The notes beneath the pieces are model-generated. The model was not told where the DNA came from. It saw only the letters and a list, made by a program, of their open reading frames with translations, and searched no databases. DNA of 64,000 bases from an uncultured Anaerolineae bacterium (GTDB lineage Bacteria > Chloroflexota > Anaerolineae > Anaerolineales > Villigracilaceae), in NCBI GenBank assembly GCA_903822545.1, contig CAIJPN010000100.1, positions 1-64,000 of the forward strand. The letters are read 5' to 3'. A program made the translations under genes and the position numbers. Each line of letters starts with the position of its first letter. Within the stretch, counting starts at the first letter, position 1. This document shows positions 1 to 64,000 of the stretch, in pieces.

Positions 1-1
1 G

Positions 2-74
2 TGGGCCCAGCAGGATTCGAACCTGCAACCAAGGGATTATGAGTCCCCTGCTCTGACCGTTGAGCTATAGGCCC
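2..74 (-). tRNA. tRNA with CAT anticodon, probably tRNA-Ile2
   Basis: A full cloverleaf reads on the minus strand. The acceptor arm GGGCCTA pairs with TGGGCCC (one G-U), the T arm carries GGTTCGAATCC, and the anticodon loop is CTCATAA, so the anticodon is CAT. The anticodon-arm and variable-loop pattern (GACTCATAATC followed by TTGG) resembles tRNA-Ile2, whose C34 is modified to lysidine by TilS, more than elongator tRNA-Met; this is a judgement by resemblance. The discriminator is A. Only one base lies between it and the window edge, so an encoded CCA cannot be assessed. Confidence 0.9.
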
Positions 75-84
75 GATGGTAAAA

Positions 85-137
85 CAGTGAACAGTTATCA
101 GTGACCAGTAAAACTGATGACTGATAACTGTTCACTG
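85..137. repeat. 18-bp perfect inverted repeat between two tRNA genes
   Basis: CAGTGAACAGTTATCAGT (85-102) is repeated as its exact reverse complement at 120-137. The centre holds a further CAGT-AAA-ACTG pairing, so the whole stretch folds into one long hairpin with a three-base internal loop. It fills the spacer between the two tRNA genes. It may be a small dispersed palindromic repeat; it lacks the T run of a standard terminator. No second copy was seen in this window. Confidence 0.75.
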
Positions 138-144
138 AAACGAG

Positions 145-215
145 AGCGGGCGACGGGAGTCGAACCCGTGTAAGCTGCTTGGAAGGCAGCCGCACTACCG
201 TTATGCTACGCCCGC
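145..215 (-). tRNA. tRNA-Gly (TCC)
   Basis: The minus strand gives a 71-nt cloverleaf with acceptor GCGGGCG pairing with CGCCCGC, T arm GGGTTCGACTCCC and anticodon loop CTTCCAA, so the anticodon is TCC (Gly). The discriminator is U, as is usual for bacterial tRNA-Gly. CCA is not encoded. It lies upstream of the CAT tRNA on the same strand and both are probably transcribed together. Confidence 0.95.
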
Positions 216-234
216 AAAATTATGCTGGATGCTT

Positions 235-263
235 ATTCTACCGTGAGCAGCGACGATGGTCAA
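235..263 (-). promoter_or_regulatory. putative sigma-70 promoter for the tRNA pair
   Basis: On the minus strand TTGACC (263-258) and TAGAAT (240-235) are separated by exactly 17 bases and end 19 bases before the tRNA-Gly gene. Spacing and position fit a housekeeping promoter. The rest of the stretch between 216 and 366 shows nothing else recognisable. Confidence 0.6.
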
Positions 264-366
264 GAAATTTTTCCAGCAACTCTGGGGGTCTTCTTAAAGT
301 TGTAGCGTGTTGCGCTGTTTTTAACGGGAGTCGGTTGAAGCTGTTTTCTCTCTTAAATGGGACGAA

Positions 367-807
367 TCAGCCCGGCTTATCATCCTTATTCAAGGCCTTG
401 GCCGGGTCTTCTTTAACCGGGTTGTTCACCGTTATGTAGGCTTCAGCCCCAAAGTAGAACACGATCACTACCATGACTACATTGGTAAAATGAGTCAGCA
501 TTGTATCTGTGATGGGCGGAGGAGCACTCCCTTTGTTGAAAAAACTGACAGTCCCGACCAGCACAAAAAACGTAGTCAGGGTGGCAACCATAATTGCCAG
601 GCGCACATCCGGCTTGGAGAGGGTTGTATCAGCATGTCCAATCCCAAGCCCCATGAAACCATAAAAAACGGTCACAGAAACCAGTACCATCATCAGCGAC
701 AGGATGCGGCTGCTATGATTTGGGATCAGCGCCGAAAGCAAAAAGCTGCCAATCACAATGGCAACTACCAGCCCGGCGATCTTATAAATATCAGCGCGCA
801 GGTTCAT
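367..807 (-). CDS. small membrane protein of unknown function
   Basis: A 146-residue protein with about four hydrophobic segments: near residues 12-30 (LVVAIVIGSFLL), 37-60 (ILSLMMVLVSVTVFYG), 68-90 (LAIMVATLTTFFVL) and 105-125 (VVMVVIVFYF). The tail is charged and ends in DDKPG. The start at 807 is chosen because AAAGGAG lies 7 bases upstream; the longer reading frame behind it would overlap the divergent aminotransferase gene. I do not recognise a family. It is expected to sit in the cytoplasmic membrane. It diverges from the gene at 916, leaving about 108 bp for shared control signals. Confidence 0.75.
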   Translation of the reverse strand: MNLRADIYKIAGLVVAIVIGSFLLSALIPNHSSRILSLMMVLVSVTVFYGFMGLGIGHADTTLSKPDVRLAIMVATLTTFFVLVGTVSFFNKGSAPPPITDTMLTHFTNVVMVVIVFYFGAEAYITVNNPVKEDPAKALNKDDKPG

Positions 808-915
808 TGGGCACTCCTTTCTCTTTCCATTACAAATAGTGTATACAAAACTGCGCCCCAAAACAAGATGATAAAATTGACAGAACTTTCCGACTCGTTC
901 CATCCAGTGAAGCCT

Positions 916-2310
916 ATGACAACTTACCAGCAATTCCTTGCCAAATACCCCAGCTACGAAAACACCAAAAAAATCGATGAACTGCGCGCCAGCGACTACC
1001 GCCGGCTCGACCAGGGTGAGCACATCTACCTCGATTACACCGGCGGCGGGCTGTACGCCGAAAGCCAGGTGCGCAAACACCAGCAGATTTTGCTCGAAGG
1101 CACATTTGGCAACCCGCATTCATCCAACCCTACCTCGCAGGCGGCCACACACCTGGTTGAATCGGCGCGCGAATACGTGCTGCACTTTTTCAACGCTGAC
1201 CCGGCTGAATACGATGTCGTTTTTACGCCCAACGCCAGCGGCGCGCTCAAAATCGTCGGCGAGAGCTACCCGTTTGGCCCCGGCGACCAGTATGTGCTGA
1301 CCTTTGACAATCACAACTCGGTCAACGGTATCCGCGAGTTTGCCCACACCAAAGGCGCAGAAGTCACCTACCTGCCGGTGGTGCTGCCCGACCTGCGCGT
1401 GGATGAGTCAATGCTCGCAGCAGCCTGGGCCAAAGCCCGGCCCGGCGGCAACAATCTCTTTGCCTACCCGGCGCAGTCGAATTTTTCATCGGTCAAACAT
1501 CCACTGGAGTGGATTGCCAGGGCGCAGGAAAAAGGCTGGGATGTGCTGCTCGACGCCGCCGCTTTTGCCCCAACCAACAAATTGGATCTGACCCGCTACA
1601 AACCAGACTTTGTGCCGCTCTCGTTTTACAAGATTTTCGGCTACCCGACCGGTTTGGGCGCGCTCATCGCCAGGCGGACGGCGCTTAAAAAGCTGCACAA
1701 ACCCTGGTTCGCGGGTGGAACCATTACCGTGGCATCTGTCCAGGGTGATAAATATTACCTGGCCGATGGTCACGCCGGTTTCGAGGATGGCACTGTGGAT
1801 TATCTCAACATCCCGGCGGTGGAAATTGGGCTGCGCCACATGGAAGCCATTGGCATGGACACCATCAACGAGCGGGTAAAGTGCCTGACCGGCTGGCTGA
1901 TTGACAATTTAACGGCGATGAGGCACAGCACGGGCGCAAAACTCGTCAGGTTGTATGGCCCGGCTTCCACGGAAGCACGCGGCGGGGCGGTCACGGTCAA
2001 CTTTTTTGATAAGGCCGGAAATCCCATCGATCACCGGTCTATTGAAGAAGCGGCGAATAAAGTCAACATTTCCCTGCGCACTGGCTGTTTCTGCAACCCC
2101 GGCGCGGGGGAGGTGGCCCTGGGCATTTCACGCCTGGAGCTGGATGTGTGTTTCCACGGGCCGGGGCACGAGTACCGCCTGACGCTGGATGACTTCCGCC
2201 TGTGCATCGACGGAAAATCGAGCGGCGCGGTACGCATCTCGGTGGGTATGATGACCAATTTCAATGATATCCAGGCTTTCCTGAAGTTTTGCGAGGGGCT
2301 GCTGGGCTAG
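916..2310 (+). CDS. class V aminotransferase-fold PLP enzyme, Moco-sulfurase-like
   Basis: A 464-residue PLP-dependent enzyme of the aminotransferase class V (NifS-like) fold. Visible marks are the N-terminal IYLDYTGGG segment, NPHSSNPTS, the PLP-lysine motif SFYKIFGYPTG near residue 240, and RTGCFCNPGA near residue 390, where a cysteine sits as in sulfur-transferring members. SFYKIFGYPTG and RTGCFCNPG resemble the N-terminal domain of molybdenum-cofactor sulfurases; the C-terminal MOSC domain of eukaryotic Moco sulfurase is absent. A stand-alone MOSC protein is encoded at 36711, but no link is shown. An in-frame ATG at 868 would add 16 residues; 916 is preferred by fit to the family N terminus, and neither has a clear ribosome-binding site. 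Role as cysteine desulfurase or sulfur donor is inference. Confidence 0.85.
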   Translation: MTTYQQFLAKYPSYENTKKIDELRASDYRRLDQGEHIYLDYTGGGLYAESQVRKHQQILLEGTFGNPHSSNPTSQAATHLVESAREYVLHFFNADPAEYDVVFTPNASGALKIVGESYPFGPGDQYVLTFDNHNSVNGIREFAHTKGAEVTYLPVVLPDLRVDESMLAAAWAKARPGGNNLFAYPAQSNFSSVKHPLEWIARAQEKGWDVLLDAAAFAPTNKLDLTRYKPDFVPLSFYKIFGYPTGLGALIARRTALKKLHKPWFAGGTITVASVQGDKYYLADGHAGFEDGTVDYLNIPAVEIGLRHMEAIGMDTINERVKCLTGWLIDNLTAMRHSTGAKLVRLYGPASTEARGGAVTVNFFDKAGNPIDHRSIEEAANKVNISLRTGCFCNPGAGEVALGISRLELDVCFHGPGHEYRLTLDDFRLCIDGKSSGAVRISVGMMTNFNDIQAFLKFCEGLLG

Positions 2311-2313
2311 TTT

Positions 2314-2388
2314 CCCTCACCCCGGCCCTCTCCCGAAGGGAGAGGGGGAAACTCCCTTCCCCAACGGGGGAAGGGCTGGGGATGAGGG
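2314..2388. repeat. intergenic G/C-tract inverted repeat
   Basis: The outer arms CCCTCACCCC and GGGGATGAGGG enclose two smaller hairpins, CCCTCTCCC/GGGAGAGGG (2326-2346) and CTTCCCC/GGGGAAG (2355-2372). It fills the space between the convergent aminotransferase and recF genes. It looks like a dispersed palindromic repeat of the CCCTCACCCC type found in many bacterial genomes. Confidence 0.6.
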
Positions 2389-2403
2389 CCTTTTGTAAGT
2401 TCA

Positions 2404-2439
2404 AAAACAGCGCGAGATGAAATCATCTCGCGCTGTTTT
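2404..2439 (-). terminator. rho-independent terminator overlapping the recF stop
   Basis: A 16-bp stem, AAAACAGCGCGAGATG pairing with CATCTCGCGCTGTTTT, has loop AAAT and A/T flanks on both sides, so it could act in both directions. It overlaps the last codons of recF. It would end the def-recF transcript and could also stop transcription from the convergent aminotransferase gene. Confidence 0.8.
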
Positions 2440-3634
2440 CTTCCACCGTACCGGCCTGGACGCGCCAGAGCGTGGATTGTTCCACGAAGACGGGATCGTA
2501 CAGGTTCAGGTCGGTGGTGGTCAGCAGGGATTGTTCGGTTTCGGTCAGGGTGGACATGAGATCGGCGCGGCGCTCGTGGTCGAGTTCGGCCATCACTTCA
2601 TCCAGCAAAATCACCGGCCACTCGCCAGTTTTTTCACGAATCCAGCCGACTTCGGCCATTTTGAGTGCCAGCAGGGTGGTGCGCACCTGTCCGCGTGAGC
2701 CGTAATCGCCCAGGTTGATGCCGTTGGCAAGGAAACGCAGGTCGTCGCGGTGCGGGCCGATGGTGGTGACGCCGCGCAGAATTTCTTCGCTGCGCAGGCG
2801 CTTGAGCTGTTCGATAAAGCCCTTGCGGATGGTTTCCACATCCAGCCCGGAGCGGTCGATCACAGCGTCGATTTTGAGCGCAAACTGGCCGTTGGGCCTG
2901 GCGAGAGGGTCAAAAGACGGGTCGTAGGCAATGCGCAGGACTTCCTTGCCGCGCGTCAGGCGGTGATGGGCGCGGGCTGCCAGTCGTTCCATCTCTTGCA
3001 CGGCCTGGATGCGCGCAAACACAATCTGCGCGCCGCTGGATGCCAGGATGCCATCCCAGTAATCAAGCTGCGACTGGTCGCCGCCGCGTTCGGCGAGCTG
3101 CTTCAGCAGGGCGTTGCGCTGCTCGATGGTTTTGTGATAGTCAGCCAGTGCGCGGGCATAGCCAGGAATAACCTGCGCTACCGCCAGGTTGAGATAGCGC
3201 CGCCGCTCTTCGGGCGCGCCTTCCACGATGGATGCCATCTGCGGAATAAACAGGACAGCATTAAACTGGCCAACGGCTTCGCTATGGCTGCGTTTGACGC
3301 CATCCACCAGGATTTCTTTGCGGGTGCGCTGCCCAAGCGGCCCAACCGGCTCGATGATGATGCGCACTTCGATGCGGTGTGGCTTCCCGGCGCGGATATA
3401 GTCTACTACAATCCGCGCCACCGCCAGGCTCTCACGCGCCGCCACAAAATTGACCAGCTGCCGCTCGGTGTGGGTCTGGAAGGATGAAAACGTGGCGAGG
3501 TAGTAAATGGCCTCCAGCACACTGGTCTTGCCCTGGGCGTTGCTGCCCACCAGCAAAACAGCCCGCCTGGGAACTTCCAAGTCCAGGCGGGCAAAATTGC
3601 GAAAGTTGGTGAGCGAGAGATGCTTTAAATACAT
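2423..3634 (-). CDS. recF: DNA replication and repair protein RecF
   Basis: A 403-residue SMC-like ATPase that helps load RecA at single-strand gaps. The N terminus LKHLSLTNFRNF is typical of RecF. The Walker A motif GSNAQGKT is at residues 30-37, the signature region FSSFQTH follows, and Walker B is VILLDEVMAELD near the C terminus. The start at 3634 is the ATG just before LKHLSLTNF; an upstream ATG in the same frame lies inside def and is not needed. The gene starts 4 bases after the def stop, so the two are probably co-transcribed. In many bacteria recF sits beside dnaA and dnaN; here it does not. Confidence 0.95.
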   Translation of the reverse strand: MYLKHLSLTNFRNFARLDLEVPRRAVLLVGSNAQGKTSVLEAIYYLATFSSFQTHTERQLVNFVAARESLAVARIVVDYIRAGKPHRIEVRIIIEPVGPLGQRTRKEILVDGVKRSHSEAVGQFNAVLFIPQMASIVEGAPEERRRYLNLAVAQVIPGYARALADYHKTIEQRNALLKQLAERGGDQSQLDYWDGILASSGAQIVFARIQAVQEMERLAARAHHRLTRGKEVLRIAYDPSFDPLARPNGQFALKIDAVIDRSGLDVETIRKGFIEQLKRLRSEEILRGVTTIGPHRDDLRFLANGINLGDYGSRGQVRTTLLALKMAEVGWIREKTGEWPVILLDEVMAELDHERRADLMSTLTETEQSLLTTTDLNLYDPVFVEQSTLWRVQAGTVEENSAR

Positions 3635-3638
3635 GAAA

Positions 3639-4145
3639 TCAGACGTTATCTTCCACAGGTTCGGTTGGTTTCCAGATTTTGGTTGCCAGGTCGGTGAACA
3701 GGACACCGTTTAAGTGGTCGATCTCGTGCTGGAAGATGCGCGCCGTCCAGTCTTTGAGCCTGAGCGTCAGCGGCTGCCCGTGGCGATTCTGCCCTTTGAC
3801 AGTAATCGCCAACTTGCGCTCCACATCACCCTGCAAGCCAGGGATGGAGAGACAGCCTTCAGGGGCGATTTCGGTATCTGCCGAAGTGCGGGTTATCTGC
3901 GGGTTGATGACCACATAAAGGCGTGGTTCAGCCTCCTCGTCTTCTTCATCTTCGGCGTACTCGACCACAATTACACGCTCTAAAATGCCTACCTGCGGGG
4001 CAGCCAGCCCAACGCCGGGAGCCTGGCGCATGGTTTCAACCATGTCATCCACAAGCTGCTGCAATTTATCATCAAATTTTGTGACCGTTTTGGCCTTTTT
4101 CTTCAAAACCGGGTCAGGGACGGTGACAATTGTTCTTAATGCCAT
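3639..4145 (-). CDS. def: peptide deformylase
   Basis: A 168-residue metallohydrolase that removes the formyl group from the N-terminal methionine of new proteins. All three family motifs are present: GVGLAAPQVG (44-53), EGCLS with the metal-binding cysteine (96-100) and HEIDH with two metal histidines and the catalytic glutamate (140-144). An acidic insertion, EDEEDEE, lies near residue 66. The length is normal. It is the upstream partner of recF. Confidence 0.97.
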   Translation of the reverse strand: MALRTIVTVPDPVLKKKAKTVTKFDDKLQQLVDDMVETMRQAPGVGLAAPQVGILERVIVVEYAEDEEDEEAEPRLYVVINPQITRTSADTEIAPEGCLSIPGLQGDVERKLAITVKGQNRHGQPLTLRLKDWTARIFQHEIDHLNGVLFTDLATKIWKPTEPVEDNV

Positions 4146-4188
4146 GCGATATTTTTTCCTTTACTGATAAGGTCTATGCCAGGTGCAA

Positions 4189-5838
4189 CTACTTCTTGGG
4201 TTCATCTATGGCGGCCATTGCCTTGTTATACATCACCAGCCAATCAACGATGCGGTCGCGTTCGGCATTGGTTTCGGCTTCTTTCTTTTTACGCTGGCGG
4301 GCTTCGTAGCGCTCGACGATATCATGGTGAACAGCCGGGGGGTTGGCAACATCCACGAAGTCAAACTTGGAGCCGCCAACATTGATAAAAACTGTTCCAT
4401 AGTTGAATAACATGCCCAGAAGCCCAGACCGCCGGTATTCGGTGCCCAGAATGCCATCTATTGGGGCAGCCCGGCGATCTTCCATACCAAAGGGCTGTTT
4501 ATAAACATCAATAACTTGCTCGGCGGTCAACTGATAGAGATCGTTTTTCCAGTCTTCGTAGCCGTAGTACCACCAGACGCCGGCAGCGGTCAGCAGCAGC
4601 AGCCCAAATGCGATCAGGTAGACATCGATCCTTTGCAGCCAAATCAAACCGGCGATAATCAATATGATCACGCTGATAAAAATCAGGGATTGCATCCAGA
4701 TATCGCGCAGCAGGATGATCCAGTGTTTGTGATAAGTTACCACACCACCCGATTCGATACGCATCCCGAAGTTGTTATGAATCCATTTGACGATGGGGTT
4801 AACTTTTTTGGCGGGAGCAGCAGCCGGGGCAGGCGCAGGCGGGGGCGTGGAAACTGGCAGCGGGGGCTTCCCCATTTTGACGCGAATAGCGTTCTTGAAG
4901 ACTTCGTCATCTACTTGCCGGGTACGCACTTTGGTGCGATCCCAGTATTCCTGGATCATGGCCGCGGCCTGGAGCGGGTATTGCACAAATTCCATGCGCA
5001 CCTGTCCGGTAAAAGTGCGCACAATAATGGTGCCAAAATTGAATCGACGGCCCCAATATTCGCGCTCGGTATTGACCGATAGGATGGTGGTCATGGGCGC
5101 TTCGGTGCGGCTATCGTACAGAAAAATTACCTTTTCCAACCAGATAACGCGCCGGTTGGTGACGATGTAAAAATCATTGCCCCAGTCAATATACTGCCAG
5201 ATACCCAGCGCCAGGCCGATCACTGAAACAAACCCACCCAGGGCCGCAAAGCCCGGGCTGGTGAGCAGGTACGCGATGAAAAAAACCACGCCCGAGAAAA
5301 GCAACACAAGCACCGGCATCACCAATGCCTGGAGCAACAAAAGCCAGTGCTTCCCGGCAATAAAGTAGATGACTTCATCCTGTCCGAGCCAGTCAAACTT
5401 TAGCCTGCCAGCCATATCGCGGCACTGCATCATCACCAGGAAGTTGGGCCGCAACTCAGGAACTTTTGCCAGCGCGATCTTAAAATCATCACGGTGCATA
5501 ATGAGCAGCACCGTTCCCTTTTCAGCGCGGATGGTAGCGTTGTGGGTGCGATTCTTTAACAAGCCCTGTTCGCCAAAATAATCCCCCGCCGAGAGTGAAG
5601 CCAGCTTAATTGTGCGCTTCTTAACCTGGCGCGTAACGGTTACTTTCCCGCTAAAGATGACGTAGAACCCATCGGCGCGCGTACCTTCCCTGAAAACAAG
5701 ATCAGGCTCTTCGGCGCCATCCACCGGGTAGGTTTGCGTGTGCATAGAATCGGCGACGGTCCGAAGCTGACCATCGTTCAGCCCGGCGAACAAGTGCATT
5801 TTCTTCAAAAAAGCGGCAATAGCAGAAGAATCAGGCAT
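4189..5838 (-). CDS. membrane protein with cyclic-nucleotide-binding domain and two bacterial PH-like domains
   Basis: A 549-residue protein. Residues about 12-130 form a cyclic-nucleotide-binding domain (GTRADGFYVIFSGKV and GDYFGEQGLL, the phosphate-binding cassette region). Two halves follow, each with a pair of transmembrane segments and a YdbS/bPH2-like domain (NDFYIVTNRRVIW and NDLYQLTAEQVIDVYKQ), separated by a Pro/Ala-rich linker (PPPAPAPAAAPAKK). The C terminus is a charged helix. The ATG at 5838 is chosen over a TTG two codons upstream. The architecture suggests a membrane effector that senses cAMP or a similar ligand; a class III cyclase is encoded at 32042. The ligand and output are unknown. 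Confidence 0.8.
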   Translation of the reverse strand: MPDSSAIAAFLKKMHLFAGLNDGQLRTVADSMHTQTYPVDGAEEPDLVFREGTRADGFYVIFSGKVTVTRQVKKRTIKLASLSAGDYFGEQGLLKNRTHNATIRAEKGTVLLIMHRDDFKIALAKVPELRPNFLVMMQCRDMAGRLKFDWLGQDEVIYFIAGKHWLLLLQALVMPVLVLLFSGVVFFIAYLLTSPGFAALGGFVSVIGLALGIWQYIDWGNDFYIVTNRRVIWLEKVIFLYDSRTEAPMTTILSVNTEREYWGRRFNFGTIIVRTFTGQVRMEFVQYPLQAAAMIQEYWDRTKVRTRQVDDEVFKNAIRVKMGKPPLPVSTPPPAPAPAAAPAKKVNPIVKWIHNNFGMRIESGGVVTYHKHWIILLRDIWMQSLIFISVIILIIAGLIWLQRIDVYLIAFGLLLLTAAGVWWYYGYEDWKNDLYQLTAEQVIDVYKQPFGMEDRRAAPIDGILGTEYRRSGLLGMLFNYGTVFINVGGSKFDFVDVANPPAVHHDIVERYEARQRKKKEAETNAERDRIVDWLVMYNKAMAAIDEPKK

Positions 5839-5853
5839 AAACAAATTCTAGCA

Positions 5854-6357
5854 TTAAACTTGCCAAACGATAGTGCATCCATAGGCCTGTGTTTCGGCAA
5901 TTTTGGGCAATTGGCCCGCCAACAAGGCTTCAATGGCTTCTTCCACATACCAGCGGGTGGCTGTGCGGCTGCGGAAGGTGACATTATCAACTGCGCCGCG
6001 ATAGCGCAGGATTCCACCCGGATCAATGACAAACGCATGGGGCGTAGTTTCTGCCCCGAACAGACTGGCGACCCGCGCGCCGTCATCCCGTAAGACGAAC
6101 TTTAATCCACGCTGGAGCATAGCCTCGTAAATCTCACCCATGGCCTCGTTCTGGTTTGAAGCAATCGCCAGCACCACCACTTTGCCCGGCATCTGATTCA
6201 TAGATGCCATTAAATTCATATCTGCGCGGGCGCTCCACGGGCATTCCGCCGACCAAAAATTGATCACCACAATCTGCCCGCGATAATCTCCCAATCGATG
6301 GATATTGCCAGTGGTATCGGGCAGCACAAAATCGGGCACCGGAGCGTTTAATCGCAT
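5854..6357 (-). CDS. thioredoxin-fold redoxin (AhpC/TSA-like)
   Basis: A 167-residue protein of the redoxin/TlpA type: it opens with APVPDFVLPDTTG, has the strand VVINFWSAECPWS, and TTPHAFVIDPGG carries the cis-proline-type loop. The active site is C-P-W-S, so the second cysteine of CxxC is replaced by serine. A C-terminal YGCTI segment supplies another cysteine that could resolve a disulfide; this is inference. The start at 6357 gives a normal redoxin N terminus. It diverges from the histidine kinase at 6420. Function could be peroxide reduction or thiol exchange. Confidence 0.8.
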   Translation of the reverse strand: MRLNAPVPDFVLPDTTGNIHRLGDYRGQIVVINFWSAECPWSARADMNLMASMNQMPGKVVVLAIASNQNEAMGEIYEAMLQRGLKFVLRDDGARVASLFGAETTPHAFVIDPGGILRYRGAVDNVTFRSRTATRWYVEEAIEALLAGQLPKIAETQAYGCTIVWQV

Positions 6358-6419
6358 AGGAAAGATTATACCTTGCCCAAACCGTTGATAACACACAAAA
6401 AACAGGCTACACTTGGAAC

Positions 6420-7691
6420 ATGAACTCATCTCATTTATTTTCCCAAATTGCGCCACGCGATATTGAAAAACTGGTTGAAGTCAGCCTGCAACTGAACTCC
6501 ACCCTCAACCTGGAAGAGCTGCTCCAATACATCATCAAAACCGCATCCGAAATCCTGGATTGCGAAGCCACCTCCATCCTGCTCTACGATGAAAAACGCA
6601 ACCGCCTGTTCTTCGCCGCAACCACCGGAGCAGACCCCAAGAAAATGGCCCAAATCCCCGTACCGATCGATGGTTCACTGGCCGGGGCCATCTTCCGCGA
6701 GAACAAACCCGTTATCATCAACGATGTCAGCCAGGACCCGCGTCATTATGCCGGGGTGGGGCAAATTCTCAACTTCCAGCCAAGATCACTCATGGGCATC
6801 CCCATGCGCATTCGCGATAAAGGCGTGGGCGTACTCGAAGCCATCAACAAACGCTCCGGGAATTTCACCACCACCGATGAACGCGTCCTTTCGGCGCTGG
6901 GCGCGCAAGCCGGGGTCGCCATCCACAATGCGCGGCTGGTGCAGGCCCTGCAAAAATCCTACGAAGACATCAGCGAAACCGACCGGCTCAAAAGCAATTT
7001 CCTGGCGCTGGCTTCGCACGAACTACGCACCCCACTGGGCATCATCATCGGCTACGCATCCTTCCTCCAGGCCGAAAACGAAGGGGATATCTCGGAACAT
7101 GCCGAAAGGGTACTCTCTGCCGCCAGCCAGATGCGCTCCATCATCGAATCGATGACCAGCCTGCACCTGCTCCAGGCCAAGGGATTAACCTTCAAACCAC
7201 GTGTTGTTCCGATCCAACAAGTACTCACCGCAGCCTACGAAGAAATGCGCGCCATCGCCCAGGAAATGCGCCACACCATCATCTTCGACACCCCTGTACA
7301 ATCCCTGCTCGTCACCGCCGACCCCGAAAAACTCACCCCGGCCTTCGTGAACATCCTCAACAATGCCATCCGCTTCACCCCGGCAGGCGGCGAAATCATC
7401 ATCGGCGCACAGCAACGCGGCGGGGCAGTCATGGCCTGGGTGGAAGATAACGGCATCGGCATCGCAGCCGAACAACTCACAAAAATCTTCCAGGAGTTTT
7501 ACCAGGTTGAACCACACACCACCCGGCGCTTCGGCGGCCTGGGCATCGGCCTGACCATTGCCAAAGGGTTGGTAGAAACCCAGGGCGGGCGCATCTGGGC
7601 CGAAAGTCAGGGGCTCGGCAACGGCACCATCATCAAAATCCTGCTGCCCCCGGCAGGCACATCCTCCCTCAACATGTCATCCCTGCCATAA
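6420..7691 (+). CDS. GAF-domain sensor histidine kinase
   Basis: A 423-residue soluble kinase. A GAF sensor domain spans about residues 25-175 (TSILLYDEKRNRLFF, SLMGIPMRI). The dimerisation/phosphoacceptor domain has ASHELRTPLG with His200, and the HATPase domain carries NILNNAIRF (N box), EDNGIGI (G1) and GGLGIGLTIAKG (G2). No transmembrane segment is visible, so it senses a cytoplasmic signal. No response regulator lies next to it. The stop codon directly abuts the start of the downstream membrane glycosyltransferase, so the two are likely one transcript. Confidence 0.92.
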   Translation: MNSSHLFSQIAPRDIEKLVEVSLQLNSTLNLEELLQYIIKTASEILDCEATSILLYDEKRNRLFFAATTGADPKKMAQIPVPIDGSLAGAIFRENKPVIINDVSQDPRHYAGVGQILNFQPRSLMGIPMRIRDKGVGVLEAINKRSGNFTTTDERVLSALGAQAGVAIHNARLVQALQKSYEDISETDRLKSNFLALASHELRTPLGIIIGYASFLQAENEGDISEHAERVLSAASQMRSIIESMTSLHLLQAKGLTFKPRVVPIQQVLTAAYEEMRAIAQEMRHTIIFDTPVQSLLVTADPEKLTPAFVNILNNAIRFTPAGGEIIIGAQQRGGAVMAWVEDNGIGIAAEQLTKIFQEFYQVEPHTTRRFGGLGIGLTIAKGLVETQGGRIWAESQGLGNGTIIKILLPPAGTSSLNMSSLP

Positions 7692-9155
7692 ATGAAAAAA
7701 AATATCACCATCCTGCTGCTCATCGTGTTATTCTCCAGCACATTGAGCTTTTCCCTTTTAACGCGCGGTCACCTGTGGTGGGATGACTTCGCCGGATACC
7801 TCATGCAAGCCCGCAGCATCATAGCTGGGGATATGGCCGGCTTCATCCAACACAGCACCATCTCCGTAGAAAAATCCTCCGCGCCCCCAGGCCCAATTGC
7901 CTATCCCTGGGGATTCCCGCTCATCCTCGCGCCGCTTTACGCCCTTTTTGGGATCAACCTGATTGTTTTCAAGCTGGTAAACATTCTATTCTATGCTCTT
8001 TTTCTGCCCCTTTTCTATTACATCCTGCGGACTCGCCTGCCCGTATCCGCCTCGCTGACCATCAGCGCCATCCTGGCCTTCAGCCCTCCCATCCTCAACC
8101 GCTTCGACCTGATCCTGTCCGACATCCCCTTCCTGTTCTTCTCCAGCCTGGCAATTTTCCAAATCGACCGGCTCTTCAAAGACGACCAAACCCGTCGTGA
8201 GAAAATCCTGCTGGGGCTGGTCATTTTCGCGGCCTACTTCCTGCGCACCAACGGCATCCTGCTGCTCGTCACCCTGCTGGGATTGGATGCACTCAAAGGC
8301 TGGCCCCGCCCCCGGGCAATCTGGGTGCGCATCCGGCTCAATGCACCGGTTTACATCACCTTCATCCTTTGCGCACTGCTTGAAAAACTGATCTTTCCCG
8401 GCGGACAGGGTTCCTACTTCACCCATTTCAGCATGTTCACCATAGAACGACTGCTGGATAATCTTGCCTACTACCTGACACTGCCCGCCAGCTTCTTTGA
8501 TTTTTTTACCCCACTGGATGTGCTCAGCCCGGCAGAATATGGCATTGCCCTGCTGGCCGCAATTTTCAGCTTCGTGGGCATCGCCAAACGCTTCTGGCAG
8601 GAACTCCCCGTACTGCTCTACGCCGTACTGACCTTTTCCATATTCATCCTGTGGCCTGAGCGCCAGGGACTGCGCTTCATCTACCCGATCCTGCCCTTCC
8701 TGCTCTACTTTGCCTTCGCTGGCGGGCACATCCTGGCTGAACGCACCAATCTCATCATTGAAAAAATCCTGCTTGGCCTGTGGATCGGCCTGGCAGTGAT
8801 CTCCTTCGGCACCAGCCTGACTCTCGGCGGCCTGCTGACAGGCGTCCGCCCAAGCATCAATGGGCCATTCGACCCGGTCTCATCCGAGATGTTCAAATAT
8901 ATCCGCGAACAAACCCCACCAGATAGCCTGATCGTCTTCTTCAAACCGCGCGCCATGCACCTGATGACAAATCGCGACTCCATCATGCTGCGCGAGTGCA
9001 GCCGCCTGGGGGAAGGGGATTATGTGGTCATCCGCGATAACAACGGCGAAAACGACCAGGTTGACCCGAATAAAATCAAAAAATGCGGGCAAAACATCCC
9101 GCTGGTGCAGGTTTTCAAGAATAAACGGTTCACAATTTATCAGGTTGGGCCATAG
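7692..9155 (+). CDS. membrane glycosyltransferase, ArnT/PMT-like fold
   Basis: A 487-residue integral membrane protein with about ten hydrophobic helices and a soluble C-terminal part. After the first helix it has WWDDFAGYLMQARSI, which places an acidic pair in the first periplasmic loop as in GT-C enzymes that use lipid-phosphate sugar donors, and later AYPWGFPLILAP. Such enzymes move a sugar from a polyprenyl carrier onto protein or lipid outside the membrane. The substrate cannot be told. The start ATG follows the kinase stop immediately. The last 26 bases overlap the convergent gene at 9130. Confidence 0.75.
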   Translation: MKKNITILLLIVLFSSTLSFSLLTRGHLWWDDFAGYLMQARSIIAGDMAGFIQHSTISVEKSSAPPGPIAYPWGFPLILAPLYALFGINLIVFKLVNILFYALFLPLFYYILRTRLPVSASLTISAILAFSPPILNRFDLILSDIPFLFFSSLAIFQIDRLFKDDQTRREKILLGLVIFAAYFLRTNGILLLVTLLGLDALKGWPRPRAIWVRIRLNAPVYITFILCALLEKLIFPGGQGSYFTHFSMFTIERLLDNLAYYLTLPASFFDFFTPLDVLSPAEYGIALLAAIFSFVGIAKRFWQELPVLLYAVLTFSIFILWPERQGLRFIYPILPFLLYFAFAGGHILAERTNLIIEKILLGLWIGLAVISFGTSLTLGGLLTGVRPSINGPFDPVSSEMFKYIREQTPPDSLIVFFKPRAMHLMTNRDSIMLRECSRLGEGDYVVIRDNNGENDQVDPNKIKKCGQNIPLVQVFKNKRFTIYQVGP

Positions 9156-11478
9156 ATTGGCTTTGTGGCCGTTTTTGCATAAAGGCTGCGGCGCGCCCCT
9201 GTTCATCATCCATCACCAGCGAGATGCGCCATCCGGGGCGGAAATCTTCCACGTCAATCAGGCGCAGGCATTTGGCGAGGTGTCCCTCGGGGGTGAGAAA
9301 GTCTGACAGGTGGTTGGGGGTCTGGTTGAAAAACTTCTGATTAAAAACGGCATCGGCATCATCAAGATAAACTGCCAGTGGGTAGATGTGCGCTTCCATC
9401 AGATCCTGGAAAAAGTGTGTGCCAAAGGATGGCTCAGGAGCGGTACCCACTCCGGTTCCAGAGAGTTCGACCAATGCGCGGGTGTTGTAAATATCCCCGT
9501 AGCCGACGTGTACGCCCAGGTCGGGGGTGGATGTTCCCCAGCGCCCCGGCCCAACGCAGATGAAGACGCTGTCTTTGAGCAGTTTGTTCAATTCGCCAAT
9601 GGCGCGCTCCAGGCGGGTGCGCTCGGCCTGGGATGGGATGCTGAAGTAGCCCTCGGGGGTGACAAAGAGCACATAACGGATGCCTGATACAGATCCGCGC
9701 GGAACCATGCGCCGGGTGGCGAAGATGATGTTTTCGGGGGAGATTTCCTCGGGCAGGCGGGCTTCCGAATCTGCAATGGCGCTTTGCGGGCGACATTGCA
9801 ACAGGGTGATCTGCACTTTGGGCTGGAGGGAGAGCGGTTCGAGCACCTTAACGGTAAATTCCGTATCAACTGGCGAACGGTAGTATTCTTCGAGCAGCTT
9901 GAGGGCTTTTTTCATCATTTCTGCGAAGGGTGTGCGGCGCAGGAGTTCATCAAAGGTGATGACCATCTGGTTGACATCGGCAGTGCTGGTGCGGATGGAG
10001 GTCAGGTAATCGCCTTCGTCCACCTGGGCCATGTAGCGCAGCGGTGGGTAGCGTGGGTTGAGCAGTTCGCTGACCGGCAGGGTTTTGAAGGTGTTTTCTT
10101 CCAGGTCGATCAGGTCGACAAATTGCTGTGAGTAGCGGCGGATCATTTTGGTGGCGGCGGCGGGGTGCAGCAGCGGATGGCTGAGCGCCACCAAGCGCGG
10201 GTGATCGTTGCCGATGGTATCCACCGCGCGCGTGCCCAAACCCCAGACGATGCGCAAGAAGCCGTCATCGCGCTTGATCTGCGGTGACCAGCGATAGAGG
10301 TTGCGGCTGAAGGCCACCCCGGCCCCGTGCGGCAGGTAGTAGCGCCCAAAACGCTCGCCTTCCACAAACTGGATGAGAATGGCGATGCGCTCATCGTAGT
10401 CAACCAGGCCTTTGTGCAGGCGATAGAGCAGGGCGTTTGGGTTCAGCGCTGAAGCGTAGACGCGGATGATGGCATCGGCCAGTGCCTTGAGATTTTCTTC
10501 CATGCTGCCCTGGTTGGGGCAAAAAAAGCTATCATATTTCCCGGCAAAGGATGTGCCGAAGTTGTCTTCGAGCAGGCTGGATGAGCGCACAATGAGCGGT
10601 TGTCCGCCAGCTTCATCCAGGATGACTCGCAGCAGATCGAGAATATCTCGCGGGAATTTGCCGCGCAGGAATTCGGCCCGGATGGTTTCGTATTCACTGC
10701 GGATCTGCTGTTCGGGTTTGTATTTCTGGTCGGCCCAGTGGATCAGGCCGTTGACAGATAGGAAGGTGTAAAAAACGTCTGAGCCGAGGAAGTATGAAAC
10801 GGGGATGCGGATGGCGGCTTTGATCTCTGGGGGGGCGATTTCGCTCAGGATACGGTGAGCCAGCATCATCCCGGCAGATTTCCCACCGATTTTGCCATAG
10901 CCGATCTTGCGGCGGCGAATTTCCTTCAGGTCTGAGACCGTGAACCATTTCTTGGCAATATTGACGTAGGAAAGATGGTCGCTGATCATCGTGCGGATGA
11001 GCACGACTTTGATCTCTTGCAGGCGCGCATCCAAGTGTTTGCGCTTTTCGGCTGGCAGGCGTTCGATCATTTCAGCCTGCTCAAAGAGCATATCCTGCGG
11101 GGCCAATTCGGGGTTGAAAGTGATGAAGTTGGGCGGTTCGCCGCGTTCACCGATAGCCCCGCGCACAATATTTTCGAATTCGTCGTAGGGCAGGTTATAT
11201 GAGAAGTAAAAATCTGTCATCGAGTCACGGATACGCTCGAGGCGGGTTTCCCAAATATCGAAGGCTTCCTCGAAGAACGGGTTGTGCAATCCCTCGCGTT
11301 CCTGTGAGCGGATGGCTTTTTCGCGCACTTCAGATTCAAAGGCGTCTGGCGTGATGATGCCGCGCATGAAAAGCTCGGCGCGCATGCGCGCGCGAATCCG
11401 CGAGGCCAGGATGGGATATTGGGTGAGCGACAGGTAAATGCTCAGGACACGATCATAGGATGAATTGGGAAGTACCAT
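9130..11478 (-). CDS. PEP/pyruvate-binding (PEP synthase N-terminal-like) ATP-grasp protein
   Basis: A 782-residue protein. The centre (about 195-560) matches the ATP-grasp domain of PEP synthase and pyruvate phosphate dikinase: GYGKIGGKSAGMMLA, PLIVRSSSLLEDNFGTSFAGKYDSFF and YLPHGAGVAFSRN. The swivelling phosphohistidine domain and the PEP-binding TIM barrel are missing. Instead there is a helical N-terminal region and a C-terminal part with VCVGPGRWGTSTPDLG-like glycine-rich sequence. It therefore cannot carry out the full PEP synthase reaction alone. Proteins of this build are usually annotated only as PEP/pyruvate-binding domain proteins and their substrate is unknown. Confidence 0.8.
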   Translation of the reverse strand: MVLPNSSYDRVLSIYLSLTQYPILASRIRARMRAELFMRGIITPDAFESEVREKAIRSQEREGLHNPFFEEAFDIWETRLERIRDSMTDFYFSYNLPYDEFENIVRGAIGERGEPPNFITFNPELAPQDMLFEQAEMIERLPAEKRKHLDARLQEIKVVLIRTMISDHLSYVNIAKKWFTVSDLKEIRRRKIGYGKIGGKSAGMMLAHRILSEIAPPEIKAAIRIPVSYFLGSDVFYTFLSVNGLIHWADQKYKPEQQIRSEYETIRAEFLRGKFPRDILDLLRVILDEAGGQPLIVRSSSLLEDNFGTSFAGKYDSFFCPNQGSMEENLKALADAIIRVYASALNPNALLYRLHKGLVDYDERIAILIQFVEGERFGRYYLPHGAGVAFSRNLYRWSPQIKRDDGFLRIVWGLGTRAVDTIGNDHPRLVALSHPLLHPAAATKMIRRYSQQFVDLIDLEENTFKTLPVSELLNPRYPPLRYMAQVDEGDYLTSIRTSTADVNQMVITFDELLRRTPFAEMMKKALKLLEEYYRSPVDTEFTVKVLEPLSLQPKVQITLLQCRPQSAIADSEARLPEEISPENIIFATRRMVPRGSVSGIRYVLFVTPEGYFSIPSQAERTRLERAIGELNKLLKDSVFICVGPGRWGTSTPDLGVHVGYGDIYNTRALVELSGTGVGTAPEPSFGTHFFQDLMEAHIYPLAVYLDDADAVFNQKFFNQTPNHLSDFLTPEGHLAKCLRLIDVEDFRPGWRISLVMDDEQGRAAAFMQKRPQSQSMAQPDKL

Positions 11479-11591
11479 AAGTGTTTTTGGGAGCCCTTTT
11501 CAACATTATAAGCGGTTTTTTACCAGCCCCGAATCCGGCCAGGGTTGAGTGTGCGAGAACTTTCCCGCCCGGACAGTTGCCCGGTTTTGCC

Positions 11592-11634
11592 AAAACAACC
11601 GTGCCGGGGAATTTCTCCCCGGCACGGTTGTTTT
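11592..11634 (-). terminator. rho-independent terminator after hutU
   Basis: An 18-bp perfect stem (11592-11609 with 11617-11634, core CCGTGCCGGGG) ends in a TTTT run on both strands. It lies 14 bases after the hutU stop on the minus strand. The rest of the 11479-11647 spacer shows nothing else. Confidence 0.85.
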
Positions 11635-11647
11635 ACACAAAAACGGG

Positions 11648-13303
11648 TTACTTACCCAGCATCGGCATCTTGATTCCGTGCCGTTTGGCCGCCGCGATGG
11701 CGATCTCGTAGCCCGCGTCGGCATGTCTCACCACGCCCATGCCCGGGTCAGTCGTCAGCACCCGTTCCAGGCGCGCCGCCGCTTCGGGGGTGCCGTCGGC
11801 CACGATCACCTGACCGGCGTGCTGGCTGTAGCCAATCCCCACCCCGCCGCCGTGATGGAACGAGACCCAGGTGGCCCCGCCGACGATGTTGATCATCGCG
11901 TTCAGGATGGCCCAGTCCGAAATCGCGTCCGAGCCGTCTTTCATCGATTCAGTTTCACGGTTGGGGCTGGCAACCGAGCCACAGTCCAGGTGGTCGCGGC
12001 CAATCACAATCGGGGCTTTGACGATGCCCTTCGCCACCATCTCGTTGAACTTCAACCCGGCTAGCACGCGCTCGCCGTAGCCCAGCCAGCAAATGCGGGA
12101 GGGCAGCCCCTGGAAGGGAACCTTCTCCCGGGCCATTTTCAGCCAGCGGTGCAGGTGCGCATCTTCGGGGAACAGCTCCGCCACCGCTTCATCCGTCCGG
12201 TAAATATCTTCTTTATCACCCGACAGCGCCACCCACCTGAACGGCCCCTTGCCCTCGCAAAACAGCGGGCGGATGTAGGCGGGGACAAAGCCGGGGAACT
12301 CAAAAGCATCCGTCACGCCGTAGTTATAAGCCTGCTGGCGGATATTATTGCCATAATCGAACACTTCCGCGCCCTTGCGCTGGAAATCGAGCATGGCCTG
12401 GACGTGCTTCGCCATCGAAGCCATCGACATTTTCTTATACTGCGCCGGGTCGCTGGCACGCAGCTGGTTGGCGGCTTCCACCGTCAGCCCGGAGGGGACA
12501 TAATAGAGCGCCTCGTGCGCTGAGGTCTGGTCAGTGACCACGTCGGGGATAACGCCGCGCGTCACCAGTTCGGGGTAAATATCCGCAGCATTGGCCACCA
12601 AACCAATGGAGATGGGCCGCCCGGCCGCCTTGTTCTCCTCGACGAGCGTCATCGCCTCTTCGAGCGTATCCACCACCACATCGACATACCCGATCGCGCG
12701 CCGCCGTTCGGCCCGTTCTTTATCCACCTCGACGATCAGCCCCACGCCCTCGTTCATGGTGATGGCGAGCGGCTGCGCCCCGCCCATACCGCCCAGCCCG
12801 GCGGTCAGCACGAACTTGCCCTTGAGCGAATCCCAACCCTTGAGCCTGGCCAGCGCGCCGAAAGTTTCGTATGTGCCCTGAAGAATGCCCTGCGTGCCGA
12901 TGTAAATCCAGCTCCCGGCGGTCATCTGCCCGTACATAATCAGCCCCTTGGCAGCCAGCTCATCGAAGTGTTCCCAGGTGGCCCAATGCGGCACCAGGTT
13001 CGAGTTGGCGATCAGCACTTTGGGCGCATCTTTATGGGACTTAAACACGACAACGGGTTTACCAGACTGCACCAGCAGGGTTTCTTCGGCTTCCAGGTTT
13101 TTCAGGCTGTCGAGAATGGCATCGAAAGCCTCCCAACTGCGGGCCGCCTTTCCGCGCCCACCGTAAACGACCAGGTCATCGGGTTTCTCGGCCACTTCAG
13201 GGTCGAGGTTGTTCTGGATCATACGATAAGCGGCTTCGCTGAGCCAGTTCTTGCAGGTCAATTCAGTGCCACGAGGGGCGCGGACAACACGAGCTCCAGG
13301 CAT
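11648..13303 (-). CDS. hutU: urocanate hydratase
   Basis: A 551-residue enzyme converting urocanate to imidazolone propionate, the second step of histidine degradation, using tightly bound NAD. Family hallmarks are the N-terminal [69 protein letters not shown] and, near the C terminus, [17 protein letters not shown]. Length matches the family (about 555). No hutH, hutI or hutG is found beside it, so the rest of the pathway must lie elsewhere. Confidence 0.97.
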
Positions 13304-13389
13304 AATTTTCTCCTCCGAAACAACTCTTCAAGGTTTTTTGAACGGTTTGAACAGCCGCCAATCCATCGCACCCAACACGATGGAACATT

Positions 13390-14244
13390 TTATCGATACC
13401 GGGCAATCACATAGGCCTTCCACCCCAGCCGGTCAGGGGACGGGATGCCCGGATAGCCATCCGACATCTCATACAACGCATACCCGGCGGCAGAAAGCGC
13501 ATCCCAGGCAGCTTTTTCCGATTCCGGGCCGTGCAATTCAAGCAGCATCAGCGGGTGATACTCCGCCAGGATGCGCCGCATACCAGGCAAGGCCAGGACT
13601 TCACCGCCCTCAATATCCATTTTGACAACATCCGGGGCCGGGTTACCGCGATGGAAGACAAATTCATCGAGAGAGAGACCTGCCACCGTTATCTCAGCTT
13701 TATACCGCTCCTGGCGCCTTCCAGCCGACCCGGCTGCCTTGCCCATCCCAACCGATTCGTGCACGTAAAAAGTCACATCCCCGGCCTTATCTGCCACCGC
13801 AGCCGATACCACGCTGACGTTTTGCAGCCCATTAAGCGCCACATTCTTCTCGATCCGCTCAACGTTAACCGGAAGCGCCTCAAAGGCGAAAACTTTCCCG
13901 GTTGGGCCGGTGTGATGCGCCAGCATCATGGTCACATAACCGATATTCGCGCCAACATCATAAATCACCTGTCCGGGGCGCAAGAATTCTTTCAGCGCTG
14001 CTTGCAATTCGGGTTCGTACGTTCCCAGCCAGCGGCTTTTCTCGGCCTTCATATTGATCAGCACCTGATAACCCGTCAACGTCCCGGCAGCGACTTCGAT
14101 TACCGACAATCCATCCTCCACAGCGGCATTCATCGAGCCGCGAATAAACCGCGCCAGCGGCGGGAAACGGTAAATGGCCTGTTTAACCGATAAGGGCAGG
14201 AAACGAGCAAAGAGAGAGAACGTAGAAAGCAGGAGTTTTTTCAT
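13390..14244 (-). CDS. FkbM-family methyltransferase
   Basis: A 284-residue SAM-dependent methyltransferase of the FkbM type. The SAM-binding motif VIYDVGANIGYVT is near residue 110, followed by VFAFEALPVNVERIEKN, and the family motif DVVKMDIEGGE is near 220. A hydrophobic N terminus (LLLSTFSLFARFLPLS) may attach it to the membrane. FkbM enzymes methylate sugars or small molecules in surface polysaccharides or natural products; the substrate here is unknown. It lies downstream of hutU on the same strand, 86 bases away, with no obvious functional link. Confidence 0.88.
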   Translation of the reverse strand: MKKLLLSTFSLFARFLPLSVKQAIYRFPPLARFIRGSMNAAVEDGLSVIEVAAGTLTGYQVLINMKAEKSRWLGTYEPELQAALKEFLRPGQVIYDVGANIGYVTMMLAHHTGPTGKVFAFEALPVNVERIEKNVALNGLQNVSVVSAAVADKAGDVTFYVHESVGMGKAAGSAGRRQERYKAEITVAGLSLDEFVFHRGNPAPDVVKMDIEGGEVLALPGMRRILAEYHPLMLLELHGPESEKAAWDALSAAGYALYEMSDGYPGIPSPDRLGWKAYVIARYR

Positions 14245-14291
14245 AAAAACTTTTGGCGTGTCATTTCACGCCGACACCGTTGATAAGATGA

Positions 14292-14717
14292 TCATTTCTC
14301 CACATGCGGCGCAGCATACGCCGGGGATTTATGCACATGCACCACTTTCCACTTCCCATCAAACTTGACCATTACCCGGCTCTCATTGTGCGCCGCTACA
14401 TTAACCCCTTGCGGGGTGGCCATGCTAACCAGCAGGGTATAGCTGGCGATGGCCGTATCACCATAATCCTGGATTTTCAGGTTGGCCAGGTCAAAGCGGG
14501 TTGGGGCGGGTTCACCTTCTGCGCCAAAAACAGTCCCGCGCCTGGCATTGGCTTCCATCATAAAATCATGGAAGGGCAGGCCATCCAACCGGTGCGGAGT
14601 GACCCACCATTCATAAAGTGTCAGGTCAGGATGGGTGGTTTCGTAATAGCCAAGCGTATCGTTCGCGTTGATGGATTTGAGATGTTGCAACAGAAATTCA
14701 TGGATTTCCTGAATCAT
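14292..14717 (-). CDS. SnoaL/NTF2-like protein
   Basis: A 141-residue protein with the pattern of the NTF2-like fold: an N-terminal helix (HEFLLQHLKSIN), a conserved YYETTHPDLTLYEWW segment, and a final strand motif ESRVMVKFDGKWKVVHVHKSP. The wording is closest to the DUF4440/CaMKII-association-domain group. The start at 14717 has AGGAG 8 bases upstream; the longer open frame before it is non-coding. Such domains serve as enzymes or small-ligand binding modules and the role cannot be read here. Confidence 0.75.
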   Translation of the reverse strand: MIQEIHEFLLQHLKSINANDTLGYYETTHPDLTLYEWWVTPHRLDGLPFHDFMMEANARRGTVFGAEGEPAPTRFDLANLKIQDYGDTAIASYTLLVSMATPQGVNVAAHNESRVMVKFDGKWKVVHVHKSPAYAAPHVEK

Positions 14718-14817
14718 AAACACTCCTGGGGAAATTGATAAATTGAATACCAGTTGTGGTGCTGGAAAGCACCCGTGCGGTAAAACAACAAGCGCACAGG
14801 CCAAGGATTGAAGTAAA

Positions 14818-14844
14818 AATGGGAGTGAGCAATTCACTCCCATT
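14818..14844 (-). terminator. rho-independent terminator of the carboxypeptidase gene
   Basis: An 11-bp stem (AATGGGAGTGA with TCACTCCCATT, loop GCAAT) is followed on the minus strand by TTTTA. It lies about 35 bases after the stop of the M32 carboxypeptidase. Confidence 0.7.
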
Positions 14845-14878
14845 CTACTCCTACAGTAACACGAGAGCCTGCCTGGCA

Positions 14879-16384
14879 TTACAGTTGGTAAAGTTCGCCG
14901 TATTTGGCGCGCAGGTAATTGATATAAGGTTCAATACGCAGCGGGCCGCCGGTGACACGCTCGATCAGTTCTGGGGCGGTGAATTTGTTGCCTGAGCGAT
15001 ACACATTTGTTCGCAGCCAGTTATGCAGCGTGCCAAATTCGCCTTTGGCGATCTCTGCTTTGATCTCTGGGTGGGCCTTTTCGGCATGAGAGAAGAACAG
15101 GGCGCTCAGGATGTTGCCGATGGTGTAACCCTGGAACGACCCGCCAATCCAGCCACCATACCAGTGAACATCCTGCAAACAGCCATCCACATCGCTGGGA
15201 GCCGTCAGTCCCAGGTCAGATTGGTAGCGCGCGTGCCAGGCTTCGGGCAGGTCTTTTACAGCCAGTGTACCTTCCAGCATTTGCAATTCCAGGTCGAAGC
15301 GAATCATGACATGCAGATTGTAGGTCACTTCATCAGCGTCAGTGCGAATGAGGGATTTTTGGACTTTATTGATGGCGCGGTAAAAACTATCCAGTTCAAC
15401 TTTACCAAGTTGTTCAGGGAAGGTGGCCTGGAGATCGGGGTAGAAGTGTTCCCAGAAGGGGCGGCTGCGCGAAACCAGGTTTTCCCAGGTACGAGACTGG
15501 CTTTCGTGGACGCCAGCACTGGTGCCAGCCGCGAGGAGTGAACCTTCAAATTTCATGTCAATGCCCTGCTCGTAGAGAGCGTGACCCGCCTCGTGGGTGG
15601 TGCTGAAAAGCGCCTCGCCCAGGTCATTTTCTTTAACACGGGTGGTGATGCGCACATCGCCCAAGGAAAAGGATGTCATAAAGGGGTGGTGGGTTTTGTC
15701 CTGGCGGCCTCGATTAAAGTCATAACCAAATTTTTTAATGATGTCCTGTCCAAATGCCAGCTGTTTGTCTTCGGGATAATGCTGTTTCAAACAGGAATCA
15801 TCGGCCACGGGCTGTTCGGTGATAGCTCTGACGATTGGCACAAGCTCTTCGCGCAATTCGGCAAACAAAACCCGAACGCTGGCGGCTTTCATGCCATAAT
15901 CGGCAAAATCAATCAGCGGGTCGGCGATATGTTCGTAGCCAGGAAAACAATCGGCAAGCTGGCGGCTAAAATCAAGGGTTTTTTCGAGCAGTGGCCGGAC
16001 GGAGGCAAAATCATTCGCCGGGCGGGCGCGAGTCCAGGCATCGTAGGCCATGGCCTGGTGCTCAGAGAATTCGCCAATCAACGCAGGCGGGATTTTGGTG
16101 GCGCGTTCATATTCACGCCGTGCCACGCGGATCAGCGCAGCATCATCATGGTCATCAGGCAGGCTCTCCTCGTAAGAGCGCAGATCGTCGAGCAATCTAC
16201 CAATGGCGGGATCGATAAATTTTTCCTGGGCAATGCGCCCCAGGGTTGCCATCTGGCGCCCACGCGCGGGCGCGCCGCCAGGCGGCATATAAGTTGCCTG
16301 GTCCCAACCTAAAACAGCCGCGGCACTGTTCAAATCATGAATTTCACTAAGGCGTACTTGTAATTCCTGAAATTTGTTATCCAT
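14879..16384 (-). CDS. M32-family metallocarboxypeptidase (Taq type)
   Basis: A 501-residue zinc carboxypeptidase that removes C-terminal residues from peptides. The zinc motif HEAGH is at residues 264-268 within TTHEAGHALYEQGI. Other M32 marks are AAAVLGWDQATYMPPGG near the N terminus, GVHESQSRTWENLVSRS about 30 residues after the zinc motif (third ligand Glu), and IRTDADEVTYNLHVMIRF. The start at 16384 has AGGAG 7 bases upstream. Length fits the family. It appears to be a single-gene unit with its own terminator. Confidence 0.95.
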   Translation of the reverse strand: MDNKFQELQVRLSEIHDLNSAAAVLGWDQATYMPPGGAPARGRQMATLGRIAQEKFIDPAIGRLLDDLRSYEESLPDDHDDAALIRVARREYERATKIPPALIGEFSEHQAMAYDAWTRARPANDFASVRPLLEKTLDFSRQLADCFPGYEHIADPLIDFADYGMKAASVRVLFAELREELVPIVRAITEQPVADDSCLKQHYPEDKQLAFGQDIIKKFGYDFNRGRQDKTHHPFMTSFSLGDVRITTRVKENDLGEALFSTTHEAGHALYEQGIDMKFEGSLLAAGTSAGVHESQSRTWENLVSRSRPFWEHFYPDLQATFPEQLGKVELDSFYRAINKVQKSLIRTDADEVTYNLHVMIRFDLELQMLEGTLAVKDLPEAWHARYQSDLGLTAPSDVDGCLQDVHWYGGWIGGSFQGYTIGNILSALFFSHAEKAHPEIKAEIAKGEFGTLHNWLRTNVYRSGNKFTAPELIERVTGGPLRIEPYINYLRAKYGELYQL

Positions 16385-16471
16385 AACTATCTCCTGTGGA
16401 TTGATTCTACTGCAAAACATCGCGGGCGAATCATTATCATGCCTTATCAACCTCGGACTAACGTCCGAATC

Positions 16472-16499
16472 AAAAAGACCGCCCATGGGCGATCTTTTT
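16472..16499 (-). terminator. rho-independent terminator after the RACo gene
   Basis: AAAAAGACCGCCCAT folds on ATGGGCGATCTTTTT with one mismatch, and T runs on both sides. It lies 20 bases after the stop of the activator gene. A second small hairpin, TCGGAC/GTCCGA, lies at 16453-16468. Confidence 0.7.
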
Positions 16500-16519
16500 G
16501 CACAACCCCAAGCAACATA

Positions 16520-18307
16520 TTAGAGATACATCGCTTCGGCAAATTTCCGCTGGAAGTTGGGAACCCTTGCCAGCTCGATGTAGCCATCGCGGGCAGCGAT
16601 TTCGGCGGCTTTGGCGCGTTGGCTCATGGAAATTAGCGCCAGGCGCGCGCCCGTCCCGGCGGCATTCCCAACTTGCGAGAAGCGCTCGAGCGGCAGATTG
16701 GGTAGCATGCCAATCATCACGGCACTGCCAACGTCGATGAACGTGCCAAACGCCCCAGCAATGATCACCTGTTCGATATCTTCCTCGCCCAGACCAACCG
16801 CTGCCACCAGCGCCTGGATGCCCGCGCGGATGGCGCCTTTGGCCAGCTGCAGCTCGCGCACATCCTTTTGTGAGATGGTGACCGGATCCTGTCCGGGCCG
16901 TTCGGCCAGGATAAACTCTGCCACCGTGCCTTTGTGGATGCGGGGATGTTCCATCATCCGCCCTGACCGATCCAACAAACCATTGAGCCGCAACTGGGCG
17001 ACAACATCCAACAGCCCGGAACCACACACCCCCACGGGCGCTTCTGCGCCGATAGTCTGGATCTCCAGCCGGTCATTTTCCAGCCGCATATGCTCAATCG
17101 CCCCGGGCGCGGCGCGCATCCCAAACTTGATGTGCGCGCCCTCAAAAGCCGGGCCAGATGCGCATGATGTACTGGTCATCTGGCCTTTGTGGTTCAGGCA
17201 AATCTCGGTGTTGGTGCCAATATCGATGGCCAGCGTGGTTTTATCGAAGTCCGCGGTGCGGGTGGCCAGCAGCATGGCAACATGATCCGCGCCGACGTAC
17301 CCGGCCACGTTGGGAAGCATGTAAAGGTATGCGCCGGGAGCCAGTTTTAAACCAATTTGATGGGCTTTGATCTCCACCGGGGCACAGGTGGCGGGCACAT
17401 ACGGGGCAAAGCCCAACTGCCGAACAGGCAAGCCCAGGAACAGGTGGTGAATGGCAGTATTCCCAACAACCACCGCTTCCACGATGGTTTCAACATCCAG
17501 GCCAGTTTCGGCACACAGGTCCGATGCAAGCTGGTTGAGGGCTTCCACCAAAAGCCCCTGCAATTTGGCTGAATCGGCCGGGGTTTTGGAAGCTGCCACG
17601 ATACGGGTGACCAGATCCTCGCCATAGGAAATCTGCGGGTTCATGAGTCCTTTAGCAGCCAGGGTTTTGCCGGTGAACATTTCCACCAGGTAGGCGGCGA
17701 TTTTGGTGGTGCCAATATCCACCGCCAGTCCAACCCATTTTGTACCAGGGGCCGCCACCGCGATGACTTCTTCCCCACGAATGGCGGCAGAAACGCTCCA
17801 GTTCAGTTCGCGCAGCCTGGGAGAGAGCGTTTGCTGAAGGTGGAAATCGGTGGCGGATGGATGCAGACTGGAAGCCTGCGCTACAGCTGACAGGAGGTTG
17901 GCATCATCGGGGGTAGCAGAATCAAGCGTAGGGGTGGTGAGAGTCACATCCACAGCGTGGACGGGAGGCTCGGGGGTGACATCCACTTCCAGGCCCTCAA
18001 CTTGTGTCCGCTGGGGGGCTGTCAGCGACTCGGGCGGGACGTGGACTTTGACATCGCTCAACGGGTAGACCTGGCAGGCAAGGCGGAAGCCCTGCTCCAG
18101 TTCGCGGGCCGAGAGTTCGCCTTCTTCTTCGAGCGTGCGTTTGGTGACTCTGCCAGCGATGATCTGCACTTTGCAATGACCACAGGTTCCGGTGCCGCCG
18201 CAAATGCTGACGAGATCCACGTTCAGTTCGCGGGCGCTTTCAAGCAGGGATTGGTCGGGTTTGCACGGCCCGCGCCTTCCAACAGGTTCAAAGTCGATAG
18301 TGAACAC
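16520..18307 (-). CDS. RACo-type reductive activator of corrinoid proteins (DUF4445/ASKHA)
   Basis: A 595-residue protein. The N-terminal domain is a plant-type 2Fe-2S ferredoxin (Cys36, Cys42, Cys45 in CGGTGTCGHC and Cys78 in RLACQV). A linker of about 80 residues follows, then the ASKHA ATPase part with VGLAVDIGTTKIAAYLV, AIDIGTNTEICL and VIIAGAFGTFIDVGSA. Such proteins use ATP to drive reduction of inactive Co(II) to Co(I) in corrinoid methyl-transfer proteins. It lies on the same strand as the methyltransferase and corrinoid protein genes at 19752-22625 and probably serves them. The linker contains a sequence that looks like a decayed palindromic repeat (17863-17886). Confidence 0.92.
   Translation of the reverse strand: MFTIDFEPVGRRGPCKPDQSLLESARELNVDLVSICGGTGTCGHCKVQIIAGRVTKRTLEEEGELSARELEQGFRLACQVYPLSDVKVHVPPESLTAPQRTQVEGLEVDVTPEPPVHAVDVTLTTPTLDSATPDDANLLSAVAQASSLHPSATDFHLQQTLSPRLRELNWSVSAAIRGEEVIAVAAPGTKWVGLAVDIGTTKIAAYLVEMFTGKTLAAKGLMNPQISYGEDLVTRIVAASKTPADSAKLQGLLVEALNQLASDLCAETGLDVETIVEAVVVGNTAIHHLFLGLPVRQLGFAPYVPATCAPVEIKAHQIGLKLAPGAYLYMLPNVAGYVGADHVAMLLATRTADFDKTTLAIDIGTNTEICLNHKGQMTSTSCASGPAFEGAHIKFGMRAAPGAIEHMRLENDRLEIQTIGAEAPVGVCGSGLLDVVAQLRLNGLLDRSGRMMEHPRIHKGTVAEFILAERPGQDPVTISQKDVRELQLAKGAIRAGIQALVAAVGLGEEDIEQVIIAGAFGTFIDVGSAVMIGMLPNLPLERFSQVGNAAGTGARLALISMSQRAKAAEIAARDGYIELARVPNFQRKFAEAMYL
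17863..17886. repeat. degenerate palindromic repeat inside the activator gene
   Basis: GCAGACTGGAAGCCTGC followed by GCTACAG matches the right half of the palindrome in the glycosyltransferase at 58672-58700 (which ends AAGCCTGCGCTACA). It is translated in frame on the minus strand as part of the linker AVAQASSLHPSA. The left outer arm is lost, so membership in the family is tentative. Confidence 0.5.
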
Positions 18308-18347
18308 GGATGCTCCTCTTTTTTTGGCGGATCTTGCGCGATGATAA

Positions 18348-19547
18348 CTAGCGGATTTTTACCATCCAACTGCTAAAAAAGCCAACCAGGCAGAACGGAA
18401 TCATCATGAGCCCGGCAGTTGTCCAGCTAAAGCTGCCCACCATCTGGCTAAAAAAGACTGGCCCGAACAGTTGGCCCAGGTTCTGTCCGAGCAACACCAC
18501 CGCCAGCCCCAGGCCGGCCCATTCGGGTTTGGGCATCACTTCGGAAGCGGCGGCAAAGGTGGCGGTGGGGATGGCACCCAAGACCAGCCCTTGTAAGATC
18601 ATCAGCGCGGAAATTTGCCAGCCGGTGGCGTAAAACGGCAGGGCGACCAGGGCAGCCACGGCCAGGAAGGGCAGTGAAAGCACCAGGCGGCGTGAACCAA
18701 TCCGATCGGAGAGCCATCCAGCGGCCGGGGCGGAGAACAAAACCGCCAGTGTACCCAGGCTGGAGAGAAACGCGGCTTCTCCCAGGGAATAGCCGCGCAC
18801 TTCGCTCAAAAAAGTGGGGTAATAGGTGCTCATGGCGACCATGGCAAAGTTCATGCAGGCGAAGCTCAGCGCCAGCAGCCAGATGTTGCGGTTGGCAAGC
18901 GCCTGCCTGAGATTTGGCAGGCCTGTGGCGTGAGTCGAATTAGCTGCTGGCGCAGCCGGACGCCGGATCAACCAGCCGGAAACAAACAGCATCAATACTG
19001 CAACGCTCGCCCCAAACCACCAGATGGATTGCCAGCCAAATGCGCCGGCCATTCCTGGCGCGAGGTTAAATATGACCACGGAACCGATGGGAACCCAGGT
19101 GGCCCAGATGCCCATCGGCACACCCTGGCGCTCAGGCGGAAACCACATCGCGATCGTGGCGGGGGCAGTGACGCCCATCAGGCCGATCCCCAGACCTTCC
19201 AACACCCGGCTGGTCATCAGCAGTCCAAGATTGGTGGAAAACGCTCCAAGCACTGCGCCGAGCGCCATGAGCGCCAGAGAGATGATCAGCGTGGTTTTCG
19301 GGCCGAGGCGTTCCACAATGATCCCGGCGGGCAACGCCAGCACCAGGCCAATCATGGCGATGATGGACATTAACAACCCGGCCTGTGTCAGATCAAGCTG
19401 GAAAAGCTGCATGAGCACTGGCATGATCGGTGGGATTTTAAACTGGTTAATCGGCGCAACCACGCTGGCAAAATAAACGACAGCAAGAATGACCCAGGCG
19501 TAGGAAGCAATAGGGGCTTTTTGGGAAGCAGGTTGGAGGGTAGACAT
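18348..19547 (-). CDS. major facilitator superfamily transporter
   Basis: A 399-residue transporter with twelve predicted helices. The start is IASYAWVILAVVYFASVVAP; the loop between helices 2 and 3 reads LPAGIIVERLGPKTT, and the matching loop in the second half is GWLSDRIGSRRLVL, both in the positions of the MFS motif A. It lies between the corrinoid activator and the UroD-type methyltransferase on the same strand. It may import a methylated substrate of that pathway; this is inferred from position only. The substrate is unknown. Confidence 0.88.
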   Translation of the reverse strand: MSTLQPASQKAPIASYAWVILAVVYFASVVAPINQFKIPPIMPVLMQLFQLDLTQAGLLMSIIAMIGLVLALPAGIIVERLGPKTTLIISLALMALGAVLGAFSTNLGLLMTSRVLEGLGIGLMGVTAPATIAMWFPPERQGVPMGIWATWVPIGSVVIFNLAPGMAGAFGWQSIWWFGASVAVLMLFVSGWLIRRPAAPAANSTHATGLPNLRQALANRNIWLLALSFACMNFAMVAMSTYYPTFLSEVRGYSLGEAAFLSSLGTLAVLFSAPAAGWLSDRIGSRRLVLSLPFLAVAALVALPFYATGWQISALMILQGLVLGAIPTATFAAASEVMPKPEWAGLGLAVVLLGQNLGQLFGPVFFSQMVGSFSWTTAGLMMIPFCLVGFFSSWMVKIR

Positions 19548-19590
19548 GCAATTTTTCCAGATTACGGCGGAGAAAGCCGGTATTTCTATA

Positions 19591-19627
19591 AGATGATGGG
19601 TTCAAGATAAACTTGAACCCATCATCT
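19591..19627. repeat. 16-bp inverted repeat between the methyltransferase operon and the MFS gene
   Basis: AGATGATGGGTTCAAG pairs with CTTGAACCCATCATCT around loop ATAAA. It lies in the 204-bp gap downstream of the UroD-type gene. It lacks a good T run, so it may be an RNA-stabilising or attenuating hairpin rather than a terminator. Confidence 0.6.
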
Positions 19628-19676
19628 GGCAATGGATTAGCGACGATATGATCCGTGGCCATCTGGCTTCCGCCAG

Positions 19677-19726
19677 GCCTGTCTCCCCCGACGCTTCCCG
19701 AGTTGGAAAGGGGCCGGGAGACAGGC
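19677..19726. repeat. inverted repeat downstream of the UroD-type methyltransferase
   Basis: GCCTGTCTCCC pairs with GGGAGACAGGC over 28 bases of loop; flanking GCTTCCGC and GAAGCGGA extend the pairing imperfectly. It lies 25 bases after the methyltransferase stop on the minus strand and could end or trim that transcript. Confidence 0.55.
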
Positions 19727-19751
19727 TGAAGCGGAGGTCGAGACCAGGGGG

Positions 19752-21080
19752 TTACTTCCGCACCGAGTCGATAAAGGCGCGGATTTTGTCGTCGGTGGTG
19801 TTTTCGAAGTAGCAGCCGTGGGTCATGATGTAGGATTTCCCATCGAAGAGTTCCACAAGCTCAGCACAGGCAGCGCGCACCTGGTCAGTGGTGCCTGTCG
19901 ACATCAAGGATGCGGCCACGTTCCCGGCGATGATGAACTTGTCGCTCAAAAGTTCCTTGACCCGTTTCATATCGCTCTTGTCAAAGTGGCAAACCAGCGA
20001 TTTTTCGGGCATTTCGGCCAGGTATTCGAGGCGGGTGTTGTAAGAGCCTTCGATGAACAGGTAGCAGGTGATGCCTTCTTCATAAAGCGCCAGCATGACC
20101 TGTTTCCAGGTAGGCCAGTAGAATTTCTCAAACTGGGCCTGCGACATGAACCCATCTGCACCTTTGTGGAGCACATACATCGCGCAGGGGGCGTTCGTGC
20201 GGTCGCTGGCGCCGACGATGGAGTTGACCAACACCGGAACATAAGCTTCAGTGGCGGCCAGCAAATCCTTCGGATGGCGGTACATATCCATCAGGATGCC
20301 CTTGGTGCCGCGCAGGGTGTCGCCCAGGTAGTCAAACGGCGTCTTGACGATGTTGAAGCCCATGCCCGGGAATCCTTCTGAAACGACCATTGCGCCGGTC
20401 TGGCCGACTTCACCGAGGATGCGCATCAGTTCATTGCCAGCTTCCATCATCTTTTTGAGCATTTCCTGGAAGGGCGGCAAGCCAAACGGAACCAGCAGGT
20501 CGATGGTATCGACGCTTTCAGAGATGCGTGGGAAGTCGGGCAGCATCGCCATCGGGCCGAGCGCGCCGTAAGCACGCGGCAGGTACTTTTTCATCCAGAA
20601 GGCGGTTGGGTCGGCAGCAAATTCTTTGTACTCGCTGGCGAGCATATATTCGCCTTCCACCGCCTGGATCGCCAGGTTGTCGGGCAGTTTTTGGCCGCCC
20701 CAGATATAGGTTTTGAAATCAAGCATATCCCAGGGCTTGCCGGGGTACGGCATCGCGCCGACGGAAACATCCGGCTGGAATTCGCGGTGGAATTCGAGGG
20801 TCGGTTCGCGCAGGGCGGCATGGTTGTAGATGACATCCTTGCCCACGAAACCTTTGCGGCGGACGATGTACTCATTCGCACCCATAAACAGGTCGGCCAC
20901 CGGGCGATCGTGCGGGGCCATATCGTAAATTTTGCGGACGCGAGAAATGCGTTCCCTGTAATTTTTCTCCGCTTCGGGGCTGACAAAGGGCGGGGTCGGG
21001 GCATTCTGCCACGAATCCAGGCGCGCCTGGCGACGTTCCAGCGGGGACATTTGATTCCAATTATCGGGTCTGATAAACAT
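19752..21080 (-). CDS. UroD-family corrinoid methyltransferase
   Basis: A 442-residue protein of the uroporphyrinogen decarboxylase/MtaA superfamily, too long and too different to be HemE. Relevant features are LVCHFDKSDMKRVKEL, FIIAGNVAASLMSTGT and YIMTHGCYFENTTDDKI, where a His-x-Cys and nearby residues can bind zinc as in methyltransferases of this fold. In O-demethylating acetogens, UroD-like proteins occur together with a corrinoid protein and a pterin-type methyltransferase, the set seen here. GGAG lies 7 bases before the start at 21080. The corrinoid protein gene ends 11 bases upstream. The methyl donor is unknown. Confidence 0.87.
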   Translation of the reverse strand: MFIRPDNWNQMSPLERRQARLDSWQNAPTPPFVSPEAEKNYRERISRVRKIYDMAPHDRPVADLFMGANEYIVRRKGFVGKDVIYNHAALREPTLEFHREFQPDVSVGAMPYPGKPWDMLDFKTYIWGGQKLPDNLAIQAVEGEYMLASEYKEFAADPTAFWMKKYLPRAYGALGPMAMLPDFPRISESVDTIDLLVPFGLPPFQEMLKKMMEAGNELMRILGEVGQTGAMVVSEGFPGMGFNIVKTPFDYLGDTLRGTKGILMDMYRHPKDLLAATEAYVPVLVNSIVGASDRTNAPCAMYVLHKGADGFMSQAQFEKFYWPTWKQVMLALYEEGITCYLFIEGSYNTRLEYLAEMPEKSLVCHFDKSDMKRVKELLSDKFIIAGNVAASLMSTGTTDQVRAACAELVELFDGKSYIMTHGCYFENTTDDKIRAFIDSVRK

Positions 21081-21091
21081 GGTGATATCTC

Positions 21092-21712
21092 CTATGCCCA
21101 ACTTTTGGCGATAGCGACGGCGGCCATGGCATCTTTGCCATAAGCATCTGCGCCGGTGTACTGGCGGATATTCTCGTCGATCTGTCCGCCACCGATCATA
21201 ACTTTCACATCAGTCAATCCGGCAGCCTTCAGCGCTTCGACAGTGTGTTTCATCGGGTCGAAAGCCAGGGTCAGGAACCCGCTCAGGCCAACAATCTTAG
21301 CCCCGGTGGATTTCACAGTTTCGACGAACTTTTCCGGCGCGACATCCACGCCCAGGTCGGTGACTTCAAAGCCATTAATATCGAGCATAAAGCCGACGAT
21401 ATCCTTGGCGATATCGTGAATGTCACCCTGCACGGTACCGAGCACGATTTTGCCGAGCTTCTTGTCTTCACCGCCCTGCTGCATGCGCGGCTTGACGACG
21501 GCTGAAATCTGCGCCAGGATTTCCCCGGCCAGGATCAGCTCCGGCATAAAACTTTCGCCGGTTTCAAAACGCATACCAATGATGCCCATGGCCTCGCGGC
21601 AGGCATCCAGCACCGCCACCGGGCTGGCGCCGCCATCCAACAACTTCTTGGTGATGGCAACCGCGTCTTCCTCGCGCATATCGGTGATTGCATCGATCAA
21701 TTCTTGCGACAT
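21092..21712 (-). CDS. corrinoid (B12-binding) methyl-carrier protein
   Basis: A 206-residue protein with a helical cap domain (about 1-88) and a B12-binding Rossmann domain. The cobalt-ligating His99 sits in GDIHDIAKD. The usual motif is DxHxxG; here the last position is alanine (A102). GLSGFLTLAF and MIGGGQIDE are the further B12-contacting loops. It carries a methyl group between the UroD-type enzyme and a second methyltransferase. The start at 21712 has AAGGAG upstream. It probably forms an operon with the gene at 19752. The paralog at 24345 has the standard DIHDIG. Confidence 0.93.
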   Translation of the reverse strand: MSQELIDAITDMREEDAVAITKKLLDGGASPVAVLDACREAMGIIGMRFETGESFMPELILAGEILAQISAVVKPRMQQGGEDKKLGKIVLGTVQGDIHDIAKDIVGFMLDINGFEVTDLGVDVAPEKFVETVKSTGAKIVGLSGFLTLAFDPMKHTVEALKAAGLTDVKVMIGGGQIDENIRQYTGADAYGKDAMAAVAIAKSWA

Positions 21713-21749
21713 ACTTGCTCCTTTGGAAATATGATTGTGAATATTATTA

Positions 21750-21815
21750 ACCACGGGGACACAGGGTTCACGGAGTTTTTAAAGATTTTCTCCGTGTTCT
21801 CTGTATCTCCGTGGT
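21750..21815. repeat. CTCCGTGG-type intergenic inverted repeat
   Basis: Arms starting ACCACGG and ending CCGTGGT fold imperfectly over about 66 bases (inner CACGGAG with CTCCGTG). It sits between the pterin-type methyltransferase and the corrinoid protein genes, so it interrupts the operon spacer. A related fragment, GTCTCCGTGACTCCGTGGTG, lies at 40149-40168. Confidence 0.65.
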
Positions 21816-21821
21816 GGATGT

Positions 21822-22625
21822 TCATTCCGGCTTGTCGAACAGCCCCTTGCGCGAGGCGCGGATATAGTTCAGGCAGTGCTTATCGCGCCCCAAAACCAGT
21901 TCCGTGGCCATAATCGCAGCCTGGATTTCGCGATCCAACGGATCAAGGATGGCTGAATCCAGCCCAGCCTGCATCGCCAGTGATAAGAAATAGCGGTTTA
22001 CGAACGAGCGTCCCGGCAGTCCGAACGAAATATTGCTCAGGCCAATGGTCAGATGTGCCTCGGGATATTCCTGCCGCACCCGGCGCATCGTCTCAAAAGC
22101 AATCATCGCGCTATTGGTGTTGGTCGAAAGCGTCATCGCCAGCGGGTCGAAATACAGGTTCGAATCCGGCACGCCGTGAACATGCGCTTCGGCCACAATT
22201 TTTTGAATCACTTCAAACCGTTTTTCCGCCGTTTCGGGGATTTTCTTGTCATCCATCGCCAGCGCAATCACCGGGCAGCCGTGCTCCGCCACAATCGGCA
22301 AGACATTGGTCAACCGTTCCGGTTCGCCGCTGATGGAATTGATCATCGGCGTCTGTTTGACCACCTTGATGGCGATTTGCAGCGCCTTTGGGTTGGCGCT
22401 GTCAATCGAAATCGGGGTTTCCACCACCGATTGGATATTCTCAATCAACCAGACCAGGTCATCCGGTTCCTTATCGGGGTGCGTACCGGCGTTCACATCC
22501 AGCCAGGTGGCCCCGGCGGCGGCCTGTTTCTGTGCCAGGTCCTTAATAAATTCCGCATCGCGCTCAGCAATCGCCTGCGCCACACGCTTGCGGGTTCCAT
22601 TAATCTTTTCACCGATGATTTTCAT
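21822..22625 (-). CDS. pterin-binding methyltransferase (AcsE/MtrH-like)
   Basis: A 267-residue TIM-barrel protein of the dihydropteroate-synthase/MeTr fold. Marks are IIGEKINGTRKRV at the start, GATWLDVNAGTHPDKEPDD, PISIDSANPKAL, MINSISGE and LTIGLSNISFGLPGR. Length is close to AcsE (about 262). In acetogens this enzyme moves the methyl group between a corrinoid protein and tetrahydrofolate. Here it is the likely second methyltransferase, passing the methyl from the corrinoid protein at 21092 to the folate pool. The start at 22625 fits the family N terminus. Confidence 0.9.
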   Translation of the reverse strand: MKIIGEKINGTRKRVAQAIAERDAEFIKDLAQKQAAAGATWLDVNAGTHPDKEPDDLVWLIENIQSVVETPISIDSANPKALQIAIKVVKQTPMINSISGEPERLTNVLPIVAEHGCPVIALAMDDKKIPETAEKRFEVIQKIVAEAHVHGVPDSNLYFDPLAMTLSTNTNSAMIAFETMRRVRQEYPEAHLTIGLSNISFGLPGRSFVNRYFLSLAMQAGLDSAILDPLDREIQAAIMATELVLGRDKHCLNYIRASRKGLFDKPE

Positions 22626-22736
22626 GTTTTCTCTCTCGTATGTGTTATAAGGGCGACCCTTCATGGCCAACCCGATCATTATTATGCCAAAAACCTTTGC
22701 CTGCCAACGAGTTTCTTCTGCCTGGGTGGGCCACCC

Positions 22737-23441
22737 CTACCGAGGGGTTATAAAATCCGTATACGTCACCATCTGGCCCGGCTCAACCACCAGAAACTCA
22801 TCATCCCAGGGGCCATTTACCATCTTTTGCACCAGCGCCGGCGACCCTTCAATCTCCTCAAAACGCAAATCAAACGACTCTGCCGTTTTCTGCGCATACT
22901 CGCGGAATCGTTCGATTTCATACTGCCCGGTATTGATAAACGCCAGCCGCCGGTAATTTTTCAACAAAATTTGCGTCAACCGCCTGGCCTTGGCCTCACC
23001 ATACTTTTCAACCATCTTCTTGTGTTCTTCAAAGGGCGTATCACCTACTTCGATCCAGCCTTTGGTCAGGTAATACGTGCCCGGCTCTTTTTTAGATTGT
23101 TCTTTATAAGCCGCGCACGACCCCAAAAAAATCGCAATACAATCATCGGTGCGAGGGATGACCAGGTGGGCTTTTCTCGCCTGCAAGCCGACTACCGCCA
23201 TCGAGCACAATCCGTACCCCAGCAGCAGCACATCCGCCCCGTCACTTTGATCATCGATCCGGGCCTGGAGCGCCTCCCGCAGTTTTTCCGGGCGCAGGTG
23301 CAGCCCAAAATCCAAAACTTCATGCTCCACATCGGCAGGAAGCCAGCCCAACATCTCCTCAATAACCGTGGCGCAGGCAACCACACGGCGTTTGGCCGTG
23401 TAAAGCAAAGTCCATCGATCAAACCCAGCTGGAGCAGTCAA
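22737..23441 (-). CDS. DUF1638-family protein
   Basis: A 234-residue protein with the pattern of DUF1638: RRVVACATVIEEML at the start, VLLLGYGLCSMAVVGLQA, PRTDDCIAIFLGS with a cysteine, and WYLTKGWIE-like text (YYLTKGWIEVGD). Conserved cysteines suggest metal or cofactor binding. Members often lie near corrinoid methyltransferases, as here, but the function is not established. It is the first gene of the minus-strand methyl-transfer cluster and diverges from the GntR regulator at 23557. Confidence 0.82.
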   Translation of the reverse strand: MTAPAGFDRWTLLYTAKRRVVACATVIEEMLGWLPADVEHEVLDFGLHLRPEKLREALQARIDDQSDGADVLLLGYGLCSMAVVGLQARKAHLVIPRTDDCIAIFLGSCAAYKEQSKKEPGTYYLTKGWIEVGDTPFEEHKKMVEKYGEAKARRLTQILLKNYRRLAFINTGQYEIERFREYAQKTAESFDLRFEEIEGSPALVQKMVNGPWDDEFLVVEPGQMVTYTDFITPR

Positions 23442-23474
23442 GGCAGCGCATCCATCTCAATGGTAGAATTGAAG

Positions 23475-23503
23475 TTGGTTAGGTGATACAATAAAGTTAT
23501 ACA
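23475..23503 (+). promoter_or_regulatory. possible promoter of the GntR regulator
   Basis: TTGGTT and TATACA are 17 bases apart in the AT-rich spacer between the divergent DUF1638 and GntR genes. The match is partial, so this is tentative. Confidence 0.4.
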
Positions 23504-23524
23504 CTTATATAGGGAAGTTTGAAA

Positions 23525-23538
23525 GTGACATTTGTCAC
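23525..23538. promoter_or_regulatory. palindromic operator candidate for the GntR regulator
   Basis: GTGACA-TT-TGTCAC is a perfect 6+6 palindrome lying 18 bases before the regulator start and just downstream of the candidate promoter. Size, symmetry and place fit an autoregulatory GntR/HutC site that could also control the divergent methyl-transfer operon. Confidence 0.55.
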
Positions 23539-23556
23539 GTTTTTATTGAGATTCCA

Positions 23557-24330
23557 ATGGCCCATCGACCCCAAAACAAAGTCCTGCAAGAAACTGCATC
23601 CATAGACCGGGATTCATTTGAACCGGCCTATGCCCAGTTAGCCGGAATCCTGCGCCAGAGTATGGCCGATGGGCTTTTGCGTCCCGGCGACCAGCTCCCA
23701 TCCGAGGCCCAACTGGTGGAGCGATACGGTGTCAGCCCCATGACCGTCCGCCGCGCCATCAACATCCTGGCCGACCAGGGCGTGGTAGTCGCCGAACAGG
23801 GCCGCGGGACTTTTGTCAAACCGGTGGCCATGAGCGCCGCCACCTTCCAACTAGGCCAGCTTGAAAACCTGTTCGGCAACCGTGAAGGCACCACCGTTCA
23901 GTTACTCGAAGCCCGCATCATCGCCGCCGACGAGCGCGTGGCGCGCAAACTCGCCATCCGCGAAGGCAAACGCACCATCTATATTCGCCGTCTCCTGTGG
24001 AATAGCGGCGAACCAGCTTTTTACCACCGCGAATACCTGGTTTACGACCCCACCCGGCCCATCGTCGAAGCCGAATTGGAAGTGACCGCCCTCCAGCAGC
24101 TCTTCAGCGGCAGCAGCGAATCCCTGCTCAAACATGGGGAAATCAGCATCGACGCCACCCTGCTCGATGAGGAAGAATCCCGCCTGCTCAAGGCCACCCA
24201 GCCGATGGCAGCATTCTGCTTCGAACACCTTTTTTACGACTTTGATGATCGCCCAGTCAGTTGGGGCTGGTTTATTGGCCGCGCAGACCGCCTGCGCTTC
24301 ACCACCCAGGTTGGGCTGCTACTAGGTTAA
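23557..24330 (+). CDS. GntR/HutC-family transcriptional regulator
   Basis: A 257-residue regulator. The winged helix-turn-helix spans about 22-92 (LPSEAQLVERYGVSPMTVRRAINIL with GRGTFV at the wing), followed by a UTRA ligand-binding domain (about 110-255: TIYIRRLLWNSGEPAFYHREYLVYD). UTRA domains bind small metabolites. Placed between two sets of corrinoid methyl-transfer genes, it probably senses the substrate or a product of that pathway. The ligand is unknown. Confidence 0.92.
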   Translation: MAHRPQNKVLQETASIDRDSFEPAYAQLAGILRQSMADGLLRPGDQLPSEAQLVERYGVSPMTVRRAINILADQGVVVAEQGRGTFVKPVAMSAATFQLGQLENLFGNREGTTVQLLEARIIAADERVARKLAIREGKRTIYIRRLLWNSGEPAFYHREYLVYDPTRPIVEAELEVTALQQLFSGSSESLLKHGEISIDATLLDEEESRLLKATQPMAAFCFEHLFYDFDDRPVSWGWFIGRADRLRFTTQVGLLLG

Positions 24331-24344
24331 AGATGGAGAACTCC

Positions 24345-25010
24345 ATGCAAACACCCGCTCCTAAAAATCACCTGGCAGCCCTGGTTGCCAATCTTGATGA
24401 AGATGCTGTCCTGGCGCAGGTGCAGGAGCGCATTACCGCCGGGGATGATCCGCTGCAAATCATCGAAGAATGCAATGCCGGGCTGCGTGAAGTCGGCCAA
24501 AAGTACGAAAGCGGCGAATACTTCGTCTCCGGGTTGATCATGTCGGGTGAAATCTTCCGTGAAGTGGTGGAACTGGTTCATCCGCTGCTGGAGAAACGCA
24601 CAGACAGCGATTCTTCCGGCCGGGTGCTGATCGGCACCGTTTCTGGCGACATCCACGACATCGGCAAGAACATGCTCGGGATGCTGCTCTCCTGCTACGG
24701 GTTCACCGTTATCGACCTGGGGGTGGATGTGCCACCCGAAATTTTTGCCGCTAAAGCGGTGGAAATCAAACCTGACATTGTCGGCCTTTCGGGGCTAATC
24801 ACAGCTTCGTTTGAAAAGATGAAAGAAACCGTCACCGCCCTGCGCGAAAAAGCCACCGCCAGCGGAGTTACCTTCCCCATCATCATCGGCGGCGGAATGA
24901 TTGACCAGCAAGTCTGCCACTACGTTGGCGCGGACTATTGGGAGCAAGATGCCATGGGCGGTGTGCGCCTGTGCCAGAAGCTGGTCAACAGGAACCAACC
25001 TGCCGAATAA
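24345..25010 (+). CDS. corrinoid (B12-binding) methyl-carrier protein, second copy
   Basis: A 221-residue paralog of the protein at 21092: helical cap (about 1-90), then the B12 domain with the standard DIHDIGKN (His104), DLGVDVPPE, GLSGLITASF and IIGGGMIDQ. The start at 24345 has GGAG 6 bases upstream; four codons upstream lies another ATG without a site. It starts 14 bases after the GntR stop and ends 6 bases before the SARP regulator, so all three are likely co-transcribed. No methyltransferase is next to it on this strand, so it may share the divergent enzymes. Confidence 0.93.
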   Translation: MQTPAPKNHLAALVANLDEDAVLAQVQERITAGDDPLQIIEECNAGLREVGQKYESGEYFVSGLIMSGEIFREVVELVHPLLEKRTDSDSSGRVLIGTVSGDIHDIGKNMLGMLLSCYGFTVIDLGVDVPPEIFAAKAVEIKPDIVGLSGLITASFEKMKETVTALREKATASGVTFPIIIGGGMIDQQVCHYVGADYWEQDAMGGVRLCQKLVNRNQPAE

Positions 25011-25016
25011 CATCCC

Positions 25017-28000
25017 ATGTTCTCCCCCATCCTGCGCACCAAACTCATCCCGCCACCGCTCAACGCGCGCACCCTGCTGCGTCCGCGTGTTACGGCATTG
25101 CTCAAAGAGTCGCTGGAATACCGCCTGACCATCCTCCAGGCCGGGGCAGGATACGGAAAAAGCACTGCACTGGCCGAACTGGCCGGGGAAGTGACGCCGC
25201 TGATCTGGTACCAGGTCAGCGAGGAAGATAACGACCCGCTGGTGTTCCTGCTGCATCTCTGCCACGCTGCCGCCCAGGTTTTGCCCGAGATACCCGGCCT
25301 GCCGATTGCCTATCTCGAAGCCTGGGACGGGACACAAGGCCCGCTCCCGTGGCGCAGCGTACTCGACCAGTTTATCAACGCCCTGAGCGGATACCTGGCT
25401 GCCCCGGCGCTGTTCGTGCTCGACGATGCACATCTCGTCACGGAGAGCGAGTCGGTGCCTGTGCATGCAAGGGGTGAAATTGCCCAAATCCTCGACAGGT
25501 TGGTTGGCCGCGCCCCGGCCCAACTCCACACCCTGCTTTCGGGGCGGCCCACCATCAGCCTGCCGACACTCAACCGCTGGCGCGCCCAGGGAGATGTTCT
25601 CACCATCGACCAATCTGCTTTGACCTTCACCACCCCCGAAATCTCCAACCTGTTCGCCGCCCAATACGGCCTGGAACTGACCAGGGACGAGGTCGAAGCG
25701 CTGCTGGCTTACACCGAAGGCTGGGCCATCGCGCTGCAACTCATCTGGCAGAGCCTGCGTAGTCCCGGTTCCAGCACGGGACTCAGCCAGCCCGCGCTCG
25801 ATTTTTCGCACCGCTGGCAGGCCGGTTCGCGCGAGGCGCTTTTCGATGTGCTCACTCGCGAGGTTTTCGAGCGCCAGCCCGACGACATCCGCGAATTCCT
25901 GCTCATCACCGCCACCCTGCGCGACCTGACCCCTGAAGCCTGCGATGCGCTGCGAGCGGCATCCGATTCGGCGGCCATGCTGGCCTACCTGAAACGCCAG
26001 GATTTGTTCGTGGTCGAAACCGCCGGTGGCGCACTGCGTTACCATCACATTTTCCATAATTTCTTGCGCCAGCAGGCCGCGCCCGCCCAGCGCGAATCCT
26101 GGCAGCGCGCCGCCGCCGCGTACTTTATCCGCCAGAACAACCCCGAGACGGCCATTTATCACCTGCAAGAAGCCGGTGCCTGGGCCGAAATGGCGGATTT
26201 GCTGGATTCTTACGCAGGAACATTGCTTGCCACCGGGCGTCTTGACACGCTGGCAGCCTACATCGACGCCCTCGCCCCGGAAACACTGCACCAGCACCCC
26301 GGACTGGTCTTTACGCTGGGAGAGTTGGCCCGCCTGCACAGCCGCTTCGACGAAGCCCTGGGCTGGTACACCCAATCCGAGACCATCTGGCGCGTGCGCG
26401 GGCAGCAGGACGGCATTGCCCGCGCCCTGCGCGGACAGGCGCGCGTCTATCTCGATACGGTCAACCCGTCGAAGGCCGAGGAACTGCTCGAGAAGGCCAT
26501 CCGCCTGAGCGATGGTTTCGACGACCGAGAATCGCAAGTCCGCCTGTTCGAGCTGCTCGCCGAGAACAAACTCAACGCCGGGCGGGTGGATGAAGCCGAG
26601 CGGCTCCGCCAAAGGGCCGAGGAACTGCGTTTGGAAGGGCCAACCAACAGCCAGTTGCAGTTCCGCGTCTGGCTGCGAACCGGCCGACTAACGGAAGCAC
26701 GCACCGGGTTGGAAAATCGCGCCGAAGCCGAAAAACGGGAACCAGTCCAAACGCCGCGCGCCCACCGCGAAACGATGCTCATCCTATCCCTAATCTACTC
26801 TTTCATGGGGCTGGGTGAACAGGCCTACCAGGCCGCACTCGATGGCACACGGCGCGGCGACGACCTGAAATCGCCTTTTGTGACAGCGGTCGGGCATATG
26901 CGCCAGGGACATGCCCTGATGATGCGCGGCGGGGCCGAAAATTATATCCGCGCGCGCGAACAGTACGAAAAAAGCATCGAAATCAGCCGCTCGTTAGCGG
27001 TTTCGCGCCTGCGGGTCGAGTCGGGCTGGGGCTTGTGCCGATCCTACGGCTATCTCGGCGACCTGACCCGTGCCCAGCAGCACGCCCAGGATGCCATTGA
27101 AATCGCCGACCAGGCCGGTGACGAGTGGATTGCCTCACTGACGCGCCTTTCGATGGGCGCCAGCCTGATGCTTGCGGCGCGTTACGAGGCCGCCGAACAA
27201 TGGCTCAACCGCGCCGTAGCCGGCTTCCAGGAGTGCAGCGACCCGTTCGGGCGCAGCGCAACGCGGCTGTGGCTGGCGCTGGGCTACTTCAAGCAGAAAC
27301 AGTCCGGTCGGCTGGAGCAAATCCTGCCAGAGCTGCTGGCCACCTGCCGCGCCAACGGTTACGACTTCCTGTTCACCCGCCCAACCTTTGCCGGAGCGCC
27401 GGATGAGCGGATTTTCATCCCGCTGCTGCTTTTGGCCCGTCAAAAAGGCTGGGAAGCGGGCTACATCAACCACCTGCTCGACGGGCTGGGGCTTTCCGCC
27501 CTGGAGCTGCATCCCGGTTACCGGCTGCGGGTGCAAACCCTGGGCAACTTCCAGGTCTGGCGCGGCGCGGAACTGGTGCCTGCCAACGGCTGGCGGCGCG
27601 AAAAATCACGCCAGCTCCTCCAGATTTTGCTGACCAACCGCCAATCACCGCTCGACCGTGACCAGCTCTGCGAATTTCTCTGGCCCGAAGCCGATCCAGC
27701 CACCGCCCAGCGCAACTTCAAGATTACGCTAAACACCCTCTACCAGGTGCTCGAACCCGAGCGCGACCCCGGTGCAGAATCGGCCTACATCCTGCGCGAC
27801 GGCAGCGCCTACGCCCTGCGCCCCTCCGCCGACCTGGAGCTGGATGCCGATGAATTTATCGCGCTCACCCGCCAGGCCGCCAAAACCTCCTTCCGCGAGG
27901 CTGCCCTGCTTGAAAAAGCGGTTTCCCTGTACCAGGGCGATTACCTGCCCGATACACTCTACGAAACCTGGGCCGCCGAGGAACGCGAAAGGCTGGCGGC

Positions 28001-28268
28001 GCTCTTTTTAGAGATTTCTGACCATTTGGTGGAACTGCTGCTCGAACAGGAACGCTACACCGAAGCCATCGACCTGGCCCAGCGCGTCCTGACCCAGGAC
28101 AACTGCTGGGAGCGCGCCTACCGCCACTTGATGCTGGCCTACTCCAAACTCGGCGACCGGGGCCAGGTCGGGAGAACGTACCAGCGCTGCGTCCAGGTTT
28201 TACGCGATGAGTTGGATGTCAGCCCGTCGGGGGAGACAGAAAAACTATACCAATCATTGACTTTGTAG
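25017..28268 (+). CDS. giant SARP/BTAD transcriptional activator with STAND NTPase and TPR region
   Basis: A 1083-residue regulator. The N terminus resembles MalT-type STAND proteins: SPILRTKLIPPP, Walker A GAGYGKST (43-50), and FVLDDAHLV as Walker B. The middle (about 350-820) is a helical TPR-like array. The C terminus holds an OmpR-like winged helix (LRVQTLGNFQVWRGAEL, KSRQLLQILLTNRQ, DQLCEFLWPE) and a bacterial transcriptional activation domain with TPRs (DADEFIALTRQA, ALLEKAVSLYQGDYL). It would be activated by ligand or partner binding to the STAND module. It ends the run that starts with the GntR gene. Its stop codon is supplied by a palindromic repeat at 28265. Confidence 0.9.
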   Translation: MFSPILRTKLIPPPLNARTLLRPRVTALLKESLEYRLTILQAGAGYGKSTALAELAGEVTPLIWYQVSEEDNDPLVFLLHLCHAAAQVLPEIPGLPIAYLEAWDGTQGPLPWRSVLDQFINALSGYLAAPALFVLDDAHLVTESESVPVHARGEIAQILDRLVGRAPAQLHTLLSGRPTISLPTLNRWRAQGDVLTIDQSALTFTTPEISNLFAAQYGLELTRDEVEALLAYTEGWAIALQLIWQSLRSPGSSTGLSQPALDFSHRWQAGSREALFDVLTREVFERQPDDIREFLLITATLRDLTPEACDALRAASDSAAMLAYLKRQDLFVVETAGGALRYHHIFHNFLRQQAAPAQRESWQRAAAAYFIRQNNPETAIYHLQEAGAWAEMADLLDSYAGTLLATGRLDTLAAYIDALAPETLHQHPGLVFTLGELARLHSRFDEALGWYTQSETIWRVRGQQDGIARALRGQARVYLDTVNPSKAEELLEKAIRLSDGFDDRESQVRLFELLAENKLNAGRVDEAERLRQRAEELRLEGPTNSQLQFRVWLRTGRLTEARTGLENRAEAEKREPVQTPRAHRETMLILSLIYSFMGLGEQAYQAALDGTRRGDDLKSPFVTAVGHMRQGHALMMRGGAENYIRAREQYEKSIEISRSLAVSRLRVESGWGLCRSYGYLGDLTRAQQHAQDAIEIADQAGDEWIASLTRLSMGASLMLAARYEAAEQWLNRAVAGFQECSDPFGRSATRLWLALGYFKQKQSGRLEQILPELLATCRANGYDFLFTRPTFAGAPDERIFIPLLLLARQKGWEAGYINHLLDGLGLSALELHPGYRLRVQTLGNFQVWRGAELVPANGWRREKSRQLLQILLTNRQSPLDRDQLCEFLWPEADPATAQRNFKITLNTLYQVLEPERDPGAESAYILRDGSAYALRPSADLELDADEFIALTRQAAKTSFREAALLEKAVSLYQGDYLPDTLYETWAAEERERLAALFLEISDHLVELLLEQERYTEAIDLAQRVLTQDNCWERAYRHLMLAYSKLGDRGQVGRTYQRCVQVLRDELDVSPSGETEKLYQSLTL

Positions 28269-28291
28269 GGGCGGGGTAACCCCGCCCCTAC
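28265..28291. repeat. GTAGGGGCG palindromic repeat at the SARP stop codon
   Basis: GTAGGGGCGGGGT and ACCCCGCCCCTAC form a perfect 13-bp inverted repeat around one A. The TAG in its left arm is the stop codon of the upstream gene. A close copy lies at 28535-28557, and a variant lies inside the ligase gene at 30029-30057. Confidence 0.85.
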
Positions 28292-28335
28292 CGTTTGTAA
28301 CTCTTGTGTACCCCCCATCTGCTATGCTGGTAGCG

Positions 28336-28533
28336 ATGGACGCCAGCGAATCCCCCACCATTTCATCATTCGTCATACGCTTTGTCATCGACCCCGGTAA
28401 TACATCATCCTACCGGGGCGAGATTCGTCATATCCAGACGCAGGAGGAAATCCATTTTCACCTGTGGGAGGAAGCCGAGGCGTTTATCCGGCGCTTTGTG
28501 CCGCTGGAAGACAAAAAACGCGATTTGTTGTAG
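28336..28533 (+). CDS. small conserved-looking protein of unknown function
   Basis: A 65-residue protein; the core SFVIRFVIDPGNTSSYRGEIRH followed by EEIHFHLWEEAEAFIRRFVPLE has a regular strand-strand-helix pattern and looks genuinely coding. I recall similar small proteins in Anaerolineae but cannot name a family. The start is uncertain: ATG at 28336 is used, ATG at 28324 is possible, and no strong ribosome-binding site is visible. It is flanked on both sides by near-identical palindromes, and the right one begins at its stop codon. Confidence 0.55.
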   Translation: MDASESPTISSFVIRFVIDPGNTSSYRGEIRHIQTQEEIHFHLWEEAEAFIRRFVPLEDKKRDLL

Positions 28534-28534
28534 C

Positions 28535-28557
28535 AGGGGCGGGGTAACCCCGCCCCT
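28535..28557. repeat. GTAGGGGCG palindromic repeat, second copy
   Basis: AGGGGCGGGGT and ACCCCGCCCCT pair perfectly around one A. The core is identical to the repeat at 28265-28291, with a CA insertion between the GTAG end and the arm. It begins right after the TAG stop of the small gene. Confidence 0.85.
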
Positions 28558-28582
28558 ACCATGCCAATTTAAGGATTAACCC

Positions 28583-29569
28583 ATGCCCCGCAACCCCCAA
28601 ATTCTCTCTACCGGAAGTTATGTCCCCGAACGGATCGTCACCAACGCTGAAGTCGATGCCCTGATGGGCGAATCGACCTCCGAATGGCTGCTGGCCAATG
28701 TCGGCATCAAAGAACGCCGCTGGATGTCTCCCGAGCAGGTCACCTCCGACCTGATTGTGGAAGCCTCCAAAAAGGCGCTGGAGCGCGCCGGGATCAGCGC
28801 CGCCGACCTGGACCTGATCATCGTCTCGACCGACACACCCGATTACCTGTCGCCCTCCACTTCGGTGGTGGTGCAATACAAACTCGGCGCGGAGAAGGCT
28901 GGCTGCTACGATGTCAACTCGGCCTGCGCGGGCTGGGTGACGGCCCTTGACCAGGGCGCGCGCTACCTGCTGACTGAGCCGTCGATGAAATATATCCTCG
29001 TCGCGGGCGGGTATGGCATGAGCCGCTATATCGACATCAAGGATAAGAAAACCGCCAACCTGTTTGCGGATGGCGCGGGGGCGGTGGTGCTCGGCCTGGG
29101 CGAGGAACCCGGCTTTTTGGGCAGCAACCTGCTGGCAGTCGGCTCGTTCCACGATGCGCTGGGGATTTACACCGGGGGCACCTCCCGCCCTGCCAGCGCG
29201 GGGAACTATCCCAAAGTGGAATTTGTCAAAAAATTCCCCAAAACTTTCAATACCGAATATTGGCCCAAACTGATGCAGGGCGCGCTCGACAAAGCTGGTC
29301 TGACCTTTGACCAGGTTGACCAATACTACTTTACCCAGTTGAATTTGCGCACGATAGAGTTTATGATGGATTTGTTAAAGCAGCCCATCTCCAAAACCCA
29401 CTGGGTGATGGATAAATGGGGCTACACCGGCTCGCCGTGTGTCATTATGGCGCTGGATGATGCGATTGCGCAGGGCAAAGGCCCCAAACCCGGTGAGAAC
29501 ATCCTGTTCTGCGCCAGCGGCGGCGGGATTACGATGGCTTCGTCGGTGTGGAAGTGGGTTGGAAAGTAG
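28583..29569 (+). CDS. beta-ketoacyl-ACP synthase III-like protein lacking His and Asn of the triad
   Basis: A 328-residue thiolase-fold protein of the FabH type: ILSTGSYVPERIVTN, EWLLANVGIKERRW, and the nucleophile Cys115 in NSACAGW. In FabH the triad continues with His (in PHQAN) and, 30 residues later, Asn (in GNTS). Here the matching positions read FTQLNLR and GYTGS, so the histidine is Thr251 and the asparagine is Tyr281, at the same 30-residue distance. Decarboxylative condensation is therefore unlikely by the usual mechanism; acyl transfer through the cysteine is possible. The acyl-CoA ligase gene follows 54 bases downstream. Confidence 0.88.
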   Translation: MPRNPQILSTGSYVPERIVTNAEVDALMGESTSEWLLANVGIKERRWMSPEQVTSDLIVEASKKALERAGISAADLDLIIVSTDTPDYLSPSTSVVVQYKLGAEKAGCYDVNSACAGWVTALDQGARYLLTEPSMKYILVAGGYGMSRYIDIKDKKTANLFADGAGAVVLGLGEEPGFLGSNLLAVGSFHDALGIYTGGTSRPASAGNYPKVEFVKKFPKTFNTEYWPKLMQGALDKAGLTFDQVDQYYFTQLNLRTIEFMMDLLKQPISKTHWVMDKWGYTGSPCVIMALDDAIAQGKGPKPGENILFCASGGGITMASSVWKWVGK

Positions 29570-29608
29570 AAAGCAGAAAGTCAAATTTCCTACTTTCCAC
29601 TTTCTACT
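29565..29608. repeat. AGTAGAAAG inverted repeat between the KAS III-like and ligase genes
   Basis: AGTAGAAAGCAGAAAGT (29565-29581) pairs with ACTTTCCACTTTCTACT (29592-29608) with two mismatches. The left arm contains the TAG stop of the upstream gene and the right arm ends just before the ribosome-binding site AAGGAG of the ligase. Confidence 0.65.
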
Positions 29609-29622
29609 GAAAGGAGAGTTGC

Positions 29623-31173
29623 ATGTACATTGGAGACTATTTAGCCCGGCGCGAACTCTATTCTCCCGACAAACTGGCTTTCATCGACGCCGGAAAAAGC
29701 CCGGAATGGCGACTGACTTACCGCGAGGCCAACCAGCGTGCCAATAAACTCGCCAACTGGTTCAAAAGCCAGGGCGTCGGCCAGGGCGACCGGGTAGCGA
29801 TTTTGGCCCGTGACGGGTACGAGCATCTCGATTGCTTTTTCGCCTGCTCCAAGCTGGGCGCGATTCACACCGCGCTCAACTGGCGGCTGAACTGGCACGA
29901 ACTGCTCGAGATATTCCAGTACACCACGCCCAAAATCCTGGTTTTCTCCGATGATTTTCGCGCCAACGTGGAAAAACTGGTTGCCGAATACCCGCTGACT
30001 ACTGTCCATCTCGATGGAGATGGCCTGGGTAGGGGCGAGCCGACGGCTCGCTCCTACAGCCTGCATTTCGAGACCACCCTGCAGGCCTCCCCCGCGACCC
30101 CCGTCACCTGCGAAAGCCTCGAAGCCGAAGACATTGCCGCGCTGATTTTCACCGGCGGCACCACCGGCCTGCCCAAAGCCGCCGAAGTCTCGCACCGTAT
30201 GATCGCCTGGAACACGCTCAACACCGTCATCCATGACGTGACCCACAACGACACCTACCTGAACGTTTTCCCCATGTTCCACACCGGCGGGCTGTTCGTT
30301 TACACCCTGCCGCAGGTCATTTTTGGCGGGACGACGATGCTCATCCGCGCCTTTGACCCGGCCCAGGTGCTGACCCTGCTCCAGCGCGAAAAAGTGACGG
30401 TTTTCGCCGCCGTCCCGACCATGTACCAGATGTTGACCACCGCCCCCAACTGGGCGGAAGCAGATTTGTCGTCGCTGCGCTTCTGCACCTCGGGTGGCGC
30501 GCCGCTGCCGGTCCCGCTGGTGGAAAAATACACCGCTGAAAAAGGCATCCGTTTCAAGCAAGGATTCGGCATGACCGAGTTTGGTCCCGGCATCTTTGCC
30601 CTCGCCCCCGAGGATGCCATCCGCAAAGCCGGGTCGATCGGCCGCCCGAACTTTTTCGTCGACGCCCAGATTGTCGATGACGAGAATCGTTTCCTCGGCC
30701 CCGACCAGGAGGGCGAACTTGTCCTGAAAGGCGAATCTTATTGCTCTGGCTACTTCAACAACCCTGAAGCGACCGCTGCCGCCGTGGATGAGCGCGGCTA
30801 CTTCCACACCGGTGACGTGGCCCGCTACGATAGCGAGGGCTACTTCTACATCGTTGACCGCAAAAAGGACATGTTCATCAGCGGCGGCGAGAACGTTTAC
30901 CCGGCGGAGATTGAAAAGGTCATTTACCAAAATCCCGCCGTGCACATGTGCGCCGTGATCGGCCTGCCCGACCCCAAATGGGGCGAAGTCGGCAAGGCTT
31001 GTGTGGTGCTCAAACCCGGAAACATCGTCAGCGAAGCAGAACTGCTCGAATTCATGTCTGCGCGGCTGGCAAAGTACAAAGTTCCCAAGTCAGTGGCGTT
31101 CCTCGAGGCCCTGCCGATCTCGGCGGCTGGGAAAATTCTCAAGCGCGAGTTGCGCGAAAAATTTACAAGTTAG
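29623..31173 (+). CDS. AMP-forming acyl-CoA synthetase (fatty-acid-CoA ligase type)
   Basis: A 516-residue adenylate-forming ligase that activates a carboxylic acid to its CoA thioester. The P-loop IFTGGTTGLPKAAEVSH is near residue 175, followed by the YLNVFPMFHTGG segment, GFGMTE near 330, YFHTGDVARYDSEGY, DRKKDMFISGGENVYP, and the catalytic lysine in AAGKILKREL near the C terminus. The chain length of the substrate cannot be told. AAGGAG lies upstream of the start. A palindromic repeat is translated inside the N-terminal domain (residues about 136-145). It is paired with the KAS III-like gene. Confidence 0.95.
   Translation: MYIGDYLARRELYSPDKLAFIDAGKSPEWRLTYREANQRANKLANWFKSQGVGQGDRVAILARDGYEHLDCFFACSKLGAIHTALNWRLNWHELLEIFQYTTPKILVFSDDFRANVEKLVAEYPLTTVHLDGDGLGRGEPTARSYSLHFETTLQASPATPVTCESLEAEDIAALIFTGGTTGLPKAAEVSHRMIAWNTLNTVIHDVTHNDTYLNVFPMFHTGGLFVYTLPQVIFGGTTMLIRAFDPAQVLTLLQREKVTVFAAVPTMYQMLTTAPNWAEADLSSLRFCTSGGAPLPVPLVEKYTAEKGIRFKQGFGMTEFGPGIFALAPEDAIRKAGSIGRPNFFVDAQIVDDENRFLGPDQEGELVLKGESYCSGYFNNPEATAAAVDERGYFHTGDVARYDSEGYFYIVDRKKDMFISGGENVYPAEIEKVIYQNPAVHMCAVIGLPDPKWGEVGKACVVLKPGNIVSEAELLEFMSARLAKYKVPKSVAFLEALPISAAGKILKRELREKFTS
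30029..30057. repeat. in-frame palindromic repeat inside the acyl-CoA ligase
   Basis: GTAGGGGCGAGCCG pairs with CGGCTCGCTCCTAC around one A, with one G-T pair. Its ends match the GTAGGGG...CCCCTAC family at 28265. It is read in frame as GRGEPTARSYS, between a strand segment and the loop before the P-loop, where family members vary in length. The insertion does not disrupt the frame. Confidence 0.75.
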
Positions 31174-31275
31174 CTCATCACCGCCCCTGCAAATCAATAG
31201 CCGGGTCATCACTTTTGGGTGCTATAATGTTTTCGTTGTATTCACCCCGTGGAATATTGCGAAAAGGATATTATC

Positions 31276-31422
31276 TTGGTAAAAGTAAATTACAAACACG
31301 AAAAGCGACAGAAAGAACTGGAAAAGAAGAAGAAGAAAGAGCAAAAGATTAAGCGCAAGCAGGAAAAAAAGGAAATCCAGCCACAGGAAAACCCTGTCCA
31401 GGTGACCGGGAATACAGAGTGA
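31276..31422 (+). CDS. small lysine-rich basic protein
   Basis: A 48-residue protein starting at TTG with AAGGA 9 bases upstream. The sequence begins VKVNYKHEKRQKELEKKKKK and continues with KRKQEKKE, so it is a charged helix followed by a short polar tail. Similar very basic small proteins with a KRQRELAKK-like core occur in many bacteria, with no firm function; nucleic-acid or ribosome binding is a guess. It has its own terminator directly downstream. Confidence 0.6.
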   Translation: MVKVNYKHEKRQKELEKKKKKEQKIKRKQEKKEIQPQENPVQVTGNTE

Positions 31423-31425
31423 GTG

Positions 31426-31457
31426 CAGAGACCAGGAACATCGCAAACTGGTCTCTG
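31426..31457 (+). terminator. rho-independent terminator after the lysine-rich gene
   Basis: CAGAGACCAG pairs with CTGGTCTCTG over a 12-base loop and is followed by TGTTCTTT. It starts 4 bases after the stop codon. The stem sequence is shared with the terminator at 32003. Confidence 0.65.
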
Positions 31458-31471
31458 TGTTCTTTATAGCC

Positions 31472-31756
31472 ATGAACACCCGCCCCATTGTTTTTTGTAT
31501 CCATGCCATCCAGCGCATGTTTGAACGCCAGGTTTCAGAAGAGCATGTGCGGCAGGTTTTGGAATCTGGTGAACTGATTGAAGATTATTCGGATGAAATG
31601 CTCTCGCCAGGCGGGCTGATGTTGGGACGGCGTGGCAACCGTCCTTTGCATGTGGTTGTGATCGAGAACACCGCAGAAAATGAGCAGTTAGTGATCACCG
31701 TTTATGAACCCGACCCATCGAAATGGAAACCTGGATTCAGGTACAGGAAGAAATGA
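31472..31756 (+). CDS. DUF4258 protein, probable toxin of a toxin-antitoxin pair
   Basis: A 94-residue protein with the DUF4258 pattern: HAIQRMFERQVSEEHVRQVLESGELIEDY, then RPLHVVVIENTAENEQLVITVYEPDPSKW. The His near the start and the strand VITVYEPD are typical of this RelE-like group. Its stop codon overlaps the start of the next gene (ATGA), so translation is coupled. With a zinc-finger partner downstream this resembles a type II toxin-antitoxin module; toxicity is inference. Confidence 0.8.
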   Translation: MNTRPIVFCIHAIQRMFERQVSEEHVRQVLESGELIEDYSDEMLSPGGLMLGRRGNRPLHVVVIENTAENEQLVITVYEPDPSKWKPGFRYRKK

Positions 31757-31998
31757 AGTGCGTTATCTGCAATCAGGCTGAGACCGTTCCGGGCCTGGCA
31801 TCCACCCTGCTAGAGCGCGGCCAGATGGCCCTGACCGTGAATAATATCCCCGCGCGGGTGTGCCCATATTGCGGAGAATCTTATATCGATGAAACTGTGG
31901 CGGCCACCCTGCTGGGTCAGGCTGAGAAAATGTCGAGGGCGGGGACAAAGGTAGAGACCTGGGATTACTCCCAGGCGCTCGAATCGCTGCCAGGCTAG
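31753..31998 (+). CDS. YgiT-type zinc-finger protein, probable antitoxin
   Basis: An 81-residue protein with two CxxC pairs, CVICNQAE near the N terminus and CPYCGES near residue 37, which form the YgiT/MqsA-type zinc finger, followed by VAATLLGQAEKM. The DNA-binding HTH of full MqsA is missing. GGAAG lies just before the start, which overlaps the upstream stop. It is the likely antitoxin of the DUF4258 protein. Confidence 0.82.
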   Translation: MKCVICNQAETVPGLASTLLERGQMALTVNNIPARVCPYCGESYIDETVAATLLGQAEKMSRAGTKVETWDYSQALESLPG

Positions 31999-32002
31999 AA
32001 TA

Positions 32003-32038
32003 AACAGAGACCGGTGATGATCTGGTCTCTGTTTTTAT
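32003..32038 (+). terminator. terminator between the toxin-antitoxin pair and the cyclase gene
   Basis: AACAGAGACC pairs with GGTCTCTGTT over an 11-base loop and is followed by TTT. It ends the plus-strand pair and lies 4 bases from the stop of the convergent cyclase gene, so it may serve both. Confidence 0.75.
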
Positions 32039-32041
32039 GTG

Positions 32042-33736
32042 TTATCTGAAGCCGGTAACGTACCAGACGGGCATTTTGCCTTTGCCCTTGATCTCGATTA
32101 TCCCGCGCGGCTCACTGATGAATTCAGAATCCAGCAGGGCGCGGGTGCTTTCGGTGATCTGGATGCTGCCACCCAGGCCGCTCGATTCCATGCGGCTGGC
32201 AATGTTGACAGTGTCACCCCACAGGTCATAGATGAATTTTTTGCGTCCGATCACCCCGGCCACCACCGGGCCTGAATTGATGCCAATGCGGAAGGCCAGT
32301 TTGTGTCCCATAAATTCACGCGAAGCCATATATGCGTGGACATCCAGTCCAAAACGGGCCAGCGCCTGGGCATGGTCAGGCCGGGGGTTGGGTACTCCCG
32401 CCGCTACCATATAACAATCACCGATGGTTTTAATCTTTTCCAGGTTGTATTTTTCCACTAAGCTGTCGAAGTAGGTAAAAATCTCGTTGAGCAGTTTGAC
32501 CAGTTCGTCCGCGGTGAGTTTGGCTGAAAACGGGGTGAAGTTGACCACATCTGCGAACAAAATGCTGGCAGAATCGAAGTGCTCGGCGATGATTGGGTCG
32601 CCGCGTTTGAGCATTGCGGCCACATCTTGCGGCAGGATGTTCAGCAACAGACTCTCGCTCTTTTCGCGCTCGGCTTCGGCCAGGGCGCGGGCTTCTTTCA
32701 GGTCAGTGATGTCGTGCAACAACATCAGGCGCCCGGTCAGCCGGCCCTGGCGATCGGTTAGTGGGGAGATGTGAAGGTCAAAGATGCACTTTTTGCCGTT
32801 GATGGGTATGGTTAGCTCAGACTGCAGGGTTGTTGCATCATGGTAACTGTTGAGAAGTTCGGGCCAGGCGCGCAGCACTTCGGTCACAGGCCGCCCGGTG
32901 GTGTTTTCGATCTCGATGTTCAGGATGCGCCGCGCCGAGGGGTTGATATCTGCCACCCGATTTTTAGCATCCAACACCAGCAGGGCATCGCTCATGGTTT
33001 CAATCAGCCGGTCACGCGCCACAGGGGCGACATCCAGCAACCCATAACGGAAGAAATCCCAGGCCAGGAATAATCCGGTAACGGTAAAAGCTACGGAGGT
33101 CAGGTCGACTGAAGTCCAGAGAGAATTATTTTCCAGCAGGTTGTTGATCACGTAGAAAATATTCAAGAATAAAGGCGCAAAAATCCCCAGGAGCAAAAAA
33201 GCGATCTGGCGGTGATACTGGCGCGCAGACTCAAACAGGGTGCGCACCAGGATGTAAATGCTCATCCCGACCAGCAGGTAAGAATAAATGAGGTGGAAGA
33301 GAAACCAGGGGCCATGCACATAATCCAAATCCAGCGGGCCAATGAAGATTTTTTCCCAAAGCCAGTGATGGGCTTCGTTGGTAAAGGCGATCGCAATCGT
33401 TATGACCGGGAAGATGGAGAGCAAGGTAATGATCATGTTGCCGCCCCATCGTTGATAGGCAGTATAGCGGGCGGCAAAGGCCAACATCGCAACCGGCATA
33501 CTGCTGATGGGAACATAGGCCATTTTGGCCCAGAAAATTTTGGCTTCGATCCCCTCTGCGACAATCCCAATAGCATCAAAGAGTGCCCAAAGCGCCACCA
33601 AGGACATGGCAAGCATAAAGGGCGCACTGCCGCGGATAATGCGCCCCAGGGAGGCCTGCCAGCCAATGTAAATTGTCAACGCCAAGGAGATAAACGCGGC
33701 CAGGAACATGGGCAGTGCAACAGATAAATTTTGCAT
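32042..33736 (-). CDS. membrane class III adenylate cyclase with 7TM and PAS domains
   Basis: A 564-residue protein. Seven hydrophobic segments span about residues 1-230 (of the 7TM sensor type found before histidine kinases), a PAS domain spans about 240-360 (ALLVLDAKNRVADINPSARRIL), a short coiled segment (ARALAEAEREKSESLLLNILP) follows, and the cyclase domain fills the rest. Cyclase marks are ILFADVVNFTPFS (metal Asp), EKIKTIGDCYM (Lys that selects adenine) and YDLWGDTVNIASRM. ATP to cAMP is the likely reaction. A cyclic-nucleotide-binding membrane protein is encoded at 4189. The signal sensed is unknown. Confidence 0.92.
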   Translation of the reverse strand: MQNLSVALPMFLAAFISLALTIYIGWQASLGRIIRGSAPFMLAMSLVALWALFDAIGIVAEGIEAKIFWAKMAYVPISSMPVAMLAFAARYTAYQRWGGNMIITLLSIFPVITIAIAFTNEAHHWLWEKIFIGPLDLDYVHGPWFLFHLIYSYLLVGMSIYILVRTLFESARQYHRQIAFLLLGIFAPLFLNIFYVINNLLENNSLWTSVDLTSVAFTVTGLFLAWDFFRYGLLDVAPVARDRLIETMSDALLVLDAKNRVADINPSARRILNIEIENTTGRPVTEVLRAWPELLNSYHDATTLQSELTIPINGKKCIFDLHISPLTDRQGRLTGRLMLLHDITDLKEARALAEAEREKSESLLLNILPQDVAAMLKRGDPIIAEHFDSASILFADVVNFTPFSAKLTADELVKLLNEIFTYFDSLVEKYNLEKIKTIGDCYMVAAGVPNPRPDHAQALARFGLDVHAYMASREFMGHKLAFRIGINSGPVVAGVIGRKKFIYDLWGDTVNIASRMESSGLGGSIQITESTRALLDSEFISEPRGIIEIKGKGKMPVWYVTGFR

Positions 33737-33910
33737 GGCAAACTACTCCTGATGCGCTTGTTCGAGGCTGAATATGGTGGAAAAATCGTCTCTGAATGGT
33801 TGTGATTATAAACGAGGGATGGGTAACAACCCGCCAGGAAAGCGGGAGTGTGATAATATCGCCACAATACCGCGCGAATTGGCAAATCGCGCCATCCTAC
33901 AGGAGCTTTT

Positions 33911-34597
33911 ATGAAGATTGCCTTTGCTGGAACCGGCTATATCAACAAAATCCATGCCATCGCCGCTCAAAATGCGGGCGCAGAGCTGGCGGCAGTGGTG
34001 AATCACAAAATCGGCAAAATCATCCGCACCAAAAGCTACGGAGCGCACGTCCACTGGGGGCCGGGCGGATGGTTCACCCAGAAACAATTCGCGGGCGGCG
34101 GCGCGATGGCCGATATGGGTATTCACGCCCTCGACACAGCCCGCTTCCTGCTCGGCGACCCGCAGCCGGTGCGCGTCTACGCCAAAATCGGCACACACTA
34201 TGGCAGCTACGATGTAGACGATACTGGCATCATCCACGTTGAGTGGGATAACGACGCGACATCTTATCTCGAATCAGGTTGGTGGCAGCCCCATGCCGAC
34301 GGGCCGGAAGCAGCAGTACAGCTTTATGGCACCGATGGGTTTGGAACGGTGCATCCAACACGGGTGGAAATAAGAAACCAGCCGGAAGAAAAAATTGAGC
34401 TTGTTGACCCCGGCTACACCTTCCCGCGCGAAAACCATGCCCCGCAGAGCATGTATGACCGGCAAATGGCGTATTTTATCGAATGTGTCCGCGAGAAAAA
34501 GACCCCCAACCCCGGCGGCGCAGAGGGGTGGGTCAACATGAAGGTAGTGGATGCGGCCTACAAATCGAGCGAAACCGGGAGAGTGGTTGCCTTATGA
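33911..34597 (+). CDS. Gfo/Idh/MocA-family oxidoreductase with large internal deletion
   Basis: A 228-residue reading frame. Residues 1-33 are the start of a Rossmann domain (KIAFAGTGYINKIHAIAAQNAG), and from about residue 34 it continues as the C-terminal part of the family (IGKIIRTKSYGAHVHWGPGG, GAMADMGIHALDTARFLLGDP, YDRQMAYFIECVREKK). Full members have about 340-380 residues. About 100 residues are missing, including the rest of the NAD-binding fold and the EKP motif. The join keeps the frame. It is probably an inactive remnant. Its stop overlaps the start of the SDR gene (ATGA). Confidence 0.8.
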   Translation: MKIAFAGTGYINKIHAIAAQNAGAELAAVVNHKIGKIIRTKSYGAHVHWGPGGWFTQKQFAGGGAMADMGIHALDTARFLLGDPQPVRVYAKIGTHYGSYDVDDTGIIHVEWDNDATSYLESGWWQPHADGPEAAVQLYGTDGFGTVHPTRVEIRNQPEEKIELVDPGYTFPRENHAPQSMYDRQMAYFIECVREKKTPNPGGAEGWVNMKVVDAAYKSSETGRVVAL

Positions 34598-35574
34598 AAA
34601 TCGGCATCGTTGGCGGCTCGGGCAACATCAGCCAGCCCATTGTCAAATTGCTTTTGGAAAAAGGCCACGAGGTAGTGTGCGCCAACCGGGGCCAGTCCCG
34701 GCCAATTCACCCGGGTGCCCGACTGGTACAGATCGACCGACACGATCGCTCCCGTTTCGAGGCTTTAATGCAGGCTGAAAAGTTCGACGCGGCGATTGAC
34801 ATGATCTGCTTCGACGCCGAAGACGCCGCATCGAGCATTCGGGCCTTTCGGGGTGTGGGCTGGTTCGTTCAGACATCCACCGTTTGCACCTACGGCATCC
34901 AATACGACTACTTCCCCGCCGATGAAACCCACCCACTGCGTCCGTTAACCGGCTACGCCCGCAACAAAGCCGCCGCCGATGATATTTACCTGGCGGCCTG
35001 GCACACCGAAAAATTCCCGGCGATCATCATCAAACCATCCACCACCTATGGGCCTGTTCAGGGTATGGTGCGCCAGGTATGCTGGGATTTCCAGTGGATC
35101 GACCGTGTCCGCAAAGGCAAGCCGATTCTCGTCTGCGGCGATGGCAATGCCCTGCACCAGCACCTGCATGTAGATGACATCGCCCGGGCTTTTGTGGGCG
35201 TCCTCGGCAGGGAACACTGCCTGGGACAGGTGTACAACGCTGTCAGCCGGGGATACACCACCTGGGCAGAATACCACCGCCTGGCTGGGAAACTGCTCGG
35301 GCGCGAGACAGAACTCGTGGGGGTGCCATTCCAAACGCTGAAAAGACTCAGCATCCCCGACTTCGGCATCTGCGAAGAGATTTTTGCCCATCACGTCTAC
35401 TACTCATCCGAAAAACTGTTCCGCGATGTGCCCGAATTCCAGCCGCAGGTTACGCTGGAGCGGGGCATGGCGCAGGTTTTCGAGGCAATGGAGCGCAAAG
35501 GCAGGATCCCCAACTCAGATGATGTGACCTGGGAAGATGAACTCATCGCCAGGTATAAAAACGCCTTTGTTTAA
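34594..35574 (+). CDS. NAD-dependent epimerase/dehydratase (extended SDR)
   Basis: A 326-residue extended short-chain dehydrogenase. The nucleotide-binding start is KIGIVGGSGNISQPIVKLLL. The catalytic tyrosine and lysine are in YARNK near residue 128, with TSTVCTYG before it. IIIKPSTTYGP is the typical strand after the active site, and HQHLHVDDIARAF follows. It may act on a nucleotide sugar or related substrate. It is translationally coupled to the deleted oxidoreductase and followed 124 bases later by a sugar-kinase-like gene. Confidence 0.88.
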   Translation: MKIGIVGGSGNISQPIVKLLLEKGHEVVCANRGQSRPIHPGARLVQIDRHDRSRFEALMQAEKFDAAIDMICFDAEDAASSIRAFRGVGWFVQTSTVCTYGIQYDYFPADETHPLRPLTGYARNKAAADDIYLAAWHTEKFPAIIIKPSTTYGPVQGMVRQVCWDFQWIDRVRKGKPILVCGDGNALHQHLHVDDIARAFVGVLGREHCLGQVYNAVSRGYTTWAEYHRLAGKLLGRETELVGVPFQTLKRLSIPDFGICEEIFAHHVYYSSEKLFRDVPEFQPQVTLERGMAQVFEAMERKGRIPNSDDVTWEDELIARYKNAFV

Positions 35575-35698
35575 ACACCCAGAATACCGATCCAGTCTGG
35601 CGTAAAATTCCCTTATCCATCAACCTGCTCATCGGCGGATAGTGATGGCCGAATAGTTACCGCACAGCAACAAAAAATCACTCTTGGAGAATTCCCCC

Positions 35699-36691
35699 AT
35701 GCCCCACCAGTATTTTCTCGGCATTGATGTTGGTGCCACCAAAACCGCCGCGCTCATCGCAGATGAAACCGGCACTGCGCTCGGCTACGGCCTGGGCGGC
35801 CCCGGCAACCATGAAAGTGTTGGATGGGATGGTTTCAAACAAGCCATCGATGATGCCGTCAAACAAGCCCTGGCGCAGGCCGGTGTGACCATCGCAGAGA
35901 TTGCTGCCGCCGGGATGGGCCTGGCCGGGCTGGATTGGGATAACGAATACGAAATCCACACAAGTGCCCTGGCTGAGATCGGCCTGACCATGCCAATGTT
36001 CATCGACAACGATAGCGCCCTGGGCCTGTATGCGGGCGCCAGCCAAGGCTGGGGGGTGTGCGTGGCAGCCGGTTCAAGCAACAATGCGCGCGGGCGCGGC
36101 AAAGATGGCCGCCTGGGGCGCATCACCGGGCATGGCTCGGAATTTGGCGAGTATGGCGGTGCCTGGGAGATCATTCACCATGCCATTCAAAAAGTAGCCT
36201 ACGAGTGGAGCAAACGCATCGCGCCAACGGCGATGAGCCCCGTGTTCATCGCCGATACCGGCGCACGCAACCTTGCCGACCTGGTGGAAGGGCTGGCACT
36301 GCGCCGCTATGAACCCAAAGGATACTGGGCCATCCGCGTTTTTGAGTGCGCTGCTGCTGGTGACAAAGCCGCGCGAGATGTCATCACCTGGGCCGGGCAT
36401 GAACTGGGCGAAACCGCCTGCGCCATCATCCGCCAGATCGAAGCCGAAAACGAGCCGGTGGAAATCATCCTGACCGGCAGCGTTTACAAAGGCGGCGAAC
36501 TCATCCTTGGCCCGCTGCGCGAAGTGGTGCTGGCAACCGCCCCCCAGGCAAAATTCATCGTGGTGGATGCCCCGCCCGTGGTCGGCGGTGTGCTGATGGG
36601 CATGGAACTCATCCTGGGCAAAGATGCCTACAAAACCCGCGCCCATCTGCTCGAAACCGCCAGGGCGCTTTCGGTGAGCAGCGGGGAATAA
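35699..36691 (+). CDS. BadF/BadG/BcrA/BcrD-type ATPase, N-acetylglucosamine-kinase-like
   Basis: A 330-residue ASKHA protein. Marks are FLGIDVGATKTAALIAD (phosphate 1 loop), FIDNDSALGLYAGA, VAAGSSNNARGRG, ITGHGSEFGEYGGAWEI and, near the C terminus, ILTGSVYKGGEL. This arrangement is typical of eukaryote-like GlcNAc kinases rather than of the iron-sulfur benzoyl-CoA reductase activators, since the cluster cysteines are absent. GGAG lies upstream of the start at 35699. It probably phosphorylates an amino sugar. Confidence 0.87.
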   Translation: MPHQYFLGIDVGATKTAALIADETGTALGYGLGGPGNHESVGWDGFKQAIDDAVKQALAQAGVTIAEIAAAGMGLAGLDWDNEYEIHTSALAEIGLTMPMFIDNDSALGLYAGASQGWGVCVAAGSSNNARGRGKDGRLGRITGHGSEFGEYGGAWEIIHHAIQKVAYEWSKRIAPTAMSPVFIADTGARNLADLVEGLALRRYEPKGYWAIRVFECAAAGDKAARDVITWAGHELGETACAIIRQIEAENEPVEIILTGSVYKGGELILGPLREVVLATAPQAKFIVVDAPPVVGGVLMGMELILGKDAYKTRAHLLETARALSVSSGE

Positions 36692-36710
36692 CACATCATT
36701 TTGGAGTAGC

Positions 36711-37358
36711 ATGAAACTCATCAGCATTAATCTTGGAAAAGAAGAAACCCTCGTGCGCCCGAACCGCAGCGAGCAAACCGGCATTTTCAAACGCCCGGCA
36801 GCTGGCCCCGTTCAAATCACAAAAGACGGCCTCCCCGGAGATTTTATCGGCGACAAAAAGCATCATGGCGGCCCCGACCAGGCTGTTTACGTTTACGGCA
36901 TGGGTGATTACGCCTGGTGGGCGGGAGAATTGGGCTACGAACTCAGCCCCGGCACGTTCGGTGAAAACCTGACGATTTCTGAATTGGAGAGCCCGGCCAT
37001 TCGCATCGGCGATGTGTTCAAGCTGGGCGTGGTCACACTCCAGGTGACGGCTCCGCGTATCCCGTGCGGCACCCTGGCAGGGCGGATGAAAATCCCAGAG
37101 TTTGTCAAACAATTCCGGTTTGCCGGGCGGCCCGGGTTGTATTGCCGCGTTCTCAGCGAGGGAATCCTCGAGGCTGGCGAGCAGGTGAAAGTCGAGCAGT
37201 TCAGCGGGGAAACGGTATCCATTTGGGATGCGATGAAAGATTACTACGAGCCAGGACTGACAGAGTCATCCATCCAACGCTTCTTAAATGCGCCGATTGC
37301 GATCCGCCTGCGCAAAGAGAAAGAAGATCAACTGGAAAAGCTGCGCGCAGCCAGGTGA
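36711..37358 (+). CDS. YiiM-like MOSC domain protein
   Basis: A 215-residue MOSC protein: HHGGPDQAVYVYG, GTFGENLT, and PCGTLAGRM with the conserved cysteine, then a C-terminal 3-alpha region (LTESSIQRFLNAP). YiiM in E. coli takes part in reduction of N-hydroxylated compounds with molybdenum cofactor. Here a related role is inferred. A Moco-sulfurase-like PLP enzyme is encoded at 916, far away. The start is 20 bases after the kinase stop and the next gene begins 8 bases after its own stop. Confidence 0.92.
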   Translation: MKLISINLGKEETLVRPNRSEQTGIFKRPAAGPVQITKDGLPGDFIGDKKHHGGPDQAVYVYGMGDYAWWAGELGYELSPGTFGENLTISELESPAIRIGDVFKLGVVTLQVTAPRIPCGTLAGRMKIPEFVKQFRFAGRPGLYCRVLSEGILEAGEQVKVEQFSGETVSIWDAMKDYYEPGLTESSIQRFLNAPIAIRLRKEKEDQLEKLRAAR

Positions 37359-37365
37359 GGCAAAC

Positions 37366-37716
37366 ATGAAACTCCTAAGAGTGACACGCTGGTTGTTTTT
37401 TGCAAACGCGCTGCTCTGGGTGATTTTTGGGATGGCAAGCATCTGGAGGTTGCAAGCGAACGCGAATATCAGCATGGGGCTGGCTGTTGTGCTGGCTGTT
37501 TTCATGTCAGGAAACGCGCTGGCGATTTTCCTGAGCGGTTTTTTGCTGGGGAAAGGTTACAAGTTTGCCTTCAACTTTGCTCTGATGGTGCTGGCTGTCA
37601 ATATTTTCCTGACCATTACTGACCAGGTGGGGCTATGGGATGCAGTAACACTGTTGATTGATCTGGCGCTGGTGACGCTGCTTTTTGTTTGCAAGAAAAC
37701 GGGGATCGAATTGTAA
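37366..37716 (+). CDS. small four-helix membrane protein
   Basis: A 116-residue protein with about four transmembrane helices (LLRVTRWLFFANALLWVIF, GLAVVLAVFMSGNALAIFL, FAFNFALMVLAVNIFL, LLIDLALVTLLFV). GAGG lies upstream of the start. It follows the MOSC gene closely and may be co-transcribed. I recognise no family. Confidence 0.75.
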   Translation: MKLLRVTRWLFFANALLWVIFGMASIWRLQANANISMGLAVVLAVFMSGNALAIFLSGFLLGKGYKFAFNFALMVLAVNIFLTITDQVGLWDAVTLLIDLALVTLLFVCKKTGIEL

Positions 37717-37857
37717 GATTCATGAATAATTGATGGTGAGTTTGCTTTTTTTGTTGTGATGTAAGCCAGTCTCGGGGTGATAGAATGAAATTATCGGTTG
37801 TGCAACCAAACGAGTTTACCTGCGTATACCTGCACAGAACGATATACAGGAGCAAAA

Positions 37858-38463
37858 GTGAGCGAAGAATCGACCTGGGTACTCCAGGCGCAACAAGGTG
37901 ACGACGAGGCGTTTACCCGGCTGGTGGAACATTACCAGACCCCGGTCTATAACCTGTGCTACCGTATGCTGGGTGAACCCGAAGCCGCTGAAGACGCTTC
38001 GCAAGAAGCGTTTATGCGGGCCTACCAGAACATCTCGCGCTACGACCGACAGCGACCGTTTGCAACCTGGCTGCTATCCATCACCGCGCACTACTGCATC
38101 GACCGGTTGCGTCGCCGCAAATTTGGCTTTATCTCGCTGGATGACGAAGGCGAAGATGACGACCGCCCGTTTGAGTTACCCGATGCAAATGCCATTAACC
38201 CGGAGCATGCAACCGTACAGCGAGAGGAACAGGCACAAGTCCACGAAGCGCTGCAAGGCCTGGATGCTACCGACCGCGCGGCGATTGTGCTACGCTACTG
38301 GTACGACTTCTCTGAGATAGAGATTTCCGAAAACCTGGGTCTGACTGTCAGCGCGGTGAAAAGCCGTTTGTTCCGAGCACGCAAAGCAGTGGCCCGCTTG
38401 CTGCAAAAAAATGCTCCTGCACCCCATTTGGAAAGGATGCCCTATGGCTCACCAGCCCTTTGA
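37858..38463 (+). CDS. ECF sigma factor (RpoE-like)
   Basis: A 201-residue sigma-70-family factor with region 2 at about 22-90 (YNLCYRMLGEPEAAEDASQE, FATWLLSITAHYCID) and region 4 at about 125-185 (RAAIVLRYWYDFSEIEISEN, SAVKSRLFRARKAV). A GTG start with AGGAG 6 bases upstream is used. The acidic stretch DDEGEDDD joins the two regions. The gene overlaps the downstream zinc-binding anti-sigma gene by 20 bases, the usual arrangement for a regulated ECF pair. Confidence 0.95.
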   Translation: MSEESTWVLQAQQGDDEAFTRLVEHYQTPVYNLCYRMLGEPEAAEDASQEAFMRAYQNISRYDRQRPFATWLLSITAHYCIDRLRRRKFGFISLDDEGEDDDRPFELPDANAINPEHATVQREEQAQVHEALQGLDATDRAAIVLRYWYDFSEIEISENLGLTVSAVKSRLFRARKAVARLLQKNAPAPHLERMPYGSPAL

Positions 38464-38998
38464 AACCTGGCTGCTCGCTGACGAGCGCCTATCCCCCGAA
38501 CAAGACCGTGAACTACGCCTGCACCTGCGTGACTGTCCGAAGTGCAACGCCCTGGCCCGGGCAAACCTGGCCTTGCGCGCGGCCCCGGTGGCAGCACCTG
38601 CCCAGGGTTTTGCGCTGCGTTTCCAGGCGCGTCTGGAAGCGCAACGCAAGATTGAGCGGCGCCGGGCTGTTTTCGGCTCGATCCTGTTGGGGGCGGCGGG
38701 TGTAGGATTCTTGCTGTGGCTGCTGTTGCCTTTCCTTCCGCTGGTGGGAGCATCCCCGATAGAGTTGTTTTCGTTGTGGATCAGTGCGCTTGTGTTTTTA
38801 GCAAGCTCGGTAAATGCGGCAGCGATCATCCTGCACGCTGTTTCCAGTGCGCTGGTCAGCCTGGTGCCAGGGTATATCTGGGCTACAACGCTGACTTTCT
38901 TCGGCGGGGCGGCTTTTTTATGGGCAGTATCGTTCAAGCGATTGGGGATTTTCCCACAAACAGCCGTACAAGCGCGACAAGCCGCCCAAGGGCACTAA
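38444..38998 (+). CDS. zinc-binding anti-sigma factor with transmembrane segments
   Basis: A 184-residue protein. The N-terminal zf-HC2-like domain has HLRDCPKCNA (His-x3-Cys-x2-Cys), which holds the ECF factor inactive in this family. About three hydrophobic helices follow (ILLGAAGVGFLLWLLLPFL, WISALVFLASSVNAAAIIL, LTFFGGAAFLWAVSF). It overlaps the sigma gene and would keep the factor at the membrane until a signal arrives. Confidence 0.88.
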   Translation: MAHQPFETWLLADERLSPEQDRELRLHLRDCPKCNALARANLALRAAPVAAPAQGFALRFQARLEAQRKIERRRAVFGSILLGAAGVGFLLWLLLPFLPLVGASPIELFSLWISALVFLASSVNAAAIILHAVSSALVSLVPGYIWATTLTFFGGAAFLWAVSFKRLGIFPQTAVQARQAAQGH

Positions 38999-39027
38999 GC
39001 CGTCCAATGAAGACAAGGAGTAAAACT

Positions 39028-40056
39028 ATGAAAACCGCAGGTAAATTTCTGAGTATTCTTTTACTGGCAGCCATGTTGTTCGTGCCGTTACAATCGGCAG
39101 CAGCCAAAGGCCTGCAAGATGGCCAGGTTATTTTTGGCAGTTCGTACACTGTTAAAGATGGTGAAACACTAAATGGCGACCTGGTTGTGTTTGGTGGCAG
39201 CGCTACCGTTGAAAAAGGCGGCAAAGTGCTCGGCGCAGTCATCCTGGCAGGTGGCAGCGTCACCGTCGATGGGGATGTCAGCAAGGATGTGATTGTGATG
39301 GGCGGGGCGGTCAATCTCGGCCCATCAGCGCACATCCGCGGGAATCTCGTCACGATGGGCGCGCCTGTGAGCAAGGCAGATGGCGCCCGTGTGGATGGAG
39401 ACTCGATCGACAACCCGACCCCGCCAGTGGTTCCTGGTGTGGATACGCCATCTGTGGCAGAACCCACCAAAAGCGGGCTGGACTGGCTGGTTAACCCGGT
39501 CTGGGAAGCGGTGATGCTGTTTGTGCGCGCCTTTATCCTGGCCATGCTGGCCCTGCTGGTGGCGCTGTTCCTGCCGGTGTATACCCGCCGGGTGGGTGAA
39601 GCCATCACCCGCCAGCCAATGCAAGCGGGTGGGATGGGTTTCTTGACGCTGGTTGGTTTCATCGTCTCGGTTGTGGCGCTGGGATTGTTCAGTGTGTTCA
39701 TCATCACCATCCTGCTGACAGTGCCGCTGATCATTGCCCTGTCCATCGCCTTTTCGGCAGCGATTGTGTTCGGGTGGATCGGCCTGGGTACCGAAGTTGG
39801 CCTGAGATTCGGCGCAATGGTGCAGCGCTCGGGCGGAGAAATCCCGCTGCCAATGGCGGCTGCGTTGGGAACTTTTGTGCTGAGTGTGGTGGTGAATGGG
39901 ATTGGCTTTATCGCATGCGTGGGCTGGATCCTGCCATTCGTGGTGAGCATGCTCGGGCTGGGGGCGGTTGTAATGACCCGCTTCGGGTCGCGCCCGATTC
40001 TTTTGACGGCAACACCGGCCGAGGCGCAGCCTAACCCGGTTGGTGAAAATTTGTAG
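39028..40056 (+). CDS. membrane protein with polymer-forming (bactofilin-like) repeats
   Basis: A 342-residue protein with a signal peptide (FLSILLLAAMLFVPLQSAAAKG), then about 90 residues of beta-helix-like repeats (GDLVVFGGSATVEKGGKV, GAVILAGGSVTVDGDVS, DVIVMGGAVNLGPSAHIRGN) as in bactofilin/polymer-forming proteins, then about five transmembrane helices. AAGGAG lies 8 bases before the start at 39028. It is the third gene of the ECF operon and ends before a strong terminator. It may sense or respond to envelope state; the role is not known. Confidence 0.82.
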   Translation: MKTAGKFLSILLLAAMLFVPLQSAAAKGLQDGQVIFGSSYTVKDGETLNGDLVVFGGSATVEKGGKVLGAVILAGGSVTVDGDVSKDVIVMGGAVNLGPSAHIRGNLVTMGAPVSKADGARVDGDSIDNPTPPVVPGVDTPSVAEPTKSGLDWLVNPVWEAVMLFVRAFILAMLALLVALFLPVYTRRVGEAITRQPMQAGGMGFLTLVGFIVSVVALGLFSVFIITILLTVPLIIALSIAFSAAIVFGWIGLGTEVGLRFGAMVQRSGGEIPLPMAAALGTFVLSVVVNGIGFIACVGWILPFVVSMLGLGAVVMTRFGSRPILLTATPAEAQPNPVGENL

Positions 40057-40078
40057 CGTCAAATGATTTCAAAGGTCA

Positions 40079-40105
40079 AGCATCCACCTGTAGCGGGTGG
40101 ATGCT
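40079..40105 (+). terminator. rho-independent terminator of the ECF operon
   Basis: AGCATCCACC pairs with GGTGGATGCT around TGTAGCG and is followed by a run of T. It lies 23 bases after the stop of the bactofilin-like gene. Confidence 0.88.
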
Positions 40106-40148
40106 TTTTTTATCTGTTTGGATGGCAAATTTTTTTGTTTTCTCAGCG

Positions 40149-40168
40149 TCTCCGTGACTCCGTGGTGA
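40149..40168. repeat. CTCCGTGG-type repeat fragment
   Basis: GTCTCCGTGACTCCGTGGTG matches the right arm of the inverted repeat at 21750-21815. It lacks the left arm. The rest of the 40106-40335 spacer holds a small GGGCCGGAAGG-type hairpin and no gene. Confidence 0.45.
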
Positions 40169-40335
40169 AAAAATGGGTAACAGGCAACTACCCAGGGCCC
40201 AAAACCACAAATTTCCTTGGAATTAGCATTCCTTCCGGGCCGGAAGGTGTTCCCCCATCGGGAGCTGCACGCAGGGTGAGAGGCTTTTATCGCGTAGGTT
40301 ATAATCAGTAGATGAAAATACCGAGGAGAGCAAAT

Positions 40336-41442
40336 ATGAGTGATAACCCTTTGAGCACACCCGTCCACACCCATCCTGTTCCCATGCTGCGCGTCTCTGG
40401 CACGCACCGCGAAATCGGACGCCAGATTGGTGAGGGTGCACGCTCGCAAGTGCAGCACAGCGTCGAAAATGCGCGCTCGCTGCTCTCAGACGCCTACGAG
40501 CAGCTTGAGCTGACCTGGGATGGGGCGAAAATCCAGGCGCGCAAGTACCTGCCATTTGCCCAGGAACGCTATAACCAGTATGTGGATGAGATGGCCGGCA
40601 TTGCGGAAGGTGCAAATGTGGCCTTTGAAGATATTGTGGTCTTGAACGCCATGGAAGCCGTGACGATGGATGCGCTGCACCTGACACGCTGCACCAGCAT
40701 GGCCGTAAACGAGGAACGCACCGCCGATGGGCATGTGCTGGCAGCCCACAACGAAGACTGGGTTCCCGAAGACGAAGATGATGTTTTCCTGATCTATGCC
40801 AAACCCGATGATGAGCCGCCGTTTATGGCGATGAATTACGGCGGATTACTTCCCAATGTCGGGTTCAACGCCTATGGGATTGCCCAGTTAATTGATTCGG
40901 TCTACCCCAACGATTCTCGCATCGGCATTCCGCGCCTGGTGGCGGCCCGGGCAGTGCTGTCGGCCAAAACCCCGGCAGAAGCCATCCGCAAGATGCTGGT
41001 GCCACACCGCGCTGCAGGTTACAACCACTTGCTGGTGCATGAAAGCGGTGAGATATATTCGGTAGAGGCTTCTGCACGTCGTTTCGACATCCTGTACGCG
41101 CTGGATGGCTATATGGCGCACACCAATCACTACTTGACCCGGCCCATGCAGGAAATCGAGAAAGATCCCGAGGAGTTGATCTCTTCACGCGTGCGCTACT
41201 ATCGCGCCAACCGGCTGCTGCGCCAAAACGAGTCGCACACCATCAAGACCTTACAGGCTATCCAAAAGGATCACACCAACTTCTCGAACTCCATCTGCAA
41301 CCACGCCGTCGATGTAAACGACCCGCTCGACCGCGAAAAAACCATCAACGCTATGGTGATCGATCTGACAGCCCGCGAAATGCACATCGCCTGGGGCAAC
41401 CCGTGCCAGAATTCCTATCACACCTTTCACCTGGAAGAGTAG
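40336..41442 (+). CDS. C45-family acyltransferase/hydrolase (penicillin acyltransferase-like)
   Basis: A 368-residue protein of the Ntn-hydrolase C45 group: the N-terminal VSGTHREIGRQIGEG, the nucleophile Cys119 in LTRCTSMAV, and HVLAAHNEDWVPEDEDD. In the family, cleavage before the cysteine makes it the N-terminal nucleophile, so the precursor would split into chains of about 118 and 250 residues. GAGGAG lies upstream of the start at 40336, chosen over a codon 8 residues before. Family members act on amide bonds; the substrate is unknown. Confidence 0.88.
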   Translation: MSDNPLSTPVHTHPVPMLRVSGTHREIGRQIGEGARSQVQHSVENARSLLSDAYEQLELTWDGAKIQARKYLPFAQERYNQYVDEMAGIAEGANVAFEDIVVLNAMEAVTMDALHLTRCTSMAVNEERTADGHVLAAHNEDWVPEDEDDVFLIYAKPDDEPPFMAMNYGGLLPNVGFNAYGIAQLIDSVYPNDSRIGIPRLVAARAVLSAKTPAEAIRKMLVPHRAAGYNHLLVHESGEIYSVEASARRFDILYALDGYMAHTNHYLTRPMQEIEKDPEELISSRVRYYRANRLLRQNESHTIKTLQAIQKDHTNFSNSICNHAVDVNDPLDREKTINAMVIDLTAREMHIAWGNPCQNSYHTFHLEE

Positions 41443-41505
41443 GAGTTTCGCCAAAGCTGTAGCGTGCGTCGCACCCTGCCCAAATTCTTAAAAAAAGCCC
41501 CGGGC

Positions 41506-41533
41506 TTGACACCCGGCCCGTTTTGAAGATAAT
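41506..41533 (+). promoter_or_regulatory. putative promoter of the pheST leader
   Basis: TTGACA (41506-41511) and GATAAT (41528-41533) are 16 bases apart, about 30 bases before the T-box stem I. The -35 box lies in a small CCGGG/CCCGG hairpin. Confidence 0.55.
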
Positions 41534-41559
41534 TACTCTCAACAGGCGAGCCTTTCCAA

Positions 41560-41842
41560 CGGCATTGACCGGGGAAAGTAGGTTGGCAGAAGTTGACAGA
41601 GATGCGCTGGAACGCTGAGACAGTGCTCAACCGAACCCAAATCGAAGTTCCCCCGCGAGCCGCTCAGGTGAAAAGTCGAGTAGTCTGAGCCGTAATCCCT
41701 ACGTTACCGGGGAAACTGATAGTCGAAATTCGAATTTCGATGGTCGGTGAAGAAGTGAGTTGCCCTTCAGCAATGTTCAGGGTGACTAATTTGGGTGGTA
41801 CCGCGAGAATCTCCCTCTCGTCCCAATCTGGGCGGGAGGTTT
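41560..41842 (+). promoter_or_regulatory. T-box riboswitch upstream of pheS
   Basis: The invariant T-box GGGTGGTACCGCG is at 41793-41805, in the antiterminator that pairs with the uncharged tRNA 3' end. A terminator-like part (GGGCGGGAGGTTTTT) follows at 41830-41844. Upstream, GGGGAAAGTAGG and the matching CCGTAATCCCTAC closing segment mark stem I, with ACAGAGATG as a likely K-turn side. GAAGTTC ends in TTC at 41648-41650, a plausible Phe specifier codon. It should let pheS/pheT be read when uncharged tRNA-Phe rises. An 18-bp TCGAA palindrome (41723-41740) lies between stem I and the antiterminator. Confidence 0.92.
41723..41740. repeat. TCGAA palindrome inside the T-box leader
   Basis: TCGAAATTCGAATTTCGA is a perfect 18-bp palindrome. 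It is the first of the TCGAATA-type elements of the pheST locus. It sits in the linker where T-boxes carry stem II or III and may have replaced or extended that stem. Confidence 0.75.
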
Positions 41843-41855
41843 TTGTTTTGTAAAA

Positions 41856-41927
41856 CCCGATATTCGATATTTGATACTCGAACACCCAATATCGAATTAT
41901 CGAATATCGCGTATCGAATAACGGAGG
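41856..41927. repeat. TCGAATA repeat tract between T-box and pheS
   Basis: About 70 AT-rich bases made of overlapping elements such as CGATATTCGATATTTGAT, TATCGAATTATCGAATATCG and GTATCGAATAACG. It ends just before the ribosome-binding site GGAGG of pheS. The base composition differs sharply from the GC-rich genes around it. Confidence 0.8.
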
Positions 41928-41931
41928 CACT

Positions 41932-42993
<1,062 letters not shown>

Positions 42994-42998
42994 AGCGC

Positions 42999-43058
42999 GA
43001 TAATTGAATATTCGATAATTCGAAGTTCGAACATCCAATATCGACTATCGAATATCGA
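42999..43058. repeat. TCGAATA repeat tract after pheS
   Basis: About 60 bases built from GATAATTGAATATTCGAT, AATTCGAAGTTCGAAC and TATCGACTATCGAATATCG. It fills the whole spacer between pheS and the four-helix-bundle gene and resembles the tracts at 41856 and 43521. Confidence 0.8.
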
Positions 43059-43065
43059 GGTTCTT

Positions 43066-43536
43066 ATGAGCATCAGCGGCCTTGAAAAACTGGACGTTTG
43101 GAACAAAGCAATGGCTTTTGCTGTTCGCGTTCACAAGGAAGTTTTGCCGATTTTGCCATCGGAAGAAAAGTGGAGTCTTGGGCAACAAACCCGCCGCTCT
43201 GCCCAAAGTATTCCGGCCAACATTGCTGAAGGACACGGACGATTTTATTACCAGGATAATGTTCGTTTCTGCTATATCGCGCGTGGTTCGCTGGAAGAAA
43301 CACTGAGCCACATTGTTTTTGCCAGAAAAATGGAATACATTCCAGCGACGTTGTACCAATCCTTGTCGGTAGATGGCGAAGCCCTGAACAAATTGATCAA
43401 TGGTTACATCAGTTTCCTAAAAAACAGTAAACAAGGCGCAAACGAACCTGGCGCAAGCTACACGGTGCGCGAAACATCATCAGAATACATCATGGATGGC
43501 GAAACACCCCCGCCATCAGACTCGAATAACGAATAA
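43066..43536 (+). CDS. four-helix-bundle protein, S23/23S rRNA-intervening-sequence type
   Basis: A 156-residue protein with the S23 pattern: KLDVWNKAMAFAVRVHKEV, LGQQTRRSAQSIPANIAEGHGR, and RFCYIARGSLEETLSHIVFA. In other bacteria such genes occur inside intervening sequences of 23S rRNA or free-standing, often near mobile or variable DNA; the function is unclear. Here it separates pheS from pheT. Its final residues DSNNE are coded by the start of a TCGAATA repeat, so the C terminus appears to have been redefined by the repeat. Confidence 0.88.
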   Translation: MSISGLEKLDVWNKAMAFAVRVHKEVLPILPSEEKWSLGQQTRRSAQSIPANIAEGHGRFYYQDNVRFCYIARGSLEETLSHIVFARKMEYIPATLYQSLSVDGEALNKLINGYISFLKNSKQGANEPGASYTVRETSSEYIMDGETPPPSDSNNE

Positions 43537-43556
43537 TCGAATATCGAGTACTCGAA
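43521..43556. repeat. TCGAATA repeat tract before pheT
   Basis: CTCGAATAACGAATAATCGA continues with ATATCGAGTACTCGAAG. It overlaps the last codons of the four-helix-bundle gene and ends at the ribosome-binding site AAGGAG of pheT. Confidence 0.8.
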
Positions 43557-43566
43557 GGAGATTTTC

Positions 43567-46275
43567 ATGAAACTACCTATTTCCTGGTTAAAAGATTATG
43601 TGGATATTTCCGGCCTCGAAGTCATCGACCTGGCCCGCATCCTGACCTCCGCCGGGCTGGAGATTGACGACATCCGCTTCGCGGGTCTGCCGCTGCCCAG
43701 CCGCGACGACCACGGATTCAAAGTCAGCGGCATCGCCTGGGACCGCGAAAAACTGGTCGTGGCCGAAATCTACGAAGTCAACCCGCACCCCAACGCCGAC
43801 CGGCTGACGCTGTGTGACCTGTTCGATGGCAAAGACCGCCATATCGTCCTGACCGGCGCGCCAAACCTGTACCCTTACAAGGGCATCGGCAAGCTCGAAA
43901 AGCCGATTAAAGTCGCATACGCCAAAGAAGGCTCGACCATTTATGACGGTCACGCCGACGGCCTGGTGCTGACCACGCTCAAACGCGCCAAAATCCGCGG
44001 CGTGGACTCGTACTCGATGGTCTGCTCCGAAAAGGAACTGGGCATCAGCGAAGAACACGAAGGCGTGATCTTCCTTGATGATGACGCCGTCGCCGGAACG
44101 CCGCTGGTCGATTACATGGGCGATGCCGTGCTCGAAGTCAGCATCCTGCCCAACCACGCCCGCAATACCAACATTCTCGGCCTGGCGCGCGAAGTGGCGG
44201 CGCTGACGGGTCGGGAACTCAAAAAGCCGAACCTGGATGCCGGTCTGATGTCTGCGCTCGGCGGTCAACCCGTCACCGACCTCGTCAAAATTGAGATTGC
44301 CAACCCCGAACTCAACCCGCGCTTCACCCTGGCGCTGATTCGTGATGTCAAAATCCAGCCCAGCCCCTACTGGGTGCAGAGACGTTTACGCCTGATCGGG
44401 ATGCGCCCCATCAGCAACATCGTCGATGCCACCAACTACACCATGTTCGAGATCGGCGAACCCCTGCACGCCTTCGACTACGACGTTCTCGTAGGGCGAG
44501 ATAGTATCTCGCCCCGCATCACCGTCGATGCCACCAACTACGCCATGTTCGAGATCGGCGAACCCCTGCACGCCTTCGACTACGACGTTCTCGTAGGGCG
44601 AGATAGTATCTCGCCCCACATCACCATCTCCACCCGCACCGCTACCCCCGGCGAAAAGCTGACCACCCTCGATGGCGTGGAACGCACCCTGACCGAGACC
44701 AACGTCCTGGTCTGCGACAGCGCCGGGCCGCTCTCGATAGCGGGAATCATGGGCGGGGCGGAAAGTGAAGTCACTGACAAAACCACCAATATCCTGCTGG
44801 AAGCCGCAGCCTGGAACTTCATCAACATCCGCCGCACCGCCAACCAGCACAGCCTGCCCTCCGAAGCCTCATACCGCTTCTCGCGCGGAGTCCACCCGGC
44901 CCTGGCAATTGACGGCCTGAAACGCTGCCTATCATGGATGGCGCAGTGGAGCGGCGGCACCATCGCCCCCGGCATCGTGGACAACTACCCACTGCCGCCG
45001 AAAGAACCGACCATCGAAATTCGAGAAAGTGATATTCGCCGCGCGTTGGGCATCGAAATCCCGCTGGAGCAGGTCAAAGGGATGTTGGAACGATTGGAGT
45101 TCAAATGCGATATTCAGCCAGTCGATAATTCAATATTAGATGATTCGAATACTCAAATATCGAATATCGAATATCTAGCTGTTAACCCGCCCCCCATCCG
45201 CCTCGACATCGGCACCGGCATCGTGGGCGTCGCCGACGTGATGGAAGAAATCGCCCGGGTCTACGGCTACGACAACATCCCCGAAACGCGCATGGCCGAC
45301 CCGCTCCCGCCCCAGCGCGGCAACATCTCGCTCGAACGCGAAGAGCGCGTCCGCGACATCCTGGCCAGCCTGGGCTTGCAGGAAATCATCACCCACCGCA
45401 TGACCGCCCCGGAAATTGAGAACCGGTTATTGCCGTCGAATAACGAATCATCGAATATTCGAAATTCGATCATCGAATACGTTAAATTGGCGAATTACAT
45501 CACCCCCGAAAAGCGCGTCATGCGCCGCTCAGTGCTGGCATCCGTGCTCAACGTGGTCGAGAAAAACGCCCGCATCGCCGAAACCATGCAGGTCTTCGAA
45601 GTCGGCTCGGTCTACATCCCCGTCGGCGGCGACCTGCCGCTCGAGCCGCGCCGCCTGAGCATCGCCATGACCGGCAAACGCTACGAATCGGCCTGGGATA
45701 GCAAGCTGGGCGTCAAATTCGATTTCTACGATTTGAAGGGACTGGTCGAAGGCCTGATGGATGCCCTGCACCTGAGCGTTACCTACGCCCCGGCGGAGCA
45801 CCCCTCCTTCCACCCCGGAAAATGCGCCGCCGTACTCCTGGGCGATAAGCCGCTGGGAGTTTTCGGCGAACTGCACCCGCTGGTCGCTGAAAACTACGAC
45901 TTCGTCTCCCCCGTCCTGGCCGCCGACTTTGACCTGGAAGCCATCCTGCCGCTGATGCCCGCCATCGGGCACCCCGTCCGCCCCGTCAGCGAGTTCCCGC
46001 CCGTGCTGGAAGACATCGCCATCATCGTGGATGAAAATCTCCCCGCCGACCGCGCCGAGGCGCTGATCCGCCAGACGGGTGGCAAAATGCTCGAGAGTGT
46101 GCGCCTGTTCGACGTTTTCCGCAGCGAGCAGATTGGCGCGGGCAAGAAATCGCTCGCCTACGCCCTGGTCTATCGCTCCTACGATGGCACGCTGACCGAC
46201 AAAGACGCTGCCGGCATCCGCACCCGCATCATCAAACGCCTGGAGATGGAAATCGGCGCGAAGCTGAGAAGCTGA
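43567..46275 (+). CDS. pheT: phenylalanyl-tRNA synthetase beta subunit with in-frame repeat insertions
   Basis: A 902-residue beta subunit, about 100 longer than usual. The N-terminal tRNA-binding domain (ISWLKDYVDI, EIYEVNPHPNADRLTLC), the B3/B4 editing region (TNYTMFEIGEPLHAFDYD), B5, the class II-like core and the C-terminal anticodon-binding domain (VSEFPPVLEDIAIIVDE) are all present. A 34-residue unit is tandemly repeated at about residues 286-353 and each copy ends in a translated palindrome (VGRDSISP). TCGAATA elements are translated in frame at residues about 519-537 and 623-638, in loops before PPPIRLDIGTG and YVKLANYITPE. The protein may still fold since core blocks are kept, but the duplication falls in the editing domain. 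No stop or frameshift is present. Confidence 0.95.
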   Translation: MKLPISWLKDYVDISGLEVIDLARILTSAGLEIDDIRFAGLPLPSRDDHGFKVSGIAWDREKLVVAEIYEVNPHPNADRLTLCDLFDGKDRHIVLTGAPNLYPYKGIGKLEKPIKVAYAKEGSTIYDGHADGLVLTTLKRAKIRGVDSYSMVCSEKELGISEEHEGVIFLDDDAVAGTPLVDYMGDAVLEVSILPNHARNTNILGLAREVAALTGRELKKPNLDAGLMSALGGQPVTDLVKIEIANPELNPRFTLALIRDVKIQPSPYWVQRRLRLIGMRPISNIVDATNYTMFEIGEPLHAFDYDVLVGRDSISPRITVDATNYAMFEIGEPLHAFDYDVLVGRDSISPHITISTRTATPGEKLTTLDGVERTLTETNVLVCDSAGPLSIAGIMGGAESEVTDKTTNILLEAAAWNFINIRRTANQHSLPSEASYRFSRGVHPALAIDGLKRCLSWMAQWSGGTIAPGIVDNYPLPPKEPTIEIRESDIRRALGIEIPLEQVKGMLERLEFKCDIQPVDNSILDDSNTQISNIEYLAVNPPPIRLDIGTGIVGVADVMEEIARVYGYDNIPETRMADPLPPQRGNISLEREERVRDILASLGLQEIITHRMTAPEIENRLLPSNNESSNIRNSIIEYVKLANYITPEKRVMRRSVLASVLNVVEKNARIAETMQVFEVGSVYIPVGGDLPLEPRRLSIAMTGKRYESAWDSKLGVKFDFYDLKGLVEGLMDALHLSVTYAPAEHPSFHPGKCAAVLLGDKPLGVFGELHPLVAENYDFVSPVLAADFDLEAILPLMPAIGHPVRPVSEFPPVLEDIAIIVDENLPADRAEALIRQTGGKMLESVRLFDVFRSEQIGAGKKSLAYALVYRSYDGTLTDKDAAGIRTRIIKRLEMEIGAKLRS
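44422..44625. repeat. 102-bp tandem duplication inside pheT
   Basis: Units 44422-44523 and 44524-44625 differ at two positions only (acc/gcc, giving Thr/Ala, and cgc/cac, giving Arg/His). Each codes for 34 residues beginning VDATNY and containing EIGEPLHAFDYD. Each contains the palindrome GGGCGAGATA-G-TATCTCGCCC (44494-44514 and 44596-44616). The number of codons is preserved as a multiple of three. Confidence 0.95.
45121..45177. repeat. TCGAATA element translated inside pheT (first)
   Basis: The tract contains GATTCGAATACTCAAATATC and ATCGAATATCGAATATC and is read as SILDDSNTQISNIEY. It stands in a loop between two conserved parts of the subunit. Its AT-richness contrasts with the GC-rich flanks. 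Confidence 0.8.
45435..45480. repeat. TCGAATA element translated inside pheT (second)
   Basis: The tract contains GTCGAATAACGAATCATCGA and ATATTCGAAATTCGATCATC and is read as SNNESSNIRNSIIE. It lies before YVKLANYITPEKRVMRRS, a conserved block, and keeps the frame. Confidence 0.8.
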
Positions 46276-46281
46276 CCCCAA

Positions 46282-46316
46282 AAGTGACAGCCGCCTTTAT
46301 GGTGACTGTCACTTTT
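46282..46316 (+). terminator. rho-independent terminator after pheT
   Basis: AAGTGACAG pairs with CTGTCACTT over a 14-base loop and is followed by TTTT. It lies 7 bases after the pheT stop. Confidence 0.85.
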
Positions 46317-46374
46317 TTACAACATCGCGGTGGTTGATTTGTTGTATACTGGTAAGAACAAAAAGGAGATCAAT

Positions 46375-46674
46375 ATGAACAAGAAAACTGGCGCAATTGT
46401 AGCTACTGTTGTCACCGCTCTGTGCTGCGGCTTGCCAGGGTGTTTTAGCCTGTGCTTTGGGCTAATTTCAGCCTTTGCTTCCATGGTTCCGGGCGCAGAT
46501 ATCGATATCGGCGGTAGCAGCGATCCGCAGGCTGCCTTGCTGATGGGACTCGGTTCGGTGTGCGTTGGCGTGATTTTCGTTGCCATCCCTGTTGTGGTCG
46601 GGTTTGTGACGCTGCGCAAGAAAAATGATCCCGCCGCATCGTTCGATAGCAGCCCACTGCCTCCGGCGGCATAA
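46375..46674 (+). CDS. small two-helix membrane protein
   Basis: A 99-residue protein with AAGGAG 7 bases before the start at 46375. Two hydrophobic segments are visible (GAIVATVVTALCCGLPGCFS and VCVGVIFVAIPVVVGFVTL), separated by a small Gly/Ser/Asp loop. The tail is polar. I recognise no family. A 16-bp tandem repeat starts right at its stop codon. Confidence 0.7.
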   Translation: MNKKTGAIVATVVTALCCGLPGCFSLCFGLISAFASMVPGADIDIGGSSDPQAALLMGLGSVCVGVIFVAIPVVVGFVTLRKKNDPAASFDSSPLPPAA

Positions 46675-46786
46675 GTTTCGGAACGAAAAAGTTTCGGAAC
46701 GAAAAAGTTTCGGAACGAAAAAGTTTCGGAACGAAAAAGTTTCGGAACGAAAAAGTTTCGGGGCGAAAAAGTTTCGGGGCGAAAAA
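46675..46786. repeat. tandem array of seven 16-bp hairpin units
   Basis: GTTTCGGAACGAAAAA is repeated five times without change (46675-46754), then twice as GTTTCGGGGCGAAAAA (46755-46786). Each unit holds the mini stem TTTCG/CGAAA. There are no spacers of unique sequence, so it is not a CRISPR array. It starts immediately after the stop codon of the small membrane protein. Confidence 0.95.
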
Positions 46787-46810
46787 GCTCTAATGGGCTG
46801 TTGGAAAGCG

Positions 46811-46838
46811 ACAGGGCGGCCAGATGGTCGCCCTGTTT
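46811..46838 (+). terminator. rho-independent terminator downstream of the tandem array
   Basis: ACAGGGCGGCC pairs with GGTCGCCCTGT (one G-T) around AGAT and is followed by TTT. It would end a transcript that includes the membrane protein gene and the array. Confidence 0.8.
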
Positions 46839-46881
46839 TGCTGGATCGGCACGGGTGATGTGATTCCCGTTTAGCAGGATT

Positions 46882-47847
46882 TTACTCCTCGTCAGGATAA
46901 TTGCCCAAAATCTGCTCAATTCTCTCCAGGATATCATCGTTGAGTTTATAGACAGATTCGGCGGCTTCCAGATTTTCTTCCAACTGACGGACATTGGTCG
47001 CGCCGGTAATAACACTGCTGACTTCCTTGCGGCGCAACAGCCAGGCCAGGGCCAACTGGCTGGTGGTGATGTGCAGGTCACTGGCAACCTTGCCCAGTTC
47101 GCGGACGATGCCAACACGTTCGGGCGTGATGCGGTCGCGGATCCAGGCCATCGAATCGAGCGCAGCACGACTGCCGGATGGAATACCATCGTTGTATTTG
47201 CCGGTCAGCACGCCATAATAGAGCGGGCTCCATGTGGTCAAGCCCAATCCATATTCTTTGCAGATGGGGGCCAGTTCCATTTCCACCCGGCGGCGATGGA
47301 ACATATTGTATTGCGGCTGTTCCATGCTCGGCGCGGCCCAGTGATGCAGGTTGGCCAGCGACATGGCCTCGGTCACCTGCCAGGCGCGCCATTCGGATGT
47401 ACCCCAGTACAGGATTTTGCCCTGGCGCACGAGCATGTCCATGGTGTAAACAACTTCATCCACCGGGGTGTCAGGGTCAAAACGGTGGCAAAAATACAGA
47501 TCCAGGTAGTCAGTGCCAATACGTTTAAGCGAGTTGTTGACCGACTCGATGATGTGCTTGCGCGAAAGACCACGCCCGTTGGGACCAGGCAGGGTCGGCC
47601 AGAAAACTTTGCTCGAAAGAACCAGGGCCTCACGAGGCAGGCCCGCAATGGCTTTGCCCATCACAGTTTCGGCCTGGCCGTTGGCATAAATATCGGCATT
47701 ATCAAAAAAGTTGACGCCGGCATCGTACGCAGCCTGGAAAAGCTCAATCGAAGTCTGCTCATCGATCTGCGAACCAACCGTCACCCAGGAACCAAGCGAA
47801 ATTTCACTAATTTTTAACCCAGAACGTCCTAATCGTCGGTAGTGCAT
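46882..47847 (-). CDS. aldo/keto reductase (potassium-channel beta-subunit/YghZ-like)
   Basis: A 321-residue NADPH-dependent oxidoreductase with a TIM-barrel fold: YRRLGRSGLKISEISLG, NFFDNADIYANGQAE (Asp and Tyr of the tetrad), LVLSSKVFW (Lys), LYFCHRFDPDTP (His), YWGTSEWRAWQV, and SSVITGATNVRQLEENL. The wording QPQYNMFHRRRVE fits the Kv-beta-like subgroup. It follows the zinc-ribbon gene by 20 bases on the same strand and may be the last gene of that transcript. Substrate unknown. Confidence 0.93.
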   Translation of the reverse strand: MHYRRLGRSGLKISEISLGSWVTVGSQIDEQTSIELFQAAYDAGVNFFDNADIYANGQAETVMGKAIAGLPREALVLSSKVFWPTLPGPNGRGLSRKHIIESVNNSLKRIGTDYLDLYFCHRFDPDTPVDEVVYTMDMLVRQGKILYWGTSEWRAWQVTEAMSLANLHHWAAPSMEQPQYNMFHRRRVEMELAPICKEYGLGLTTWSPLYYGVLTGKYNDGIPSGSRAALDSMAWIRDRITPERVGIVRELGKVASDLHITTSQLALAWLLRRKEVSSVITGATNVRQLEENLEAAESVYKLNDDILERIEQILGNYPDEE

Positions 47848-47867
47848 GGGGCCTCCTTGTAAGAACT

Positions 47868-48989
47868 TTAGGGAACCAGCGGGGCAACGCTGTTAACGCC
47901 GCCGAGCGCATTAACTTGCAGCGACCACTGCGAATCAGGCTCAAACATCGCAAAAGTCACAGGATCATCCACCGAGTACTCTTTCACACCGTCAGTCGTT
48001 TCAAAATAAACCGTATAACTTTCCTGGCGGCTGCCTTCGCGCTCACCAGAATTCAGCTGAAACTGCGGCCAAAACGGGTTCAGGTCCGCGCCCCGCGCCA
48101 CAGCCGTATCCACCACCGTCCAATCCTTCACCGTATACTCGCAATAATCCTTATAAATCTCATACTGGCAATCTTGCACCACCTTACCAGCGCCCGAGCC
48201 GGTGTCCACCGTATACGGCGTTCCACAGACTTCCTTCGCGCCCGCAACAGGATCACTAACAGTATCATACAACTTTTCAGAGCAAGATTTCACTTTTCCA
48301 TCCGATGGGATTTCATCACGCCAATCGGAACGATTCACATCGCGCCTTGCTTCAATCTCCACAGAACGCTGCCAGGCCAGCTTCGAAACCGTCCCCGTCA
48401 CAGTTTCGGTGCGCAGGAAAACGATGCCAATCACCAGGCAGCACATCAGCAGGAATCCGATAATAGGGAGCGCCATCCAGGGGCGGAACACGCCAACCGG
48501 ATTCTTCTGCCCTGTCGCCTTTGTCGCCGCGCCAGAAGGGTTCTTCGCAGAAGGAGCAGGTTTCGCCGCAGGCTGCCTCAGCATCGCCCCACAAGACTGG
48601 CAGTTGGCCCGCACTCCGGGGTTATCCACGCCACAACTCGGGCATTTCAGCGTTGGAACGGGCGCGCCAGGCGTCCCAAAGGCGCCCAACACCTGCCCCG
48701 AGGTGCGTTTCGCGCCATCCATCAAATCCCCGCCGCACTGCGAACACTGCGTTGCCGTAGCCGGGTTGCGCGTCCCGCAATACGGGCAGTGAACATCCGC
48801 GCCAGCCTGCGCCGCCGCAATTTTCTGCTCATCTTTGAGCAAATCCGCCGCCTGGGCTTGCTCAAACTGCACATTCTCTGGCTGCGGATTTCCACAGGCC
48901 CGGCAGGTTTTCACCAGCCCGGGGTTTTTCGTCCCACAATTGGGGCACGACCACTCCAACTCAACATATCCTACAGTTTTTTGAGCCAT
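47868..48989 (-). CDS. zinc-ribbon protein with one transmembrane segment
   Basis: A 373-residue protein. Three double-CxxC zinc ribbons fill the N-terminal 140 residues (CPNCGTKNPG...CRACG, CPYCGTRNPA...CSQCG, CPSCGVDNPG...CQSCG). A Pro/Ala linker and a transmembrane segment (MALPIIGFLLMCCLVIGIVFL) follow, then an outer domain of about 180 residues with many cysteines and WQRSVEIEARRDV, a pattern seen in membrane zinc-ribbon proteins of unknown function. The gene starts 26 bases after the last NBR1-type lipoprotein gene and may belong to the same transcript. Confidence 0.8.
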   Translation of the reverse strand: MAQKTVGYVELEWSCPNCGTKNPGLVKTCRACGNPQPENVQFEQAQAADLLKDEQKIAAAQAGADVHCPYCGTRNPATATQCSQCGGDLMDGAKRTSGQVLGAFGTPGAPVPTLKCPSCGVDNPGVRANCQSCGAMLRQPAAKPAPSAKNPSGAATKATGQKNPVGVFRPWMALPIIGFLLMCCLVIGIVFLRTETVTGTVSKLAWQRSVEIEARRDVNRSDWRDEIPSDGKVKSCSEKLYDTVSDPVAGAKEVCGTPYTVDTGSGAGKVVQDCQYEIYKDYCEYTVKDWTVVDTAVARGADLNPFWPQFQLNSGEREGSRQESYTVYFETTDGVKEYSVDDPVTFAMFEPDSQWSLQVNALGGVNSVAPLVP

Positions 48990-49015
48990 AACTACCAGTA
49001 AACCATCCTTTATCT

Positions 49016-49717
49016 TTACTTTTTGTTGCGCGGGGTGGGCGTCGGTGAGGGCGGGCGAGGGATGACATCAAAATACATCTGCATCGAGCAGACCAACAGA
49101 TCATTCACCTTCAGCCCCCAGGCCGAGGAATAACGTCCCGGATCATGCGGCGACTGGATCATGACCCTCAATTTGATACGCGCATCGGGATAAACTGAAT
49201 ACCCAAACTCACGCTCAGGCTCGTCTTTATAAATCTTGTCGCCACCCAAAAACACAAATTTTGAATCCTTCTCTTTCCATACCTCCGACCCAATGTTTTC
49301 GATCTTCCAGTTCATTTCAAAAACTTCCAGTGGGTAATGCCTGGTGCCATTCTTCGGGCTGAATACCACCTCTTTGCAAGCATACAATGGCCGGTCCGCC
49401 CCAAGCACGCCGGGCGGAAGGGTAGAATTCGGCGTCATGGATGGAAACAACATAGGGGTGAGGGTTGGGATGGAAGTGGGCGTCATCAGCATCCCGGCAA
49501 CCTCAGTAGAGATTAGAGCATCTGAACGAGTGGGCGTTGGAGCCGGGGTTGTCGGGGCCAGCGTAGCAGTAGGCAGCGCCTGGACTGTCGCCGCAATAAT
49601 TGTGGAAACAAGTGCCTGAGGGTCTCCCACAGAGGGTGGAGGGGTAGATGGTGCACACGCACCCAGGGCAAAGGCGAGCACGATGATGATGGAATAGTTC
49701 AGGCGTAAGAACTTCAC
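49016..49717 (-). CDS. NBR1-Ig-like domain lipoprotein 7
   Basis: A 233-residue secreted protein with lipobox ALGAC, a long Thr/Pro linker (ATLAPTTPAPTPT), and one NBR1-type Ig domain (LEVFEMNWKIENIGSEVWKE, ending LLVCSMQMYF). YACKEV and LLVCS keep the cysteine pair found in all seven paralogs. It is the most divergent copy and alone has a C-terminal PSPTPTPRNKK tail. Last of seven in a row. These Ig domains probably bind other proteins or surface polymers; no ligand is known. Confidence 0.85.
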   Translation of the reverse strand: MKFLRLNYSIIIVLAFALGACAPSTPPPSVGDPQALVSTIIAATVQALPTATLAPTTPAPTPTRSDALISTEVAGMLMTPTSIPTLTPMLFPSMTPNSTLPPGVLGADRPLYACKEVVFSPKNGTRHYPLEVFEMNWKIENIGSEVWKEKDSKFVFLGGDKIYKDEPEREFGYSVYPDARIKLRVMIQSPHDPGRYSSAWGLKVNDLLVCSMQMYFDVIPRPPSPTPTPRNKK

Positions 49718-49733
49718 AATACGCTCCTAAAAA

Positions 49734-50414
49734 TTACCTGACAATGATTTGAAAGGCAAAATGGCAAAAAATTGTATCCTTGCGCCGCAGGGCCCAGCGA
49801 GTGATATAAGCGCCCGCCTTCGATGGGGCCTTCATCCACACTGAAAAATCAGCATAATCACCAGATGTCACTGCAATTTCACTCTCTTTGTGTGATGCAT
49901 TCAGGAACATCTTCTCTCCTTCGACGTGTATTATATCCAGGCTGCCCACCGGCCAATCTTTGGCGCCCGCATTTTTGATGGTCCAAACCACCAGGAATTC
50001 ATACCCTGGCTTGAAGTTTGTCCAATCGTCTGGTTTTTGGGCCAGCACCTGACAGGAATAATTATTGTTCCCCTGCACCTTGCCCACTTCAGCACCACCG
50101 AGTGTCATATCTGTAGGGCTGGCCGTGAGGGTAAGGCTTGGTGTAATGGTAAAGGTAGGCGGGATGGGTGTGATGGATGAAACCGGGGTTAATGTAGGGA
50201 AATCTGTAGCCCGCAAGCGCAGCCTGGTGGGGGTAGGCTGGGCAGTAGGCAATGGCGTGCGTGATGGGATGGCAGCAATCGTGGCGGCCACGATCGTCTG
50301 TACAACAGCATCAGGGTTTTGCGGGCCAGCCCCAGGAGATGGAGCACAGGCTGGCAGTAATAGCGCCCCTATCATCAACATGTGCAGCAAAAGGCGTTTT
50401 TGAATCGTACTCAT
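49734..50414 (-). CDS. NBR1-Ig-like domain lipoprotein 6
   Basis: A 226-residue lipoprotein: signal peptide with lipobox LLPAC, then AVVQTIVAATIAAIPSRTPLP, a Thr/Pro linker, and an Ig domain with YSCQVL, FLVVWTIKNAGAKDWP, GAYITRWAL and IFCHFAF. The W-x-N-x-G-x-x-W core is the family mark. It lies 16 bases upstream of the next paralog. Confidence 0.87.
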   Translation of the reverse strand: MSTIQKRLLLHMLMIGALLLPACAPSPGAGPQNPDAVVQTIVAATIAAIPSRTPLPTAQPTPTRLRLRATDFPTLTPVSSITPIPPTFTITPSLTLTASPTDMTLGGAEVGKVQGNNNYSCQVLAQKPDDWTNFKPGYEFLVVWTIKNAGAKDWPVGSLDIIHVEGEKMFLNASHKESEIAVTSGDYADFSVWMKAPSKAGAYITRWALRRKDTIFCHFAFQIIVR

Positions 50415-50455
50415 GATTTCCTCAGCGTCCCGGTTAAATTTAGATGCAGCACCGG

Positions 50456-51106
50456 CTACTTATAGACTCTAACCATCAGGGAAAACTGGCAAAAAATCCC
50501 TTTTTTATTCTGCAAACCCCAAATTGTGGTGTAAATTCCTTCTTGTTTTGGGGTAGCCATATCGACAATCAGCACAACAACATCTCCAGGCTCAACCACC
50601 TCTGTCATGGCGTAAGAATTGCCATAGGTGTGCAACTTGTCGCCGCCGACATATACCAGTTGAACCGTATCTGCCCAGTCTTTTGTGCCGGCATTTTTCA
50701 CTTTCCAGTGCATGTCGAAACCATCGCGTGGTTTGAATTGAGTCCAGTCAATAGGTTCCTGTGAAATGATCTGGCAGGCATACTCCCCACTGCCTTGAAC
50801 CAGGTTGATGATGCTGCCCGATGATGTGGGCTGCGCCCCGGATGTCGATGTGGATACTGCTGGCTGGGTGGAAATCGCCGGAATGGTTGGAAGGGGCACG
50901 GTTGGGGTGATAGTCGGTTCGGGGGTGCTGGTAGGTGGCAGGGTGGCAGTAGGCTGCGCTGCCAGGGTTTCCATAACGCCCGTAGCGATGCTATCCGCCG
51001 GGGCAATCCCAGGGGTTGGGGTAGCCTGTTCAACGATAGCTGCACAGGCCGGGGTCAGGAGCAAAACAAGAATGCTGGTAAAAACCAGGGAATGTTTTTT
51101 TCTCAT
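50456..51106 (-). CDS. NBR1-Ig-like domain lipoprotein 5
   Basis: A 216-residue lipoprotein with lipobox LTPAC, a Thr/Pro/Ser linker, YACQII, DMHWKVKNAGTKDWAD, VYVGGDKLHTYG, GIYTTIWGL and IFCQFSL. The start at 51106 is chosen because it gives a proper signal peptide (MRKKHSLVFTSILVLLL); the longer frame overlaps the upstream gene. Confidence 0.86.
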   Translation of the reverse strand: MRKKHSLVFTSILVLLLTPACAAIVEQATPTPGIAPADSIATGVMETLAAQPTATLPPTSTPEPTITPTVPLPTIPAISTQPAVSTSTSGAQPTSSGSIINLVQGSGEYACQIISQEPIDWTQFKPRDGFDMHWKVKNAGTKDWADTVQLVYVGGDKLHTYGNSYAMTEVVEPGDVVVLIVDMATPKQEGIYTTIWGLQNKKGIFCQFSLMVRVYK

Positions 51107-51116
51107 AAGTGATGTG

Positions 51117-51785
51117 CTATTTTTTCTGCACTTGGATACTAACGCTAAATGTGCAAAATACTTTTTTAGATGTTCCAATTCCCCAGACTGTTGTATATGT
51201 GCCAGTCTTTTTTGGCGCAGTCATATCGAGGATAAATTCCAGTTTTTCGCCTTCTTTGTAGGTTTTGGGGAGGTCGACTACATCGTTAAAATCATGAAAT
51301 TTATCGCCTTTAACGTAAAAGAGATCAAAGGCGCTGGAGTCCCAGGCTTTTTTACCAACATTAAGCAATATCCATTTGCCGTCAAATTTATCACCCGGCT
51401 TGAAGATGGTGCCATCTAGCGGTTTTTTTGATAGGAGTTGGCAGGAGTATCCATCCAATGTTTGGATGGCGGTTTCTTTGGTAACCGTCGCAGTGGGGGT
51501 GAAGGCGGAGGTGGCTGTCAAGATGATGATGGGAGTCATGGTAGGCAGCGGTGTAACAGATGGCTGAGGTGTCTCGGTAACGGTGGCCGTTGGCAGGACG
51601 GTTATTTCCGTTGGGGCCGGGAGTGGAGTATTGGTTGGGGCGAGGGTCGAGGTCGGCAGGGATGCGATTGTCGCTGCGATGCTGGTTGCAATGATCGCTT
51701 CTGGCGGAAGTTCGCTGGTGGGCGCAACTGGCGCACAAGCAGAGAGCAGGGTGATGAGGAGAAACAGCGATATTATTTTTTTCAT
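51117..51785 (-). CDS. NBR1-Ig-like domain lipoprotein 4
   Basis: A 222-residue lipoprotein with lipobox LLSAC, a Thr/Pro linker (LAPTNTPLPAPT), YSCQLL, FDGKWILLNVGKKAWD, FYVKGDKFHDF, GTYTTVWGI and VFCTFSV. It starts 4 bases after the stop of the upstream paralog, so translation of the pair is tightly linked. Confidence 0.87.
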   Translation of the reverse strand: MKKIISLFLLITLLSACAPVAPTSELPPEAIIATSIAATIASLPTSTLAPTNTPLPAPTEITVLPTATVTETPQPSVTPLPTMTPIIILTATSAFTPTATVTKETAIQTLDGYSCQLLSKKPLDGTIFKPGDKFDGKWILLNVGKKAWDSSAFDLFYVKGDKFHDFNDVVDLPKTYKEGEKLEFILDMTAPKKTGTYTTVWGIGTSKKVFCTFSVSIQVQKK

Positions 51786-51789
51786 GGCT

Positions 51790-52482
51790 TTATTTTTTCT
51801 GTACGATTATAGAGATGGTGATCTGGCAAAAAACACTTTTTCCGTAGGCTAGGCCCCAAACGGCAGTGTAATTGCCAGGTTCTTTGGGAGCCATCATATC
51901 CAGTGTGAGTTCGATGCTGCCACCAGATACGACATCTTTCGAAAGATCGAATCTGCTGCCATACTGGTGCAGGGCGGCGCCGCTGACAAATATAAAATTG
52001 ACGTTATCGGCGGGCCAATCATTGCTGCCCAAGTTGCGAACCTGCCATTTGGCATCAAAGGTATCCAGCGGATAGAATTTGTTCCAGTCAGTGGGTCGTT
52101 GGGATAGGATGGAACAGCCGTATTGGGAATTTCCTTGCATAGGGCCAGGGATGGGAGTAAGGGTGGCAATGATTTCTGAGCGTTGGGTTGGAGGTACCTG
52201 GGATGGCACAACCAGGGCAGTGGGTAAGATGGGTGTTGGTGGCTGGTTGCCTGGGGTCAGGTCAAAATTTGGCGGTGTGGTGGGGGTACGGGTGGGTAAG
52301 GCGGTGCGGGTAGGGATAAGGGTGAAGGTGGGGACAGCAAAAACAGTGGCCGCCACTGACATGGCAATCCGATCGATCTTTTGGGTGGGCGTTGGCTGGG
52401 GCAAGACAACCGCCACTGGCGCGCAAGCCGTGAGAAGAAAGATGAAAAAGAGTGCATTAAGGATGAGACGGTATGGCTTCAT
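51790..52482 (-). CDS. NBR1-Ig-like domain lipoprotein 3
   Basis: A 230-residue lipoprotein with lipobox LLTAC, a long Thr/Pro linker (PTRTALPTRTPTTPP), YGCSIL, FDAKWQVRNLGSNDWP, FVSGAALHQYGSRFDL, GNYTAVWGL and VFCQITI. Confidence 0.87.
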   Translation of the reverse strand: MKPYRLILNALFFIFLLTACAPVAVVLPQPTPTQKIDRIAMSVAATVFAVPTFTLIPTRTALPTRTPTTPPNFDLTPGNQPPTPILPTALVVPSQVPPTQRSEIIATLTPIPGPMQGNSQYGCSILSQRPTDWNKFYPLDTFDAKWQVRNLGSNDWPADNVNFIFVSGAALHQYGSRFDLSKDVVSGGSIELTLDMMAPKEPGNYTAVWGLAYGKSVFCQITISIIVQKK

Positions 52483-52581
52483 AATTAGTTCCTTGCAATC
52501 GGTGCCGGTGTCAGGATGAAGTATAACAAACTCTAATGACTCTCTGAGAATTAGCAGGGTGTGCTGTTAGAACCGCTCTTT

Positions 52582-53238
52582 TTACTGGCCTGCCACCTTT
52601 ATAGTAATGCTAAACTTGCAAAACAGGGTGGAGCCTTTTTTCAGGCCCCAAACGCTGGTGTATTCACCGGGAGATTGAGGCGCCTGGAATTTCATCGTTA
52701 ACTGGAGGTTTTGTCCATCAAGAACGGATGTTTTCATATCCATGGTATCGCCATCCGTATGTAATCGCGAACCTTCAAGAAAAACAATATCAATGGCTGT
52801 TGAATCCCAATCTTTGGGGCCCATATTCTGGATGACCCACACAGAGAAGAAGGTTTTTCCAGTCAAATAGGTGGATTTGTCTGGTGGGTTCATTTCCAGC
52901 AATTTACAATTATAGCCAGATGATCCTTGTATCCGTCTTGCGTCAGTGCTGGTTGGGATCGGTGTCAGGGTATCCATGGGCGTAACAGAGGGAGCAGCCG
53001 TCATGGTTGCTAAAAAGTTTTGGGTGGGTAGTTTTGTGGGTCGGGGCGGGGTGCTGCTTGGGGGAAGCGGTGTATTGGTGTGAGTGGCCGTTGCTGAGGG
53101 CATGGCTGTAAATGTAGCGGCGATGCTGGATGCAACAACCTCCTGGGGCAAAAGCCCAGGCGTGGAAACGGATGGGGCACAAGCGGTCATCCCTATCAGT
53201 AATCCTAAAAATACCCCGAAAAATGATTGTACTTTCAT
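52582..53238 (-). CDS. NBR1-Ig-like domain lipoprotein 2
   Basis: A 218-residue lipoprotein with lipobox-like MTAC after a hydrophobic signal (FFGVFLGLLIG), a Thr/Pro linker (TNTPLPPSSTPPRPT), YNCKLL, FFSVWVIQNMGPKDWD, VFLEGSRLHTDG, GEYTSVWGL and LFCKFSI. The 106-bp gap before it holds a strong hairpin (53260-53303). Confidence 0.86.
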   Translation of the reverse strand: MKVQSFFGVFLGLLIGMTACAPSVSTPGLLPQEVVASSIAATFTAMPSATATHTNTPLPPSSTPPRPTKLPTQNFLATMTAAPSVTPMDTLTPIPTSTDARRIQGSSGYNCKLLEMNPPDKSTYLTGKTFFSVWVIQNMGPKDWDSTAIDIVFLEGSRLHTDGDTMDMKTSVLDGQNLQLTMKFQAPQSPGEYTSVWGLKKGSTLFCKFSITIKVAGQ

Positions 53239-53259
53239 ACCATCTCTTATGGAATAATC

Positions 53260-53303
53260 AACGCGGACGAGCCCCTGTGCCCAGCATGGGTCTCGTCCGC
53301 GTT
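53260..53303. repeat. 12-bp inverted repeat between the first and second NBR1-type genes
   Basis: AACGCGGACGAG and CTCGTCCGCGTT pair perfectly over a 20-base loop. On the minus strand it lies downstream of the leading gene and is not followed by a T run, so it may be a processing or attenuation hairpin that sets the first gene apart from the other six. Confidence 0.7.
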
Positions 53304-53344
53304 TGTAACGTGCCAGGGCGGTGCAGGGGCTCGTGCAGCGGTGA

Positions 53345-53758
53345 CTACTTCACCCGGACAATCAGGTAGAAACGGCAGAACACCTTGTTGCCGTTGGTCA
53401 GGCCCCAGTAGGTGGTGTAAGTGCCAGGATTTTTTGGCGCAACCATATCGAGGATAAGCGTTGCCTTGCCTAGTGGTTTGACAATCTTCACATCAAAACG
53501 ATTGATGCCATACTTTTGCATCTTCGCGCCACCCAGGAAAACCAGGTCAACGCCGTTCCAGTTGGCGGTGCCTGTGTTGCGGACAATCCACTTCATATCA
53601 AAATCCTGACGGGACTGCATCACGACCCAGTCGCGGGGGAATTGTCCATCCAGGTGACAGGAATATGTGCCAGCCGCGGCGGCTGTATCAGCCGGGACAA
53701 AGGTTGTTACCATCAGGATCAAGGCCAGGGTGAGGAAAAAGATTTGCTTCAGTTTCAT
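53345..53758 (-). CDS. NBR1-Ig-like domain secreted protein 1
   Basis: A 137-residue secreted protein, the first of seven paralogs. It has a signal peptide (IFFLTLALILMVTTFVPADTAAAAG) without lipobox cysteine and no Thr/Pro linker, then a single Ig domain with YSCHLD, DMKWIVRNTGTANWN, LVFLGGAKMQKYG, GTYTTYWGL and VFCRFYL. AAGGAG lies 8 bases before the start. Unlike the others it should be released or bound non-covalently. Confidence 0.88.
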   Translation of the reverse strand: MKLKQIFFLTLALILMVTTFVPADTAAAAGTYSCHLDGQFPRDWVVMQSRQDFDMKWIVRNTGTANWNGVDLVFLGGAKMQKYGINRFDVKIVKPLGKATLILDMVAPKNPGTYTTYWGLTNGNKVFCRFYLIVRVK

Positions 53759-53847
53759 ACAATTTACTCCTTTTTGCAAAATATTTCGGCGCAGGTGCCA
53801 GCGACTATCTAACTAATAGTATACCCACCTGCGCCAAAATTTCAAAA

Positions 53848-55182
53848 TTAATCGCCGGTTTCGCTCGAACCGATCCCCAGCGGTTTCCACTTGTTGGCAT
53901 CTTTCAGGCGATGTTGGATGCCATCCCGTTCATGCAGGTGGTCAAAATTCTCGGGTTTGATAAACATCTGATCGCCATCGAGCAGCCCGGTCAAACCAGT
54001 TTGACCCACCTCGGGGCGTTTATTCTGGCAGGCTTTACAGGTTTTGGGATCATGCGGCTTGTACTCGGTAGGCTCTTCATAAGTGGCAATATAGCCTTCA
54101 TAGTTGCGCAGGATAATCTTGTGATCTGACATGCTGATCTGGTAATTGGGCATCACCGGAATCTTTCCGCCGCCGCCAGGCGCATCCACTATGAACTGTG
54201 GCACTGCATACCCGGAAGTATGTCCGCGCAGACCCTCGATAATCTCAATACCTTTGGCAACCGGCGTGCGGAAGTGTCCCGCGCCTTCCACCAGGTCACA
54301 CTGATAGAGATAATACGGGCGCACGCGAATTCGCACCAGCTTTTGCACCAGATCACGCTGGATGTGAACACAATCATTGACACCCGCCATCAATACCGAT
54401 TGGTTGCCCAGCTGGATGCCTGCCCGGCTCAACAGGTCGGTAGCCTGTGCCAGTTCCGCCGAAATCTCATTCGGGTGATTCACGTGGATATTCATCCAGA
54501 GCGGGTGATACTTCTGGAGTGTGTCGCACAATTCGGGGGTGATGCGCTGCGGCATAAAGACCGGCACACGCGAGCCAATACGCACAATTTCCACATGTGG
54601 GATTTCGCGCAGGCGGCTGAGCAGCTCATCCAGGATTTTGGGAGCCAACACCAGCGGGTCGCCACCCGAAAGCAGCACATCGCGGATCTGTGGTGTGCGA
54701 CGGATATACTCAAGCTGCATTTCAAACTCATCGCGCTTGAACGTCTGCCCGGGATCACCAACGATACGCGAGCGGGTGCAATAGCGGCAGTACGAGGCGC
54801 ACTGTGTCGTTACCAGCATCAGCACACGGTCAGGGTAACGGTGAACCAACCCCGGCACAGGAGAGTGTCGATCTTCCGAGAGAGAATCTTCCATCATGGC
54901 TGTAAAAGCCTGCATCTCCTCTGCGCGCGGGATAATCTGTTTGCGAATGGGGTCATCCGGATCATTCGGGTCGATCAGCGAAATAAAATACGGGGTCACA
55001 TCCACGCGAAACAGCCCGCTGGTATTGAGGGCTTTGCGTTCACTCTCAGTCAGGGTTAAAACTTTCTCAATATCATCTGCCGAATTAAGGCGATTGCTGA
55101 GCTGCCAGCGCCAATCGTTCCATTTTTCATCGGGAACATCCTGGAAAACAGGGGCGCGCTTAGAGACAAAAGGGGTGGGCAT
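53848..55182 (-). CDS. kamA: lysine 2,3-aminomutase (radical SAM)
   Basis: A 444-residue radical SAM, PLP-dependent enzyme. The 4Fe-4S motif CASYCRYC (CxxxCxxC) is near residue 133, LLSGGDPLVLAP follows, and MPNYQISMSDHKIILRNYEG is the C-terminal family block with the PLP lysine region before it. A C-terminal KTCKACQNKRPE segment supplies the zinc-type cysteines. It converts L-lysine to L-beta-lysine, used in lysine fermentation or as the compatible solute N-acetyl-beta-lysine. No ablB acetyltransferase or other kam gene is next to it. GGAGG lies 5 bases before the start. Confidence 0.93.
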   Translation of the reverse strand: MPTPFVSKRAPVFQDVPDEKWNDWRWQLSNRLNSADDIEKVLTLTESERKALNTSGLFRVDVTPYFISLIDPNDPDDPIRKQIIPRAEEMQAFTAMMEDSLSEDRHSPVPGLVHRYPDRVLMLVTTQCASYCRYCTRSRIVGDPGQTFKRDEFEMQLEYIRRTPQIRDVLLSGGDPLVLAPKILDELLSRLREIPHVEIVRIGSRVPVFMPQRITPELCDTLQKYHPLWMNIHVNHPNEISAELAQATDLLSRAGIQLGNQSVLMAGVNDCVHIQRDLVQKLVRIRVRPYYLYQCDLVEGAGHFRTPVAKGIEIIEGLRGHTSGYAVPQFIVDAPGGGGKIPVMPNYQISMSDHKIILRNYEGYIATYEEPTEYKPHDPKTCKACQNKRPEVGQTGLTGLLDGDQMFIKPENFDHLHERDGIQHRLKDANKWKPLGIGSSETGD

Positions 55183-55384
55183 GGGTTCCTCCAAAAGGTG
55201 ATTAAAGTTTTATGGGTAAAAGAAACGCTTAAAGAACCTTCTGGCCCGGCGGGTCATGGTCAGGGCGAAAAAATCCCCCAAAATAGGGCAAAAAACCAGA
55301 CAGGAAAATCATAAAGGTATTGTAAGATGAAAAAAGAAGCGGGTCAATGAGGTTTTGCTCCGGAGATGTTTCCCTGTTTAACCA

Positions 55385-55800
55385 AGACACTCTTTATAAA
55401 TAGATATCTTAATTAGTAATCGCAGTAGAGCCTGTGGATATGTGGATAAATCGGCCCTGCCACCATATATGGAGAAAAAAGAACCCATCCCGCCCTGTAT
55501 CTGCCGGTTTTCACAGCGAGCCGGATTCTCCCCTTGTGGATAACCCGCCAAACCGCCCCGCGGCTTTTTCCACCATCCTATAGCCGGTTTCTACCTATTG
55601 GGTCTCCCTAAAAAACACCCCCCATATCTGGGGGGCGGCATTATGATGATTTGTCGAACAATTGAGCGGTTTCTCCACAATCAATGTCATTTATCCACAG
55701 TTTTGAGGCACTTATCCACAGAAAGGTGTGGAAAATACCCATTCACCCGGCGCTATTATTCGGATAGATACCCCCACATATAGCCGATATTATCCATACT
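55385..55800. other. candidate chromosomal replication origin (oriC)
   Basis: The gene-free stretch 55183-55789 holds a cluster of DnaA boxes. Perfect TTATCCACA or its complement lies at 55441, 55535, 55691 and 55712. One-mismatch boxes lie at 55433 (TGTGGATAT), 55671 (TTCTCCACA), 55727 (TGTGGAAAA) and 55790 (TTATCCATA). An AT-rich stretch (TTTATAAATAGATATCTTAA, 55393-55412) beside them could unwind. Another palindrome, CCCCCATATCTGGGGG, is near 55619. No comparable cluster was noticed elsewhere in the window. dnaA is not adjacent. Confidence 0.82.
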
Positions 55801-56779
55801 GTGTAGACATTTTATCCAGCACTTCTTCCACCGCATCCAGGAAGTGATCCATGCTTTGCAGGCGCAGCTCAAAAGATGTCCCGGCCAGCCCGGCGTATTT
55901 GCAAGCCGAATCCCACAGCGTGGTTTGTTCCGCGCTCCAGTTCCCAGCCTGGGCGGCCAGCGCCCAACTGTGCAGCACCAGCCACAGCGCCTGGGATGTG
56001 TCCCTGGCATCCAGCGCCGCCAGGATGGCCGATTTGTAATACGCCAGCCGCACCGGGTGAACGCGCAAATCCACCGGGGCGTGTGTAGCCGCGCTGAAAG
56101 CGGTTTCCCATGGCCCCAGCCAGGCGCGGATATCATCGGCACTCACATCCAGCCCGCCGATCATGGCGGTTAGCGTATTTGCCAGTTCGGGCTTTTTGGC
56201 CTTTTTAGCGCGTTCGGCAAACCCGGTGAACAGTCTGCGTTCAGGCAGCGGCGCGCCATTCATCACCGCCAGGCTGTTGGCGGCATCTTGCACGGCCAGC
56301 AAGTATTTGGCAGGATCCGCTTCTCCGCCAAACTGGAAGGCTGTCCAGCGATCACGCGCGCGTCCGGCAAAATAACGTGCCCGCGCCAGCACATTTGATG
56401 GATCGTCAAACTGCGCCCGCAGGCTCGATTGGGTGTACTCGAAGAAACGCCCTTTTTCATACAGCAGCATCGGGTCCCACATGGCCCAGCCGCGCCAGGG
56501 GTCGGCGCGCAGTTCGCGCGGTTTGGCATAGGCTTTTTCGCTTTCAAACATCAAATCCAGGTGGATTTCTGCCGAGATTTTGATGATTTCCCGCTCCAGG
56601 TCTGGCTCGCCCTTGGTGATGACCAGCAAATCGACATCTGTTGTCCCACCAATCAGCGGGTCGCCATCTGTGCGCATTGAACCGACCAAAAAGACGGCCA
56701 CCACATTCGGGTCGGGCTTAAAGCGCTTTTCGGTGGTGTCTTTTGCCAGTTTCAGGAGCATTTCTCGGGTAATGCGCAT
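55790..56779 (-). CDS. nucleotidyltransferase-fold protein
   Basis: A 329-residue protein. The N-terminal domain has the Pol-beta-type signature VFLVGSMRTDGD...TDVDLLVIT (Gly-Ser plus Asp-x-Asp), then a third acidic position in HLDLMFE. The rest is helical, like the C-terminal part of kanamycin- or aminoglycoside-type nucleotidyltransferases. It may modify a small molecule or belong to an uncharacterised MNT-like group. The gene overlaps the last DnaA-box candidate at its stop and follows the kinase gene by 3 bases. Confidence 0.8.
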   Translation of the reverse strand: MRITREMLLKLAKDTTEKRFKPDPNVVAVFLVGSMRTDGDPLIGGTTDVDLLVITKGEPDLEREIIKISAEIHLDLMFESEKAYAKPRELRADPWRGWAMWDPMLLYEKGRFFEYTQSSLRAQFDDPSNVLARARYFAGRARDRWTAFQFGGEADPAKYLLAVQDAANSLAVMNGAPLPERRLFTGFAERAKKAKKPELANTLTAMIGGLDVSADDIRAWLGPWETAFSAATHAPVDLRVHPVRLAYYKSAILAALDARDTSQALWLVLHSWALAAQAGNWSAEQTTLWDSACKYAGLAGTSFELRLQSMDHFLDAVEEVLDKMSTQYG

Positions 56780-56782
56780 GTT

Positions 56783-57418
56783 TCAGTCTCCATCAATGAG
56801 CGTGGGCTGGTAGGGGTTGATGCCCAGCGCCTCGCGGATTTTGTTTTCGATCAATTTCAAATGGTCAGGATACCGCACAAAGTCCAGCGCGTTTGAATCA
56901 ATCACCAGCTTGTGACTGCTGGTCGTGGCGAAAAATTCATCGTAGGCGGTCACCAGATCCGCAATATAGCTGCGTTCCATGCTGCGCTCGTAAGAGCGGT
57001 CGCGCAGGGCGATGCGGGCCATCAGCGTATCCACACTGGCAGAAAGGTACACCGTCAGGTCGGGCAGTGGGATTTTCTCGGCCAGCGCCTCGTGGACGCG
57101 ATGGTACATGGACAGCTCATCGCCGTGCAGGTTGATGCGCGCAAAAAGTGAGTCTTTGGAGAATGTGTAATCGGCCAGCAAGCTCTTGCCACTGTTCAAA
57201 ATGGCCGGTACCGTGTTATTTTGCTGCCGATAGCGACTGAGCAGGAAGAAAATTTGTGTCTGGAAAGCATAGCGTGCCCGGTCTCCGTAAAAATCGGACA
57301 GGAACGGGTTTTCCTCGAACACTTCCAGCAGCAATTCGGCGTTTTCAAAACGCGATTGCAGTAAACGCGCCAGCGTGGTCTTGCCGACGCCGATGACACC
57401 TTCGATGGCGATATACAT
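56783..57418 (-). CDS. deoxynucleoside kinase (dGK/dAK type)
   Basis: A 211-residue kinase that makes deoxynucleoside monophosphates. The P-loop is IEGVIGVGKTT at residues 5-15, EENPFLSDFY and FQTQIFFLLSRYRQ are family marks, and the catalytic/lid region reads ALRDRSYERSMERSYI. Length fits the family. The start at 57418 is right before the P-loop; the longer frame runs into the divergent gene. It is transcribed with the nucleotidyltransferase gene. Confidence 0.92.
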   Translation of the reverse strand: MYIAIEGVIGVGKTTLARLLQSRFENAELLLEVFEENPFLSDFYGDRARYAFQTQIFFLLSRYRQQNNTVPAILNSGKSLLADYTFSKDSLFARINLHGDELSMYHRVHEALAEKIPLPDLTVYLSASVDTLMARIALRDRSYERSMERSYIADLVTAYDEFFATTSSHKLVIDSNALDFVRYPDHLKLIENKIREALGINPYQPTLIDGD

Positions 57419-57519
57419 GGCGGCAAGGATACCATAACTGCAAAATTCGCGAAACACATAACCTGCCAGACTTTCGACTCCGGCGGCGTTCCGCGCATCG
57501 TAGCGCGTATAATTGAAGC

Positions 57520-57954
57520 ATGTCTTTTTATGAAAAGCTCGTTTATGCGCGCAAAAACCGTTTTTTGGGCAAACTGGCCTATTTTTTACTGAAAATTCTC
57601 GGCGTGGAAATCCCACTTTCGGTGGAAATTGGCCCGGGGTTTTTGCTGCACCATGGCGGGATGGGAGTTGTCATCCACCCGAAAACAGTGATCGGAGCGA
57701 GAGTCAGCATCTACCCCGGGGTGACTCTTGGCCGTGCGGATGTTTACCGCCCTGCCACTGCCTCCCGTTTCGCAGGCATTGTCGTGGCTGATAATGTCCT
57801 GCTTGGCTCTGGCGCCAAAATCCTGTGTGATGACGGCATCCTGACCATTGGGCACGGCACCGTCATCGGCGCCAACGCTGTCCTGACCCAGTCTACCGGC
57901 GAAAACGAGATTTGGGCTGGCATCCCGGCCAAAAAAGTTGGGATGCGCGAATAG
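57520..57954 (+). CDS. serine O-acetyltransferase-like hexapeptide protein
   Basis: A 144-residue left-handed beta-helix protein. The catalytic-type segment GPGFLLHHGGMGVVIHPKTVIGARVS resembles the CysE active site region, and IGHGTVIGANAVLTQS and IWAGIPAKKVG are hexapeptide repeats. It is much shorter than CysE (about 270) since the N-terminal helical domain is missing, so it may acetylate serine or a sugar. The TAG stop is overlapped by a palindromic repeat. Confidence 0.85.
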   Translation: MSFYEKLVYARKNRFLGKLAYFLLKILGVEIPLSVEIGPGFLLHHGGMGVVIHPKTVIGARVSIYPGVTLGRADVYRPATASRFAGIVVADNVLLGSGAKILCDDGILTIGHGTVIGANAVLTQSTGENEIWAGIPAKKVGMRE

Positions 57955-57985
57955 TGTAATGCAAGTCTTTAGACTTGCATTACAC
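57954..57985. repeat. TGTAATGCAAG palindromic repeat
   Basis: GTGTAATGCAAGTCT and AGACTTGCATTACAC form a perfect 15-bp inverted repeat around TT. It begins at the last base of the upstream stop codon. Its TGTAA-GCA ends match the palindrome in the glycosyltransferase at 58672. Confidence 0.85.
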
Positions 57986-57997
57986 CGCAGGATAAAT

Positions 57998-58228
57998 ATG
58001 ACCGACGAACTCCTCTGGAAAATCCACTCTGGCCTGCCGCGTGAAGCCCCCGGCAGCGACTTTTCGACGCTTCGCTCATTCCAGTGCATGCACGACAAGC
58101 ACCAACCGTTTCTCGATGAGTTAAACCGACGCGCCGCCGAAAAAGGCCTGACTGAGCGCATCAAAACCCTCAACATATCGATGTTCAACTTATTACAGCT
58201 ATGTCTATTATGTGATGCAGGTGGCTGA
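57998..58228 (+). pseudogene. methyltransferase remnant
   Basis: A 76-codon frame. It opens TDELLWKIHSGLPREAPGSD, which resembles the start of class I SAM methyltransferases of about 250 residues, then jumps to KHQPFLDELNRRAAEKGLTE and ISMFNL, a segment that normally comes after the SAM-binding glycine loop. The glycine-rich motif itself is missing, and the frame ends in an unrelated LLQLCLLCDAGG. Most of the catalytic domain is gone. It appears to be the product of at least two deletions. Family call is from memory of sequence style. Confidence 0.6.
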
Positions 58229-59245
58229 ATGACCAAAACGCGCATCTGCATCGTTCCGAAAGTGCATGGCGTGGGCGGGATGGTCTCATTTCTCCACAAG
58301 TTCTCCACAGCGGTAGAAAAAGCTGGGGTGGAAGTGACAAACGATTTATCGGAGAAACCTTACAGCGCCATTTTGGTGATCGGCGGCACAAGGCAGATTC
58401 CGCTCATCTGGCGGGAAAAAAGCGCCGGGGCGAGGGTTGTACAGCGTCTCGATGGAATCAACTGGATCCACCGCAAAAAGCCCATCTCGCTGAAACATTC
58501 CCTCCGCGCTGAATATGGCAACTTTGTCCTGGGCATGATCCGCCGTCACCTGGCCGATTTCATCATCTACCAGAGTGATTTTTCTCGCAAATGGTGGGGC
58601 GACTGGTTTGGTGCGCTGGAGACGCCGTTTTCGGTGGCGCATAATGCGGTAGATTTGACAAAATACGCCCCTGTAACGCAGGTTTCAAGCCTGCGCTACA
58701 ATTTGTTGGTTGTTGAAGGCTCGCTGGGCGGCGGCTACGAAAGTGGATTGTTCAATGCCGTCAACCTGGCGAATGCTGCTGCTCCGCTGCTCTCAAAGCC
58801 GCTGGAATTGACGGTGGTGGGCGAAGTTAGCCCGGCGCTGAAGGCCGAATGGACGGCGAAGTGCGCTGTGCCGCTGAATTGGCTCGGTCTGGTGGCGCGG
58901 GATGCCATCCCGCGTTTGATGAATGATGCCCACGCCCTGTTCTCTGCCGATCTGCACCCGGCCTGCCCCAACTCTGTGATCGAATCCCTGGCCTGCGGGC
59001 TGCCTGTGGTTTCGTATGATACCGGCTCGCTGGCCGAGTTGGTGACACCCGAGGCCGGTTTTATTGCCCCCTATGGCAGCAATTCCTGGAACCTGGAGCC
59101 GCCGGTAGTTGAGCCGCTGGCGCACGGGCTGGTGAGTGTGTTGGAGAACAACCAAAAATTCCGCGCCGGGGCGAGGAGACGCGCCGAAGCGGCGTTTGAT
59201 ATCCAGGTTATGATGGAAAAATACCTGGCTGCCTTGTTGGGCTAA
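58229..59245 (+). CDS. glycosyltransferase, GT4-like
   Basis: A 338-residue glycosyltransferase of the GT-B fold. The N-terminal half has VHGVGGMVSFLHKF, the acceptor part; the C-terminal half has LTVVGEV, WLGLVARDAIPRLMNDAHALFSAD and HPACPNSVIESLACGLPVVSYDTGSLAELV, which is the nucleotide-sugar-binding E-x7-E-type block. It likely transfers a sugar to an envelope or secreted glycan. A palindromic repeat (58672-58700) is translated in frame between the two halves (APVTQVSSLRYN). The start follows the stop of the methyltransferase remnant directly. Confidence 0.88.
   Translation: MTKTRICIVPKVHGVGGMVSFLHKFSTAVEKAGVEVTNDLSEKPYSAILVIGGTRQIPLIWREKSAGARVVQRLDGINWIHRKKPISLKHSLRAEYGNFVLGMIRRHLADFIIYQSDFSRKWWGDWFGALETPFSVAHNAVDLTKYAPVTQVSSLRYNLLVVEGSLGGGYESGLFNAVNLANAAAPLLSKPLELTVVGEVSPALKAEWTAKCAVPLNWLGLVARDAIPRLMNDAHALFSADLHPACPNSVIESLACGLPVVSYDTGSLAELVTPEAGFIAPYGSNSWNLEPPVVEPLAHGLVSVLENNQKFRAGARRRAEAAFDIQVMMEKYLAALLG
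58672..58700. repeat. in-frame palindromic repeat inside the glycosyltransferase
   Basis: TGTAACGCAGGTTT pairs with AAGCCTGCGCTACA around one C, with one A-C mismatch and one T-G pair. It is read as PVTQVSSLRYN at the junction of the two GT-B domains. It shares its TGTAACGCAGG core with the intergenic copy at 57954 and with the fragment at 17863. Confidence 0.8.
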
Positions 59246-59301
59246 CAGCCAACCCGAATAATTTAGTGACAAATGCACATGAATAAACAGAGATTTGTCA
59301 T

Positions 59302-59330
59302 TTGACACACCCTCATCTCGCAAGTATAAG
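59302..59330 (+). promoter_or_regulatory. promoter of the ferredoxin gene
   Basis: TTGACA (59302-59307) and TATAAG (59325-59330) are exactly 17 bases apart, and the start codon lies 35 bases further. CAAGGAG is the ribosome-binding site. Confidence 0.72.
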
Positions 59331-59365
59331 CATAGAAACCCTAATTCTCTCAAGGAGCGTATACC

Positions 59366-59554
59366 ATGGCAATGAAAATTCAGGAAGATTGCATCTCTTG
59401 CGGCGCTTGCCTGCCCGAGTGCCCCACCGAATCCATCACCGAAGGTGACACCATCTATGTCATCAACCCCGACACTTGCGTCGAATGCATCGGCCATCAT
59501 GATGCCCCTCGCTGCAAAGATGTTTGCCCGGTTGACTGCATCGTTAAAGCCTAA
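59366..59554 (+). CDS. 2[4Fe-4S] ferredoxin
   Basis: A 62-residue electron carrier. The first cluster motif is CISCGACLPEC and the second is CVECIGHHDAPRCKDVC with a longer CxxC...C loop, as in Allochromatium-type ferredoxins; CPVDCIVKA ends the protein. AGGAG lies 8 bases before the start. It is a single gene with its own promoter. Confidence 0.95.
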   Translation: MAMKIQEDCISCGACLPECPTESITEGDTIYVINPDTCVECIGHHDAPRCKDVCPVDCIVKA

Positions 59555-59572
59555 ATATTAACAAATCTCAAA

Positions 59573-59601
59573 TTGACGCCCAGCCTGGGGCGTCATATAA
59601 T
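59573..59601 (+). promoter_or_regulatory. promoter of the FMN-riboswitch transcript
   Basis: TTGACG (59573-59578) and TATAAT (59596-59601) are exactly 17 bases apart. The spacer forms a GACGCCC/GGGGCGTC hairpin, which may also end the ferredoxin transcript. Transcription would start just before the riboswitch aptamer. Confidence 0.75.
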
Positions 59602-59620
59602 CCAAACAACCAAATATTAA

Positions 59621-59754
59621 CCTTCGGGGCAGGGTGACGCTGCGCAGCTGCGTAAGCGAATTCCCGATCGGTGGTAAAGCCCACGAGCACCGCTAAAGTG
59701 CATGACCCGGCGCAATTCCGGGGCCGACAGTAAAGTCTGGATAGGAGAAGGTCA
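59621..59754 (+). promoter_or_regulatory. FMN riboswitch (RFN element)
   Basis: The conserved RFN blocks occur in order: TTCGGGGCAGGGTG, ATTCCCGATCGGTGGTAAAGCCC, ACGAGCAC, TGACCCGGCGCAATTCCGGGGCCGACAGT and GTCTGGATAGGAGAAGG. The first and last blocks close the aptamer. It should bind FMN and turn the transporter genes off by favouring the terminator at 59784. The genes after it encode a putative riboflavin uptake ABC transporter. Confidence 0.96.
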
Positions 59755-59783
59755 ACAGCCCGCAATGGGTCTGCTTTGTCGTC

Positions 59784-59817
59784 AAAACCCCGAAAACACT
59801 TGTGTTTTCGGGGTTTT
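59784..59817 (+). terminator. riboswitch expression-platform terminator
   Basis: AAAACCCCGAAAACAC pairs perfectly (16 bp) with GTGTTTTCGGGGTTTT around TT and is followed by CTTAAG. It lies between the FMN aptamer and the permease gene, so it is the likely off switch. Confidence 0.9.
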
Positions 59818-59899
59818 CTTAAGCGGATGAATTGCCTGGGTCGATTCCTGCCCCCAATCTTTCTCTCAGGGGCAGTTTTTCTGCCCAGGAGTACATAAC

Positions 59900-60709
59900 A
59901 TGGACATAAACCCCATCCGCAAACTGGAAGGTTTTACCAACCCCAAACAGATCCCCCACACCTATTGGGTTGCGCCACTGACCGCGCTGATCGTTGTGTT
60001 TGGCTGGGAACTGACCGTGCGCCTGATGCATCTGCCAACCATTATCCTGCCATCTCCCATTCAGGTTTTAGAGCGCTTTGGAGAATTGCTGGTCAGCGGC
60101 AGCCTGATGAAATCCACTTCCGCCACATTTATTGAAATCGTGCTGGGCCTGCTGGCTGGTTCCATCACGGCCACCTTGCTGGGCTACTTCATTGCCAAAT
60201 CACACCTGTTTGAGCGATTGGTTTCTCCATTCCTGGTTGCCAGCCAGGCAGTTCCGGTTGTGGCGATTGCCCCACTGCTCTTCATCTGGTTTGATACGGG
60301 AATGTTCACGAAAGTGCTCATCTGTGCCCTGATTGTTTTCTTCCCGGTATTAATCAACACCGTTGTGGGCATTCGCGCTGTTCCCCAATCTTTGCATGAG
60401 TTGATGCGTTCCCTGCGCGCCACCCGCTGGCAGATTTTGCGCCATCTCGAAATCCCTGCGGCCCTGCCGGTTTTTCTCGGCGGGCTGCGCATTGGAGCTA
60501 CGCTATCAGTCATCGGCGCTGTGGTTGGAGAATCCGTCAGCCTGGACAGCGGCCTGGGATTGATGATCACCCAGGGGCGTGGAGGCTATGATACTCCCCA
60601 GGTTTTTGTGGCAGTTTTCACCCTGGTTGGCCTGGCCCTTTCTTTGTATGGAATTGTGCTCCTGCTGGAAAAGAAATTCCTCGCCTGGCAGGATATCAAT
60701 CATTCGTAA
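59900..60709 (+). CDS. ribX: riboflavin ABC transporter permease (RibX-like)
   Basis: A 269-residue inner-membrane permease of the SsuC/TauC family with about six helices. The EAA-type loop reads ELMRSLRATRWQILRHLEIPAALP. The FMN riboswitch in front of it and the NMT1-like binding protein after it suggest it takes up riboflavin or a precursor, as described for RibXY systems, rather than nitrate, sulfonate or HMP. AGGAG lies 8 bases before the start. The symbol is by context. Confidence 0.88.
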   Translation: MDINPIRKLEGFTNPKQIPHTYWVAPLTALIVVFGWELTVRLMHLPTIILPSPIQVLERFGELLVSGSLMKSTSATFIEIVLGLLAGSITATLLGYFIAKSHLFERLVSPFLVASQAVPVVAIAPLLFIWFDTGMFTKVLICALIVFFPVLINTVVGIRAVPQSLHELMRSLRATRWQILRHLEIPAALPVFLGGLRIGATLSVIGAVVGESVSLDSGLGLMITQGRGGYDTPQVFVAVFTLVGLALSLYGIVLLLEKKFLAWQDINHS

Positions 60710-60743
60710 AAAACATTCACCCGAGAACAGGATACTCACCCTC

Positions 60744-61769
60744 ATGAAAAAAATCATTTCCTTGCTGCTAGTTTTTGTGCTCCTGGTTGCCTGCGCTCCC
60801 GCCCCTGATTCTGCCGCTGTGACATCTGCATCTACAACACCTGCTGCTGCGACGGTTGCCCCGCCCACCGAACTGCCACTCACCAAAATAAAACTGCCCA
60901 TGGGCTACATTCCCAACATTCAGTATGCGCCTTTTTATGTGGCGGCTGGCCGCGGCTACTATAAAGATGCCGGGCTGGAGATTGAGTTCGATTATTCCTA
61001 TGAAACCGATGGGGTGGCCCTGGTGGGAGCCGGGCAGCTTCCCTTTGCGCTGGTTTCTGGTGAGCAGGTTCTCCTGGCACGCTCTCAGCAAGTCCCAGTC
61101 ATCTATGTCATGGCCTGGTATCAGAAATATCCCATTTCCATCATCACCGAGGCAGCCTCTAAAATCAAAACCCCGGCAGACCTGAAAGATCGCAAAATTG
61201 GCCTGCCAGGCCTTTTTGGGGCCAACTATATTGGGCTGCGCGCTTTGCTATTTGCCACCGGCATGAAAGAGAGTGATGTCATCATTCATTCAATCGGTTT
61301 TAACCAGGTTGAAGCGCTGGCTTCCCGTCAGGAAGATGCCGTAGTGGGCTATGCCGCCAACGAACCGGTTGTCTTGCGCTCCAAAGGGTACGACCTGCTC
61401 GAATTTCGTGTGGCTGATTATGTCCAACTGGCTTCCAACGGTGTCATCACCAGCGAGAAAACCTTGGCAGAAAACCCCGAGCTGGTCAGAAAATTCGTTG
61501 AAGCCACGCTGAAAGGCCTTAATGACACCATTCTTGACCCTGATATGGCCTACGAAACCAGCAAAAAGTATGTGGAAAATCTCGACCAGGCCGATCCAAT
61601 TGTCCAGAAACAAATCTTGGGCACATCCATTGAAATGTGGCGCACCGAACGCCCTGGCTACTCTGACCCGGCCGCTTGGGAAAATATGCAAAAAGTGTTG
61701 CTCGATATGGGTATGTATACCCAGCCGCTTGACCTGCAAAAAGCCTTTACCAACCAATTCATCCCATAG
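60744..61769 (+). CDS. ribY: riboflavin-binding lipoprotein of an ABC transporter (RibY-like)
   Basis: A 341-residue lipoprotein: signal peptide with lipobox LLVAC, a short Ala/Thr linker, and an NMT1/THI5-like binding domain (MGYIPNIQYAPFYVAAGRGYY at the start, YQKYPISIIT, LKDRKIGLPGLFGANYIGLRALL). This family binds thiamine precursors, riboflavin or sulfonates; the FMN riboswitch upstream points to riboflavin. It would deliver the ligand to the permease encoded just before it. Confidence 0.9.
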   Translation: MKKIISLLLVFVLLVACAPAPDSAAVTSASTTPAAATVAPPTELPLTKIKLPMGYIPNIQYAPFYVAAGRGYYKDAGLEIEFDYSYETDGVALVGAGQLPFALVSGEQVLLARSQQVPVIYVMAWYQKYPISIITEAASKIKTPADLKDRKIGLPGLFGANYIGLRALLFATGMKESDVIIHSIGFNQVEALASRQEDAVVGYAANEPVVLRSKGYDLLEFRVADYVQLASNGVITSEKTLAENPELVRKFVEATLKGLNDTILDPDMAYETSKKYVENLDQADPIVQKQILGTSIEMWRTERPGYSDPAAWENMQKVLLDMGMYTQPLDLQKAFTNQFIP

Positions 61770-61771
61770 TT

Positions 61772-62536
61772 ATGCCTGAAACTCTATTGACTGCCCGCGA
61801 CCTGACTGTTACCTTCCCAGATGGGAACGGCGGTCTTCATGCGCTTGGGGCGGTCTCATTTTCGGTTGCCCCGCAAGAATTTGTGTGCGTGATAGGCCCT
61901 TCAGGGAGTGGCAAAAGCACCCTGCTGCGTGTCTTGGCCGGGTTGATCCAGCCAAGCAGCGGTGTGGTCGATTATGCCTGCGGTTCCAGCCCACGGATCG
62001 GGTTCGTTTTTCAGCAAGCCAACCTGATGCCCTGGCGCACGGTTCATGAGAATATTGTCTTGCCGCTCGAAGTCAATGGTGAAAATGCCCAATCTGCCAA
62101 TCAAAAAGCGCAAGAGATGGTGGACTTGGTAGGGTTGGCCGGTTTTGAGAACGCCTATCCCCGTGATCTTTCCGGCGGGATGGCACAGCGGGTTGCCATC
62201 GCCCGCGCCCTGATCCACGATCCCGATATTTTGCTGCTGGATGAGCCTTTTGGCTCGCTCGATGCCCTGACGCGTGAGCGCATGTGGATGGAGCTTTCGC
62301 GCATCTGGCAGGCTCGCCGACCTCACCGAGATGGGTCAAGCAAAACCGTTATTATGGTGACTCATTCCATCAGCGAGGCGCTTTTCCTGGCAGACCGGGT
62401 GCTGGTGCTGACTGCCCGCCCCGGCAAAATCCGGTTGGATTTAACGGTGGACCTGCCTCGCCCGCGCAGCGATGAGATGCGCTACACCCCTCATTTTGGC
62501 AAACTGGCCCGCCAGTTGAAAGATGCCATCGGATAA
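61772..62536 (+). CDS. ABC transporter ATP-binding protein of the riboflavin-type system
   Basis: A 254-residue ATPase of the SsuB/TauB type: Walker [10 protein letters not shown] near residue 42, the Q loop [14 protein letters not shown], signature LSGGMAQR, Walker [13 protein letters not shown], and the switch His in [14 protein letters not shown]. It starts 3 bases after the binding-protein stop. It powers the RibXY-like transporter. Confidence 0.94.
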
Positions 62537-62556
62537 TAGTGACTTTTTCGTTCGTT

Positions 62557-62592
62557 AAACAAAAACAGGCTCAAAAGAGCCTGTTTTTGTTT
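62557..62592 (+). terminator. bidirectional terminator between the transporter and recN
   Basis: AAACAAAAACAGGCTC pairs perfectly with GAGCCTGTTTTTGTTT around AAAA. T runs exist on both strands. The right arm touches the recN stop codon, so it can serve both convergent transcripts. Confidence 0.9.
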
Positions 62593-64000
62593 ATTTTTGG
62601 GTTTGGGCCATTTGCAGCAGGTCGTGAGCTGAACGCAGCGTGCCTTCGCTGACTTCGCCGAGCATTTGAGCCAGTTCCAGCAGGCGTTCTTCGCCATCCA
62701 ACCGAGAGACTTGCGTGATTGTGCGGCCCTTATTGACCAGTTTTTCCACCCGAAAGTGCTGGTCGCCGAAGGATGCCATCTGTGGCAGGTGGGTGATGCA
62801 CATCACCTGGTGTGAGCGTCCCAGGTGCCACAACTTTTGGCCGACTACGCTGCCCACGCGCCCGCCGATACCCTGGTCGATTTCATCAAATACCAGGCTC
62901 GGGATGGGATCGGCTTTTGCCAGCACATTTTTCAGCGCCAGCATAAGGCGGGATGTTTCGCCTCCTGATGCGATTTTTGCGAGCGGTTTCAAGCCTTCGC
63001 CTGGATTCGGCGCTACGAGGAATTCCACACGGTCGAAGCCGCTTCCGTCAAACGCCACCCGGGTCTTTTCATCCAGGGGCAATCCCGCTGCATCGGGTTT
63101 GGTTTGGAAATCAACGGAGAATCGCGCCGATTCCATTTTCAGGTCGTTCAGTTCGCGCTCGATGCCACGCGACAGTGTTTCAGCGGCTTTTTTGCGCTGG
63201 ACTGAGAGTTTCCTGCCGCGCTCGGCCAGTTCGGCCAGCAGGAAATCTTCGCGGGCCTGTAATTCGCTGATTTTTTCAGCGGCGGTGCTGATGGTTTCAA
63301 GCTGCTGGCGGGCTTTTTTGCCAAATTCCAGTACGGTTTCAACGCTGCCGCCGTATTTGCGCATCAGGCGGTGGATCAGGTCGAGGCGTTCTTCTACCTG
63401 TTCGAGGCGGCGCGGGTTGTATTCGATATTTTCGAGATAGTCGCGTAGTTCGCGGGCGATGTCGGAAACATTTTCTAACAGTGATTCTGCCCGGGCGGAA
63501 AGTTCGGCCTGGGATGTGTCCAGGCGTGCCAGCGAGGCTAATGCTGAGGCGGTTTGACCAAGCTGGTCGGTGATGGCGGGGATTTCGGGGGAGCCTTCGT
63601 CTAGCAGGGTCAGGGCTTCCTGGGCGTTGGCGGCGATGGTTTCGGCGTTGGCAAGGCGGTCGCGTTCTTTGCGCAGTTCTTCATCTTCGCCGGGTTTGAT
63701 ACGCGCTGATTCGATTTCTTCGGCCTGGAAGGTGAGCATTTCGCTGCGGCGGTCAGAATCAGCCTGGGCGGCGCGCAGCCCCATCAGTTCTTTGCGAAGC
63801 GTTTGCAGGGCGGAATAGGTTTGGCGGTAGGCTGCCTGGAGTGAATCCACGGCTGCGAAACGGTCGAGCAGTCCCAGGTGGGCACGCACATCCAAAAGCG
63901 ATAGGTGTTCGGTCTGTCCGTGAATATCCACCAGGTTTGCGCCGATTTCGCGCAAAAGCGCCACGTTGACGGTGTTGCCGTTGATGCGGGCGATGCTGCG
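62591..64000 (-). CDS. recN: DNA repair protein RecN, C-terminal part (5' end outside the window)
   Basis: 469 residues of the SMC-like repair ATPase are seen; the N-terminal Walker A part lies beyond 64000. The visible part begins ARINGNTVNVALLREIGANL followed by VDIHGQTEHLSLLD, then a long coiled coil (about residues 55-330), the signature segment ASGGETSRLMLALK, Walker B SLVFDEIDQGIGG and the switch region VMCITHLPQMASF. RecN holds broken DNA ends together in double-strand-break repair. The frame is open to the window edge without a stop. Confidence 0.95.
   Translation of the reverse strand, partial: RSIARINGNTVNVALLREIGANLVDIHGQTEHLSLLDVRAHLGLLDRFAAVDSLQAAYRQTYSALQTLRKELMGLRAAQADSDRRSEMLTFQAEEIESARIKPGEDEELRKERDRLANAETIAANAQEALTLLDEGSPEIPAITDQLGQTASALASLARLDTSQAELSARAESLLENVSDIARELRDYLENIEYNPRRLEQVEERLDLIHRLMRKYGGSVETVLEFGKKARQQLETISTAAEKISELQAREDFLLAELAERGRKLSVQRKKAAETLSRGIERELNDLKMESARFSVDFQTKPDAAGLPLDEKTRVAFDGSGFDRVEFLVAPNPGEGLKPLAKIASGGETSRLMLALKNVLAKADPIPSLVFDEIDQGIGGRVGSVVGQKLWHLGRSHQVMCITHLPQMASFGDQHFRVEKLVNKGRTITQVSRLDGEERLLELAQMLGEVSEGTLRSAHDLLQMAQTQK

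Follow-up and report, generated by a model that had tools for sequence, protein, structure and literature searches.

Does a dense cluster of DnaA boxes that has no dnaA gene beside it mark the start of chromosome replication in an uncultured member of the Anaerolineales, and, if it does, what has become of the usual linkage between dnaA and oriC? We followed up these questions, raised by an earlier note on the DNA, for a cluster in the window, by which we mean the whole 64,000-nucleotide stretch that was analysed. The window belongs to a 90.5-kb contig (C100) of a 5.53-Mb genome in 237 contigs. Relatives were drawn from a survey set of 121 genomes, in which the window's own family is labelled f1.

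A DnaA-box cluster with a probable unwinding module

The four perfect and four one-mismatch TTATCCACA boxes that had been claimed within about 370 bp were all found again, at 55433-55798 (Table 1). With up to one mismatch allowed, the whole window holds 25 box matches compared to 9.4 +/- 3.0 in shuffled sequences, and 0 of 100 shuffles scored as high. The densest 370 bp in 300 first-order Markov simulations contained at most three boxes (6/300) and at most one perfect box, compared to the eight and four observed. Perfect boxes number 86 in the window's genome, compared to 17 matches to the reversed pattern. Among the places listed in this genome, the window site alone has four perfect boxes within 300 bp, and it is the genome's sole instance of the close pair TTATCCACA-N1-30-TTATCCACA. 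The cluster is beyond chance and the densest in the genome; a different, second array is present on contig C18. The AT-rich stretch said to lie beside the boxes is there as well. The cluster had also been placed in a gene-free stretch, which holds for the roughly 595 bp that separate the start of the kamA ORF at 55194 from the stop of a nucleotidyltransferase-like (NTase) gene at 55790, but a small part of the cluster is genic, since its last box and the NTase stop codon overlap.

Table 1. Features of the putative origin and of its neighbouring genes, in window coordinates
Feature	Coordinates	Strand	Basis or remark
kamA, lysine 2,3-aminomutase, trio-side neighbour	53848..55194	-	TIGR03820 over cut-off
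AT-rich stretch, probable first-opening site (DUE)	55375..55424	+	74% AT; place beside trios conserved in relatives
DnaA-trios, 5'-TAG TAA TCG CAG TAG-3'	55414..55428	+	sequence; third (TCG) without middle A
Spacer AGCC, 4 bp, trios to first DnaA box	55429..55432	+	GGGC/GGCC-like in relatives
Two tandem DnaA boxes, putative DnaA anchor next to trios	55433..55449	-	two box-like sites in 19 aligned loci, all picked by a regular expression requiring both boxes
One-mismatch DnaA box, tandem partner	55433-55441	-	pattern match
Perfect DnaA box, tandem partner	55441-55449	-	pattern match
Palindrome CCATATATGG, NrdR-box-like site 1	55463..55472		sequence
Perfect DnaA box, lone	55535-55543	-	pattern match
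Palindrome CCCATATCTGGG, NrdR-box-like main site	55621..55632		counterpart of site near +208 in relatives
Element CGAACAATTGAGC	55655..55667	+	by eye; several relatives have it just ahead of core boxes
One-mismatch DnaA box, first of three-box core	55671-55679	+	counterpart in many relatives
Perfect DnaA boxes, core pair, 21 bp apart	55691-55699 and 55712-55720	+	pattern match
One-mismatch DnaA box	55727-55735	-	pattern match
Degenerate palindrome CCACATATAG (one mismatch), NrdR-box-like site 3	55774..55783		counterpart of site near +348 in relatives
One-mismatch DnaA box over NTase stop codon	55790-55798	+	pattern match
NTase gene, core-side neighbour	55790..56779	-	by eye; no Pfam/NCBIfam match at E 0.001
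Deoxynucleoside kinase (dNK) gene, PF01712	56783..57616	-	true start may be near residue 67

Read from left to right, the site consists of the AT-rich stretch, trios, spacer, tandem boxes, a palindrome, the lone box, a second palindrome, the element CGAACAATTGAGC, the core boxes, a further box, the degenerate palindrome and the last box. The element CGAACAATTGAGC resembles no site that we can name. The left end was compared to the basal unwinding system (BUS), described for Bacillus subtilis and reported to occur broadly, which is defined by a DnaA box, a spacer of at most 16 bp and at least three trios with a middle A (PMC8287927). The box and the 4-bp spacer of the window fit this definition. 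Four of its five trios have the middle A, with TCG interrupting them, so that three never stand in a row; several relatives do have three or more such trios in a row.

Conservation in relatives, which the earlier note had proposed to check for the box spacing, was borne out for the arrangement. The module was aligned in 19 loci, of which 16, the window included, belong to f1 and three to other families; the trio consensus is TTAGTAnTCGTAGTAGGGGCTGTGG, and AGTAG, TGTnGA and GTGG are invariant. A sequence model of the module (R1) finds the window at 55389-55450 with an E-value of 7.4e-14, the window being among the model's own sequences, and matches 103 of the 121 genomes at E up to 0.01, including 19 that had supplied the model. 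Each matching genome has one match except G023, G033, G095 and G116 (two each) and G075 (three). The 18 of 121 genomes without an R1 match include six of f1, where 67 of 73 genomes have one. A regular-expression scan located the module in 51 of 104 sources (three genomes counted twice), and a close perfect DnaA-box pair occurs in 97 of the 121 genomes, in some of them away from the module. The whole arrangement of module plus three-box core is alike in many genera. The proposal that the cluster looks like oriC is supported by the box statistics, the unwinding module and this conserved arrangement, and we conclude that the site is very probably the oriC of an Anaerolineales chromosome. In one further record, the 3.59-Mb bin917 chromosome (L176, CP070639.1), neither the DnaA C-terminal domain nor the module was found, which reflects either incomplete sequence or a real loss.

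The neighbouring genes are, as the note had stated, kamA and the NTase gene, not dnaA or dnaN, which lie on contigs C60 and C114. The distance of about 52 kb to recF was likewise recovered, as a RecF-like ORF at 2423-3706 that was recognised by eye only. On the trio side, spoVS (PF04232; e.g. L059:8224-8703) stands within 600 bp in 32 of 51 module loci, and kamA occupies this usual spoVS place in the window. The core-box side is often occupied in f1 by an NTase-dNK gene pair; NTase is found there in 8 of the 15 module loci that were recruited by boxes alone. We also kept 80 relatives of the window dNK (57-88% identity; the best by E-value has 73% over residues 2-277 of 277). Because these loci were recruited by dNK, the presence of dNK in them proves nothing. 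The module, which is independent of this recruitment, is present in 32 of the 80, at 1.6-2.5 kb in 31 and at 6.2 kb in one. A dNK gene beside an origin fits a nucleotide-pool theme and proves nothing. Elsewhere in the window, six consecutive related ORFs for secreted proteins or lipoproteins (about 145-240 aa; 49734-53779, minus strand) share a similar C-terminal half and, judged by eye, apparently form a tandem gene family.

A palindrome common to oriC, dnaA and nrdR

Besides DnaA boxes, the origins carry palindromes CCCANATNTGGG whose positions are fixed relative to the trios, at about +41 or +72, +178, +208 and +348. Their 10-bp core CCANATNTGG is exact in 42 of 47 oriCs. Background segments drawn from three f1 genomes had it in 40 of 4000 cases, and after shuffling it occurred in 0.96 of the 47 sequences on average and in 5 at most. 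In the window's genome, the 12-bp form has 19 copies compared to two for the reversed control, one of them in the window oriC and another 309 bp ahead of the adopted dnaA start. Of 31 dnaA loci, 14, belonging to 12 distinct genomes, have the exact core at -304 to -334, and two more have it at -359 and -399, these distances being counted from starts inferred by alignment to the genome's own 458-aa ORF, which may err by some codons. The exact core is missing upstream of dnaA in the remaining loci of the 31, including both Leptolinea genomes and most of the families in which dnaA is linked to the origin (see below). Nine f1 genomes were read at this place; it is present in seven (G000, G011, G057, G040, G062, G008 and G030) and missing in two (G003 and G043).

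The third target surfaced unasked: several copies outside oriC and dnaA shared a 150-aa gene, which is nrdR (TIGR00244, 146.5 bits; cut-off 124.65). It is flanked by the start of a B12-dependent ribonucleotide reductase (RNR) gene of the nrdJ type on one side and by ftsZ on the other. The gene was found in 29 of the 30 genomes asked (not in G010), and G087 falls outside the readable set. In f1, the core precedes the nrdR start by 40-50 bp in each of the 28 readable loci, exactly in 19 and with one mismatch in the rest; at the locus in the window's own genome (L388, contig C17), the palindrome is at -42. The palindrome stands, that is, in front of the nrdR/RNR operon.

Exact CCCATATATGGG is present in 69 of the 121 genomes, and the f1 nrdR copies mostly differ from it. 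Among 75 listed exact copies, 56 are at the three targets: 21 at oriC, 27 at dnaA, counting two from genomes whose dnaA is divided between contigs, and eight at nrdR, of which six lie at -18 to -52 and the others at -107 and -323. Since the three targets amount to about 1 kb per genome, we estimate the chance expectation at well under one of the 75. The three copies of genome G084 are those of oriC, dnaA and nrdR. We dropped the idea that the palindrome is specific to oriC, given the many exact copies at dnaA and nrdR. We also rejected a transcription terminator: by eye, no T-run follows the copy at 55621, and the palindrome also precedes nrdR. With regard to the 19 listed copies elsewhere, an all-against-all comparison of 28 other loci showed as shared genes only nrdR, nrdJ, ftsZ, pieces of dnaA and, in two genomes of one genus, a moaA-like end. 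Genome G062 holds twelve exact CCCATATATGGG copies, and every other genome has at most three. In the window's genome, two palindromes 21 bp apart occur in the same form on two contigs (C16:80-112 and C226:3537-3569); the C16 pair precedes a small gene and, judged by eye, a trypsin-like ORF.

The place before nrdR makes NrdR itself the candidate binder. Binding by NrdR involves two 16-bp palindromes with 15-16 bp between them and requires dATP plus ATP or ADP (PMC12176259), and NrdR-box spacers of 14-17 bp and of 24-27 bp are bound (PMC12051234). A spacer of 14-17 bp corresponds to about 30-33 bp between box centres. The nrdR gene is often clustered with RNR genes or replication genes such as dnaA (PMC4898720). 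When 42 oriCs were aligned on the main palindrome, a degenerate second box appeared at -30 (mean 5.4 of 8 positions matched, compared to a median offset of 1.8). In the 28 nrdR promoters, the degenerate second box at -31 scores 5.21/8, which is weak alone because the offsets +24 (5.36) and +13 (4.96), where other conserved promoter letters lie, score about equally. None of these 28 loci has a pair of boxes with at most one mismatch each 28-33 bp apart, and the dnaA palindrome stands far from the start and seems single. For Streptomyces coelicolor NrdR, D15 and R17 are named for box recognition, and the C-N8-G pair of the box matters (PMC9110341). This pair is kept in the Anaerolineales palindrome. 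In the 32 NrdRs read (36 loci asked), D15 is always kept, and residue 17 is S, T or N. The substitution at residue 17 would be in keeping with a modified box; it also argues for a different mode of recognition.

The locus may be oriC as described while the palindrome is the operator of another regulator of nrdR and dnaA, or a structural element, rather than a site of NrdR. We regard this as a possible but rather unlikely reading. It gains from the fact that the attribution to NrdR is drawn from sequence, with a degenerate second box and an apparently single site at dnaA, from the 19 of 75 listed exact copies that lie elsewhere, and from the absence in all 32 proteins of R17, the recognition residue of S. 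coelicolor (PMC9110341). It is opposed by the presence of the palindrome before nrdR in every readable f1 locus, as NrdR often controls its own gene (PMC9110341), and by the 30-31 bp repeat, which agrees with NrdR geometry (PMC12176259, PMC12051234), together with the retained C-N8-G. The altered residue 17 would suit an altered box, and the missing T-run speaks against a structural role. We infer that the palindrome is a putative NrdR operator coupling initiation to the dNTP pool. On balance, we lean toward NrdR being also an origin-binding protein in the Anaerolineales, with candidate operators in oriC and upstream of dnaA, through which a full dNTP pool would lower initiation, DnaA and dNTP synthesis.

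Separation of the probable origin from dnaA

The dnaA gene of the window's genome lies at about 33.2-34.6 kb of the 36.7-kb contig C60, with a GAF histidine kinase gene upstream, as in the four f1 relatives read there (G057, G040, G062 and G008). No box cluster was found near it, the surrounding 3.2 kb containing one one-mismatch box. The nearer contig end lies about 35 kb from oriC, and for dnaA the corresponding distance on C60 is about 2 kb, which puts at least about 37 kb between the two. With neither dnaA nor dnaN adjacent, this is not a canonical dnaA-oriC-dnaN locus. The dnaA gene is also absent from all 51 module loci, 38 of which extend at least 5 kb on both sides.

Module and DnaA C-terminal domain share a contig in 20 genomes. 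Twelve of these, from families f2, f4, f10, f11 and f15 and none from f1, have the module within 2.1 kb of dnaA, three of the module matches being weak (E 7e-4 to 3.5e-3). In the other eight (five of f1 and three of f9), 115 kb to 3.35 Mb separate the two in record coordinates. For the five of f1 (G057, G008, G062, G040 and G043), the span is 0.6-3.35 Mb in record coordinates and the distance 0.6-1.9 Mb, with G057 at about 0.62 and G008 at about 1.84 Mb if circular. The remaining 62 f1 genomes with a module have dnaA on another contig, where closeness at contig ends is possible. In the cultured Levilinea saccharolytica and Leptolinea tardivitalis, too, module and dnaA are on different contigs. 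Where linked loci were read in f2, f3, f4, f10 and f15, the core pair is faced by the dnaA 3' end (in G111 the module alone was seen); in f11, the module lies past the dnaA 3' end and the perfect pair upstream of dnaA. Box pairs also stand beside dnaA in G073, G074 and G086 and just upstream of it in the f1 genome G022, and none of these four has an R1 match. The pair in G022 (contig C42) represents either a linked origin or autoregulation.

The uncoupling of oriC from dnaA that the note had proposed is upheld by the separate contigs in this genome, by the lack of a box cluster at dnaA and by the distances of at least 0.6 Mb in five f1 relatives. Its further suggestion, that linkage was lost in this lineage, stands to the extent that none of the 67 f1 genomes with a module is linked on one contig; the separation is not particular to this genome. 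Linkage is present in several families of the order and absent in the judgeable f1 genomes and in f9. As five other families keep the module within 2.1 kb of dnaA, linkage has changed within the order; a loss in f1 looks more parsimonious, with several losses or gains also conceivable. The palindrome is also found in origins of the linked families f10 and f11 (L221, L222, L223), and so it did not first appear when linkage was lost; the exact core was not found in f2 origins (L217, L226, L227) or, at the places examined, in the two Leptolinea genomes. The palindrome sites either predate the loss of linkage or are unconnected with it, and after it they could have maintained joint control of the origin and its initiator.

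The GC-skew check suggested in the note gave a mixed result. Neither the window nor its contig shows an informative pattern, and skew is weak in the lineage. Three relatives in single contigs were sampled with 20 stretches of 20 kb each. In G062, the symmetric-origin score at the module is 0.713 compared to a best of 0.740 (permutation P 0.0045). When 400 kb of this genome were read throughout, the cumulative minimum was a ragged trough at 440-690 kb, lowest at 680-690 kb, with the module inside it at 556 kb. The sampling of G057 (P 0.033) puts the best place at 3.39-3.58 Mb and the raw skew minimum after the sample at 3.77 Mb, with the module at 3.91 Mb and in the best 15%. In G008, which was not significant (P 0.13), the module is in the best fifth and dnaA in the worst 5%. 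Scores at dnaA are -0.153 in G062, -0.365 in G008 and -0.008, which is neutral, in G057. Skew was dropped as a decider: it is uninformative on the window's own contig, helps in one relative and roughly in a second, and does not help in the third. The evidence that the note had named as contrary to it, a skew minimum elsewhere with a stronger box cluster near dnaA, was looked for and not found.

Arrays of DnaA boxes outside oriC are known from E. coli as datA and DARS. It is very improbable that the window cluster is a titration or reactivation site of this kind with the origin elsewhere, for example at a dense array at the 3' end of rmlD on contig C18 (5854-6233; L005). This array has three perfect and four one-mismatch boxes on one strand, plus flanking ones, and counterparts in the f1 relatives G062, G040, G043 and G030 (L047, L049, L051, L066). 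In G062 it falls within the coarse skew interval and was therefore weighed as a competing origin, until R1 put the module in mid-trough; the array, at 793 kb, is on the rising part. It also lies largely inside a coding gene, and the single R1 match of each of the five genomes is elsewhere, 74 kb (G043), 155 kb (G040) and 237 kb (G062) from the array. A datA/DARS-like reading of the window cluster itself ranks low because the cluster has the unwinding module. The rmlD array is perhaps a titration or reactivation site.

It is hardly credible that oriC adjoins dnaA with overly divergent boxes and that the window cluster merely regulates kamA or NTase: some bacteria do use divergent DnaA boxes and G022 has its box pair upstream of dnaA, but the surroundings of dnaA here hold a lone one-mismatch box, the genome's single R1 match is the window site, dnaA is disfavoured as origin by the skew of G062 and G008 (neutral in G057), and the same module does adjoin dnaA in other families of the order.

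Predicted working of the origin and comparison with known systems

Taken as a whole, we consider it likely that the locus is an oriC with a module opened by DnaA, that dnaA lies elsewhere in f1, and that a palindrome shared with dnaA and nrdR places the origin under putative NrdR control. The module, its conservation, the separation from dnaA and the palindrome common to oriC, dnaA and nrdR are observed. We infer the opening by DnaA at the module from the likeness to known unwinding elements; NrdR as the binder and the sign of its effect are likewise predictions. DnaA would bind the boxes, extend from the tandem pair over the trios and open the AT-rich stretch to their left, and the three-box core (55671-55720) would help to build the DnaA assembly. 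Upon a surplus of dATP, NrdR would bind oriC and the control region of dnaA, and could in this way set initiation, the supply of DnaA and dNTP synthesis together.

How bacteria match the start of replication to the supply of dNTPs is an open question. Across many genera, oriC, dnaA and nrdR have one sequence sign in common, which suggests a coupling of replication initiation to the supply of DNA building blocks in these bacteria; as the sign unites the three places, the idea that a nucleotide sensor acts at the origin is testable with one protein and three DNA fragments. For an order that is widespread and largely uncultured, the locus also provides an oriC map that can be tested, and the families with linked and unlinked dnaA form a natural comparison. 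Origins apart from dnaA are known, and the window adds a further member with informative relatives. NrdR sites in RNR promoters and at topA are known as well; their combination with oriC and dnaA would be new. In the portions of the literature covered by our search, no report of NrdR at oriC or of an Anaerolineae oriC was found; the NrdR-regulon study of 2005 (Rodionov and Gelfand, cited in PMC4409342) may mention a site at dnaA. The work on E. coli covered by the search presents NrdR as a regulator of RNR genes and DnaA as one of the further regulators of nrdAB.

Compared to the BUS of the B. subtilis type, the Anaerolineales origin has tandem DnaA boxes, a short spacer, DnaA-trios and an AT-rich region in the same order. 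It differs in that the module is apart from dnaA in f1, that one of the five trios of the window is without a middle A and that conserved palindromes not belonging to DnaA are also present. The oriC of E. coli stands apart from dnaA, and the window origin resembles it and those of cyanobacteria in this respect. Cyanobacterial oriC usually adjoins dnaN (PMC4674748). By contrast, the window origin is flanked by NTase and dNK, often with spoVS in relatives, and neither dnaN nor dnaA is adjacent; moreover, some families of the same order do have dnaA beside the same module. In sequence, the rmlD array is like datA and DARS in being a group of DnaA boxes outside oriC.

The palindromes share with the NrdR boxes of RNR promoters an AT-centred form, the C-N8-G pair, the place before nrdR (with nrdJ adjoining in the loci read) and a tendency to a 30-31 bp repeat. 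They are unlike those boxes in their sequence, CCCANATNTGGG, and in the extra conserved copies in oriC and upstream of dnaA. A known parallel is the control of topA, a DNA-topology gene, in Pseudomonas aeruginosa, which has a single NrdR box and is activated by NrdR in exponential phase (PMC4409342). Unlike the Anaerolineales case, the target there is topA, the effect is activation and no origin is involved.
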